Source of the DNA: Rhodospirillales bacterium RIFCSPLOWO2_02_FULL_58_16
GTDB taxonomy: Bacteria > Pseudomonadota > Alphaproteobacteria > Rhodospirillales > 2-02-FULL-58-16
DNA length: 39,877 nt
Direction: 5' to 3'
Assembly (NCBI GenBank): GCA_001830425.1
Contig: MIAA01000001.1
Coordinates: 105,045 to 144,921 of the forward strand
Notes under the pieces: generated by a model
Told to the model about the DNA's origin: nothing
The model's database searches: none
The model's input: only the letters and a program-made list of their open reading frames with translations
Shown here: in pieces, positions 1 through 39,877 of the stretch
Numbering within the stretch: the first letter of the stretch is position 1
Layout: the number at the start of each line of letters is the position of its first letter
Made by a program: the position numbers and the translations under genes

Positions 1-1033
1 TTTTCTCGGTAATCAGGAAGCCTGCGATCTGCTCGGGGAAAACGGAGCCGGTGGGATGGTATTGGACCGAGTCCATGTTCAGCAGCTTGGCGCCGGCACG
101 GTAAGCCATGACCAGACCATCGCCGGTCGCCCCGTAGTGATTGGTGGTGGCAAAGCCGCGAATATGAAGCCGTCCGAAACCGCCGGTGGCGACAAGGGTC
201 GCCTTGGCCTTGATAACGTGGAATTGCTCGGTGTCGAGGCTGTAGCAAACGGCGCCGGCGCAGCGGCCCTTGTCGTCCATGATCAGTTCTATCGCCGGCA
301 AGAACTCGCGGTAGGTTATCATTTTCGGATGGTTCTTAACTTCGTCCATCAGGGTGCGCATGATAATGGCGCCGGTGTAGTCGCGGCACGACAGCATCCG
401 CTTCCTCGACGTGCCGCCGCCGTGGAGCGCCTGCATCGAGCCGTCCTCCATCTTGTCCCAGATGACGCCCATGTCTTCCAGCCACTTGACCACCTCGGGG
501 CCGTCCTCGGTCAGGGCGCGCACCAGTTCCGGCTTGTTGGTGAAGTGACCGCCGCCGATGGCGTCGAGATAATGGCGGGTCGGCGAATCGGTGCGCGAGA
601 CGGCGGCCTGCATGCCGCCCTGCGACATCATGGAATTAGCGTCGCCGAGTCGGAGCTTGGTGACGATAAAAGACTTGACGCCTTGCTGCATGGCGGTGAT
701 CGCCGCTCCGCAACCGGCGCCGCCGCCGCCGATGATAAGCAAATCGGTTACATGATGCGGATTGTCCAGATCGACCCGCTCCGGCCTTACCCACGAATGG
801 GATTCAAGAATCTCGGCGACTTCGGAGGTCATCATCTCGCCCTTGTTGGGGCCGACATTAACCTTGCGCTTGGAGTCCTTCTTGTAGTCGGGATGATAAT
901 TATCAAGCGCGTGCTGGCGTTCCTCGGCGTTCATCGGCGGGAAGACCGGATTCCCCGTTCTCTCCAGATCAAGCCTTTTGGCTCTGGTCTGAACAACCTT
1001 TTTCAGAGATTCCGCCATGTAATCCGGATACAT
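1..1033 (-). CDS. Fumarate reductase/succinate dehydrogenase-type flavoprotein subunit (partial, 3' end outside window)
   Basis: The first 344 residues are visible; the gene runs off the left edge. A stretch of about 95 residues precedes the Rossmann FAD motif IIGGGGAGCGAA (residues 100-111). It is followed by MSQGGMQAA (136-144), the FAD segment TLVATGGFGR (279-288) and QYHPTG (324-329), all typical of the SdhA/FrdA/NadB superfamily. The histidine that binds FAD covalently in classical SdhA appears to be replaced by Asn134 or a neighbour, so FAD is probably bound non-covalently. The ATG at 1033 has AGGAG six bases upstream; a second ATG at 1018 is less well placed. It lies 44 bases after the iron-sulfur gene on the same strand, so the two likely form a soluble or peripherally bound two-subunit dehydrogenase or reductase. 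Whether it reduces fumarate, oxidises succinate or uses another substrate cannot be told. No membrane anchor gene is visible. Confidence 0.85.
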   Translation of the reverse strand, partial: MYPDYMAESLKKVVQTRAKRLDLERTGNPVFPPMNAEERQHALDNYHPDYKKDSKRKVNVGPNKGEMMTSEVAEILESHSWVRPERVDLDNPHHVTDLLIIGGGGAGCGAAITAMQQGVKSFIVTKLRLGDANSMMSQGGMQAAVSRTDSPTRHYLDAIGGGHFTNKPELVRALTEDGPEVVKWLEDMGVIWDKMEDGSMQALHGGGTSRKRMLSCRDYTGAIIMRTLMDEVKNHPKMITYREFLPAIELIMDDKGRCAGAVCYSLDTEQFHVIKAKATLVATGGFGRLHIRGFATTNHYGATGDGLVMAYRAGAKLLNMDSVQYHPTGSVFPEQIAGFLITEK

Positions 1034-1077
1034 CTAACACTCCTGAATGCGCGCAACGCAGTATTTACGGGGACCGA

Positions 1078-1809
1078 CTATTCCATGTCTCTGTCGTAGT
1101 AAGCCTTCTTCAGCTTGTCATGGCCCATGGCCATCAACTCTTCATATTCCTTGTCAAAGACGCCGTCTTTGACCTGCTTGACCCGCACCGCCAGTTCCGG
1201 GCTTTCCTTGCGCAGATAGCGGCCATAAAGGCGCTTGCCGAGGATTCCCACCTTGTGCTGGACGATCTCGGCCGGGCAGCGCATGGCGCACAAGCCGCAG
1301 CAGACGCAATCGAACGACAGGTCCATAAGCGATTCGATATCGCCGCGCATGGCGGCGTTCACATAGTCCATGACCTCAAGTCCCTGCGGACACACCTTGG
1401 TGCAGGTGTTGCATGAGACACAGCGGAAAACCACGGGATAAATCTTCTGGATGGTGGCGACGGTCGGTTCCAGATCCTCAAGATTATAGATCGCCTTCTG
1501 GACGGGGAAGGCCGGGATCTGGGTAACGATCATGCCTTCCTTGACAAGGGTGGTGCAGGCCAGTCCGGAATAAATTTTGTAATCGCCGGGAAGACGATAG
1601 ATGGTGCCGCAGGCGCCGCAATAACCCTCCCGGCATCCGGCGCCGCGTATGATCTGCTGACCGGCATATTCGATAGCCCCCATGATCGTCGCTTCAGCGG
1701 GAACGTGATAAAGCTTGCCCATGATGTAAATAGTCGCCATGCGCAATTTGGAATCATCCTGCGCGGCTCCGGCTTTCATCCTGGATTTTGCCTTTTTGTC
1801 GCTGCTCAT
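1078..1809 (-). CDS. Iron-sulfur subunit with one 2Fe-2S and two 4Fe-4S sites, partner of the flavoprotein
   Basis: This 243-residue protein transfers electrons for the flavoprotein encoded just downstream. The N-terminal half carries a ferredoxin-type 2Fe-2S site with Cys59, Cys64, Cys67 and Cys85 (CREGYCGAC then SGLAC). The C-terminal half has two clusters: Cys130/133/136/140 (CVSCNTCTKVCP) and Cys168/171/174/178 (CVCCGLCAMRCP, with an extra Cys170). This is the SdhB/FrdB-like arrangement, but both C-terminal sites have the full CxxCxxCxxxCP spacing of 4Fe-4S clusters; classical SdhB binds 3Fe-4S at one site. The open frame extends upstream to 2100 into tlyA, but ATG 1809 is the sensible start: it is preceded by GGGG and the upstream extension is arginine- and proline-rich and non-homologous in character. 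Thiol:fumarate reductase TfrB and other FrdB-like proteins are alternatives. Confidence 0.85.
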   Translation of the reverse strand: MSSDKKAKSRMKAGAAQDDSKLRMATIYIMGKLYHVPAEATIMGAIEYAGQQIIRGAGCREGYCGACGTIYRLPGDYKIYSGLACTTLVKEGMIVTQIPAFPVQKAIYNLEDLEPTVATIQKIYPVVFRCVSCNTCTKVCPQGLEVMDYVNAAMRGDIESLMDLSFDCVCCGLCAMRCPAEIVQHKVGILGKRLYGRYLRKESPELAVRVKQVKDGVFDKEYEELMAMGHDKLKKAYYDRDME

Positions 1810-1970
1810 CGTGATATCCCCGTGTGCAACAGTGGAGGGCTTCCGTCCCTTTAAAAACAACAGATAACGAACGGAAACCGGACTCGGTAAGGATGTTTGC
1901 GGAGGGTGAAGTTGGGAACACCCGCTAGGGGAGCGATTTGTTCTCTTTAGGGCGGGACGCCACCTGCCCG

Positions 1971-2717
1971 TTAGGGTAGCTTGCGCCGCGCCGCGATAAG
2001 AAATTCCTTGTTGCCTTCGGGGCCGGTGATCGGGCTTTCGGTTATGCCGAGCGCCGTCCAGCCGGGCCGGGCGTCGAGCCAGCCGTGAATGCGTCGGCAT
2101 ACTTCCTCGTGCACCACCGGATCGCGGACTACGCCCTTGCTCCCCACTTTATCCCTGCCGGCCTCGAACTGCGGCTTGATCAGGGCGATCAGGCAAGCGT
2201 CGGGCGCGGCCAGGGCCATGCCCGCCGGCAGGATCGTTTCCAGGCCGATGAAACCGGCGTCACAAACGATCATGGAAACAGGATCGGGAATCTGCGCGGC
2301 GGTCAAATAGCGGGCGTTGGTCTTCTCCACCACCGCCACCCGATCATCATTCCTGAGCTTCCAGGCCAGTTGGCCGTAGCCGACATCGACGGCATAGACC
2401 TTGGCGGCGCCGCGACTCAACAGCACGTCGGTAAATCCCCCCGTGGAAGCGCCGATGTCCAGACACGTCAGGCCGTTTACGTCGATGGCGAAATGATTCA
2501 GCCCATGGTCCAGCTTGACGCCGCCCCGCGATACCCAGGGGTGATCGCCGCCGCGCACCTCCAGCGGAGCATCCTCAGCCGTTTGCCGCCCCGGTTTATC
2601 AAGACGCTTGCCGCCGCTGAACACCGCTCCGGCCATGACCAGCGCCTGCGCCCTGGTCCGGCTTTCGGCCAGGCCGCGTTCGACCAGCAACTGATCGAGA
2701 CGATATTTAGTCGCCAT
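1971..2717 (-). CDS. tlyA: TlyA-family rRNA 2'-O-methyltransferase (S4 domain + FtsJ-like fold)
   Basis: 248 residues, the usual TlyA length. Residues 2-62 form an S4 RNA-binding domain (RLDQLLVERGL). The catalytic domain follows, with WVSRGGVKLD (61-70, candidate catalytic Lys68), the SAM loop LDIGASTGGFTD (86-97), CDAGFIGL (152-159) and LIKPQFEAGR (179-188, Lys181). The family methylates ribose 2'-OH groups of 16S and/or 23S rRNA; some members are annotated as hemolysins. The start lies 11 bases inside the end of the MFS gene, so the two are translationally linked. In many alphaproteobacteria tlyA directly follows dxs; here dxs is at the far end of the window (37345-39267). CDAGFIGL departs slightly from the more common DVSFISL. 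Confidence 0.88.
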   Translation of the reverse strand: MATKYRLDQLLVERGLAESRTRAQALVMAGAVFSGGKRLDKPGRQTAEDAPLEVRGGDHPWVSRGGVKLDHGLNHFAIDVNGLTCLDIGASTGGFTDVLLSRGAAKVYAVDVGYGQLAWKLRNDDRVAVVEKTNARYLTAAQIPDPVSMIVCDAGFIGLETILPAGMALAAPDACLIALIKPQFEAGRDKVGSKGVVRDPVVHEEVCRRIHGWLDARPGWTALGITESPITGPEGNKEFLIAARRKLP

Positions 2718-3876
2718 CCTTCAAGGCCCTCGCCCCGAGGAAGGCGACCACGATCATTACCGCCGATCCGGCGTAATAAGGCCAATCGCTGCCGAGAAAA
2801 GAAAACAGAACCCCGGCCCAGGCCGGGCCGAGCACTCTGGACAGGATGGTGGCCGAGCGGGCAACGCCCATTACTCCGCCCTGCTCGTCTTCTCCCACCT
2901 GCAACGAAATCAGGCTGTTCAGCGACGGCGTGATTATGGAGAAACCATAGGCGACGATGATCATGGCGACCCCCAGCAGCGGCAGCGAATGGGCAAAGGG
3001 GATCATCCCGACGCCGACGGCCAGCGCCACCGCTCCATGGACAATCAGCCGCGCCTCGCCGAAGACGCCCGCCAAACGACCGATCAACATTCCCTGGATA
3101 ACGGCGCCCATCAGGCCGACGAAGGCGAACATATAGCCGTTCTGCTCCGGCCCCCAGCCGAAGCGGCGCTCGGTCCACATGGCGAAAGTGGTCTCCAGCC
3201 CGGCGAAGACGAATACCGCAAGGAAGGACAGCATAATCAACGACCCTACCCTGGGCCGCGACAGGATTTCGATAAAATAGCGCAGACGTTTTTTCGGCTC
3301 GCTCGCCGCCAGCCGGCTGCGTATTTCCTGAGACAAAGATTCTTTGAGAATGAACGCGGCCATAATTAGGGCGACGGTAGATAATGCGGCGGCGGCAAAC
3401 GCCGGAGTCTGGTAATCGGCGTTAAAAGGATCGGAACCGGCGAGTACGCCGCCGATGGCCGGCCCGGCGATAAAGCCGAGGCCGAAGGCGGCGCCGATCG
3501 TCCCCATGCCCTTGGCCCGATTCTCCGGCGTCGTCACGTCGGCCACATAGGCGAAGGCCGCCGAAATGTTGCCGGCCATAACGCCGCCTAACGCCCTCGC
3601 CGCGAACAGCGTCCACAGGCTTTCGGCCATGCCCAGCCATATGTAGGAAACGGCGGCTCCGGCCAGAGTCATCAGCAACACCGGACGCCGCCCCAGGCGA
3701 TCGCTCATCCGCCCCCACATCGGCGCCGCCAGAAACTGGGTCAGCGAATAGGTGGCCATCACCAGCCCGACCGTCGCCGGGGATGCCTGGAAATGCTCGG
3801 CATAGAAAGGCAGAAGCGGAATGATTATGCCGAAGCCGACAAGGTCGATGAAGACGATAAGGAACAGAATCAACAT
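2707..3876 (-). CDS. MFS transporter, TetA-like drug/H+ antiporter family
   Basis: 389 residues with about 12 hydrophobic segments, the length and hydropathy of TetA-type major facilitator exporters. The first helix contains DLVGFGIIIPLLP, and the loop between helices 2 and 3 carries motif A, GRMSDRLGRRPV (55-66), both characteristic of the class B/TetA-like DHA1 group. The likely role is proton-driven efflux of a small amphiphilic compound across the inner membrane. The substrate cannot be read from sequence and a tetracycline claim would be unsafe. It follows the MotB-like gene by 15 bases and overlaps tlyA by 11, so it is probably co-transcribed. The Shine-Dalgarno is weak, but homology of the first helix supports ATG 3876. 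Confidence 0.85.
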   Translation of the reverse strand: MLILFLIVFIDLVGFGIIIPLLPFYAEHFQASPATVGLVMATYSLTQFLAAPMWGRMSDRLGRRPVLLMTLAGAAVSYIWLGMAESLWTLFAARALGGVMAGNISAAFAYVADVTTPENRAKGMGTIGAAFGLGFIAGPAIGGVLAGSDPFNADYQTPAFAAAALSTVALIMAAFILKESLSQEIRSRLAASEPKKRLRYFIEILSRPRVGSLIMLSFLAVFVFAGLETTFAMWTERRFGWGPEQNGYMFAFVGLMGAVIQGMLIGRLAGVFGEARLIVHGAVALAVGVGMIPFAHSLPLLGVAMIIVAYGFSIITPSLNSLISLQVGEDEQGGVMGVARSATILSRVLGPAWAGVLFSFLGSDWPYYAGSAVMIVVAFLGARALKDGD

Positions 3877-3891
3877 GTTGAGAAAGCCGGC

Positions 3892-5001
3892 CTAGCGCTG
3901 GGTGAGTTTCAACTCGATGCGACGATTGCGACGCATTCCGATTTCATCCTTGCGATCATCCAGCGGATAGAATTCGGCGAAGCCGGCCGCCGTCAGGCGA
4001 TGGGGCGGAATCCCCTGTCCGACAAGGAAAGTCACCACCGAAATGGCGCGGGCCGAGGAAAGCTCCCAGTTGGAGGGAAACCTGGCGGTTTTAATCGGCG
4101 CCCTGTCGGTATGCCCGTCAATCTGGAGTATCCAGTCGATGCCTTCGGGAATCCTGGCGGATATTTCCAACAGGGTTTGGGCCAGCCGCCCGAGCTGCAC
4201 CTTGCCTTCTTCGCCAAGCTGGTCCGAGGCGCTGGCGAACAGCACCTCGGATTGAAAGACGAAGCGGTCGCCGACGATCCTTACGTCCTTCTGGTCGCCC
4301 AGCACCTCGCGCAGACGACCGAAAAATTCGGAGCGGTAACGCGACAGCTCATGCACTTTGGCGGCCAGCGCGGCGTTCAGGCGCTTGCCCAGGGAAACGA
4401 TCTGCACGTCCTGGCTCTCGGCTTTCTTTTCGGCCGCATCGAGAACTGCGGACAATTGAGCCAGTTGTTCGCGCAGGGCCGCCATCTGCTTGTTAAGCAA
4501 CGCCACCTGGGCGCGGGCGCTTTCCGAGATATTCTTTTCCTCAATCACCGCCGCCTGTGATTGATCGAGCTTGCCCGACATCTCGGCGATCCTTGTCTCC
4601 ATCTCCTCCTTGAGCGCCCGCAGGGCCGCCAGATCTCCGCTTAATTTGACGACTTCGGCAAGACTGCTCTCCGCCTTGCTTTCAAGAAAACCGACGTAGG
4701 CGTTGAGTTCGTCGCGCTTGATAACCGAAGCCTGCAATTCATCGGAAAGCTGGGTCACGTTGAGCCGCAGGTCATCGGCATTCTTGCGCTCCATGGCCAG
4801 CAGGCCGGCCAGTTCGCTGATCTGACCTTCAAGCCTTTTCAGCGCCTGATCGCGGCTGGCGATGGCTTGGCCCAGAAAGAACTGCGCCAGCACGAAAATC
4901 ATCAACAAAAAGATGATTACCATCAACAGCGTCGACAGGGCGTCGACGAATCCGGGCCAGATATTGGTGGCGCGCGGCGAACGACGGGCAAGGGTGGCCA
5001 T
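3892..5001 (-). CDS. MotB/OmpA-like stator protein of an envelope motor-type complex
   Basis: 369 residues in three parts. One N-terminal transmembrane helix (about 16-44) carries Asp20 in GFVDALSTLL, the position equivalent to the ion-carrying Asp of MotB/TolR/ExbD. A long predicted coiled coil spans about 50-215. A C-terminal OmpA/MotB peptidoglycan-binding domain (about 245-369) includes IDGHTDR (294-300), NWELSSARA and RRNRRIEL (357-364). It starts 11 bases after the MotA-like gene, whose TAG stop forms part of this gene's TAGGAG ribosome site, so the two are tightly coupled. The extended coiled coil is unlike flagellar MotB. It probably harvests the ion gradient with the MotA-like partner and anchors the complex to the cell wall. 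The physiological role is unknown. Confidence 0.85.
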   Translation of the reverse strand: MATLARRSPRATNIWPGFVDALSTLLMVIIFLLMIFVLAQFFLGQAIASRDQALKRLEGQISELAGLLAMERKNADDLRLNVTQLSDELQASVIKRDELNAYVGFLESKAESSLAEVVKLSGDLAALRALKEEMETRIAEMSGKLDQSQAAVIEEKNISESARAQVALLNKQMAALREQLAQLSAVLDAAEKKAESQDVQIVSLGKRLNAALAAKVHELSRYRSEFFGRLREVLGDQKDVRIVGDRFVFQSEVLFASASDQLGEEGKVQLGRLAQTLLEISARIPEGIDWILQIDGHTDRAPIKTARFPSNWELSSARAISVVTFLVGQGIPPHRLTAAGFAEFYPLDDRKDEIGMRRNRRIELKLTQR

Positions 5002-5012
5002 TACCCGCGCTC

Positions 5013-6170
5013 CTAGCGGTCGGAGTTGCCGGGAGAGGCGGATTCAGAGACGCCGGCGATGGTGCGCGCCAGCAGTTTTATTTCGCTGCGCAGGCTTTGA
5101 ATAATTTCGTTGCGCCCGGAATTCATCTCCTCAAGCAGTCGCGCCATGTAGACGTCCAGGTTGCGGATATGGGTGCGCGTCGCCTCGTCAAGCCCGTCGG
5201 CCCGCGCCGTTCCCCTGCCGTCAAAAAGTTTGACCAGAACGTTCTTGGTCTCCACCTGGGTTTCCGCCATCTTCATCATCAGCGATTGCTCGGTGCGCAT
5301 GTGATCGGTCAGCGTCCCCACCTTTTCACCAAGCTCCATCATCCGGTGCTCGGCCGAGACGCGGTTTTCCTCGCCCTTGATCAATGTGCGTTGCAGGTTT
5401 TCAAGGCCGTCCGCCATCTGCTCAAGCAACGCCTGAACGTAAGCCGGGACCGACTGGTCGCCGTCCCCGGATAATGAGCCGCCGGAAAGCCTGGTCAGGC
5501 TCGACAGCCATTCCTCCAGGTCGTTGTAAAAACGGTTCTGCGCCTGTCCCGCCTGCAAATCCAGAAAGCCGAGGATCAGGGAGCCGGAAAGACCGAACAA
5601 CGATGTGGAAAAGGCCGTTCCCATGCCGTGAAGCGGCATCTTCAGGCCGTCCTGCAATTTGCCGAACATATCGACGACATCGCCGCCGGCCGACAGCCCG
5701 CTTATAACGTTGCCGATTGATGAGATCGTCTCAAGAAGCCCCCAAAAAGTCCCCAGCAGGCCCAGAAAGATCAACAATCCGATATTGTACCTGGACAGAT
5801 CGCGGGATTCATCAAGGCGAAAATAGATGCCGTCCAGCAGCGAGCGCATGGACATGGCCGACAGTTTCAGTTTGTCCTTGCGCCCGCCCATCATGTTCGC
5901 CATCGACGCCAGCAGTTTGGGCGGCTTGTGATGAGACAGGCCTGTCTGAGGATTGCGGAAGTTATTGATCCACGCGGCCTCCGGGTAAAGCATCGTCACT
6001 TGGCGGAAATTATAAAACACCCCCAACAGCAATACGCCGAGAATCAACCCGTTAAGCGGGGCGTTGGACATGAACGCCCCCTTCAGCGGCATGTACAGAA
6101 CGCCGCACACAGTCACCACGATCATAAAGAATATAATCATCCGGACGAGAAAACGTCTCGGCAGAGCCAT
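5013..6170 (-). CDS. MotA/TolQ/ExbB-like proton-channel protein with cytoplasmic coiled-coil tail
   Basis: 385 residues. Hydrophobic segments are near 9-29, 38-54, 128-150 and 186-206, the four-helix plan of MotA. A cytoplasmic loop lies between helices 2 and 3, and the last two helices carry GLLGTFWGLLETISS (137-151) and GMGTAFSTSLFGLSGSLILG (182-201), which match the MotA/TolQ/ExbB family core. After helix 4 a charged, coiled-coil-like tail of about 170 residues (about 207-372) extends into the cytoplasm, longer than in MotA or ExbB. Its MotB-like partner is 11 bases downstream and a periplasmic proline-rich OmpA-like protein is 37 bases upstream. The set looks like an ion-driven trans-envelope machine. 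It is probably not the flagellar stator, because of the tail and the third partner. Confidence 0.85.
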   Translation of the reverse strand: MALPRRFLVRMIIFFMIVVTVCGVLYMPLKGAFMSNAPLNGLILGVLLLGVFYNFRQVTMLYPEAAWINNFRNPQTGLSHHKPPKLLASMANMMGGRKDKLKLSAMSMRSLLDGIYFRLDESRDLSRYNIGLLIFLGLLGTFWGLLETISSIGNVISGLSAGGDVVDMFGKLQDGLKMPLHGMGTAFSTSLFGLSGSLILGFLDLQAGQAQNRFYNDLEEWLSSLTRLSGGSLSGDGDQSVPAYVQALLEQMADGLENLQRTLIKGEENRVSAEHRMMELGEKVGTLTDHMRTEQSLMMKMAETQVETKNVLVKLFDGRGTARADGLDEATRTHIRNLDVYMARLLEEMNSGRNEIIQSLRSEIKLLARTIAGVSESASPGNSDR

Positions 6171-6207
6171 GGCGGAAATTGCCTCCGGAGGTTAGGACCT
6201 TAAATCA

Positions 6208-7311
6208 TCAACGATCAATGATATTCAGATCGACGCGGTTCATCGGCTCGTCGGGGGCCTTATCCCCGAGCGCACGCACATCGATTCTTGTGCTGCGAAC
6301 GCCGGCCTCGATCAGATAGGACCGCACCGCCAGGGCGCGTGACAGCGCCAACCTTCGGGCTTTGCTGGCGGAAAGTCCTCCGCCGCCGGCATAGGCCAGA
6401 AGTTGAAGGCGCAGTTCTTCTTTTTCCTTCAATTTGGCCGCCAGGGAATCGAGGCCGCCCTTCGCTTCGACAGGCAGCATGGTAACGTCTGAACTGAATG
6501 TCACCCGCATGACTTGTCCCAGCGCCAACGGAGAACCGGCGGCGGGGAGAGAGGCCTGTTGTTGCTTAACCGGCGGCGACGCGATTACCGGCGCGGCGAT
6601 TTGAGGAGGCGACGGCGGCGCTATTGTCGGCGCTGCGGTTTGGGGAGGCGGTGGAGTCTTCTCAATCATGGAGGACGGCGCCGGCGGCATCGGCGCCTTG
6701 ATCACGGAGGACGACGGCAACGGCGGCGGAGCCTTGGCGGCAACAATCGGCGCAGGCGGCGGCGCTATTGTCGGGACAGCGATCTGGGGAGGAGGCGGCG
6801 GCGCTTTGTCCATGCTTTCCGAAGCGACGTTTACCGGGGCTATGTTTACCGGCTTGCCGCTCTTCCTCGCCGGCTCCGGTTCATCTGTCGGCGGCGGCGG
6901 AAGATCCATGCTCTTGGCGACTAAAGGTTTGGCCGGCGCCTTTTTAGGCGGCGGGGCCATGCCTGTTTCCGTGGGATTGCCTGATTGGTCGGCGACGCCG
7001 GAATCGGGCCTCTTGAGCTGAATTCTTTCAGCGCCGGGCGAAGCGATAACCCTTGAAACCGGGAAATCCACCCCCGGAAACAAAAGCGATTGTCCGCCGC
7101 CCGATGACGGCAAAGCGCCGGGGACGAAAGTTTTCGCCCCGAAGCCCCCGTCATGGATAACGCCCAAGTCGATAACGACATTGGGGTCCGACGTATCGAA
7201 ATAAGGATACTGCTGCGCGTAAGCCTTGCTTACCGTCAGCGCCGGCGCCGCCCAGAAAGCGGCAACCGCACATGACCCGATAACACGAGTTAAGCGACGG
7301 AGGTTTCTCAT
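6208..7311 (-). CDS. Periplasmic proline-rich protein with C-terminal OmpA-like domain
   Basis: 367 residues. An N-terminal signal peptide (hydrophobic core about 10-28, likely cleavage after AYA at 30-32) leads into a glycine-rich segment. Next comes a proline/alanine-rich region (about 118-262) with repeated PPPP, APTIAPP and KAPPP elements, and then a C-terminal OmpA-like domain (about 265-367) with VTFSSDVTML and SKARRLALSRALAVRSYL. The proline-rich stretch resembles the periplasm-spanning part of TonB or TolA, but there is no N-terminal anchor. The start at 7311 has GGGGGA seven to eight bases upstream. It precedes the MotA-like and MotB-like genes, so I infer it is the outer, cell-wall-associated part of that machine. 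It could also act independently as a peptidoglycan-binding lattice protein. Confidence 0.75.
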   Translation of the reverse strand: MRNLRRLTRVIGSCAVAAFWAAPALTVSKAYAQQYPYFDTSDPNVVIDLGVIHDGGFGAKTFVPGALPSSGGGQSLLFPGVDFPVSRVIASPGAERIQLKRPDSGVADQSGNPTETGMAPPPKKAPAKPLVAKSMDLPPPPTDEPEPARKSGKPVNIAPVNVASESMDKAPPPPPQIAVPTIAPPPAPIVAAKAPPPLPSSSVIKAPMPPAPSSMIEKTPPPPQTAAPTIAPPSPPQIAAPVIASPPVKQQQASLPAAGSPLALGQVMRVTFSSDVTMLPVEAKGGLDSLAAKLKEKEELRLQLLAYAGGGGLSASKARRLALSRALAVRSYLIEAGVRSTRIDVRALGDKAPDEPMNRVDLNIIDR

Positions 7312-7469
7312 ATGCCGGTCCCCCGATAATTCAAATTGACCATTGCCGACACTTCACAACACCGACCATTAACAATTCTAAAAGATTTTGAAGAAAATAG
7401 CCAAGGGGCGCCCCGCGCACAACCTATTTGCCTGATAATAGCGCATTCAGAGAGGTTAGAGAGCATTAA

Positions 7470-8300
7470 TTATTCCGCTTTCTGGTCTTTCGCGGCTTTT
7501 TTTTCATTTGCCGATTCGCGGAGAATTTTCCCCAACGGCCCGTGCAAAGGGTCATTGGCGGCCAGAATCGAACCGCCGGACATCATATCCTGGCCGCCCT
7601 CTATGTCGCTGACGAAGCCGCCGGCCTCACGCACAATTATGATGCCTGCAGAGATGTCCCAAGGCTTAAGTCCGGTCTCCCAGAAGCCGTCATAGCGTCC
7701 GGCCGCCACATAAGCCAGATCAAGCGCCGCCGAACCGAAGCGCCTCACCCCGGCGGAAACCGCCATCACCGCCTTGAGTTGTCTCAGGAAAAGGGGGTGA
7801 TCGCGCACGCCCTTGAAGGGAATGCCGGTGGCGAACAGGGATTCATCCATATTATGACGGTTGGATACCCTGATGCGGCGACCGTTCAAATGCGCTCCCT
7901 GCCCCTTCTCGGCGGTAAACATCTGATCGTGCACAGGCTCATAGATAACCCCGGCAAAAGGCTCGCCGTCGCGTTCAAGAGCAATGGATATGGCGAAATG
8001 AGGGATGCCGTGCAGAAAATTCGTCGTGCCGTCCAGGGGATCGACGACCCAGCGATTGGAAGTGTCCGAGCCGACGATCTCTCCCCTTTCCTCCAACAGA
8101 AAGCCGAAGTTGGGCCGCGCCTTGTTCAGTTCGATGCGAATGACATTTTCGGCGGTTTTATCGGCGGCGCACACAAAGTCGGCAGGCCCCTTTTTTGAGA
8201 CCTGAAGATTTTCAACCTCGCCGAAGTCGCGCACCAGTTTACGCGCCGCCTTGCGCGCCGCGCCGGACATTACGTTGATAAGGGGGGATTGACGATGCAC
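7470..8300 (-). CDS. suhB: Inositol monophosphatase family phosphatase (SuhB-like)
   Basis: 276 residues. Metal-binding motif 1 is WVVDPLDGTTNF (84-95, with Asp87, Asp90 and upstream Glu70/71). Motif 2 is the PWDISAG stretch near residue 218, followed by REAGGFVSD. These are diagnostic of Mg2+-dependent lithium-sensitive inositol monophosphatases. In bacteria the family dephosphorylates inositol phosphates, and SuhB also has roles in rRNA transcription. The start is GTG at 8300, overlapping the last base of the efp stop. The early residues QSPLINVM match the family N-terminus, which favours it over ATG 8270. It is probably co-transcribed with efp. The 158 bases that follow, before the OmpA-like gene, may hold a separate promoter. 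Confidence 0.88.
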   Translation of the reverse strand: MHRQSPLINVMSGAARKAARKLVRDFGEVENLQVSKKGPADFVCAADKTAENVIRIELNKARPNFGFLLEERGEIVGSDTSNRWVVDPLDGTTNFLHGIPHFAISIALERDGEPFAGVIYEPVHDQMFTAEKGQGAHLNGRRIRVSNRHNMDESLFATGIPFKGVRDHPLFLRQLKAVMAVSAGVRRFGSAALDLAYVAAGRYDGFWETGLKPWDISAGIIIVREAGGFVSDIEGGQDMMSGGSILAANDPLHGPLGKILRESANEKKAAKDQKAE

Positions 8301-8869
8301 TAACTCTTTGCCCGTTCCATGTAGGAACCGTCGGCGGTATTGACAACGATGCGGGTCCCGGCCTCGATATGGGGCGGCACCAGGGTTCTGACGCCGTTTT
8401 CAAGCACTGCCGGCTTATAGGACGAAGACGCCGTCTGGCCCTTGATCACGGCGTCGGCTTCCATCACTTTCAGGATTACCGTGTCGGGCAACTGGATGTT
8501 CAAAGGATTCTCCCCGTGGCTTTCGATGGTTACGATCATGCTTTCCTGAAGGAACGGCAACTGGTCCTCGCCGAGCAGGCCGGAATCCAATGTGATCTGA
8601 TCATAGGTTTCGTTGTCCATGAAGGTAAGCGCGTCGCCGTCGCTGTAAAGATACTGATATTCTTTCTGGTCAAGACTGACGCGCTCTACGGACTCCGACG
8701 AGCGGAACCGCGTGTTCAGCTTGGTGCCGGAAAGAATATCCTTGAGTTCCACCTGTAGGTAGGCCCCGCCCTTGCCGGGCTGGGTGTGCTGAATTTTAAC
8801 CGCCCGCCACAAGCGACCCTGATGTTCAATCACCATCCCCGGACGGACGGCATTTCCGTTGATCTTCAT
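8300..8869 (-). CDS. efp: Translation elongation factor P
   Basis: 189 residues, the standard EF-P length, with three beta-barrel domains. The N-terminal KOW-like domain holds the exposed loop PGKGGAY, with Lys33 at the position of the modifiable lysine of E. coli EF-P. The C-terminal domain ends with VPPHIEAGTRIVVNTADGSY, a strongly conserved signature. EF-P binds between the ribosomal P and E sites and relieves stalling at polyproline stretches. Several proteins encoded nearby contain such stretches, notably the proline-rich OmpA-like protein three genes downstream. No epmA/epmB or earP gene is visible here, so the modification type is undetermined. It is the first gene of the efp-suhB pair. 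Confidence 0.97.
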   Translation of the reverse strand: MKINGNAVRPGMVIEHQGRLWRAVKIQHTQPGKGGAYLQVELKDILSGTKLNTRFRSSESVERVSLDQKEYQYLYSDGDALTFMDNETYDQITLDSGLLGEDQLPFLQESMIVTIESHGENPLNIQLPDTVILKVMEADAVIKGQTASSSYKPAVLENGVRTLVPPHIEAGTRIVVNTADGSYMERAKS

Positions 8870-8949
8870 CGTTTCAAGCCCAGTATTGGAAAAACGTCGC
8901 GGACACTATCAGCTTGCCGAACCGTAAGCAACGACGAGAATATCATTAT

Positions 8950-9582
8950 TTATTCTGCGGGAGCCGGGACTGATCGAAGCTCGGCGATTGCGTGCCTGAG
9001 CACCTGATATGCGCCGCTCAAAGACAGCGAGGCCATAACGCCCGCCACCGCGAAGTCCGGCCAGCCCGAACCGGTGGCGAACACGCCGCCGGCGGCGGCC
9101 ATGACGGCGATGTTGCCGAGCGCGTCGTTGCGCGAGCAAATCCATACCGAGCGCATGTTGCTGTCGCCGTCGCGGAAGGCATAGAGCATGATTGCAACCG
9201 TCGCGTTGGCGATGAGGGCGGCGACGCCGACCAGCCCCATGACCTCGGCTTCCGGCACCGTGCCGGAGATCAGATGATGGATGGTGTTGCCGACCACCCA
9301 CAATCCGAACGCTCCCATGGTCGCCCCTTTCAGAACCGACGCCATGGCCCGGCGGCGAAGGGACATCCCCAGCACAAACAAACTGACGCCGTAGTTCGCG
9401 GCGTCGCCGAGGAAGTCAATCGCGTCGGCCTGCAACGAGGACGATCCGGCCATCACCCCGGCAACGATCTCGACCACGAACATGACCGCGTTGATGACCA
9501 GGGCTATCCATAGCGCTTTTTTGAAGCGGGCGCTGATCTTGTCGGAGGCCGCGCATCCGCCGCTGCAACAATTAACGCTCAT
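8950..9582 (-). CDS. Short cation diffusion facilitator-like transporter
   Basis: 210 residues with about six hydrophobic segments, matching the membrane domain of cation diffusion facilitators but lacking their usual C-terminal cytoplasmic domain. The TM2 metal site reads DFLGD (Asp56 and Asp60) within SLQADAIDFLGDAANYG. The TM5 equivalent is NDALGN (Asp153 and Asn157), a variant of the usual HxxxD. A cysteine-rich N-terminus (CCSGGC, 5-10) may bind metal. The family exports Zn2+, Co2+, Cd2+ or Fe2+ against protons; the altered TM5 site makes the substrate uncertain. It is transcribed away from the cytochrome at 9652 across a 69-base AT-rich gap and has a good GGGAGA ribosome site. A role in supplying or exporting cobalt for the adjacent cobalamin genes is speculation. 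Confidence 0.8.
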   Translation of the reverse strand: MSVNCCSGGCAASDKISARFKKALWIALVINAVMFVVEIVAGVMAGSSSLQADAIDFLGDAANYGVSLFVLGMSLRRRAMASVLKGATMGAFGLWVVGNTIHHLISGTVPEAEVMGLVGVAALIANATVAIMLYAFRDGDSNMRSVWICSRNDALGNIAVMAAAGGVFATGSGWPDFAVAGVMASLSLSGAYQVLRHAIAELRSVPAPAE

Positions 9583-9651
9583 GCCTATCTCCCGAACGGC
9601 GCTTCGATGTATGATAAACTATGTATATATTGATCACGAGGATAACATTTA
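9583..9651. promoter_or_regulatory. AT-rich divergent promoter region between cation transporter and cytochrome genes
   Basis: The 69 bases between two divergent starts include an AT-rich block at about 9607-9636 containing TATGATAA and TATATATTGATCA. This is the only place where promoters for both genes can lie. It holds TATAAT-like elements on both strands and a TGATCA palindrome. I cannot assign exact -35/-10 boxes or an operator. Confidence 0.4.
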
Positions 9652-10107
9652 ATGAAACGCCATAAAGTCTCGCTTGCCGCCATCGCCTTGTGGGGCGTCA
9701 CCATCGCCCTTGTTGCTTTTATGATTATCCGGGGGCAGACCGAGACGGCTGCCGACGGCAGGACCGCCGTGGTTCTGAGCGTAGCGGAGAGAGATCATAT
9801 CCTCGGCGAAATGCGCGGAATGCTGGGGAGCATTCAAGGGATCATCAGCGCCATGGCCGACGGCAACATGGAAGATGTCGCCCGCGTCGCCGCCGAAAGC
9901 GGAATCTCCCGAATGCAGCACGAAAACCCGGCGCTGATTCTCAAGATGCCTCTCGACTTCAAGCAAATGGGCAAGGCCGCCCATCAGGGATTCGATGAAA
10001 TTGCGCTGACCGCCCCGCAGGGCAAGGACGCCTTGTTAAAACGCCTCGATCAGCAATTGTCCGTATGTATGGCCTGCCATGAAAATTATAAATTCAAGGC
10101 CGAATGA
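9652..10107 (+). CDS. Membrane-anchored c-type cytochrome, cytochrome c'/c556-like
   Basis: 151 residues. A single hydrophobic N-terminal segment (about 7-26) serves as uncleaved anchor or signal. A largely helical domain follows, with a haem-attachment motif CMACH at 139-143, only eight residues from the C-terminus. A C-terminal CxxCH after a helical bundle is typical of the cytochrome c'/c556 family, rather than class I cytochrome c, where the motif is N-terminal. The haem would face the periplasm; the role may be electron transfer or ligand binding. The ATG at 9652 follows GAGGAT. It stands alone, convergent with the cobalamin operon that ends 16 bases beyond its stop. No partner oxidase or reductase is adjacent. 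Confidence 0.75.
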   Translation: MKRHKVSLAAIALWGVTIALVAFMIIRGQTETAADGRTAVVLSVAERDHILGEMRGMLGSIQGIISAMADGNMEDVARVAAESGISRMQHENPALILKMPLDFKQMGKAAHQGFDEIALTAPQGKDALLKRLDQQLSVCMACHENYKFKAE

Positions 10108-10122
10108 GTTGTGCCGGCGGGG

Positions 10123-12624
10123 TTAGAGCATCTTCTTTGCATAACCCCTCGGCGTGAAAACCCATCGGTTGACGCCGCGTTTAATCGCTTTGGTTCGGCT
10201 GTTGCCGATCAGCACCAAAGTCAGCATATCGGCGTGGTCAGGCGTCAACTCGCCGAGGGTAATCGTGCGCAGGGTTTCCTCCTCGCGTCCCAGGTTGCGG
10301 GCCAGCACTACCGGCGTTTCCTTGGGGCGGGCGGTCAGCAGGATTTCGCGGGCCGCCGGCAACTGGGTGCGGCGGCGGTTGGATACCGGATTATAAAGAG
10401 CGACTACGAAGTCGCCGTCGGCGGCCGCCTGCAAGCGGCGCTTGATGTCATCCAAAGGGGTCAACAGGTCGGACAGGGAGATGGTGCAGAAATCATGGCC
10501 GATGGGAGCGCCGATGCGCGCCGCCGCCGCCTGCAGGGCCGAGACGCCGGGAACCACCGAGATCGCCAGACGGTTCCATTCGGGCTTGTTCTCGCGCTCC
10601 AGCAACTCAAATACCAGCGAGGCCAGGCCGTAGATGCCGGCGTCGCCGGAACTGACCAGAACCACCGATTTTCCCTCAGCGGCCAGATCAAGGGCCTTGC
10701 GCGCCCGTTTTTCCTCCTGGGTCATTTTTGATTCATGACGGGTCTTGCCGACGATAAGATCGCCGATCAGGTCCAGATAAAGGCCGTAGCCGACCACGTC
10801 ATCGGCCTCGCGGATAGCTTCGGTCGCCTCCGGCGTTCGCCATGCCGCGCTGCCCGGCCCGATGCCGACCACCGTCAGCCGCCCCTGGCGACGGCCCGAT
10901 GTCGGGTTAATAATGTCACGGGCGCGGGCAACGGCGCAGGTGGCGCGTCGGGAACCTTTCTTGCCGACGGCCAACGCCGAATCCGGGCCGCCCGCCGCCA
11001 GCGCCGCCGCCTCGGCGACGCCGTGACAACCGACGGCCTTGAACACCGCCCCGGAAGGGTTGGCGAGGCGCGGCGTCAGCTCTTCCAGTTCGTCGGCGGT
11101 GAAGAAGCGGGCGGGAACGCCGAGGAAATCGGCCGCCGCATGTACCGCCTTTTCGTCCGCTTTCAGATCGATGGAGACAACACAGGCCACGGCTTTAGCG
11201 GAAAGCCCGGCGTCGGCCAGCGTTTTCTCAACCAGTTCCACAAGTTCCGCCGGATCGGCGTCGCGTTCACAACCGACGCCGACGGCCAGCACTTGGGGGT
11301 GCAGGACCAGATTGTTTCCCGGATGTTCAACAACGCGATCAGTGACAATCACCGACAACTCGCCGTTCTCGGCAAAGGGCGCCCCGGTTTCCGTCAGCCA
11401 TCCGGCATTCCCGGCCTCCACCGTCAGTCCCACCGGCAGGTCGGCCAGCAACGCGGCGGCGATCCCTTTCGCCGCTTCCGGATTAAGGCAATGCCAGCCG
11501 GACGGCGGGTCGTCCACGGCCAGTCCGAAGCGGGCGTCGCCGGCGGTGGTGATGGCGGCGATTCCTCCCGTGACGTCGGCGATGGCCCGGGCCAGACGGT
11601 TGGCCCCGTTATGGCCGCCCAGAATCGGCACCGCCGCCGAGCCGTCAACGGCGACGGCGACGACGGGAGGCTCGCTTCGCTTGTCGGCGATCAGCGGCGC
11701 CAGCGCACGCACCAGAATCCCGGCGGCGCAGACGCCGACAATGGGCGTCCCTTGCGTAAATAATGTTCTGAGATGGGCGGCGGCGTCGCTGAAAGTCACA
11801 TCAACGTCGCTTGATCCTTCGGGGCCGTGAAGGCGCGACCCCGGCAAAATTTCCCTAAGACGGCGCGCCAACTCCAGGCCGCCCGGAGTGAGCGCCGTCA
11901 GCGCCGCGCCTTCCGGCGGCGGGGCGACGGCGCCGGCTGTTCCCCCCTTGCGGGCCAGCACCATCGAGAAATAGGGCGCCGCATCTCCGGCCTCGTCAAG
12001 CGCCGATATCCGCTCGCCCGCCATGCCGGCGTGCTCCACATAACGGGTTTGCGTCATCGCCAGACGTCGCAGCACCCGGCGCACCTTGTCCAGATGACGG
12101 CCCACCTTGAGAATGGCGGCGGCGTCGGCGTTTCTCAGACGAGCTTCCAGTTGAGCCTCGGGCAGGGTCGCCGGAACCACGACCAGGGTATCGTTACGCG
12201 AAGCCAACGGCATCGCCGCCACGGCGGCGACGGCGCCGACGGCGGAGACGCCCGGCGTCACTTCCACCGGATAATCACCGCCCAGCCGCTCCAGCAGATA
12301 AATGAACGAGCCGAAGATCAGAGGATCGCCCTCGCACAGCACGGCAACGCTACGCCCGGCCTTCAGATGGGCGGCGATTTCGGGGGCGTAACGATCATAA
12401 ACCTGCCGGCCATGAGCCGGATCGACGCGCATCGGCATGGGCATGGCGATTTCTGTCTTTTCGCCGTCGAAACGTCCTTCGACGATAGAGCGGGCCAAAC
12501 TGTCTCCCCGCTCGGAGGCGATATAGGCGATCACCGGCGCGGCGCGAATAATCATCAGCGCCTTCAGCGTCAGCAATTCGGGATCGCCGGGGCCGACGCC
12601 CACGCCGTACAGGACGCCGGTCAT
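10123..12624 (-). CDS. cobI-cbiG-cobJ: Triple fusion: precorrin-2 C20-methyltransferase + CbiG + precorrin-3B C17-methyltransferase
   Basis: 833 residues, in three cobalamin-pathway modules. Residues 1-230 are CobI/CbiL: GVGVGPGDPELLTLKA (7-22), LCEGDPLIFGSF (96-107), VTPGVSAV (122-129). Residues about 240-575 are CbiG: PIVGVCAAGILVRALAPLIA (294-313), LGGHNGAN (335-342) and the C-terminal LAVGVGCERD (446-455) and SIDLKADE (484-491). Residues 581-833 are CobJ/CbiH: LTVVGIGPG (583-591), VLVSSGDAGIYG (655-666), VVPGVSALQAAAARIGAP (690-707), ALYNPVSNRR (742-751). It would catalyse C20 methylation, ring opening with loss of the two-carbon fragment, and C17 methylation with ring contraction. CbiG activity belongs to the cobalt-early route. 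Its ATG overlaps the cobL stop by four bases (ATGA). No frameshift is needed to read all three modules. Confidence 0.95.
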   Translation of the reverse strand: MTGVLYGVGVGPGDPELLTLKALMIIRAAPVIAYIASERGDSLARSIVEGRFDGEKTEIAMPMPMRVDPAHGRQVYDRYAPEIAAHLKAGRSVAVLCEGDPLIFGSFIYLLERLGGDYPVEVTPGVSAVGAVAAVAAMPLASRNDTLVVVPATLPEAQLEARLRNADAAAILKVGRHLDKVRRVLRRLAMTQTRYVEHAGMAGERISALDEAGDAAPYFSMVLARKGGTAGAVAPPPEGAALTALTPGGLELARRLREILPGSRLHGPEGSSDVDVTFSDAAAHLRTLFTQGTPIVGVCAAGILVRALAPLIADKRSEPPVVAVAVDGSAAVPILGGHNGANRLARAIADVTGGIAAITTAGDARFGLAVDDPPSGWHCLNPEAAKGIAAALLADLPVGLTVEAGNAGWLTETGAPFAENGELSVIVTDRVVEHPGNNLVLHPQVLAVGVGCERDADPAELVELVEKTLADAGLSAKAVACVVSIDLKADEKAVHAAADFLGVPARFFTADELEELTPRLANPSGAVFKAVGCHGVAEAAALAAGGPDSALAVGKKGSRRATCAVARARDIINPTSGRRQGRLTVVGIGPGSAAWRTPEATEAIREADDVVGYGLYLDLIGDLIVGKTRHESKMTQEEKRARKALDLAAEGKSVVLVSSGDAGIYGLASLVFELLERENKPEWNRLAISVVPGVSALQAAAARIGAPIGHDFCTISLSDLLTPLDDIKRRLQAAADGDFVVALYNPVSNRRRTQLPAAREILLTARPKETPVVLARNLGREEETLRTITLGELTPDHADMLTLVLIGNSRTKAIKRGVNRWVFTPRGYAKKML

Positions 12625-13832
12625 CGTTTGGTGACCGTGAACTGGGTCACCGTCATCAGCGGCCTGTAACCGGAAAAACGACCGAGCGATTCGGCGCGTT
12701 CAATGGAAATGCGGCTCATTTCGCCTCCGTATTCATTTCGGAACGCCGATAATCTTTCTTCCGCCTCCATGGTGACGGCATTGGCCGCCAGGCGACCGCC
12801 GGGGTTGAGCTTGTCCAGGCAGACTTTTAAAATCCCTTCCTCGGCGACGAGGCCGCCGCCGATAAAAACGGCGTCAGGAGGCGGGCCGAGATCGTCGAGC
12901 GCTTCGGGGGCGCGGCCTTCCACCACCTTCAGGCCGGGCGTCCCGAGGTTGACGGCGTTGCGGGCGATGCGGGCGCAACTATCGGCATGGCGCTCGATGG
13001 CGACGGCCTTGGCGGTGCGCTCGGCGCGCATCCATTCGATGGCTACCGAACCCGATCCGGCGCCCACGTCCCACAGAGTCTGGTGGGGCAACGGCATAAG
13101 TCTGGCCAGCGTAATAGCGCGAACTTCCCGCTTGGTGATCTTGCCGTCGTGCTCAAAGGCGTCATCAGGCAACCCCGGCGCTCTCGACAACACACGGGCG
13201 TCGGCGGCGGCCCGACAACGGACGGCAATGACGTTGAGGTCGGCGCAACGATCATGCTTCCAGTCTGCCGCCGTTCCTTCCAGCCGCCGCTCCGCCGCGC
13301 CCCCCATATGTTCGAGCACGCTGATCAGGCTGTCGCCGTAGCCATGTTCAACCAACAAGGCGGCTACTTCGGCGGGGGTGGCGCCGTCCCTGCTGAGGAT
13401 CAACAGTTTGAAGTTGGGAGCGATAAACAAGTTAAGACCCGACAACGGTCGCCCGTGCAGAGTCAAGGTCTTTACATCAGGCAGCGACCAGCCGAGGCGG
13501 GCCGCTGCGAGGCTGAAAGCCGACGGCGCCGGCATGACGATCATTTCCTCGATCTTGAAGCGCCGGGTCAGGGCGGCGCCGATGCCGTAGCAAAAGGGAT
13601 CGCCGGAAGCCGGCACGACGACCCGGCGTCCGCGCCTGTCTTCGATCTTGTCCAAAGCGGCGGCAAAGCCGTCCTGCCAACTGATGCGTTCCGCCTTGCC
13701 TGCGGGAATCTTCGCCAAATGGCGTTCGCCGCCGACCAGCACTTCGGCGGAATCGATCAAGGCCCGCGCCGCCGGGCTTAGGGCTTCAAGTCCGTCCTCG
13801 CCGAGGCCGATAACAAAAAGCCAGGGAATCAT
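12621..13832 (-). CDS. cobL: Precorrin-6Y C5,15-methyltransferase (decarboxylating), CbiE-CbiT fusion
   Basis: 403 residues, the normal CobL length. The N-terminal half is the CbiE methyltransferase (IPWLFVIGLGEDGLEALSP, then VVPASGDPFCYGIG). The C-terminal half is CbiT, with the SAM-binding WDVGAGSGSVAIEW. Together they methylate C5 and C15 of precorrin-6Y or its cobalt form and remove the C12 acetate carboxylate. The open frame extends upstream to 14093, but ATG 13832 overlaps the cobH stop (TAATG) and begins with the expected first strand of CbiE, so it is the start. It ends with a four-base ATGA overlap into the cobI-cbiG-cobJ fusion, implying coupled translation. Confidence 0.96.
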   Translation of the reverse strand: MIPWLFVIGLGEDGLEALSPAARALIDSAEVLVGGERHLAKIPAGKAERISWQDGFAAALDKIEDRRGRRVVVPASGDPFCYGIGAALTRRFKIEEMIVMPAPSAFSLAAARLGWSLPDVKTLTLHGRPLSGLNLFIAPNFKLLILSRDGATPAEVAALLVEHGYGDSLISVLEHMGGAAERRLEGTAADWKHDRCADLNVIAVRCRAAADARVLSRAPGLPDDAFEHDGKITKREVRAITLARLMPLPHQTLWDVGAGSGSVAIEWMRAERTAKAVAIERHADSCARIARNAVNLGTPGLKVVEGRAPEALDDLGPPPDAVFIGGGLVAEEGILKVCLDKLNPGGRLAANAVTMEAEERLSAFRNEYGGEMSRISIERAESLGRFSGYRPLMTVTQFTVTKR

Positions 13833-14455
13833 TACGCTTCTCCGGCCATGGCGTTGACCGTCGCCGCCGCCATGGCGCTGCCGCCGCGCCGTCCGCGCAG
13901 GGCGATGAACGGAATGTCCCCGGCGTGGGCGATCAGCGCCTCTTTGGATTCGGCGGCGCCGATGAAGCCGACGGCAAAGCCGCAGATCAGCGCCGGACGC
14001 GGCGCGCCGTCGGCAAGCAGTTCCAGTAGCCTGAACAGCGCCGTCGGCGCGTTGCCGATGGAAACCACCGCCCCTTCCAGATGATCGAGCCACAGCCCGA
14101 CGGCGGCGGCGGAACGGGTGGTTCCCTGCGCTTCAGCCAGAGCGGATGTCTTCGGATCGTTCAGGGTGCAGATCACTTCGTTGCCGGAAGGCAAGCGGCG
14201 CTTGATGATTCCCGTTCTCACCATCTCGGCGTCCACCAACACCTTCGCTCCCGCTTTCAACGCGGCGCGGCCCGCCTCGGCGGCGCCGGGAGAGAACCTT
14301 AAATCCCCGACGATATCCGTCATGCCCGAAGCGTGAATAAGCCGCATGGCGACGGCGACCATGTCGCCGGGAAATGAGCCAAGCTCCGCCGCCTCGCCGA
14401 TGGCGGCGAATGAACGCCGGTAAATCTCCTGCGGATCACGGATATAGTCGAACAT
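13832..14455 (-). CDS. cobH: Precorrin-8X methylmutase
   Basis: 207 residues, standard length for CobH/CbiC. It opens with FDYIRDPQEIYRRSF and carries the catalytic-histidine motif RLIHASGM, the substrate-binding GAKVLVDAEMVRTGI, and CTLNDP, GNAPTALFRLLEL and GFAVGFIGAAESKE. The enzyme moves the methyl group from C11 to C12, producing (cobalt-)hydrogenobyrinate. It begins nine bases after the cbiX stop and overlaps cobL by one base, so it is the second gene of the cbiX-cobH-cobL-cobI/cbiG/cobJ operon. Confidence 0.97.
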   Translation of the reverse strand: MFDYIRDPQEIYRRSFAAIGEAAELGSFPGDMVAVAMRLIHASGMTDIVGDLRFSPGAAEAGRAALKAGAKVLVDAEMVRTGIIKRRLPSGNEVICTLNDPKTSALAEAQGTTRSAAAVGLWLDHLEGAVVSIGNAPTALFRLLELLADGAPRPALICGFAVGFIGAAESKEALIAHAGDIPFIALRGRRGGSAMAAATVNAMAGEA

Positions 14456-14464
14456 GAACCGTTT

Positions 14465-15415
14465 TCACCCCTTGTCCCCGTGGTGATGGTGATCGTGATG
14501 ATGGTCATGGTCATGGTCATGATGATGGTCATCGCCGCTGATGCCGCGCACATGATGATGATGGCCGACCTGAGGAGCGCCGACATCGCTTTCATAGCCG
14601 ATGATCTGTTCGCGGTACTTGCATAATCGGCAGTTCATGGTGTTGTCGCCGGTCAGCATTTCATCGACGCGCTCGACCAGACAGTCGATCAGCAGCGGGT
14701 GATCGTTAAGATATCCGGCTTTGATGAACTCAATTTCCGGGTTGGCCGCCGCCGCCTCGTCGGCCCAGACATAAATGCGCTTGACCAGAATGCCGGTAAA
14801 CAGAAAGTAGGAAAAAACGATGATTCGCTTGAAGCCGAGCTTTACCGCATGGGCCAGCCCGACATCGACCAGGGGATAGGCGACGCCGCTGTAGCTGACG
14901 CAAGCCCAGCCGAAGCCCATGCCTTCCCACAGCATCCGCGCCACCTTACTGACGTTGGCGTTGGCGTCCGAGTCGTTGGTGCCTCTTCCTACCACCATCA
15001 ACAGGGTGTCTTTGCGTTCAACAATGGCGGACGCCAAGTTTTCCGCTTGTTCGATGCGTTCCGACGCCGCCTTCAGCAGACGGGCGTCTACGGCCAGCTC
15101 GCGACCGTAGCGCACATCAATGCCGGGGTTGTCGGCGGCAAACTCGTTGACTTCGGAAGGCAGATCGTTCTTGACGTGACCGGCGGCGAACAACATTCCC
15201 GGTAAGCATAGGATACGCTTTGCGCCTCGCGCCTTCAGTTTTTCCAGTCCGTCGCGGATCACCGGGCGGGCGAACTCCAGGAAGCCGCTTTCCACGTCAT
15301 AACGGGGAAGACGTCTCTTGATATGTCCGGAAAGAGTATTGAACTGGGCGATGGCCTCAACATCGCGGCTGCCGTGGCCGCAGATCATCACCGCCGTTTT
15401 GCCGGCATCATTCAT
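14465..15415 (-). CDS. cbiX: Sirohydrochlorin cobaltochelatase CbiX with MxCxxC motif and histidine-rich tail
   Basis: 316 residues: two tandem CbiX-type chelatase domains plus a C-terminal metal-binding tail. Domain 1 opens with VMICGHGSRD (His14) and has PGMLFAAGHVKNDLP (His80), the two metal-site histidines of class II chelatases. The tail contains MNCRLC (260-265) and a histidine/aspartate-rich stretch (285-312). CbiX of Bacillus megaterium has the same MxCxxC plus His-rich layout and carries an Fe-S cluster, so this is a known form. Cobalt insertion into sirohydrochlorin commits to the early-cobalt route. ATG 15415 has AAGGA nine bases upstream. An upstream ATG at 15478, and MTRRR after it, extend the frame but have a poor ribosome-site spacing and an arginine-rich, non-homologous lead. 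It heads the cobalamin operon. Confidence 0.93.
   Translation of the reverse strand: MNDAGKTAVMICGHGSRDVEAIAQFNTLSGHIKRRLPRYDVESGFLEFARPVIRDGLEKLKARGAKRILCLPGMLFAAGHVKNDLPSEVNEFAADNPGIDVRYGRELAVDARLLKAASERIEQAENLASAIVERKDTLLMVVGRGTNDSDANANVSKVARMLWEGMGFGWACVSYSGVAYPLVDVGLAHAVKLGFKRIIVFSYFLFTGILVKRIYVWADEAAAANPEIEFIKAGYLNDHPLLIDCLVERVDEMLTGDNTMNCRLCKYREQIIGYESDVGAPQVGHHHHVRGISGDDHHHDHDHDHHHDHHHHGDKG
14480..14563 (-). repeat. Low-complexity CAT/GAT-rich tract encoding the CbiX histidine-rich tail
   Basis: The tract consists of interspersed His and Asp codons (CAT, CAC, GAC, GAT), densest at 14480-14527, where ATGGTC hexamers repeat on the plus strand. Such tracts are prone to slippage; any in-frame gain or loss would alter tail length without disrupting the chelatase domains. 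Confidence 0.7.
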
Positions 15416-15503
15416 GGCGCTTGGTCCTTGCCTTCGAGCGTTCGGTCGCCGCCTGGTCATTGCCTCCGGGCGGAACATTATAAAATGGGACTATACAGGT
15501 TTT

Positions 15504-15959
15504 TTAAAGTTTTCCCAAATAATCAAGCATGTAGTAAATCCCGCCCATCAAAACGCCTGAAACCACGCCGATAATAATGATTATCTTGAAGATTTTTATG
15601 TAGAACTTCCTGGTTTTCTCCCTGGTGGCCCTGATAACGGCCATCTTTTTTTCCATCGCCTTGCCGGCCGCTTCTTCCGCCGCTTTTTTCAGGCGCGCCT
15701 CTTTCTTTTTACGGATGGAGTCCTCCCACGCCTTGTCCGAAATGCTGATGTCCTCGCTCGATTCCTTGAAGATGATAACGGCTTTGACCTGGCCGTTGAG
15801 GCCATTGCCGGTCTTTTGGACGACGCGGACGGCGGTTTTGTCCGTTTTGCTTAACAATGTAACGGCCAGGCTGACTGCCAGATTTTTTTTGTCATGAACG
15901 GAATCGATGGACCAGTTCCCATCCTTGAAGGCATAAATTTCAAATGATTCCTGCGCCAT
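15504..15959 (-). CDS. Uncharacterised tail-anchored protein
   Basis: I do not recognise a family. 151 residues: an N-terminal globular part (about 1-75) with alternating beta-like segments (ESFEIYAFKDGNWSIDSVHD, TAVRVVQKT, QVKAVIIFKE); a highly charged Lys/Ala/Glu helix (about 77-118, IRKKKEARLKKAAEEAAGKA); and one strongly hydrophobic C-terminal helix (about 120-146). There is no signal peptide, so the topology suggests a cytoplasmic domain anchored by its tail in the inner membrane. The ATG at 15959 follows GGAG by seven bases. It sits between the PAS gene and cbiX on the same strand, 88 bases upstream of cbiX. The location does not show a cobalamin role. Confidence 0.7.
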   Translation of the reverse strand: MAQESFEIYAFKDGNWSIDSVHDKKNLAVSLAVTLLSKTDKTAVRVVQKTGNGLNGQVKAVIIFKESSEDISISDKAWEDSIRKKKEARLKKAAEEAAGKAMEKKMAVIRATREKTRKFYIKIFKIIIIIGVVSGVLMGGIYYMLDYLGKL

Positions 15960-15994
15960 TCCGATACTCCGGTAAACCGTATTTCTCAGTTATA

Positions 15995-16444
15995 TTACTT
16001 CACCTTGGAGTTGGCCGCGCACATCAGACGGTCAATGACTCCGGGCGTCTCGCTGATAGGCATGATGATGCTTCTAAACAGGACCGTTTGCCCGGCTTTG
16101 TTGACGAACTTACCGTCATGGGTGAAGGGAACCTTCATCTCCAGGACCTTTCCCAGATCGGCCAACGCCTGTCCGATAAGGGTGTCCTCGGGCGCGTCAA
16201 GGACGGGTCTGCCGACAAGAGCGGCGCCGCCGTCGCCGGAAAAGGACTCGCCCACACGCTCAAAAACCGGGCCGCCCTCATCGTCGAGTTTGGAAAGGAT
16301 AAACACATCAGGCCAGATGCGCTCCATATTTTGGAGAGACATCTCCTCCAGAGACGGAATTTCCACGGCGCCGCGCGCCTCCCGCCAGCGGATCATCATC
16401 CGGTAGACCAGCCGCCGCTCGACATTTTTTACCGGTTTACTCAT
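15995..16444 (-). CDS. Single-domain PAS protein (alphaproteobacterial PAS_5-like)
   Basis: 149 residues, almost entirely one PAS-like fold, beginning MSKPVKNVERRLVYRMMIRW and including PDVFILSKLDDEGGPVFERVG, ALVGRPVLDAPE and a closing LFRSIIMPISET strand. The short, stand-alone PAS_5 family (PF07310) is widespread in alphaproteobacteria and has no attached output domain. It probably senses a small ligand or interacts with another regulator; function is unknown. ATG 16444 has GGAGAG five bases upstream, which is better than the alternative at 16483. It diverges from cobD across 98 bases in which I see no clear promoter or riboswitch. Confidence 0.75.
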   Translation of the reverse strand: MSKPVKNVERRLVYRMMIRWREARGAVEIPSLEEMSLQNMERIWPDVFILSKLDDEGGPVFERVGESFSGDGGAALVGRPVLDAPEDTLIGQALADLGKVLEMKVPFTHDGKFVNKAGQTVLFRSIIMPISETPGVIDRLMCAANSKVK

Positions 16445-16542
16445 GTTTTCTCTCCGCACGGCCCGCCAAGCTCCATAACGCATTCAAACACGCTCTAAAG
16501 AGTCGATCAAGCTCAAGTAATCGCAGGACAACACCATTCCCG

Positions 16543-17589
16543 TTGACGAAAGGCTTTAAGACACCCATTCTCGGAGCCATGGTTACCTTCGGCCTTGCCG
16601 GCGGGAAAGGATTTGATCCGCTGGTGTTGCTTCTGATCGGGCTTGGCGTCGAAGCCTGTGTCGGCGAGATGCGTCCGGTGTTCCGTAGAATACCTCATCC
16701 GGTAGTGGTCATCGGTCGTCTGGTCGAGGCCATGGAAATCAAGCTTAACCGTGAAAATCGCAGCCATATGGACCGCGCCGTGCGCGGTTTTTTTCTTACG
16801 ATTTCCGTAGTCGGCCTTTGCGCCGTTATCGGATGGGGAGTCGCCTGGCTGACCCAGCATCATGACTTCGGCTGGACGCTGGAGCTGTTTTTGGTCGTCG
16901 CCCTGCTCGCCCAGCGCAGCCTTTATGACCATGTGTACGCCGTCGATAAGGCGCTGGCGGAGGAAGGGGTTGAATCGGCGCGTAAGGAAGTAGCCCATAT
17001 CGTCGGTCGCCGAACCGATCAACTTGACGGTTGCGGAGTCGCCCGCGCCGCCATCGAGTCCTGCGCCGAGAACTTCGGCGACGGCGTGGTGGCGCCGGTG
17101 TTCTGGTATGTGCTGTTCGGCTTTCCCGGTCTGCTTGTCTACAAGGCGGTAAACACCATGGACAGCATGATCGGCCATAAGACCGAGCGTTACCGCGCTT
17201 TCGGCATGGCGGCGGCGCGCCTCGATGATATTCTTAACCTGATTCCGGCAAGGCTGGCCGGCCTGTTCATCGTCCTCGCCTCGGTCTTTGCGCCCTCGGC
17301 CAAGCCGTTCGCCGCTTTGAAGGTGATGCTCAGGGATTCCGGCAAACACCGTTCGCCCAACGCTGGCTGGCCGGAAGGAGCCATGGCCGGGGCGCTTGAT
17401 CTGGCGCTGGCCGGTCCCAGACGCTACGCTGAACACATCGTCGATGACCCATGGATCGGCGACGGCGCCACCCAGGCCGCCCCCCAGGACATCAGCCGAT
17501 GCCTATATATTTATGTCGTAGCCTGCCTGATCAACGCCATGTGGGTGGCGGCCATCGCCATGATCCGCTACGGGCCGGGACTGCATTGA
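16543..17589 (+). CDS. cobD: Adenosylcobinamide-phosphate synthase
   Basis: 348 residues of a polytopic inner-membrane protein of the CobD/CbiB family, which joins (R)-1-amino-2-propanol or its phosphate to adenosylcobyric acid. Recognisable motifs are RIPHPVVVIGRLVEAMEIKLNR without its final arginine, SLYDHV, AAIESCAENFGDGVVAPVFWY (the family signature, less its last residue), KAVNTMDSMIGHKTERY and SGKHRSPNAGWPEGAMAGAL. The start is uncertain: TTG 16543 keeps a plausible N-terminus but has a distant AGGA, while ATG 16579 would give 336 residues with GGAG too close. Both leave the family core intact. It is the only cobalamin gene here on the plus strand and ends convergent with cobQ, one base apart. 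Confidence 0.94.
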   Translation: MTKGFKTPILGAMVTFGLAGGKGFDPLVLLLIGLGVEACVGEMRPVFRRIPHPVVVIGRLVEAMEIKLNRENRSHMDRAVRGFFLTISVVGLCAVIGWGVAWLTQHHDFGWTLELFLVVALLAQRSLYDHVYAVDKALAEEGVESARKEVAHIVGRRTDQLDGCGVARAAIESCAENFGDGVVAPVFWYVLFGFPGLLVYKAVNTMDSMIGHKTERYRAFGMAAARLDDILNLIPARLAGLFIVLASVFAPSAKPFAALKVMLRDSGKHRSPNAGWPEGAMAGALDLALAGPRRYAEHIVDDPWIGDGATQAAPQDISRCLYIYVVACLINAMWVAAIAMIRYGPGLH

Positions 17590-17590
17590 C

Positions 17591-19078
17591 CTATCTCGCC
17601 GTTTCCAGCAGACGGTCGAGATTCAGGTGTTTTTCCAGATGATCGGCCAGGGCGTCCAGGGTTTGATCTATACGTTTTTCGTATAAACGGCCATGAAGGC
17701 GTTCCTGACGGATGCGCCCGAGAAAGGCGTGACGGAAGCCGTCGGCGGCGAACAGGCCATGCAGATAACTGCCCATGACCAAGCCGTCTTCAGAGATAGC
17801 CCCTTCAACCCGTCCGTCGTCGAGGATGAACCAAGGGCGGGCGCGATCCGGCCCCTCGGTCAGCCCCAGATGTATTTCATAGCCGTGGACGGCTTCGCCG
17901 GAGGATATTTCATTTCCGTTGGCGCGGCAGAGAGTCTTGTCGCCGCCGATGATCGTCTCCACGTTTAACAGGCCGAGTCCCGGCTTGACGTCGGGCGGAC
18001 CTTCACGACCGTCGGCATCGCTTATCTTGTTGCCCAGCAATTGATAGCCGCCGCACAACCCCACCACCAGACCGCCGCGCCGGACATGGGCGTGGATGTC
18101 CGTGTCCCAGCCTTGGGCGCATAAGAATTTCAGGTCGGCGATGGTCGCCTTGGTGCCGGGCAGCAGCACGACATGGGCGTCGCCGGGCAGGGCGTCGCCG
18201 GCCTCGATAATGTTGACATCGACGTCATTTTCGGCGGCCAGGGGGTCCATGTCGTCAAAGTTGGCGATGCGCGCAAGGCGCGGCACGGCGATCCTGACGG
18301 CATTTCCTTTCGCCGCCGGCCGCTGTTCGTTATCCAGCGCCATGGCGTCTTCCTTGGGCAGCAGACGGGCCTGGGCGAAAAAGGGGGCCATGCCGAAGGA
18401 CTCAAACCCGGTGCGTTCGGCGATGATCTTATGGCCGCCGCAAAACAGCGACGCATCGCCGCGAAACTTGTTGATGATGTAGCCTTTGGTCAGCGCCCGT
18501 TCGCTATCGCTCATCAGGGCGTGAGCGCCGACGATAGCGGCGATTACCCCGCCGCGATCAATGTCGCCGATCAGCACCACCGGAACCCCGGCGGCCTCGG
18601 CAAAACCCATGTTGGCGATGTCGGAATCGCGAAGATTGACTTCGGAGGCGCTGCCGGCGCCTTCGACCAGCACCAGATCGGCCTGTTCCTTGATGATCGA
18701 GAAGCTTTCCAGCACCTGGGGCATAAGCTTCGGCTTGAGAGCGTGATAGTCACGGGCGTCGGCCGAGCCTTCAACGACTCCTCTTACTATTACCTGAGCG
18801 CCTGTCTCCGAGGTCGGCTTGAGCAGCACCGGGTTCATGTGGATCGACGGCTCGACGCCGCAGGCGCGGGCCTGCAAGGCCTGGGCGCGACCGATCTCGC
18901 CGCCTTCAATGGTGACGGCGGCGTTGTTGGACATGTTCTGAGGCTTGAAGGGGCGGACGGACAGGCCCCGGCGCGCATAGGCCCGGCATAGACCGGCGAC
19001 CAGCAGGGACTTGCCGACGTCCGAGCCGGTGCCCTGGAACATCAGGGCGCGGGCGGGCCGTTTGCTATTTTCCGCCAA
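17591..19078 (-). CDS. cobQ: Cobyric acid synthase (glutamine-hydrolysing)
   Basis: 495 residues, normal CobQ length. The N-terminal ATP-binding domain has the dethiobiotin-synthetase-like P-loop [12 protein letters not shown] (15-26) and [13 protein letters not shown] (44-56), plus [15 protein letters not shown]. The C-terminal class I glutamine amidotransferase domain has the nucleophile Cys342 in [12 protein letters not shown] and the histidine of GSYLHGLF (His440). The enzyme amidates four side chains of adenosylcobyrinic acid a,c-diamide. Its first 14 bases lie inside the SYLF lipoprotein gene upstream, so the two are probably co-transcribed after dksA and cobO. Confidence 0.97.
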
Positions 19079-19751
19079 GGGCCTCCCTCAACGGATCGGC
19101 CTTGGGATTGGCGTAATTAAGTCCCTCGATGATTGATCGCGGCAAAGCGCCGACGCCGTAATAGGCCTCGTTCAGGTCATTGCGTCGCGTCAGCACCGAT
19201 CCCTCCAGGGAAAAGCCGCCGAACAGGCCGATCTTGGCGTTGGCGAAGGCCAGGATGTCGGCATTTACATTGGTGGTGGTGGCCGCCTCCACCCCGGCGC
19301 CGAACAGGCCGACGGTGATGCCGGCGTCGGCGCCGAGTTTGCCCTGATGCTCAATGATCGACTGCAAGGCTTTCTCGCTACGGACTATCATAATGACCTC
19401 GGTGTCCTGGATGCCGATCTGCAAGCCGAAACTTCCCGCCGCCAGGGTATAAAAAACGGGATGGCTCCAGCTACCGTCGGATTTATGCGCCAGCAACATC
19501 CCGTGACCGACCTCGGCGGCGCCGATAAATCCGGCCTTGACCACGGTCGGCAGGATAACGACGGCGGCGGCGCCGGGGAGATGTTTGCTGAACCCCCTCA
19601 ATTCCGGCAATTCATTGAAACGGGTGACCGTCTCAACGCCCCGCTTGATCAAGTCCTGGGGCAGGATGGCCGGGTCATTATTGATATCGGCGCACGACAT
19701 CAAGCCGGCGGCGGCGATCAGAACGGCAAAAAGCGGAATAATTCGTTTCAT
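19065..19751 (-). CDS. SYLF (YSC84-like) domain lipoprotein
   Basis: 228 residues. The N-terminus [20 protein letters not shown] has a hydrophobic core and an LMSC lipobox, so this is a predicted lipoprotein with acylated Cys20. The mature part has the SYLF/YSC84 pattern: an N-terminal helix, then [56 protein letters not shown] and [14 protein letters not shown]. The domain binds lipids in eukaryotes; the function of bacterial lipoprotein members is not established. ATG 19751 with AGGAAG eight bases upstream is chosen over the longer open frame from 19814, which would bury the signal sequence. Location inside the cobalamin run, overlapping cobQ by 14 bases, is unusual but does not prove a pathway role. 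Confidence 0.85.
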
Positions 19752-19817
19752 CGGGGCAACTTCCTGTGCACAAAAAGCCGACGCCAGTGGGTTGCAAGAC
19801 ATAGAATTTGTCAACTG

Positions 19818-20426
19818 TTAAAACTCCACGCCCGGCTGGGCCTTGACGCCGGAGCGGAACGGGTGTTTGAGGGCTTTCATTTCAGTCGCCAGATCGGCGG
19901 CTTCGATCAAGCCGTCGGGCGCCCCCCGTCCGGTGACCACCACATGAGTGCTTTCCGGCCTGGATTTGATCGCCGCCAGCACTTCGTCCAGATCCAGATA
20001 GCCATAGCGCAGCGCCACGTTAAGCTCGTCCAGGATCACCATGCGGTTTTCACGGTCGGCAATCATTTTTGCGGCCGCCTTCCATGCCGCTTCGGCGGCG
20101 GCTATATCCCGCGCTTTGTCCTGTGTCTCCCAGGTGAAACCTTCGCCCATCGCCCTGAAATCGATTCGGTCGCCGAAGCCTTCCAGCACCTTGCGCTCGG
20201 CGGTGTCCCACGCTCCCTTGATGAACTGCACCACGCCCACCTTGAAGCCATGGCCGAGACATCTGATCGCCATGCCGAAAGCGGCGGTGGATTTTCCCTT
20301 GCCGGCGCCGGTATGGACGATCAACAGGCCTTTCCCGCTCTCATCCTTGGCCGCCATCATCCTGTCTCTGGCCGCTTTTTTCTTGGCCATTTTGGCGGCG
20401 TGTCGCTGTTCTTCGGTTTCGCTCAT
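19818..20426 (-). CDS. cobO: Cob(I)alamin/cob(I)yrinic acid a,c-diamide adenosyltransferase
   Basis: 202 residues, a full-length CobO/BtuR/CobA-type enzyme. The P-loop HTGAGKGKSTAAFG (38-51) has the family's atypical spacing. VVQFIKGAWDTAER, MGEGFTWET and VILDELNVALRYGYLD are further signatures. It transfers the adenosyl group from ATP to Co(I) in corrinoids, upstream of CobQ in the pathway. The lysine-rich N-terminal helix is a normal feature of the group. No convincing Shine-Dalgarno is seen before ATG 20426. It lies 45 bases after dksA and 66 before the lipoprotein gene on the same strand. Confidence 0.97.
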   Translation of the reverse strand: MSETEEQRHAAKMAKKKAARDRMMAAKDESGKGLLIVHTGAGKGKSTAAFGMAIRCLGHGFKVGVVQFIKGAWDTAERKVLEGFGDRIDFRAMGEGFTWETQDKARDIAAAEAAWKAAAKMIADRENRMVILDELNVALRYGYLDLDEVLAAIKSRPESTHVVVTGRGAPDGLIEAADLATEMKALKHPFRSGVKAQPGVEF

Positions 20427-20471
20427 TTAGGGTCCAAGCGGGTAGTTCCGAGGGCATGACCGGCTCTTTGA

Positions 20472-20906
20472 TTAATCGTTGCGGTGAGTTTTTTCCATGC
20501 GCTCGTGGCGTTCCTGGGCCTCAATGCCCAGCGTCGCTACGGGACGGGCCTCCAGACGCGACAGGCTGATCGGTTCATTCGTTTCCTCACAATACCCGTA
20601 CGAGCCGTCATTGATGCGCTCCAGGGCCTCATCGATTTTTCCGATCAGCTTGCGCGCCCTGTCGCGTGTGCGCAGTTCCAAGGAACGATCCGTCTCGGTG
20701 GAAGCGCGGTCGGCGATATCAGGCTCCATCACTCCGCCTTCCTGAAGATGTTGCAGCGTCTCACTTGATTCGCTGACCAGCCCGGCCCGCCAGGCGAGAA
20801 GCTTCCGGCGGAAGTACTCCTGCATCTGGGGATTCATAAAGGGTTCCTTCTTTGAAGGACGGTAATCAGGAGAGATCAATATCGGAGGAGTTTGCGGATC
20901 AGGCAT
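20472..20906 (-). CDS. dksA: DksA/TraR family RNA polymerase-binding protein, cysteine-poor form
   Basis: 144 residues. The coiled-coil domain has the acidic tip PDIADRA (Asp63 and Asp66, matching the functional aspartates of E. coli DksA). The globular domain reads GSYGYCEETNEPISLSRLEARPVATLGIEAQERHERM in outline, split at 102-138. Only Cys106 of the four zinc-binding cysteines remains; the others are Thr109, Gly127 and Ala130. Cysteine-poor DksA is the common alphaproteobacterial type and needs no zinc. The protein acts in the secondary channel of RNA polymerase with ppGpp. The start at 20906 is preferred over ATG 20837 because residues 12-24 (SPDYRPSKKEPFM) match the family N-terminus. Confidence 0.9.
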   Translation of the reverse strand: MPDPQTPPILISPDYRPSKKEPFMNPQMQEYFRRKLLAWRAGLVSESSETLQHLQEGGVMEPDIADRASTETDRSLELRTRDRARKLIGKIDEALERINDGSYGYCEETNEPISLSRLEARPVATLGIEAQERHERMEKTHRND

Positions 20907-21006
20907 TCTTTTCTACACCCCTAAAGCCGGTTCAATTATCGCTGCGGAATATATGGGTGAAGACGTTTCGCCGCAAGAGGGGTTTAAGAGACCTCAGGGC
21001 GTTATA

Positions 21007-21444
21007 TCACTTTAAAATATTACAGGTCAGCTTGGCTATTTCCACTTCGGCGCGCAGTTCGATTTCGTTAATGATCTCATTAAGCTTCGGGTCGTTGTTT
21101 TTGCTGCGGTGAGCGCGCATCGTCTGCGCCAGTCCGGCCAGTTTTTCCTTCGGCACCGACCCCAGCAACACGTCGCGCCGGATATTCTCCAGGGAATCAA
21201 GAATGCCGTCGCCGTAATTCATGGTAAGCCCGCGAGAGCGCTGGTCGGTGGCGTTCGGCGATTCCTGGGCGGCAAGAACCGACTCGATATTGGCGACCGA
21301 TGTCGGCTCCACCGCTTCGGGCGCTTCGGCGGCCCCCGCCGCTTCCTTCAGGCGCTCGGCAAAAAGGCCGCTCTTGCCCGAAGACTTCTTTGTCTTCCCG
21401 GTTCGGGCAATCGCCTTTCCTGAACTTATGTCTGAAATTTTCAT
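21007..21444 (-). CDS. fliX: Flagellar assembly regulator FliX
   Basis: 145 residues. The variable, low-complexity N-terminal half (about 1-75, rich in Lys, Ala, Glu) is followed by the conserved FliX C-terminal half: GILDSLENIRRDVLLG, then LAGLAQTMRAHRS and NEIINEIELRAEVEIAKL. In Caulobacter FliX couples assembly of early flagellar structures to the sigma-54 activator FlbD, which controls hook and ring genes. Its place beside a sigma-54 promoter and opposite flgE agrees with this role. The start ATG 21444 (MKISDISSGKAI) is chosen over the longer frame from 21480, whose lead is not homologous in character. flbD is not in the window. Confidence 0.82.
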   Translation of the reverse strand: MKISDISSGKAIARTGKTKKSSGKSGLFAERLKEAAGAAEAPEAVEPTSVANIESVLAAQESPNATDQRSRGLTMNYGDGILDSLENIRRDVLLGSVPKEKLAGLAQTMRAHRSKNNDPKLNEIINEIELRAEVEIAKLTCNILK

Positions 21445-21559
21445 GGCCTGATACAAACACAATAAGCCGATGGGGAGCAAGCGCCTCGACCCGGCAATTA
21501 TTGCACGGCAGACGGTTTATCCGGGTATCCGTTACCCGCATCCGGCAACAAAACACAGC

Positions 21560-21584
21560 AAAATCAAGGCCGCGCCTTGATTTT
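21560..21584. promoter_or_regulatory. Perfect 11-bp inverted repeat between fliX and flgE, upstream of the sigma-54 site
   Basis: The arms AAAATCAAGGC (21560-21570) and GCCTTGATTTT (21574-21584) are perfectly complementary around CGC. The site lies between two divergent genes and ends five bases before the sigma-54 box. It therefore lies upstream of both transcription starts and is not an ordinary gene-end terminator. It looks like an operator or activator site, or a divergent-transcription insulator. Whether FlbD binds here is unknown. Confidence 0.6.
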
Positions 21585-21588
21585 TGTG

Positions 21589-21605
21589 TTGGCACCCATC
21601 TTGCT
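21589..21605 (+). promoter_or_regulatory. Sigma-54 promoter of flgE
   Basis: TTGGCACCCATCTTGCT matches the -24/-12 consensus, with GG at 21591-21592 and GC at 21603-21604 separated by exactly ten bases. It lies 60 bases before the flgE start, leaving a leader of about 48 bases with a good CAGGAG ribosome site. Hook genes are sigma-54-dependent in Caulobacter and many relatives. Confidence 0.85.
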
Positions 21606-21664
21606 TGAAAGAGAGCAGGAAATTTTATGCATATCTGTTTGAGCAAGGGTCCAGGAGCGCCGAC

Positions 21665-23599
21665 ATGACGGTTTTCAATGCTTTCGTCATCCCCACTCTC
21701 GGCATGTCGAGCCAGAGTCACGCCCTCAACACCATCGGCAACAACATCGCCAACGTCAACACGGGCGGCTTCAAGCGCACCGACACCAGATTTTCAACCG
21801 TGCTCAGCGATACCTATTTTCAGCAGTCGGACATCGGCGGAACATTACCCAAGGACTACAATCGGATAAGCGTTCAAGGCCTGCTGACGACCAGCACCAG
21901 TAATTTCGATGTCGCCATCAACGGCGACGGATACTTTGCCCTTAATTCCAAGCAGGACGGTTCCGGCGAAGCTTTGTATACCCGCGACGGCGGGTTCGGC
22001 ATGGTCACCGGCGCCGACACCAACGTAACCGCCGACGACGGCAGCACGATCACCGTCAAGGAAGGCTATCTGGTGGACAAGAATAATTATTACGTTCAGG
22101 GGTATGCGTGGGACAGCGCAGCCGGCGACTTTTCCACCACCCTTTCATCGATGAGAGTGGATCAGTACTCGTTCGCCAACACCGGCATCGCCACCACCAC
22201 CGCCAAGCTGGCGATAAACCTGCCGTCAAATAACGCGCTTGTCAGCGATCACGCCGCCTCCGTCGCCGGCGTCCTGGCCGGCGGAACCGCCCCTGCCGGG
22301 CTGGAGGTATATAACATCGACGTTATCGATTCCGCTTTCGCTCATCAGTCGGTGTCCCTTTATTTTTCCAAGAACGCAACCAACACATGGGATATGTCTT
22401 ATGTGACCACCCGAACTCCGGTGGCCCAGGTCGATACGGTGACCTTGGGCGGCGCCATTGAGGCCGGGGACACCTATACCGTCACCATCAACGGCACGCC
22501 TTATCAACAGATACTCGTCGGCGGCGAAACCCTCAGCACTGTCCGCGACGCTCTGGTGACGCAAATAAACGCCGACGCCACGCTTAAGGTGACGGCGGCG
22601 CCTTCCGGGGCCGACGCCCTTACCCTGACTTCCGATGTCGCCGGCGACGCCGTAACCACCCTGGCGGTGGCGGTGCACGGCGGCGTCAGCGTAGCCCAGT
22701 CCGACTCGATCACGATCGGGGGAACGTTTGAACTCGGCGACGTCTATACGGCGACGGTTAACGGCAACCTTTATTCCTACACGTCGGCGGGACCGGACGC
22801 TTCCAACGCCGACGCGGCGACGGGATTGGCCGCCCTGATCAACGCCGATCCCGCCGTTGCGGCCGCCGCCGTCGGCAACGTCATCACCATTACCGCATCC
22901 ACCGCCGGCACGGCCTATGCCCTGACCGCCGTCGGCGCCTCGGGCGGAGTCGACGCCACCCAGACGGCGGCTCCCGCCGTCGTCACGGCGAATTACACCG
23001 CCCTGGCCGACAACACGGCCACCGTGGCGACGACGACCGCCAACGTGCTGAGCACCGGCACCTCGGCGATAACACCGATAACGTTCACGACCATGGGGAC
23101 TTTAACGTCACCCTCTTCGATCGCCCTGGCGATGACGTTCGCCGGCGGAAGCACGGGCGCGGTCACTCTTGATACCAGCGAATTCGTCCAGTACGCCGGC
23201 GATCTCATGCCCTTCAATTACACCAGAAACGGTTATGCCGCCGCGCTTATGAATGATTTTGAATTCACCACCACGGGCGAAATCGTCGGCAATTTTCATG
23301 ATTCATCCTACCGGTCGATCTATAAAATCCCCCTCGCCCAGTTCACCAATCCGGACGCCATGGACAGGATTAACGGCAACGTATACGCCGAGACCGCCGA
23401 GTCCGGAACCGCCAGACTTACCAATCCGGGAACCGACGGGTATGCCTCCCTGTCGCCGTTCACGCATGAAATTTCCAATGTCGATCTGGCCGACGAATTC
23501 ACCAAGATGATCATGACCCAGACCGCCTACAACGCCTCGGCCAACGTCTTCAAGACCGTTGACGAGATGACGAAAGAGGCAAGCAGCCTCAAGAGATAG
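21665..23599 (+). CDS. flgE: Flagellar hook protein FlgE, enlarged by tandem beta-rich repeats
   Basis: 644 residues. The N-terminal rod/hook motif is SSQSHALNTIGNNIANVNT (15-33), followed by GGFKRTDTRF. The C-terminus has the axial-protein signature NVDLADEFTKMIMTQTAYNA and ends SANVFKTVDEMTKEASSLKR. Both termini form the D0 coiled-coil core. The central part is expanded: two tandem units of about 88 residues (257-346 and 347-434), each starting DxxTxGG, with GDxYTxTxNG in the middle and ending GGVxxxQ. These would be surface-exposed. ATG 21665 has CAGGAG seven bases upstream. FlgF/FlgG-type rod proteins are shorter, so hook protein is the best reading. It is expressed from its own sigma-54 promoter. 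Confidence 0.88.
   Translation: MTVFNAFVIPTLGMSSQSHALNTIGNNIANVNTGGFKRTDTRFSTVLSDTYFQQSDIGGTLPKDYNRISVQGLLTTSTSNFDVAINGDGYFALNSKQDGSGEALYTRDGGFGMVTGADTNVTADDGSTITVKEGYLVDKNNYYVQGYAWDSAAGDFSTTLSSMRVDQYSFANTGIATTTAKLAINLPSNNALVSDHAASVAGVLAGGTAPAGLEVYNIDVIDSAFAHQSVSLYFSKNATNTWDMSYVTTRTPVAQVDTVTLGGAIEAGDTYTVTINGTPYQQILVGGETLSTVRDALVTQINADATLKVTAAPSGADALTLTSDVAGDAVTTLAVAVHGGVSVAQSDSITIGGTFELGDVYTATVNGNLYSYTSAGPDASNADAATGLAALINADPAVAAAAVGNVITITASTAGTAYALTAVGASGGVDATQTAAPAVVTANYTALADNTATVATTTANVLSTGTSAITPITFTTMGTLTSPSSIALAMTFAGGSTGAVTLDTSEFVQYAGDLMPFNYTRNGYAAALMNDFEFTTTGEIVGNFHDSSYRSIYKIPLAQFTNPDAMDRINGNVYAETAESGTARLTNPGTDGYASLSPFTHEISNVDLADEFTKMIMTQTAYNASANVFKTVDEMTKEASSLKR
22433..22966 (+). repeat. 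Two tandem repeat units inside flgE
   Basis: Unit 1 (22433-22702) and unit 2 (22703-22966) encode similar domains. Shared positions include DTVTLGG/DSITIGG, GDTYTVTINGTPY/GDVYTATVNGNLY, ALVTQINAD/GLAALINAD, and LTLTSDVAGD/ITITASTAGT. The pattern resembles repeats seen in large bacterial adhesins and haemolysin-like proteins. Divergence at the DNA level shows the duplication is old. Confidence 0.75.
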
Positions 23600-23678
23600 C
23601 GTAGAGCGTTATCCGACCCGGCAATATATTCCCCTCGGCCTTGGCCTTCTTTTCTCTCTCCCGCCGCCCGATTACGAT

Positions 23679-23702
23679 AAGCGCCGGAAAACGCTTTGTT
23701 TT
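23679..23702 (+). terminator. Possible weak terminator after flgE
   Basis: A five-base stem (AAGCG at 23679-23683, CGCTT at 23692-23696) with an eight-base loop is followed by TGTTTTC. It falls between flgE and the flgI promoter, where a terminator would be expected. The stem is short and the T-run imperfect, so this is tentative. Confidence 0.2.
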
Positions 23703-23726
23703 CAAGGAGATAAGCAGAGAAAATCC

Positions 23727-23743
23727 TTGGCATGGAATTAGCA
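23727..23743 (+). promoter_or_regulatory. Probable sigma-54 promoter of the flgI-flgJ-flgN-flgK-flgL operon
   Basis: TTGGCATGGAATTAGCA has GG at 23729-23730 and GC at 23741-23742, ten bases apart, with the conserved TTGGCA upstream half. It deviates from the consensus at TAGC instead of TTGC. It lies 68 bases before flgI in the only large gap upstream of the operon. Confidence 0.7.
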
Positions 23744-23810
23744 TTAAATTAACGACAGGCATATATAATCACCGTGTTCCGAATCAACAGAACAATAACG
23801 GAAGGCCATA

Positions 23811-24974
23811 ATGACCGCTTCAGTTTACAGTTTCGCCGCTCTCTCGACAAAAAACGCCTTGAAGCGAATTTTGATCGGCGGCGCGGCCGGTCTGACGCTG
23901 ATGCTGATTACTATGGCCGGCGCCGAGGCCGCTTCCCGCATCAAGGACATCGCCGTATACCAGGGAGTGCGCGACAACATGTTGGTCGGATATGGCCTGG
24001 TCGTCGGCCTCAACGGCACCGGCGACACTCTTTCCATCGGCCATTTCACCCAGCAAAGCCTGCAAGCCATGCTGAACAGGCTCGGCATAAAGCCGACGGA
24101 TGCCGGAATTGATTCGAAGAACGTCGCCGCCGTGATGGTGACCGCCACTCTGCCTCCCTTCGCCCGCCAAGGCAGCCGCATCGATGTTACGGTCAGCGCC
24201 ATCGGCGATTCGAAGAATCTGCTCGGCGGCACTCTGCTGGTGACGCCGCTGCTCGGCGCCGACAGCGAGGTCTATGCCGTCAGCCAGGGACAGTTGGCGG
24301 TCGGCGGCTTTACCGCAACCGGCAAAGGCGAAACCGTAACCAAGGGGGTGCCCACCAGCGCCCGCATTGCCAACGGCGCCATCATCGAGCGTGAGATCGG
24401 CTTTGAAATGGCCGATCTCAAGTCGATCAAGCTGAGCCTGCGCAACCCGGATTTCACTACCGCCAATCGTATCTCCCAGGCCATCAACGCCTTCCTCGGC
24501 ACCCCGGCGGCGGTCTCCACCGACCACTCCACCGTTCAGGTGGCGGTGCCGGAGAGTTACCGCTCCAATGTCGTCAACCTGCTGACCGACATCGAACAGT
24601 TACGCATCGAGCCGGATCAGGCGGCGCGCGTCATTATTGATGAACAGTCGGGCGTCATCGTCATGGGCGAGGATGTGCGCATCAGCACCGTCGCCATCGC
24701 CCAAGGCAACCTGACTATCCGCATTACCGAAACCCCGCAGGTATCCCAGCCGGGACCGTTCGCCTCGGTCGGCGACACCACCACCGTTGATCGCACCGAC
24801 ATCCAGATTGACCAGGGCGGCGACCGAAGGCTGACGGTGGTTAATTCCGGCGTCACCTTGCAGGACCTTGTCAACGGTCTTAACGCGCTCGGCATCGGCC
24901 CACGCGACATGATCACCATCCTGCAGGCGGTCAAGGCCGCCGGCGCCATGCAGGCCGATATAGGGATAATGTAA
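23811..24974 (+). CDS. flgI: Flagellar P-ring protein
   Basis: 387 residues, normal FlgI length. A signal peptide (hydrophobic core about 22-37, likely cleavage near AEAAS) precedes SRIKDIAVYQGVRDNMLVGY, GLNGTGDT, ARQGSRIDVTVSAIGD and GGTLLVTPL. Near the C-terminus are DEQSGVIVMGEDVRI and LVNGLNALGIGPRDMITILQ. FlgI subunits are secreted by Sec and form the P-ring in the peptidoglycan layer around the rod. GGAAGG precedes ATG 23811 by five bases. The stop overlaps the flgJ start (TAATG), indicating coupled translation. Confidence 0.97.
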   Translation: MTASVYSFAALSTKNALKRILIGGAAGLTLMLITMAGAEAASRIKDIAVYQGVRDNMLVGYGLVVGLNGTGDTLSIGHFTQQSLQAMLNRLGIKPTDAGIDSKNVAAVMVTATLPPFARQGSRIDVTVSAIGDSKNLLGGTLLVTPLLGADSEVYAVSQGQLAVGGFTATGKGETVTKGVPTSARIANGAIIEREIGFEMADLKSIKLSLRNPDFTTANRISQAINAFLGTPAAVSTDHSTVQVAVPESYRSNVVNLLTDIEQLRIEPDQAARVIIDEQSGVIVMGEDVRISTVAIAQGNLTIRITETPQVSQPGPFASVGDTTTVDRTDIQIDQGGDRRLTVVNSGVTLQDLVNGLNALGIGPRDMITILQAVKAAGAMQADIGIM

Positions 24975-25297
24975 TGAGCGACAACGTCATCGCCATGCAG
25001 GTGCAATCAGCTCTCGCCGGCGCCAAGAAGGCGCCCAGGCTTGATACTCCGGCCGCCCAGGCGCAAGCGCGAAAAGTCGCACGGGAATTCGAGGCTTTTA
25101 CCCTCAGCCAGTTCCTGCAACCGATGTTCGCCAACACCGAAGCTGCGGAACCTTTCGGCGGCGGCAGCGCCGAGACTATGTGGCGCTCGATGCAGGTCGA
25201 TGAATACGGCAAGGCAATCGCCCGTACCGGCGGCATCGGCATCGCCGACGCCGTTTACAAGGAAATACTCAAGATGCAGGAGGCCAAAAAGCCATGA
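24974..25297 (+). CDS. flgJ: FlgJ-like rod-binding protein (rod-binding domain only)
   Basis: 107 residues, containing only the N-terminal rod-binding/capping domain of FlgJ: KVAREFEAFTLSQFLQPMF, SAETMWRSMQVDEYGKAIA and GGIGIADAVYKEI. The C-terminal muramidase domain of enterobacterial FlgJ is absent. This is the normal arrangement in alphaproteobacteria, where a separate lytic enzyme opens the cell wall. It would cap or scaffold rod assembly in the periplasm. It overlaps flgI by one base and the next gene by four (ATGA). Confidence 0.87.
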   Translation: MSDNVIAMQVQSALAGAKKAPRLDTPAAQAQARKVAREFEAFTLSQFLQPMFANTEAAEPFGGGSAETMWRSMQVDEYGKAIARTGGIGIADAVYKEILKMQEAKKP

Positions 25298-25737
25298 ATG
25301 CGACCGACAGAATCAACGACCTGATCAATATTTCCAACCGGCTGGCAAATCTTCTGGAACGCGAAAACGAGGCCCTCAGAAAAAACCGCCCCCAGGCCGT
25401 CGCCGTCATGCTTGAGGAAAAATCAGCGTTAAGCCGCGCCTACGAAGCCCGCGTTCTGGGACTTAAGGCGGCGACGGACGACATCTCAAGCGTTGATCCG
25501 GAGTTACGCGAACGTCTGCGCGGCCTCGGAGAAAAGATAAAGGCGCTGATGGAAGATAACGCCCGCTACCTCAAGGTGGCGATGGAAGTAAACAAGCGCG
25601 TCATGAAGGCGATAGCCGACGCCGCCAAATCTCATAAGCCCGGCCCTAAAACCTACTCGGCCAAAGGCTCAACCAAAAGCAAGCGCGCCGACGCGGCCAA
25701 TCAAGGCGTAGCCGTTTCCATCAACCGGTCCCTGTAA
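25294..25737 (+). CDS. flgN: FlgN-like chaperone for hook-filament junction proteins
   Basis: 147 residues, predominantly helical, with heptad-like patterns: INDLINISNRLANLLEREN, ALRKNRPQAVAVMLEEKSAL and YLKVAMEVNKRVMKAIADAA. This is the FlgN/FlgN-like fold. The last about 35 residues are basic and probably disordered (KSHKPGPKTYSAKGSTKSK). FlgN binds the C-termini of FlgK and FlgL to keep them export-competent, and both genes follow immediately. Sequence conservation in this family is low, so assignment relies on size, helical pattern and position. The start overlaps flgJ by four bases. Confidence 0.75.
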   Translation: MNATDRINDLINISNRLANLLERENEALRKNRPQAVAVMLEEKSALSRAYEARVLGLKAATDDISSVDPELRERLRGLGEKIKALMEDNARYLKVAMEVNKRVMKAIADAAKSHKPGPKTYSAKGSTKSKRADAANQGVAVSINRSL

Positions 25738-25761
25738 CCACAAGATTGAGGAAAGATCGCC

Positions 25762-28227
25762 ATGTCCGCCCTAACCCTCTCGCTCCTGACCGCTCAAAGC
25801 GGTCTGACGGTCAATCAGGCGGCGATGGACGCCACGGCTGAAAACATCGCCAACGCCAACGCGGCGGATTATACGCGCAAAGCCGTAACCATGGAGCAAC
25901 GGGTGGTCGCCGGCGTCGGCGCCGGCGTCCAGCTTGGGGAACTCAAGCGGCAGATAGATGAAGGACTGCTGAAAAGCATGCGCCTGGAAATGGCGGACTT
26001 AAGCAAGCTTGATGTCCAGACCGATTTCTACGAGCGCATCCAGTACACGTTCGGAAGCCCCGAAGACAACACATCAATCGCCCACATCGCTAACCAGTTC
26101 AACGGCGCCCTGGAAGCAATGGCGTTGTCGCCCGACAGCGTTCTGCAACAAAGCGAGGTGCTGCGGTGGGCCAATGAACTGGAGGTCAAGTCGCAGGACA
26201 TGACCTCGACTATCCAGGAGTTGCGCATGCAGGCGGACAACGATATCGCCACCGCCGTGGGTGAAATCAACACCTTGATTCTCAGCATCCGCGACTACAA
26301 CGATCTGCTGATCAGCAGCAAGGCCGTCAACCGCGAGGTCAGCGACATCATGGACCAGCGCGACAAAGCGATGAACAGGCTCTCGGAACTGATTGACAGC
26401 CGGTACTATTTTCGCGGCGACGGCGACATGGTGGTCTTCACCGCTTCCGGTCGGACCCTGGTCGATAACATTCCCGCCACCCTGGTCCATACTGCGGTCG
26501 GCACCTCAAGTCCGACAACGACCCATGCCGACGGCTCTATCAGCGGCATTTATATAGGCGAAAAAATCGCCGCCAACGATATCACCGAAGATATCGGCTC
26601 CGGCGCCCTGAGCGGACTGATCACCCTGCGCGACGACGTACTTGCCGATCTGCAAAGTCAGCTTGACGAAATGATGGGCGAACTCAGGGATTTGACCAAT
26701 CAAATTCATAACCGGGGCGCTGCCTTCCCCGGAGCGCAAACGATGACGGGAACACGGAATATAATCAATTCCAGCGCCCAGACGATAAAGCTCGATCCTA
26801 CCGGCAGCGTGGATGACGTGGTAATCGCCGCTTTCGACATCTCCGGCGACCAGCAGGCAAAAACGACGCTGAACGCCATCATGCAGGACGCCACCATCGG
26901 CGTAGCGGTGGCTTATTCGAGCCGAGGCGCAAGCGGGGACTGGACCATCGACCGGGTGGCCGCCAAGATGCAGGCCTGGCTTCGCGATTCGACCAACGCC
27001 ACCGCTCCCGGACCGGGGTTGGCGGCGGCGACGGTTACCGTGAACAGCGCCGGGCACCTCCAGATCGACCTTAATGACTCCGATAACTATCTTGCCTTCC
27101 GCGATCAGGCGGGCACGGCCGCCGGCGCCGCCCTTGAAGATGCCGAAATCGCCTTCAGCGCCGGCGGCGCTGATTACACAGGCGTTACCTTCGCCAATGT
27201 TGTCGGCGTCAACAACGACACCATGACGTTCGCCGCCGGAACTGATCTTTCTTACCTGACGGCGGGGGCCACCTTCACCATCAACGGCGCCGCCAATGCG
27301 GCGAACAACGGCTCGTTCACCGTGGTCAGCGTGGCCGCCAACGTCATTACCGTGACCTCGGACGCCCTGGTCGCCGAAGCGGTAAACGTCGCCCTGACGA
27401 CGGGCGCGACCGAGACGGTCAGGGGTTTTTCCAATTTCTTCGGCCTCAATGACTTTTTCGTCGACGGCCTGCCCGACAATATTTGGGAAACGGACGTGAT
27501 GACGTCCACGTTTTCCGGCACCGCCGCGACTCTTTCCATCAGGGACGACAACGGCTTGATGGGGGCTATTTCCATAGCCGCCACGGCCGGCCTGAGCACC
27601 ATCAGGGATCAGATCAACAACGCCAATATGGGCGTGACCGCTACGCTGATCCCCGACGGATCGGGAATCAGGCTAAGACTCACCCATGACACCGGCAAAA
27701 GCATGTATGTCACCCAGGCGACGGGCAATACGCTGCTCACCGACATCGGGATGCATCTTGCCGATGTGCGCACCGCCGGCACGTTTGAAGTGCGAAGCGA
27801 CATTAAGGTAAATCCGGGCTTCATAGCGCACGGCGCCGTGCAGTGGGACGCCGACCTCGGCCCCGCCGGCGAGTATTTTACCAGCGTCGGCGATGATACT
27901 ATTGTCGAGGCCCTGGCCAAAAAGCTCAACGAGAACAATCAGTTCGACGCAGCCGGCGGCCTCGCCGGCGTCAACCACACCATCGCCGAGTATGCGGAAG
28001 CCATCCTTGAACGCAATTCAAGCCAGGCTCACGACAACAAGACAAGCCTGGATTTCCAGCAATCGCTCACGGAAAGCCTGCAAGGCAAATCGGACTCCTA
28101 CAGGGGGGTAAACCTTGACGAAGAACTGGCAAACCTGCTTGTTTATGAGCAAGCGTATTCCGCCGCCGCCCGCATAATCAGCGTCATCCAGAGCATGTTT
28201 GATGCTCTCGAACAGACAATCGGATAA
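25762..28227 (+). CDS. flgK: Hook-filament junction protein FlgK (HAP1), unusually long
   Basis: 821 residues, against the roughly 450-650 usual for FlgK. The N-terminal axial segment LTAQSGLTVNQAAMDATAEN with IANANAADYTRK, and the C-terminal GVNLDEELANLLVYEQAYSA then ARIISVIQSMFDALEQTIG, define the family. A central helical region (about 90-235) matches FlgK D1. The extra length lies in the middle. It includes one 75-80-residue beta-rich unit (474-552) with GATFTINGAANAANNGSFTV, of the same family as two units in FlgL. It joins hook to filament. GAGGAAAG precedes ATG 25762 by six bases. The gene is in one operon with flgN and flgL. Confidence 0.95.
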   Translation: MSALTLSLLTAQSGLTVNQAAMDATAENIANANAADYTRKAVTMEQRVVAGVGAGVQLGELKRQIDEGLLKSMRLEMADLSKLDVQTDFYERIQYTFGSPEDNTSIAHIANQFNGALEAMALSPDSVLQQSEVLRWANELEVKSQDMTSTIQELRMQADNDIATAVGEINTLILSIRDYNDLLISSKAVNREVSDIMDQRDKAMNRLSELIDSRYYFRGDGDMVVFTASGRTLVDNIPATLVHTAVGTSSPTTTHADGSISGIYIGEKIAANDITEDIGSGALSGLITLRDDVLADLQSQLDEMMGELRDLTNQIHNRGAAFPGAQTMTGTRNIINSSAQTIKLDPTGSVDDVVIAAFDISGDQQAKTTLNAIMQDATIGVAVAYSSRGASGDWTIDRVAAKMQAWLRDSTNATAPGPGLAAATVTVNSAGHLQIDLNDSDNYLAFRDQAGTAAGAALEDAEIAFSAGGADYTGVTFANVVGVNNDTMTFAAGTDLSYLTAGATFTINGAANAANNGSFTVVSVAANVITVTSDALVAEAVNVALTTGATETVRGFSNFFGLNDFFVDGLPDNIWETDVMTSTFSGTAATLSIRDDNGLMGAISIAATAGLSTIRDQINNANMGVTATLIPDGSGIRLRLTHDTGKSMYVTQATGNTLLTDIGMHLADVRTAGTFEVRSDIKVNPGFIAHGAVQWDADLGPAGEYFTSVGDDTIVEALAKKLNENNQFDAAGGLAGVNHTIAEYAEAILERNSSQAHDNKTSLDFQQSLTESLQGKSDSYRGVNLDEELANLLVYEQAYSAAARIISVIQSMFDALEQTIG
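27181..27417 (+). repeat. Beta-repeat unit in flgK shared with flgL
   Basis: Residues 474-552 of FlgK carry the pattern (T)FAAGTD...AGATFTINGAANAANNGSFTV followed by VITV and a LVAEAV end. The two FlgL units show the same order: FAAG or FANVG, PVGxxITIxGxAxNNGTxTV, ITxxx and an EA-rich end. The shared pattern is visible at protein level. DNA identity is low. Confidence 0.65.
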
Positions 28228-28238
28228 GGAGAGCGCCA

Positions 28239-29795
28239 ATGTCCACCCGCGTCGCCAGTTTTTCCGCCAATCAACAACTGATTAATCTGTTGATGCGCGG
28301 CCAGCAACGCATGCAGGAGACACAGGTGCAGATAACCAGCGAAAAGGTCTCGCAGGACTATGCGGGGATCGCTCCGGTCTCGGAGCGCCTGGTCAACATC
28401 GAAAACTCAACTACGCTGTTAAAACAGTTCAAGGCCAACAACGATATGCTGGACCTGGATATGAACACCGTCGAAGTGACCCTGGATGGAATCCAGAAGA
28501 CAGTCGCCGACTTTCGCGATCTTCTCAATAATTTCCAGAGCGGTGATATGAGCGATGAAACGCAGGTGAAGAATATTCAGGAAGCCGCGTTCCGCGCCAT
28601 GACCGACATGCAAACCAATCTGAACATCGATGTCGGCGGGAAATATCTGTTCTCGGGCGCCCGCATTTCCTCCATTCCCGTTGATATGGAGTTGACATCT
28701 CTCGGCGACTTCCAGACCAGGTGGACGGGCAACGCCAGCAACGGAACCCTTTACCCTGTTACCAGGGGTCATAACGTCCACCCTAAATTAACCGCCACTG
28801 CGGGCACGCCGTGGGACGGCGTGAACGTAGACACCACGGCGCGCGATTACGGCGTCTTGTCATTCGCCGCCGGAACCAGCATCACCGCCGCCACCGCCGG
28901 AAAGTTCGCCAACATTCCCGTCGGCGGCACAATCACCATCGCCGGAACCGCAGGCAATAACGGAACCTATACCGTTTCCGCCAACAACGGCACAACGATC
29001 ACCACCGTTGAGGCTACGGCTCTTGAGGCCGGCGTCGCCGCCGCCACCGTCGCCATGGCCACCTACCCGACATCCGGTTTCGGAACCTTGGCGTTCGCCA
29101 ATGTCGGCGTTGCCGACACCATTACCGCGTCGAGGACAGGTTCCTTCGGCAACGTTCCCGTGGGTTCGAAAATTACCATCACCGGTTCCGCCTCCAATAA
29201 CGGGACTTTTACCGTCGCCGCCAACACGGGGACCGTCATTACCCTTTCCTCAACGGATTCCCTTGTGAACGAAGCCGCCACGGCGGCGCCGACCATCACC
29301 ACCGACATCTCGTATTATGACGGCGATTCACAATCGACCCTCCATAAGGTGACTGAGGGACGGGAATTTTCGATGGACCTTAATGCCATTGATCCCGCCT
29401 TCGAGAAGGCGATCCGGGCCATGAGCATCATCGCCCAGGGTGTTTTCGGAACCGCCGGCGGTCTCGACAACAATCATAAGCGGGTGGATGATGCGCAGTA
29501 TCTGCTGACGGCGGCCCTGGAACCCACCTCGCCCGGCGCCCCGCCCTTTGAAACGGAGCAAACCAGCAGCATTGAAAAAGTTCAGATGGACATCGGCTTT
29601 AATCGGTTATTGCTTGATCGAACCAATAAAAGTCACGACCAACTGATCGGCTTTTTTGACCAGAGGGTCGCCGACATCGAGAACATCAATCCGCTGGACG
29701 CCATCACGCGCCTGCTTGATGATCAAAAAGCGATGGAAGCCTCGTATCAAGCCATGGCAACGGTGCGCCGGCTGTCATTGAGCAATTACCTTTAG
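28239..29795 (+). CDS. flgL: Hook-filament junction protein FlgL (HAP3)
   Basis: 518 residues, against about 300-350 for typical FlgL. The flagellin-like N-terminal helix (STRVASFSANQQLINLLMRG, then QQRMQETQVQITSEKVSQDY) and the C-terminal helix (DAITRLLDDQKAMEASYQAM, then RRLSLSNYL) form the filament-type core. DVGGKYLFSGARISSIPVDM is the conserved FlgL/flagellin turn. The excess length is two tandem beta-rich units at 205-281 and 282-357. AAGGAG stands seven bases before ATG 28239. It follows flgK by 11 bases and ends the operon. An atypical flagellin is a weaker alternative; the position after flgK favours FlgL. Confidence 0.9.
   Translation: MSTRVASFSANQQLINLLMRGQQRMQETQVQITSEKVSQDYAGIAPVSERLVNIENSTTLLKQFKANNDMLDLDMNTVEVTLDGIQKTVADFRDLLNNFQSGDMSDETQVKNIQEAAFRAMTDMQTNLNIDVGGKYLFSGARISSIPVDMELTSLGDFQTRWTGNASNGTLYPVTRGHNVHPKLTATAGTPWDGVNVDTTARDYGVLSFAAGTSITAATAGKFANIPVGGTITIAGTAGNNGTYTVSANNGTTITTVEATALEAGVAAATVAMATYPTSGFGTLAFANVGVADTITASRTGSFGNVPVGSKITITGSASNNGTFTVAANTGTVITLSSTDSLVNEAATAAPTITTDISYYDGDSQSTLHKVTEGREFSMDLNAIDPAFEKAIRAMSIIAQGVFGTAGGLDNNHKRVDDAQYLLTAALEPTSPGAPPFETEQTSSIEKVQMDIGFNRLLLDRTNKSHDQLIGFFDQRVADIENINPLDAITRLLDDQKAMEASYQAMATVRRLSLSNYL
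28851..29309 (+). repeat. Two tandem beta-repeat units inside flgL
   Basis: Unit 1 (28851-29081) and unit 2 (29082-29309) encode matching blocks: GKFANIPVGGTITIAGTAGN/GSFGNVPVGSKITITGSASN, then NGTYTVSANNGTTIT/NGTFTVAANTGTVIT. A third copy is in FlgK. The domains would decorate the outside of the hook-filament junction. Confidence 0.75.
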
Positions 29796-29825
29796 GGTGA
29801 GTCAGGCCTGTCGGACGGGGAGCAG

Positions 29826-31472
29826 ATGCCTTCAGAAAAAATTTCTGTCTTCCGGTTTGAAAAGGGCCTTTTTATTTTTCTTGTCGTTCTGGTCCTCCTG
29901 AACCTGAACAGGCATCAATGGTCAGCCGATATTCACGGTTCATCCGATGACATAGGGTATTTGGCCTACGCCATGTCCTTCGGGTTGGACTTCGACGCCG
30001 ATTTTTCCGGGGAAGCTGATGAGTTGCAGTTTTTCCGCGCCGGCAACGGCAAGGTTCCAAAAGGCTTCTATGGTCCCGGCCTGATGGCGGCGCCGTTCGT
30101 CGCCCTGTTTTCGACGGTGGACAGGCTGCAAAACCATGAAGTGATCGAGGACAGAGGCAAGTTTGTCAATTCCTGGACCTATTTCGGGTTCTCCTTCGCC
30201 GTTCATTTCTACTTTCTCGCTTCAGTGTTCCTTTTTTGGCGATCCGCCATATTATTAACCGACAAGCCGTCCTTGTTTTACACATTGCTTTTCTGTGTGG
30301 GTTCCGGGGTCATCTACTATGTATTATCCCGTGTCCGCATGTCCCACAGTTTCGAGTTCTTCGGACTCAGCCTGATTACCTACGCGACGATGCGTTACCG
30401 GGAACTCGGCGAACTCAAGTGGTCGGCGGCGGCGGCGGCGGGAGTCAGCATCACCTTGATGGTGCGCTTCAGCGACCTCAATGTCATCGCTCTGCCTGTG
30501 ATCCTGTTGCTGCTGCAAGATTGCCTGTCGGGACGCGACAACGCGCCGCCGGATATAAAGAAACATATCAAGGCAGCGTTTATTTTCGCCCTTTTGGTCA
30601 TCTTTTTTTATCTTCCCGTCGCCTACCTTAATAACGAGATTTACGGCGTGGCGATTCCTCATTCACAAGCCGTATACGGCTTGGCGTTTCCCCATTCGCA
30701 AGCCGGCTCCGATAGTCAGGAACCGATAGGCTTATTGCCCATAATTATCATGTTGCTTCAACGTCTTCCCGGCTTGGCGCATATTTTTTTCGGAGCCGAA
30801 TTCGGCCTGTTGTATTCAAGCCCGATAATGGTGTTCGGATTGGGCCTTTTGACCTACATGCTGTTAAAGGCGCGGCGAAACAAAGGATGGCTCGCCATCA
30901 TAACTCTACTCCTGGCATGGGCTTATGCCGGCTTTAGTTTGGCTGTTGCGCTTATATGGGCGGAACCCGGCATGTCCTATGGGTGGCGCTATCTTTATCC
31001 CATTTTCCCGTTGGGCTTTGTCGGCTATTTCATCTGGTGGTCCGATGCTGACAAGCAGACCGCTATATTCAAGAACGTCATCCACGTTTCCTGCGTCGGG
31101 CTGTGCGTATTTTCGTTCCTCGGCGCCGTCCTTTTCACAAAGACCGAATCACTCTCTTATCGTGTTCAGGAGAACTATTTCGGCGTTAATGTCGAAGCCG
31201 CGCCCAACTTCAACGCCAATCTTCTCAAGGAGGTGTTTTCGGCGGACGCATGGGAGACCGCTGTAAAGGACGGCACATTCGGTTACGTCAATAAAATGTA
31301 TATTAATCGAACTTACCTCCGCTGGAAGTTCGACCAACTCCTTCATGGCAAGGAGGGGACGGTTATGCCGCCGCGCCGGCAACATCCGCCCGTGGTCGGC
31401 ATCTGGATACTTATCCTGTTCGGCCTTTGGGGGGCGTGCGCCCGGATATGTATCGGCCTCAATCGGCGATAG
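29826..31472 (+). CDS. Polytopic membrane protein resembling GT-C glycosyltransferases
   Basis: 548 residues with roughly 11-13 hydrophobic segments. After the first helix (13-27) the predicted outer loop has HGSSDDIGYLAYAMSF, with paired aspartates (41-42) where GT-C enzymes of the PMT/ArnT type keep their catalytic acidic residues. GLLYSSPIMVFGLGLL and MSYGWRYLYPIFPLG are also GT-C-like in feel. If correct, it would use a lipid-linked sugar at the periplasmic face. I cannot assign donor or acceptor. It lies 30 bases after flgL, with GGGGAG only three bases before the ATG. A link to glycosylation of flagellar or envelope proteins is guesswork from position. Residues 273-294 form a tandem duplication. 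Confidence 0.6.
   Translation: MPSEKISVFRFEKGLFIFLVVLVLLNLNRHQWSADIHGSSDDIGYLAYAMSFGLDFDADFSGEADELQFFRAGNGKVPKGFYGPGLMAAPFVALFSTVDRLQNHEVIEDRGKFVNSWTYFGFSFAVHFYFLASVFLFWRSAILLTDKPSLFYTLLFCVGSGVIYYVLSRVRMSHSFEFFGLSLITYATMRYRELGELKWSAAAAAGVSITLMVRFSDLNVIALPVILLLLQDCLSGRDNAPPDIKKHIKAAFIFALLVIFFYLPVAYLNNEIYGVAIPHSQAVYGLAFPHSQAGSDSQEPIGLLPIIIMLLQRLPGLAHIFFGAEFGLLYSSPIMVFGLGLLTYMLLKARRNKGWLAIITLLLAWAYAGFSLAVALIWAEPGMSYGWRYLYPIFPLGFVGYFIWWSDADKQTAIFKNVIHVSCVGLCVFSFLGAVLFTKTESLSYRVQENYFGVNVEAAPNFNANLLKEVFSADAWETAVKDGTFGYVNKMYINRTYLRWKFDQLLHGKEGTVMPPRRQHPPVVGIWILILFGLWGACARICIGLNRR
30642..30707 (+). repeat. 33-bp tandem duplication within the membrane-protein gene
   Basis: Unit 1 (30642-30674) and unit 2 (30675-30707) match at 27 of 33 positions and encode YGVAIPHSQAV and YGLAFPHSQAG. 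The duplicate is in frame and sits in a predicted extramembrane loop. Most differences are not synonymous-only, so the duplication is not very recent. Confidence 0.85.
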
Positions 31473-31629
31473 CGTCCTGACCCCGAGTTTCCGTCGGCCA
31501 CCGGTCAGTGTCGTGATTCGGTTATAGTTCGGCGGGAGTTTGGGGTATACAATTACGGATGAGGTCACCATGAACAGCGAATATTGTTTTAGTGGGTAGT
31601 ATTCTCCGACGCGGTGTCAGTATGTAGGC

Positions 31630-32562
31630 ATGACTACGCTGCTTTACACTCACCCGGTCTGCGTTGAGCATGATCCCGGCCTCCGCCATCCGGAATGTCC
31701 GGAGCGTCTCAAGGCCATCGAAAAGGCTCTGGGAACGGAAGCCTTCGCCGCTTTGGACCGCCGCCTTGCGCCCAAAGCCGATATCTCCCAATTAGAGTTG
31801 GCGCACGCTCCTTCATATGTCAAAGCGGTGCTGAACGCCGCGCCCGCCCCCGATAGCGGCATTGTTCACCTGGACGGCGACACCGCTATGTCGGCGGCTT
31901 CCGGCGAGGCGGCCTTGCGCGCCGCCGGCGCGGCATGCGCCGCCGTCGATGCGGTAGCCGCCGGAGTTGCAAGAAACGCCTTCTGCGCCGTGCGTCCCCC
32001 CGGCCATCACGCCGAGCATTCCCGCGCCATGGGTTTCTGCCTGTTCAACAATGTCGTCGTCGGCGCCTTGCACGCCCGCCATAAATGCGGACTTCAGCGG
32101 GTGGCGGTAGTTGATTTCGACGTTCACCACGGCAACGGAACTCAACATTCTTTCGAGGACGACGGCGACCTGTTCTTCGCCTCCAGCCACCAGTACCCGT
32201 GCTATCCCGGCAGCGGCTCCGAACGTGAGCGGGGCGTCGGCAACATCGTCAACGCCCCTTTGCCCCCCGGCTCCGCCTCCAAGGAATTCCGCGCCGCATG
32301 GACCCGCCTTATCCTGCCGGCATTGAGCAATTTTGCCCCTCAAATAATCCTTATTTCAGCCGGCTTTGACGCCCACGCCGATGATCCTCTGGCCCAACTG
32401 ACGCTGAGCGAGGACGACTTCGCCTGGGTAACCCGCGAAATCCTTTCGGTAGCCGAAGGTTGTTGCGACGGGCGGGTAGTCTCTACCCTTGAAGGCGGCT
32501 ATAACCTTGACGCCCTGGGGAGAAGCGTCGCCGCTCATGTCGGAGCGCTGATGGAGGGGTGA
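31630..32562 (+). CDS. Histone deacetylase-like amidohydrolase
   Basis: 310 residues of the class II HDAC-like family. HPECPERL (20-27) and RPPGHHAEH (122-130, His126/His127 charge relay) are followed by the zinc ligands Asp164 and His166 in DFDVHHGNG, and Asp247 in SAGFDAHADDPL. LEGGYNLDAL supplies the transition-state tyrosine (Tyr291). Bacterial members deacetylate small molecules such as acetylpolyamines, or proteins; the substrate here is unknown. In many alphaproteobacteria this gene sits directly before xseB-ispA-dxs. Here three genes intervene. The 157-base upstream gap shows no clear promoter. Confidence 0.9.
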   Translation: MTTLLYTHPVCVEHDPGLRHPECPERLKAIEKALGTEAFAALDRRLAPKADISQLELAHAPSYVKAVLNAAPAPDSGIVHLDGDTAMSAASGEAALRAAGAACAAVDAVAAGVARNAFCAVRPPGHHAEHSRAMGFCLFNNVVVGALHARHKCGLQRVAVVDFDVHHGNGTQHSFEDDGDLFFASSHQYPCYPGSGSERERGVGNIVNAPLPPGSASKEFRAAWTRLILPALSNFAPQIILISAGFDAHADDPLAQLTLSEDDFAWVTREILSVAEGCCDGRVVSTLEGGYNLDALGRSVAAHVGALMEG

Positions 32563-32593
32563 AAACAGCGAGAACGGCTCCATTTATTTCCGG

Positions 32594-34279
32594 CTATATA
32601 TCCTGCATTTTTGCGTAATTATCGGCGCTAAGATCATCAAGCAAAATCTTTCGTTTATTTTCATCAACGCCGGCGGCTTCCAGAGTGATGGCGCCGAGCC
32701 GGAGGCCGGCTTCCACCATCTCCGGCACCGCGTGGGCGGCGCCGATCGAGATAAATTTGTTAGCCGTTTTCCAGTCGCGGGTTCGGACAAGAACAGGGAT
32801 GTCCGGGTAAAGGCGACGCGCAGCGCGCACCATGCCCTCGGCGGCGTGATGATTATCGAGCGTGACAACCATCAGTCTGGCGCGCGCCGCGCCGACAGCC
32901 CGTAAAACTTCCGGCCGGCTCGCGTCGCCGTAATAAACCCGATATCCCCGCTTGCGTTCTCTCTCTACGTTGTCTGCGTCCGTATCAATGGCGATGTACG
33001 GCACGCCTGCGGAGTTGAGCATATTGGTTATTGTCCGCCCGACACGTCCGAATCCGGCGATGAGGACCGGGCGCTCTTCTTCAGTATCGACGGAATGAAT
33101 CTTGTCCGTCATGCCCGCTTCAATTCTTGCCGCAATTCTTTCGCCGAGCCATACCATGGCAGGGGTCGCTATCATGCTTAGCACCATAACCGGGATCAGC
33201 AGTTCCATCACGCCTTCGGGAAGCAGATGGTGGCTTTCCGCCAGAGAGAACAAGACAAACCCGAACTCGCCGGCCTGGGAAAGAAGGGCGCCGGAACGAA
33301 CGGATGCGCACATGGATATTCGCCAACATCGTGAGATGGCGATGACAATGACCGCTTTTGCAATCAGCAGCGCCGCCGTGCAGCCGATGACGGTTCCAAA
33401 GTCAGCGGCCACGACACGATAGTCCAGAGTCATGCCGACCCCCATGAAGAACAAGCCGAGCAAAAGGCCGCGAAACGGAAGAACATCCGCTTCCACCTGG
33501 TGGCGATATTCGGAATTCGCTAAAAACACCCCGGCGATGAACGCTCCCATCGCCATGGAAAAACCAACCTGCTCCATGATCCAGGCAAATCCGAGCACCA
33601 GCAGCAGGGCAAGCGCAACGAATGTATCGCTGTTGCCGATGCGCGCGGTAGCGTGAAGGATCGGCCTGACGGCGTACCGTCCGGCCAACAGGATTGCGCC
33701 GAAAATAGCGACGTATTTTAAAATGGCGATGGCATTCAAAGCGGCGAGTCCCATCGAGGTCGTCTGATCGATTCGACCGACGGCCAGCAGAGGCAAAAGC
33801 ACCATAAGCGGAATAACCGCCAAGTCCTGCATCAGTAGTATGGCGAAGCTGTTGCGTCCGTGATTGGTGGTCATTTGTTTGCGCTCGGAGAGAAGCTGGA
33901 CGCCGAAGGCCGTTGATGACAAGGCAAGTCCGAAGCCGATTGCCAGCGACGCCTCAACCGACATGCCGAATGTGTAGTAGGTTATGACGGCGAACAGCGA
34001 CCCCGTTGCTAAAACCTGCGCTCCGCCCAAGCCGAATATAATATAGCGCATGACCCACAAGCGCTGCGGCTTCATCTCAATGCCGATCAGGAATAAAAGA
34101 AAAACAACGCCGAATTCGCCGATATGACGTAAATTATCCGCGTCTATTATCAACTTTAAGCCGTGTGGTCCGATTACCGCCCCTGCCGCCAGATAACCCA
34201 GGACTGAACCCAGCCCCAAGCGCATAAACAACAGGACCGCGACAACGGCGGCGATAAGAAGGAATAAAATTTCAACCAT
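32594..34279 (-). CDS. CPA2-family cation/proton antiporter, KefB/KefC/YbaL-like with TrkA-N domain
   Basis: 561 residues. About 12-13 membrane helices occupy residues 1-385, with GVVFLLFLIGIEMKPQRLW and FGLALSSTAFGVQLLSERKQ in the Na+/H+ exchanger core. A cytoplasmic RCK/TrkA-N domain (about 400-525) has the Rossmann motif LIAGFGRVGR and the acidic ribose-binding end IAIDTDADN. The family moves K+ or Na+ out in exchange for H+ and is gated by nucleotides or glutathione adducts. The short C-terminal end and absence of a KefF/KefG ancillary gene nearby favour a YbaL/RosB-like or unspecified CPA2 member. It is convergent with the deacetylase gene and divergent from the QEGLA gene. Confidence 0.88.
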   Translation of the reverse strand: MVEILFLLIAAVVAVLLFMRLGLGSVLGYLAAGAVIGPHGLKLIIDADNLRHIGEFGVVFLLFLIGIEMKPQRLWVMRYIIFGLGGAQVLATGSLFAVITYYTFGMSVEASLAIGFGLALSSTAFGVQLLSERKQMTTNHGRNSFAILLMQDLAVIPLMVLLPLLAVGRIDQTTSMGLAALNAIAILKYVAIFGAILLAGRYAVRPILHATARIGNSDTFVALALLLVLGFAWIMEQVGFSMAMGAFIAGVFLANSEYRHQVEADVLPFRGLLLGLFFMGVGMTLDYRVVAADFGTVIGCTAALLIAKAVIVIAISRCWRISMCASVRSGALLSQAGEFGFVLFSLAESHHLLPEGVMELLIPVMVLSMIATPAMVWLGERIAARIEAGMTDKIHSVDTEEERPVLIAGFGRVGRTITNMLNSAGVPYIAIDTDADNVERERKRGYRVYYGDASRPEVLRAVGAARARLMVVTLDNHHAAEGMVRAARRLYPDIPVLVRTRDWKTANKFISIGAAHAVPEMVEAGLRLGAITLEAAGVDENKRKILLDDLSADNYAKMQDI

Positions 34280-34340
34280 GTTTCAATCGTCAATGCTTAT
34301 TATGTAAGGTCTCGGCGGTTACAGGAAGTCACTTATTATT

Positions 34341-35615
34341 ATGGCGCACAACGAATTCTCAAAGGCGGAAATTGAAAAGCTGGTCGAAGCGGCCGGGATT
34401 CTGGTCGAAGCGGAAAAACCTCTCGCCGTCATTCATGCGACAAGCTGGCCGCCCGAAACGTCAAGGCGGTTTTTTGCCGGCAAATGCCGTGAACTGCCCC
34501 GCATCAGCTATACGCCCATCGACCCTGCCCGGACCTTTCAAATGGTTGCCGAAGCGCGGCGCCTGATAAGCGGCGACAGCCCGGTTCACCAATGGCTTTT
34601 ACGACTCGCGGATGTTTTTGACGAGACGGCCCGTCTTATCGCCAACCTCGGCGCTCCGGCCTTTCACGAGATATCATGCCGCTTGTTCGGAAGCCCCGAC
34701 ACTTTGTTCAGCGACGGCGTTCTTCGCACCATAGACCTCGCCGAGCGCATTGACAGCGTTCTCTCAAGCTACGCCGATGAAGACTTGATGAAAAATCCCG
34801 AACTCACTCTTTCGGCCGCCGAATTGCAGGAGCGTTTTAACGTCTCCATTAGGCAACATTTCAAGGAGAACGCGCCGCGTGTCGAGATTGTTGAAACTCT
34901 TTCCGCCCGCGCCGTCGCCGGACGCGACTATATCCGCCTACGCGCCGATTGCCGATTCAGCGAGCTGGACGCCGTTCAGTTGCTTCAGCATGAAGCCTTT
35001 GTTCATATTGCGACAGGTAACAACGGTAAAAATCAATTCATGTTTCCCATTCTCGGCGAAGCGCATCCGGGCAATACGCGCACCCAGGAAGGCTTGGCGG
35101 TGTTCGCTGAATTTATCAGCGGCGCTCTGGGGCCGCACCGTCTGCGCCGCCTCGCCGGACGGGTTCTGGGCATAAAGATGTCCATGGACGGCGCAAATTT
35201 TCTCGAACTATTTGAATTCTACCAGGAGCGCGGCGAGAACAGGCTGGATTCGTTTGACATGGCGCGTCGGGTGGTCCGGGGCGGTCTGGTTGAGGGAGGC
35301 GCCCCTTTCACCAAGGATGTGGTCTATTTGGGAGGACTTCTTGATGTTCACAATTATCTTCGAACCGTTGTGCGCCTCGGCGACGCCTCGCTGGTAAGGA
35401 TACTTTTCTACGGGAAATTTGAATTGACCGATCTTGAGGCCATAGTGATGTTGCGTCAGGCCGGGGTGCTTAACGAACCGCGCGTTCTGGCCCCCTGGGC
35501 GGACGACATGGGAAAATTGGTCAGTTATCTCACCTATTCCACGTTCCTTAACGAGGTCAATCTGGATAATGTTTCATCGCGGTATGACTTTCTGGCTAAC
35601 TGGTCTAAACTGTAG
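34341..35615 (+). CDS. QEGLA-motif (DUF1704, MATCAP-like) metallopeptidase
   Basis: 424 residues of the DUF1704 family, often annotated as flavohemoglobin expression-modulating QEGLA protein. The zinc-binding HEAFVH motif (His217, Glu218, His222; an HExxxH form) is followed by TQEGLAVFAEF (Gln249-Glu250), whose glutamate is a probable third ligand. The eukaryotic members with the same HExxxH and QEGLA motifs are microtubule tyrosine carboxypeptidases. The bacterial substrate is not known. No signal peptide, so cytoplasmic. It starts 61 bases from the divergent antiporter gene and is followed by a small membrane-protein gene in the same direction. The annotation about flavohemoglobin should not be taken as function. 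Confidence 0.85.
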   Translation: MAHNEFSKAEIEKLVEAAGILVEAEKPLAVIHATSWPPETSRRFFAGKCRELPRISYTPIDPARTFQMVAEARRLISGDSPVHQWLLRLADVFDETARLIANLGAPAFHEISCRLFGSPDTLFSDGVLRTIDLAERIDSVLSSYADEDLMKNPELTLSAAELQERFNVSIRQHFKENAPRVEIVETLSARAVAGRDYIRLRADCRFSELDAVQLLQHEAFVHIATGNNGKNQFMFPILGEAHPGNTRTQEGLAVFAEFISGALGPHRLRRLAGRVLGIKMSMDGANFLELFEFYQERGENRLDSFDMARRVVRGGLVEGGAPFTKDVVYLGGLLDVHNYLRTVVRLGDASLVRILFYGKFELTDLEAIVMLRQAGVLNEPRVLAPWADDMGKLVSYLTYSTFLNEVNLDNVSSRYDFLANWSKL

Positions 35616-35641
35616 CCTTCCGGCATAAAGGTTCTTTTGCG

Positions 35642-36139
35642 ATGGATAAAAAAGAGGAGAGCGGCGACGGCGACGGCGAACAGCCGTTCAACAACGAGCC
35701 GTCGTCCCTGGACGAAAATACGCATGCGGAGATGTGTATGCTTTACAGTGAATCGGCGCGAACCATCCGCTTCGCCAAACGTCTTCAATGGTGGACGGTC
35801 GGGTCTACGCTCCTGACTTTCGGCGGCCTTGTCGTCATCGCCAAGCTGGTTTCCGTTGACAAGGACTATGCCTCCCAAATGGTTGCGGTGATCATTTTGC
35901 TCACCGTGGCCGTCATTTTCACGCTGGTCATCCATCAGTTCTGGCAATATACGGAACTCACGAAGATCGAAGAGATTGATAAAAATCTTTCGACCTTGTT
36001 TGCCAAGGTGCGAAAGATCAAATCAAGCAGCGAAGCAAATATCAGCCGCTATATTCTGCTTATTTTTATGATCATGTCCGTTATTATCGGCGCGGCCGTG
36101 GCCTATCTCGCCATCAAGCGATTGTTGATGCACGGATAG
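35642..36139 (+). CDS. Small three-helix membrane protein of unknown function
   Basis: I do not recognise a family. 165 residues: an acidic, probably disordered N-terminus (1-30), a helix with SESARTIRFAKRLQWW, then membrane segments at about 51-70, 79-99 and 136-158. A charged loop (104-132, TELTKIEEIDKNLSTLFAKV) between helices 2 and 3 would be cytoplasmic or periplasmic depending on orientation. It starts 26 bases after the QEGLA gene and ends 24 before xseB, so it may be transcribed with either. AAAGG lies about ten bases before the ATG. Confidence 0.7.
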   Translation: MDKKEESGDGDGEQPFNNEPSSLDENTHAEMCMLYSESARTIRFAKRLQWWTVGSTLLTFGGLVVIAKLVSVDKDYASQMVAVIILLTVAVIFTLVIHQFWQYTELTKIEEIDKNLSTLFAKVRKIKSSSEANISRYILLIFMIMSVIIGAAVAYLAIKRLLMHG

Positions 36140-36163
36140 GGATCGGACGGGGAGCATATGCAT

Positions 36164-36415
36164 ATGGCTGATAAATCCATCCCGCAACGGATTGCCGGAT
36201 TAAGCTTCGAGGAGGCCTTGGCCCAGCTCGAAGAAATCGTGCGCAAGCTGGAGGACGGGACCGGCAAGCTGGACGAGGGGATAATCGCCTATGAGCAGGG
36301 CGCCCTCCTCAAGCGTCATTGCGAGGCCAAACTCAGGGAAGCCAAGGCCCGCGTTGAAAAGGTGGTCCTCGGCGCCGATGGCTCCGTAAGCGTGGAGCCG
36401 GCGGAAATCCGATGA
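36164..36415 (+). CDS. xseB: Exodeoxyribonuclease VII small subunit
   Basis: 83 residues, the usual XseB size. LSFEEALAQLEEIVRKLEDG and LDEGIIAYEQGALLKRHCEA are the family signatures, forming a helical hairpin that binds XseA. The complex degrades single-stranded DNA. Two ATGs compete: 36158 is only three bases from the GGGGAG ribosome site, while 36164 is nine bases away, so 36164 (MADKSIPQ) is preferred. It ends in an ATGA overlap with ispA, as in many bacteria. xseA is not here. Confidence 0.94.
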   Translation: MADKSIPQRIAGLSFEEALAQLEEIVRKLEDGTGKLDEGIIAYEQGALLKRHCEAKLREAKARVEKVVLGADGSVSVEPAEIR

Positions 36416-37305
36416 GCGACGGTAACTTCAAGGACGCCCTCATCGCCAACGCCGAGGCGGTGGAAGATACCCTCGATCAATTACTGCCGGTTGACGACAG
36501 TCCCGAGAGTAAAATCACCGAGGCCATGCGCTACGGCGTCTTCAACGGCGGAAAACGCATCCGGCCGTTTATGGTCATTGCCGGCGCCGGCCTGTTCAAC
36601 GTGGGCCATATCTGCGCCCTTAGAGTGGCGGCGGCGGTGGAAATGGTTCACAGCTATTCGCTGGTGCACGACGACCTGCCGGCCATGGACGATGACGATC
36701 TGAGGCGCGGCAAGCCCACTTGCCACATCGAGTTCGATGAAGCGACGGCGATCCTGGCCGGCGACGCCCTGCTGACCAAGGCTTTCGAGGTATTGGGCGA
36801 GGAAGATACCCATTCGGACCCGGCGGTGCGCGCCCTGCTGGTGGTCGAAATGGCCCGGGCCATCGGCGACAAGGGCATGGTCGGCGGACAGATGTTTGAC
36901 CTTATGGCCCAGGACCGCACCCTTGATATGGCGGAAATAACTCACCTGCAAAGGCTGAAGACGGGGAAACTGATCGGCTTTTCATGCGAGGCCGGGGCGA
37001 TCCTCGGCAAGGCCCCCTTGCCTGCCCGCCATGCTCTTCGCGCCTACGCCCATGACCTGGGACTGGCCTTTCAGATTGTCGATGATTTGCTTGATGTCGA
37101 GGGTGACGAAAAACAGATGGGAAAGAAGGTCGGCAAGGACGAAGCCGCCGGTAAGGCTACCTTTGTTTCCCTGCTCGGCGCGGAGCGCGCCCGCTCCCAG
37201 GCCGTCATGTTGGCTGATCAGGCGGCGAAGCACCTTGATTTATTTGCCGAAAAGGCTGATCCTCTCAGAAACCTTGCGCAATTCGTTATCAAAAGACATG
37301 TTTGA
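36412..37305 (+). CDS. ispA: Farnesyl/geranyl-geranyl diphosphate synthase
   Basis: 297 residues of the bacterial short-chain trans-isoprenyl diphosphate synthase family. FNGGKRIRPF (44-53) binds isopentenyl diphosphate. The first aspartate-rich motif is DDLPAMD (87-93, bacterial DDxxxxD type) and the second is QIVDDLLDVEGD near 220, followed by KKVGKDEAAGKATFV. It condenses isopentenyl and dimethylallyl diphosphate to farnesyl (or geranylgeranyl) diphosphate for quinones, undecaprenyl phosphate and hopanoids. Product length cannot be settled by eye. It is translationally coupled to xseB and followed 39 bases later by dxs. Confidence 0.93.
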   Translation: MSDGNFKDALIANAEAVEDTLDQLLPVDDSPESKITEAMRYGVFNGGKRIRPFMVIAGAGLFNVGHICALRVAAAVEMVHSYSLVHDDLPAMDDDDLRRGKPTCHIEFDEATAILAGDALLTKAFEVLGEEDTHSDPAVRALLVVEMARAIGDKGMVGGQMFDLMAQDRTLDMAEITHLQRLKTGKLIGFSCEAGAILGKAPLPARHALRAYAHDLGLAFQIVDDLLDVEGDEKQMGKKVGKDEAAGKATFVSLLGAERARSQAVMLADQAAKHLDLFAEKADPLRNLAQFVIKRHV

Positions 37306-37324
37306 GATCAATTGAATCAAACGT

Positions 37325-37333
37325 GGGGGGGGG
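37325..37333. repeat. Run of nine G in the ispA-dxs gap
   Basis: An uninterrupted G9 tract lies between the ispA stop (37305) and the dxs start (37345), 11 bases ahead of the ATG and next to the GCAGG ribosome site. Homopolymers of this length are slippage-prone and also a frequent site of sequencing error. Confidence 0.8.
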
Positions 37334-37344
37334 CAGGCATCGTG

Positions 37345-39267
37345 ATGGAACATTATAAAACCCCGCTTCTGGACACCATTAATGTGCCGGAAGATATAAG
37401 GGATTTTACCTCCGCGCAGCTCTCACAACTGGCTGATGAAGTCCGTAAGGAAACCATCCGCGTGGTTTCCATCAACGGCGGACATCTCGGCGCCAGTCTC
37501 GGCGTGGTCGAACTTACCGTCGCCCTGCATCATGTATTCAATACTCCCAATGACCGGTTGATCTGGGATGTCGGCCACCAGTCCTATCCCCACAAAATTC
37601 TCACCGGTCGTCGCAGCCGCATGCATACCCTGCGCCAGGGCGGGGGCATATCGGGGTTTGTCAAACGCTCGGAAAGCGAATATGACCCCTTCGGCGCCGG
37701 CCACAGCTCCACGTCTATCTCGGCCGGGCTGGGCATGGCGGCGGCCCGCGACCTTTTGAAGCGGAATAACCATGTCATCGCCGTTATCGGCGACGGCTCG
37801 ATGAGCGCGGGCATGGCTTACGAGGCGATGAACAACGCCGGCGCCATGGATGAGCGGCTGATCGTTGTCCTCAATGACAACGATATGTCCATCGCGCCGC
37901 CGGTAGGCGCCATGAGCGCCTATCTGTCGCGCCTGATCTCGTCCAAGTCATTTCGCTCGGTTCGCCATCTGGCCAAGGTTATCTCCAAGAAGTTCCCGCG
38001 CCCTCTGGGAGAGGTGGCGCGCAAGGCCGATGAATACGCTCGCGGCATGGTCACCGGCGGCACCTTGTTTGAAGAGCTGGGCTTTTATTATGTCGGCCCC
38101 ATCGACGGCCACAATATCGATCATCTGCTGCCCGTCCTGAAGAACCTGCGGGACGACGAGAATCCGGGGCCTGTGCTGTTGCATGTAGTGACAAAAAAGG
38201 GACACGGCTACGCTCCCGCCGAGGAAGCGCCGGAAAAGTACCACGGCGTCGGCAAATTCAATCTGATCACCGGAGAACTTATCAAGCCGGAAGCCAAGGC
38301 GCCGTCCTATACCAAGGTATTTTCCGACGCCATCGTCAGCGAGGCCGAGGCCGACGACAAAATTGTCGCCATCACCGCCGCCATGCCGGCGGGCACCGGA
38401 CTTGACCTGTTTGCCGAGCGGTTCCCTGAACGCTTTTTCGATGTCGGCATCGCCGAGCAACATGCCGTGACTTTTGCCGCCGGGCTGGCGTGCGAAGGCT
38501 TCAAGCCGTTCATCGCCCTTTATTCCTCCTTCATGCAAAGAGCCTATGATCAAATAGTGCATGATGTGGCGTTGCAGAATCTGCCGGTGCGCTTCGCCAT
38601 CGACCGCGCCGGGTTGGTCGGCGCCGACGGCGCCACCCATGCCGGTTCGTATGACCTCGCCAATCTCTGCTGTCTGCCCGGCGTCGTCGTCATGGCAGCC
38701 GCCGACGAGGCGGAGCTTATGCACATGGTGGCCACCGCCGCCGCCTATGACGCCGGTCCCAGCGCCTTCCGCTATCCGCGCGGCGACGGCGTCGGCGTCG
38801 AGATGCCGAAAAAGGGCGTGGCGCTTGAAATCGGCAAGGGTCGCGTGATGCGCGAAGGATCGACAGTGGCGGTGTTAAGCCTCGGCACGCGATTGCAGGA
38901 ATCGCTTAAGGCCGCCGATGAACTGGCGGCGCGAGGGTTCTCCACCACCGTCGCCGACGCCCGTTTCGCCAAGCCTTTTGACGAGGAACTGGTGACCGGA
39001 TTGGCGGCATCCCATCAGGTGTTGATCATCATCGAAGAAGGATCGCAAGGAGGCTTCGCCGCCAACGTCATGCAGTTCATGGCGATCAATGACCTTCTCG
39101 GCGGCGGCCTCAAGGTGCGGCCGATGACTTTGCCCGACCGTTTTATCCATCACGACGATCCCTTCAAACAGTACGATGCCGCCGGATTGAATGCTCACCA
39201 CATCGTCAATACGGCGTTAAGCGCCCTGGGCTGTGAGAACGTGGCCGTTAAACCGGCGCGGGCATAG
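37345..39267 (+). CDS. dxs: 1-deoxy-D-xylulose-5-phosphate synthase
   Basis: 640 residues, normal Dxs length. [20 protein letters not shown] (N-terminal His motif), [16 protein letters not shown], the thiamine diphosphate motif [18 protein letters not shown] (about 150-167) and the catalytic-glutamate motif [14 protein letters not shown] (about 368-381) are all present, then [15 protein letters not shown]. It condenses pyruvate and glyceraldehyde-3-phosphate, the first step of the MEP isoprenoid route that supplies IspA. ATG 37345 has GCAGG seven bases upstream. A TTG at 37312 keeps the frame open but would translate the G9 tract, so is not favoured. tlyA, often next in alphaproteobacteria, is not downstream. 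Confidence 0.97.
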
Positions 39268-39291
39268 AGCCGTCGATAGCGAGGCCGTGCC

Positions 39292-39877
39292 GTGCATGAA
39301 CCACCGGTCGAGGATTCGGAAGAATCAGCCGAGCATTGCCTCCCCGAGGAAGCCAAAATTCTCAAATCTCTTCTCCAAGAATTCAAGGCGAATCCTGAAG
39401 ACTTTGAAATAAATAAAAAAATCGGCTTGTTCATGTTGTGGGTCAGGAAGTACACGCTTCATGCCGAGCCGTTCATTCGCAGGGCGCTTTCCTTCGATAT
39501 AAGAAATAAAGACATGCATCGTCTCCTGGATGCGCTGGGGTGCATATACAGCATCAAGGGAAACCATGAGGCCTCTATCGAAGTTTACAGGACGGCGCAG
39601 AAACTTTTCCCGAAAATCCGGGTCTTCGATTATCGGCTGGGAGGCATGTTGTTCAAAGCCGGCAAAATTGAAGAGGCTTCCGAGGTTTTCCGGGAGGCCG
39701 TTGACGGCGGTTATGCAAGGGCCAGGAAAAATTCTGCGGATAACAACCGGCCTGTAACTCATCTCCTGGAATTAAGGGACATTATCTGCCGTTTTTTCGG
39801 CGAGTTGGCGGCCAAGATCGATCTCTACGTCAAGGCCCGCGAACTGGGCTACATAGATTCGGCGAGGGCGATTCTTA
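39292..39877 (+). CDS. TPR-like repeat protein (partial, 3' end outside window)
   Basis: The frame is open for 195 codons to the right edge. A GTG start at 39292 is supported by GAGG seven bases upstream; no ATG is as well placed. The N-terminus is acidic (HEPPVEDSEESAEHCLPEEA). Then come helix-pair repeats of TPR type: ALGCIYSIKGNHEASIEVYR, LGGMLFKAGKIEEASEVFRE with the hallmark Gly/Ala spacing. No signal peptide. The family role, if any, lies in the unseen C-terminal part; TPR proteins of this kind may carry a glycosyltransferase or methyltransferase domain, or act as adaptors. It is 24 bases after dxs and could be co-transcribed. Confidence 0.65.
   Translation, partial: MHEPPVEDSEESAEHCLPEEAKILKSLLQEFKANPEDFEINKKIGLFMLWVRKYTLHAEPFIRRALSFDIRNKDMHRLLDALGCIYSIKGNHEASIEVYRTAQKLFPKIRVFDYRLGGMLFKAGKIEEASEVFREAVDGGYARARKNSADNNRPVTHLLELRDIICRFFGELAAKIDLYVKARELGYIDSARAIL

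Follow-up and report, generated by a model that had tools for sequence, protein, structure and literature searches.

Two neighboring genes on the minus strand of a 39,877-nucleotide stretch of DNA from Rhodospirillales bacterium RIFCSPLOWO2_02_FULL_58_16 (contig MIAA01000001.1; the whole stretch is called the window here) encode a MotA-like A subunit and a MotB-like B subunit, which are conserved across the Alphaproteobacteria and occur independently of flagella. We lean toward the view that in Alphaproteobacteria this pair serves the cell envelope as a dedicated ion-driven motor, which is non-flagellar and likely used at the zones of wall growth and division. Motors of its kind are known, this variant has been neglected, and the family of its B subunit has already been named.

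In the window, the B subunit is encoded at 3892–5001, the A subunit at 5013–6170, and a third protein at 6208–7311. All three open reading frames were confirmed on the minus strand, as were the MotA/TolQ-type, MotB-type, and proline-rich secreted OmpA-like characters that an earlier, sequence-only reading had assigned to this run of genes. The gaps between the third and the A gene (37 nt) and between the A and the B gene (11 nt) are short enough for the three genes to fit one operon, which suggests one transcript. Upstream lie a suhB-type inositol monophosphatase gene (7470–8300, minus strand; PF00459, E 6.5e-68) and efp, encoding elongation factor P (8300–8869, minus strand; NF001810, 226 bits). 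Synteny identifies both as conserved upstream neighbors, and they are not thought to be parts of the machine. On the other side, an MFS efflux-type transporter gene (2707–3876, minus strand; PF07690, E 1.9e-65) follows 15 nt downstream of the B gene, with tlyA beyond it, and a related MFS gene was found downstream of the motor pair in 42 loci. The transporter resembles Tet(A/B/C) efflux pumps (E 3e-68), its score of 230 bits being far below the family cut-off of 475.

The B subunit (369 aa) consists of one membrane helix, a long coiled coil, and an OmpA-type wall-binding domain (Pfam OmpA, E 7.6e-14). Its profile match over residues 3–369 (461.2 bits versus a cut-off of 305) makes it a member of NCBIfam NF006543 (PRK09039, “peptidoglycan -binding protein”), a family whose name carries neither a motor function nor a partner. 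The helix Asp and the OmpA domain proposed earlier are both borne out: D20 in WPGFVDALSTLL is real and, together with W15-P16 of the helix and H297, D299, and R318 of the OmpA domain, invariant in 36 of 36 homologs. D299 and R318 are the wall-binding Asp and Arg, which hold meso-DAP in domains of this type. In three loci (L069, L070, and L178), the B-subunit open frames span ~615–730 codons, with start codons unchecked, and the periplasmic coiled coil may therefore vary greatly in length among lineages. A reversed “MotB” in a further locus (L127) was rejected as a contig-end artefact.

The A subunit (385 aa, four predicted membrane helices) is, judged by its profile score, so divergent that it misses the cut-off of Pfam MotA_ExbB (18.6 versus 22.9 bits), and an A-subunit profile run against PDB sequences gave no motor match, only coiled-coil noise from the tail. 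Nevertheless, its pore helices fit those of TolQ, ExbB, and MotA in a column-by-column alignment. All of 60 family sequences have the pore residues T141 and S190, which line up with the Thr in the pore of TolQ/ExbB and with the Ser found in ZorA-like proteins. The AF2 model (single chains only were modeled; mean pLDDT 85.6) has long helices at 5–24, 37–72, 105–158, and 165–231 and a cytoplasmic helical tail at 243–377, an arrangement that, as modeled, is the one expected of a four-helix MotA/ZorA-type subunit. Taken together, the two subunits carry the residues of a 5:2 ion-driven rotary motor, namely an Asp in the B helix and polar Thr/Ser in the A pore helices. A degenerate A subunit of 243 aa, in which Ala replaces T141, was seen in one genome (L241, G089); the gene downstream of it encodes a short coiled-coil protein, and the upstream side gave a weak match to the third protein.

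Of 289 species of Alphaproteobacteria, 188 have the MotA-like protein, almost all of them as a single copy, and about a third of the sampled species gave no match, which counts against the envelope-motor reading. Pair identity amounts to 42–68% in most relatives and 35–43% in the most distant ones across the class, which shows that the pair is not a chance pattern of open reading frames. A survey of synteny, as the sequence-only reading had recommended, recovered the pair in the conserved order efp-suhB-(third)-motA-motB, with the third gene missing in part of the class. In 40 class-wide loci, the MotB-like gene always follows the MotA-like gene; suhB precedes the pair in 34 and efp in 32. The same arrangement recurs at nearly all of a set of 80 named loci, the majority of which come from Rhodospirillales metagenome-assembled genomes, and thiE is often found further upstream. 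When 398 Pseudomonadota were searched with the profile, full-length relatives outside the Alphaproteobacteria appeared in six genomes only. The remaining matches were weaker, many of them to ZorA-type proteins of 700–1300 aa, and the one that was checked proved to be a ZorA3/DUF802 protein encoded beside ZorB3. In one locus (L212, G672:C14:381500-393500, positions 1660–10041), a distant relative of MotA-like type (E 1e-28) is flanked by an HlyD gene and an RTX-repeat gene, and a TolC-type gene and one resembling OmpA/CpaD are found upstream. The arrangement looks like a type I secretion cluster that includes a motor-like A subunit, and no MotB-type gene was recognized among the open reading frames checked there. 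Several genomes of 0.7–1.0 Mb keep an A subunit with T141 and S190; in five of these loci (L232, L234, L235, L238, and L239), the short flanking sequences showed no B gene beside it. The retained pore speaks for the envelope-motor reading and the missing B gene against it.

Presence of the MotA-like protein shows no association with flagella, for which FliG was taken as the marker: among the 289 species, 114 have both proteins, 74 the motor only, 56 FliG only, and 45 neither (Fisher p=0.45). The genome from which the window derives does have FliG, along with six other MotA_ExbB proteins, of which four group with flagellar MotA, one is a TolQ, and one is a second TolQ/ExbB-type protein. A tree of A subunits, built on 128 core columns from a thin sampling without GldL and AglR, unites the alphaproteobacterial family and ZorA3-like/DUF802 proteins in one clade (UFBoot 97) that does not resolve the position of ZorA3 with respect to the family. 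Among the sampled proteins, ZorA3 thus appears to be the nearest relative. The A subunit is excluded from both the flagellar MotA clade (100) and the TolQ/ExbB clade (99). Placement among flagellar MotA/MotB or TolQ/R, the outcome that the earlier reading had named as speaking against it, was therefore not found for the A subunit; the tree of B-subunit OmpA domains, in which ZorB3, PomB-type MotB, and the family come together (89), has weak inner support and says less. The earlier proposal of a non-flagellar, wall-linked ion-motor pair is supported.

The third protein (367 aa) has a predicted cleavable signal peptide (AYA-QQ), called by eye without a dedicated program, closely followed by a conserved V-x-V/I-D-L-x-V-I motif at residues 45–52. 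As had been described earlier, a proline-rich stretch (44 Pro in the 146 residues at 110–255) precedes a second OmpA-like domain (Pfam OmpA, E 3.5e-9, residues 272–354). The model is ordered only at 266–367 (block pLDDT ~95), where it takes an OmpA-like fold, and the linker is disordered. Among the homologs, the linker has a median length of 180 residues and contains 24% Pro. The V-x-V/I-D-L-S-V-I form of the motif occurs in 70 of 121 mature N-termini versus at most 1 in 500 residue shuffles, a count that shows conservation and not independent origin because the 121 sequences are kin. The C-terminal core is highly conserved, with seven to ten invariant columns. It departs from the wall-binding pattern: the Asp position is occupied by Gly, Glu, Ser, or Ala in most sequences (G309 at this locus) and by Asp in 5 of 126, whereas the Arg is kept in 58 of 58. 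Within the order, 53 of 60 genomes have kept the third gene, and it was found in 29 of the 40 class-wide loci. It is absent in Sinorhizobium and was undetected in several lineages that keep the pair; the core is therefore two genes. The idea of a three-gene machine is supported in part only.

Several other explanations have to be weighed against a dedicated envelope motor. With type III-like Zorya ZorAB (ZorA3/DUF802 and ZorB3), the pair shares the A clade, a Thr at the first and a Ser at the second pore position, a cytoplasmic helical tail, and a wall-binding B subunit, and the PADLOC profiles ZorA1 (E 4e-14) and ZorB3 (E 9e-24) match the A and B subunits, respectively. That the pair is a Zorya-like wall-sensing system, serving defense or the response to envelope damage, is nevertheless very improbable. 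The A tail measures ~140 residues versus 400–900 in ZorA, the B subunit contains a long periplasmic coiled coil, and the pair is inherited vertically as a single copy in a fixed household location throughout the class, unlike a mobile defense island. Its conserved neighbors are thiE, efp, suhB, and MFS genes, among which no ZorC/D/E-type gene was recognized. Even less credible, and largely refuted, is an auxiliary flagellar stator. The architecture of a four-helix A subunit and a one-helix B subunit with Asp and an OmpA wall-binding domain is indeed that of MotAB/PomAB, and homologs carry a flagellar annotation in several of the genomes listed in PMC6570709. However, 74 of the 188 carriers have no detectable FliG, the pair does not lie among flagellar genes, the A subunits form a separate clade, the B coiled coil is long, and the genome of the window possesses its own flagellar stators.

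The remaining two alternatives concern the third protein. In a Tol/Ton-like energizer, it would pass the force of the motor to an outer-membrane partner, the V-x-V-D-L-S-V-I motif pairing as a beta strand like the TonB box or the N-terminus of TolB. The recurrence of this motif, the long proline-rich linker, and the TolQ-like pore Thr of the A subunit (in a G-L-x-G-T motif within a small ion-motor core, as in TolQR/ExbBD) are consistent with such a transducer, which we still consider unlikely. The TonB-like nature ascribed to the third protein earlier has to be given up, as it carries a predicted cleavable signal peptide in place of the membrane anchor of TolA/TonB, which would allow no direct pull from the inner membrane, and its C-terminus is OmpA-like and not TonB/TolA-like. 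Against a transducer also speaks that the third protein is not universal. The pair itself also differs from TolQR/ExbBD in having four membrane helices instead of three and an OmpA-domain B subunit instead of one of the TolR/ExbD type, and the genome has its own TolQ. Less doubtful, though still on the improbable side, is that the pair is the whole machine and the third protein an independent envelope protein (e.g., associated with the wall or the outer membrane) that merely shares the operon. Its absence from Sinorhizobium and the 11 of 40 class-wide pair loci in which it was undetected argue for this, whereas two observations argue against it: the third gene immediately precedes the A gene at almost every locus of the order, and the C-terminal columns of the protein are invariant.

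Published work offers clues to the function of the proposed envelope motor. In Komagataeibacter hansenii, a member of a genus without flagella, neighboring genes treated as motility genes encode a MotA of 348 aa, for which four membrane helices are predicted, and a MotB of 321 aa with an OmpA end, the latter 46–48% identical over 95–99% to proteins of Rhizobium gallicum, Rhodospirillum centenum, and Magnetospirillum, with alphaproteobacterial homologs of the two at 46–68% (PMC6570709). Judged by size, topology, and these reported identities and not by sequence comparison, they very likely belong to the same family. Their GFP fusions formed polar foci, and their overexpression led to elongated cells in chains with septa and to more spreading (PMC6570709). 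In Sinorhizobium meliloti, suhB adjoins the pair, and two genes away, ahead of the pair, is a Sel1 gene that is very probably rgsF (SMc03995), a gene of polar growth. Counts of locus tags from tkt2/SMc03978 and from RgsC/SMc04010 both lead to SMc03995, allowing for one unlisted gene and one insertion element. The published claim that SMc03994 is ribosomal protein S21 conflicts with this count, and no S21 motif was found in the region. RgsF is essential, localizes to the growing pole and the septum, and co-purifies with RgsA and TolQR (PMC7327166, PMC5929573), and its knock-out is lethal (PMC5929573). The locus-tag count also places a fragment bound by ChvI inside SMc03993, which is probably the gene of the A subunit (PMC3687685). 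An rgsF-like Sel1 gene adjoins the pair in Rhizobiaceae, lies beside efp in two other families (L064 and L066), and occurs near the pair at one more locus (L113). Most loci showed no such gene, and the link is therefore suggestive only. The gene also sits in a block of household genes (thiE, efp, and suhB), in which neighbors do not have to share a function. A 3.7 Mb record labeled S. meliloti plasmid pSymB (L255, CP090106.1) carries tkt, gap, pgk, and rpmE and seems to be a mislabeled chromosome.

By homology with known motors, the pair would work like a wall-tethered 5:2 ion motor that is distinct from flagellar MotA, TolQ/ExbB, and, by its gene context, Zorya. The A subunits would form a ring, probably of five copies, around a pair of B helices. 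Ions would pass by D20 of the B subunit and T141 and S190 of the A subunit, and their passage would turn or flex the ring relative to the B subunit, which would be held to the peptidoglycan by the OmpA domain at the end of its long coiled coil. Where present, the third protein may act as a soluble periplasmic adaptor, whose N-terminal peptide and modified OmpA-like domain, joined by the long proline-rich linker, would be well placed to connect either the motor or the wall with a different layer of the envelope. Wall growth and division zones (poles and septum) are the likely site of use, and a role in envelope growth and division is probably the best reading, drawn from the inferred orthology with the K. 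hansenii genes and from gene neighborhood. More tentatively, the pair could represent a third envelope motor beside Tol and Ton, devoted to wall growth and division. In many lineages it would be equipped with a transmission protein, disordered and periplasmic, in which the OmpA-like domain would have given up wall binding for a different use.

If the envelope-motor reading is right, a large class of bacteria, to which rhizobia and relatives of Brucella belong, has a motor pair that ranks among its most widely kept and yet has been overlooked or annotated as flagellar. The pair would then permit a direct test of how the energy of ion gradients is used on the wall in pole-growing or non-flagellated bacteria, and it would place a relative of the Zorya motor in a household rather than a defense setting.

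Follow-up and report, generated by a model that had tools for sequence, protein, structure and literature searches.

Flagellar axial proteins are known to differ in their outer domains, yet the manner in which such a domain is gained is seldom visible. Extra outer domains have been reported in FlgK of Burkholderia and in FlgE of Campylobacter (D3/D4) (PMC5691160, in excerpt). The D2 domains of FlgL and FlgK are described as alike in some species in an excerpt of PMC6155364, and Campylobacter FlgL is credited with a bulky D2 in an excerpt of PMC12221982. Within the titles and abstract openings of open-licence PMC papers, we found no published account of the module described here, a small beta-rich unit of ~75 residues with five predicted strands, which we call the NNGT unit. 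In the window (the whole 39,877-nucleotide stretch of DNA analysed), it occurs once in FlgK and twice in FlgL, and a second, IN-like module lies in FlgE. With a probability of roughly two in three, we consider that NNGT units form a module family of the FlgL outer region, that either module fits the acceptor points of the axial proteins, and that FlgK of the window lineage gained its unit at one of them, site B. The features concerned are as follows.

21584..23596, + strand: flgE (hook), with two tandem copies of the second (IN-like) module type at ORF residues 282-450 (TIGR03506, PHROG 165, module profile)
25762..28224, + strand: flgK (HAP1), 821 aa, containing a single inserted unit (TIGR02492, FlgK_D1, 2d4y alignment)
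27190..27399, + strand: NNGT unit of FlgK, aa 477-546, at site B (pairwise scores, profile, insertion flanks)
27562..27669, + strand: Flagellin_IN-type stretch of FlgK, within a constitutive FliD-like domain (~aa 571-669) (PF07196)
28239..29792, + strand: flgL (HAP3), 518 aa, with two units as its outer region (adjoins flgK; structure alignment)
28845..29057, + strand: NNGT unit 1 of FlgL, aa 203-273 (pairwise scores, profile)
29076..29303, + strand: NNGT unit 2 of FlgL, aa 280-355 (pairwise scores, profile)

FlgK exceeded the cut-offs of NCBIfam TIGR02492 (270.2 bits; cut-off 170.75) and Pfam FlgK_D1 (130; cut-off 28.6), and its model has the known FlgK fold, as seen in its alignment with Salmonella FlgK 2d4y (Z 33.1, 372 residues, rmsd 2.8). 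Its Flagellin_IN-type stretch scored 28.6 bits with PF07196, over the cut-off, and model residues 571-669 aligned with FliD D2-D3 (Z 12.6) and with a phage tail sheath (Z 7.8). The flgE product scored 202 bits with TIGR03506 and matched PHROG 165, tail sheath, across aa 253-364 (E 8e-9). FlgL fell below the curated cut-offs of TIGR02550 (47.1 bits vs 127.2) and Pfam Flagellin_C (13.4 vs 23), as it did for its best NCBIfam model, NF006489 'flagellin' (108.6 vs 217). We base the name FlgL on structure and position: the model aligned with solved FlgL/HAP3 chains (9go6_U, Z 19.4; 2d4x, Z 17.3, rmsd 2.4, 192 residues), flagellins aligning at a lower Z of 14-15, and flgK lies directly upstream.

The sequence-only reading had assigned one 20-residue pattern to all three units. 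Homologous units do exist, but the literal pattern fits those of FlgL only; the FlgK sequence, TAGATFTINGAANAANNGSFTV, has two extra residues and departs from the pattern at several positions. Smith-Waterman comparison gave z = 16.1 for the two FlgL units and 8.4 and 5.5 for the FlgK unit against FlgL units 2 and 1, respectively, and none of the 2000 shuffles per pair equalled the real score. A 30-row profile built without any window unit detected the FlgL units at 72.0 and 61.3 bits and the FlgK unit at 30.5 bits (E 7e-8), the top score among 903 shuffled or reversed decoys being 7.7 bits. Short T/N/G/A-rich beta segments of low complexity and similar composition might resemble one another by chance. 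Given that composition-keeping shuffles never match the real scores and that conservation over 33 units is position-specific, we assign this explanation a negligible probability, and the shuffles together with the leave-out profiles rule it out in practice. DNA identity among the three window units is low, so we regard them as old, diverged copies. No Pfam family covers the unit.

The sequence-only reading took such units to be abnormal in both proteins. This is nearly right for FlgK, where a unit occurs in 12 of 80 FlgKs, but it fails for FlgL: one to eight units are present in 89 of 92 distinct Rhodospirillales FlgL ORFs, a sample that includes the best 80 of 99 by likeness to the window FlgL and therefore favours unit-bearing FlgLs. 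FlgL was matched in 29 of 41 genomes of a second set (own genome included); 25 of the 29 have units, three lack them (L060-L062), and in the last, a fragment, the region is missing. Several ORFs in these counts end at contig ends. FlgL length grows with unit number, with a median of 516 aa at two units, 716 at four and 1013 at eight. In the nearest relative, G003, the FlgL counterparts match window unit 1 at 55% and unit 2 at 72%, and in two other FlgLs (L067 and L069) the place that unit 1 takes in others is filled by an IN-type module. NNGT units are thus the usual content of the FlgL outer region in this Rhodospirillales-type order. Judging from homologous HAP structures, the units probably point outward, and across most of the order they would form an exposed D2-type outer region.

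The FlgK unit is a clean insertion at site B, set between ...IAFSAGG and TETVRGFSNFFGLNDFF. We measured the spacing at this site in the 54 of 80 FlgKs with both anchors (in 26, an anchor was not found). It is 20-35 residues in 51 of them; the three exceptions are the window FlgK, with 105 residues and an NNGT unit, and two FlgKs with 129 and 135 residues and IN-type inserts. In the tree, the partner of the window FlgK is a FlgK free of the insert (support 100), and the site-B inserts need separate changes. Eleven of the 12 unit-bearing FlgKs carry the unit at a different site from the window FlgK; in Magnetospirillum-type FlgKs this is site A, ~130 residues from site B. The unit is absent from the six other sampled FlgKs of the same family, f1 (L036, L037, L038, L040, L049 and L054). 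A search for direct repeats flanking the insert yielded only a chance-like 16-nt pair inside it.

We considered whether the units are standard HAP D2/D3 beta-domains that have diverged past recognition. Xanthomonas and Burkholderia are already reported to have similar D2 beta-sandwiches in their FlgL and FlgK (PMC6155364, in excerpt), the D3 of Burkholderia FlgK is said to have the fold of its own D2 (PMC5691160, in excerpt), and one of 33 units weakly matched Pfam FlgK_2nd (E 0.012). However, the FlgK unit is an addition to a complete FlgK whose relatives lack it, the 33-unit profile matched none of the FlgL or FlgK chains of known structure at E <= 1, and about five strands are predicted per unit versus the eight reported for D2 (PMC6155364), which together leave this explanation a slim chance. 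The FlgK model is confident (mean pLDDT 87) apart from the insert, whose predicted strands are 480-484, 487-490, 504-507, 517-525 and 528-532 (pLDDT blocks 51-71). Since both the FlgK and the FlgL model have low confidence over the units (pLDDT ~50-74), we base fold identity on sequence and strand order.

The proposed likeness to phage structural proteins was borne out. With the PHROG 1236 'head protein' profile, 29 of 33 units gave matches at E <= 0.1, the best at 2.6e-7, and FlgL gave one at E 7.2e-7; the likeness covers only positions 55-114 of 177. Other carriers of the unit are an RTX-repeat protein (L155) of G003, giant surface-type ORFs (L156, L159, L162 and L163) and a phage-type tail protein (L157). 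By tblastn against phages, the FlgL unit pair found no record at E 0.01, one other FlgL unit found no match, and the L157 unit found one weak match (E 0.002). Foldseek against viral models returned none at E <= 0.001 (best 0.0016). The P22-like coat candidates 6mnt and 8skg gave weak profile matches (E 0.019 and 0.16); we take 6mnt (entry name 'putative coat protein') to be the coat protein insertion domain of a P22-like phage. We discounted the matches of FlgL to hepatocyte growth factor receptor (E 0.005-0.06), reading them as a weak resemblance between beta-domains. The own genome was checked for further copies; a profile search found no other unit at E <= 1 (since this profile includes the window units, its E-values lack independence, the independent test being the 30-row profile above), the flagellin present (329 aa frame) is accordingly without a unit, and no FliD_N match was detected.

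We next consider the origin of the FlgK copy. All 15 of its best non-self matches among 252 units, mostly from FlgL, are FlgL or FlgK units, six of them from Magnetospirillum-type FlgKs. A recent copy of the adjoining FlgL units into FlgK is not supported, DNA similarity being low and the best matches lying in other genomes. The unit could instead have come from outside the axial genes, from an RTX/giant surface protein or from the tail gene of a prophage, given that the module is found in such proteins. None of them is among the 15 best matches, although the set compared is mostly FlgL, and we give this source a modest chance. A single old acquisition shared with Magnetospirillum-type FlgKs, followed by relocation or loss in most lineages, would fit the six FlgK units among the best matches and the longer loop before NNG in window and Magnetospirillum FlgK units. 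The unit tree (98 units) is poorly resolved, with 47 of 95 inner branches open, and an AU test did not reject a single clade of all FlgK units (p 0.67), so this history retains a small probability; against it, the insertion points differ with unambiguous flanks, and the unit is missing from all six family relatives. We prefer a gain of a single NNGT unit at site B by FlgK of the window lineage.

Six of 38 FlgEs, and L158 and L160 outside that count, also carry NNGT units, and NNGT and IN modules are found in the same FlgE interval. The second module resembles Flagellin_IN/FliD D2 and the phage-sheath domain and is used like the NNGT unit. The idea of domain shuffling within the operon is thus partly upheld: because both module kinds alternate at the same axial insertion points, shuffling among axial proteins is supported, but a source of the FlgK copy in its own operon is not, the sequences nearest to it being units from FlgL in other genomes and from Magnetospirillum FlgK. 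It therefore appears that FlgE, FlgK and FlgL have exchanged two module types in their outer parts. We propose that axial proteins have a few acceptor points in outer loops, each of which an NNGT or IN-like module can fill; these would lie before the YYxGD motif in FlgL, between the W-containing strand and the TQFxGD region in FlgE, and at sites A, B and C in FlgK. Outward-facing extra beta-domains would add bulk to the hook-to-filament junction; they may also make it stiffer or contact adjacent subunits. The units may thus act as outward spacers or lateral contacts, and a common outer layer at the junction, as the sequence-only reading envisaged, is plausible from their D2-region position. 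More tentatively, hook and junction might owe their outer layers to a common, exchangeable kit of two phage-like beta-modules with fixed acceptor points in FlgE, FlgK and FlgL, in which FlgL copy number tunes bulk and the filament stays bare.

With site B empty in 51 of 54 FlgKs and otherwise holding three inserts of two kinds, and with a series of one to eight units in FlgL, outer-domain gain becomes directly testable, as do contacts between matching modules of neighbouring rings, in culturable Magnetospirillum relatives, which bear units in FlgL as well as in FlgK.

Compared with known systems, the NNGT unit adds a variant to the established variability of outer flagellar domains. Like the D2/D3 domains that vary among FlgK, FlgL and FlgE proteins, it would be an optional outer beta-domain set in a helical core; unlike them, it is a repeated ~75-residue module with its own signature, present in one to eight copies across FlgL, FlgK and FlgE and without sequence match to solved FlgL or FlgK chains. 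It also differs, as a separate module, from the Flagellin_IN/FliD D2 domain, to which the second module type appears to belong. By sequence profile the units resemble phage proteins (PHROG 1236 'head protein' and module-bearing tail proteins), but they sit in flagellar genes and not in a phage head gene; their weak likeness to the P22-like coat insertion domain is not significant alone.

The FlgK and FlgL proteins encoded in the window carry three copies of a beta-rich module of about 75 residues, hereafter the NNGT unit:

25762-28224, flgK, intact open frame
27190-27399, NNGT unit of FlgK (aa 477-546)
28239-29792, flgL, intact open frame
28845-29057, first NNGT unit of FlgL
29076-29303, second NNGT unit of FlgL

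The sequence-only reading had assigned these units to one family, and each of the three pairwise scores exceeded those of all 2000 shuffles. A profile built from 30 units, from which those of the window were excluded, scored 72 and 61 bits on the FlgL units and 30.5 bits on the FlgK unit, compared with 7.7 bits for the best of 903 decoys. On sequence comparison, homology of the three units is thus firm. The 20-residue pattern by which they had been recognized fits both FlgL units literally; its fit to the FlgK unit, which has diverged much further than the other two, is loose. There is little similarity among the three at the DNA level.

Structure prediction yielded a FlgK model (mean pLDDT 87.1, pTM 0.80) that matches solved FlgK (Z 33.1), with the insert at pLDDT about 51-71. 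The FlgL model is moderate (pLDDT 71.6; units about 55-74, links lower), and its core matches solved FlgL. In all three units, five strands are predicted in the same order, with similar spacing and the long hairpin last:

FlgK unit, aa 480-484, 487-490, 504-507, 517-525, 528-532
FlgL unit 1, aa 208-210, 214-216, 231-234, 242-249, 253-258
FlgL unit 2, aa 284-289, 292-297, 311-314, 322-329, 333-338

This predicted pattern fits one common fold without proving it. Separately, a constitutive FlgK domain (27472-27768, aa about 571-669) resembles FliD D2-D3 at Z 12.6 and, at Z 7.8, phage tail sheath.

FlgL, FlgK, and FlgE were gathered from 41 genomes, that of the window included, and from 80 named loci, the best 80 of 99 by likeness to the window FlgL. 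The sample is mostly Rhodospirillales (Magnetospirillum, Paramagnetospirillum, Magnetovibrio, Terasakiella, Pararhodospirillum, Haematospirillum, and metagenome bins). In this set, biased by the named loci toward window-like FlgLs, 89 of 92 distinct FlgL ORFs of at least 300 aa contain one to eight NNGT units; the three lacking them (L060-L062) are short, at 320-414 aa. The module is therefore ordinary for FlgL in this order, and for FlgL the earlier claim that both proteins normally lack it is wrong. Single units occur in 12 of 80 distinct FlgK ORFs and 6 of 38 FlgE ORFs, with two further unit-bearing FlgEs outside that count. Within the order, whole-genome searches detected the unit in 79 of 120 genomes (E <= 1e-5), but only in 4 of 398 drawn phylum-wide (E <= 1e-6), one of them the genome of the window.

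In FlgK, the module is a lineage-restricted addition. Alignment shows a clean insert between two conserved FlgK stretches. The interval between two anchors at this point (site B), measured in 54 of the 80 FlgKs, spans 20-35 residues in 51, 105 in the window FlgK with its NNGT unit, and 129 and 135 in loci L049 and L055, which both hold a second, IN-like module resembling Flagellin_IN/FliD D2 and a phage-sheath domain. Eleven Magnetospirillum-type FlgKs carry an NNGT unit not here but at site A, about 130 residues away. In a FlgK tree computed on alignment columns with at least 70% occupancy, the FlgK of the window is sister to an insert-free FlgK (support 100). On this tree, three changes are needed to account for which FlgKs have the NNGT unit, and two for the pair of IN inserts. 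The FlgK of family relative G004 (L040, 2109-4190, minus strand) deviates from the others in the alignment, close to its C-terminal end, as if frameshifted.

The sequence-only reading had proposed domain shuffling within the operon. Among 252 units compared, the FlgK unit is closest to FlgL unit 2 of G002, a member of its own family (44%), followed by other FlgL units and Magnetospirillum FlgK units; the FlgL units of its own genome are not within the 15 best matches. Because, in addition, 47 of 95 branches were open in a 98-unit tree and an AU test did not reject grouping every FlgK unit in a single clade (p 0.67), within-operon spread is a possible but unsupported origin of the FlgK unit.

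The main evidence for module exchange among axial proteins is the alternation of two module kinds at fixed points. In L067 and L069 FlgL, an IN-like module occupies the place of the first unit. In FlgE, both modules share the interval from a W-containing strand to the TQFxGD region (four ORFs with both anchors), and the IN module starts 12 residues past the W in four FlgEs, that of the window among them. The window FlgE (21584-23596) has two tandem IN-like modules. Counted over redundant ORFs, IN-like modules recur among relatives in 26 of 58 FlgEs, 12 of 105 FlgLs, and 2 of 96 FlgKs. These sequence patterns suggest that the NNGT module belongs to a wider interchange of two modules across FlgE, FlgK, and FlgL. 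The longest FlgL seen (L122, 6082-9945, 1288 aa) has about seven modules of the IN-like kind and three of the NNGT kind.

No Pfam family covers the NNGT unit. Its suspected likeness to phage structural proteins is supported: PHROG 1236, described as a head protein, gave hits at E <= 0.1 to 29 of 33 units, and the full-length window FlgL matched it at E 7e-7. One unit lies in a phage-type tail protein of a less closely related genome of the phylum (L157, 1871-4741, minus strand; 738 bits to PHROG 469 tail protein), and another in the nearest relative, G003, within a surface-type protein with RTX repeats (L155, 87-1652). The unit also occurs in giant ORFs; both of two scanned have RTX repeats, one with additional laminin-G and Ig-type domains. 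Solved structures offer only one weak link, to phage coat protein 6mnt (E 0.019). The window FlgE stretch overlapping the first IN-like module matches phage tail sheath PHROG 165 (E 8e-9).

In a published FlgL assembly model (PMC6155364), the D2 domain is exposed outside the ring, and this domain was proposed to reinforce the junction, including by like-with-like contact with FlgK D2. NNGT units in the FlgL D2 region, together with the one gained by FlgK, would add to an outer layer of this kind. The flagellin check yielded no further copies: the single flagellin found, a 329-aa frame, has no NNGT unit, so the module probably decorates the junction rather than the filament. FliD_N had no match in this genome at E <= 0.1 despite the presence of flagellin, FlgK, and FlgL; the genome may lack a cap protein or have a divergent one. 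Outer flagellar domains are already known to vary, and the shared module is a further variant.
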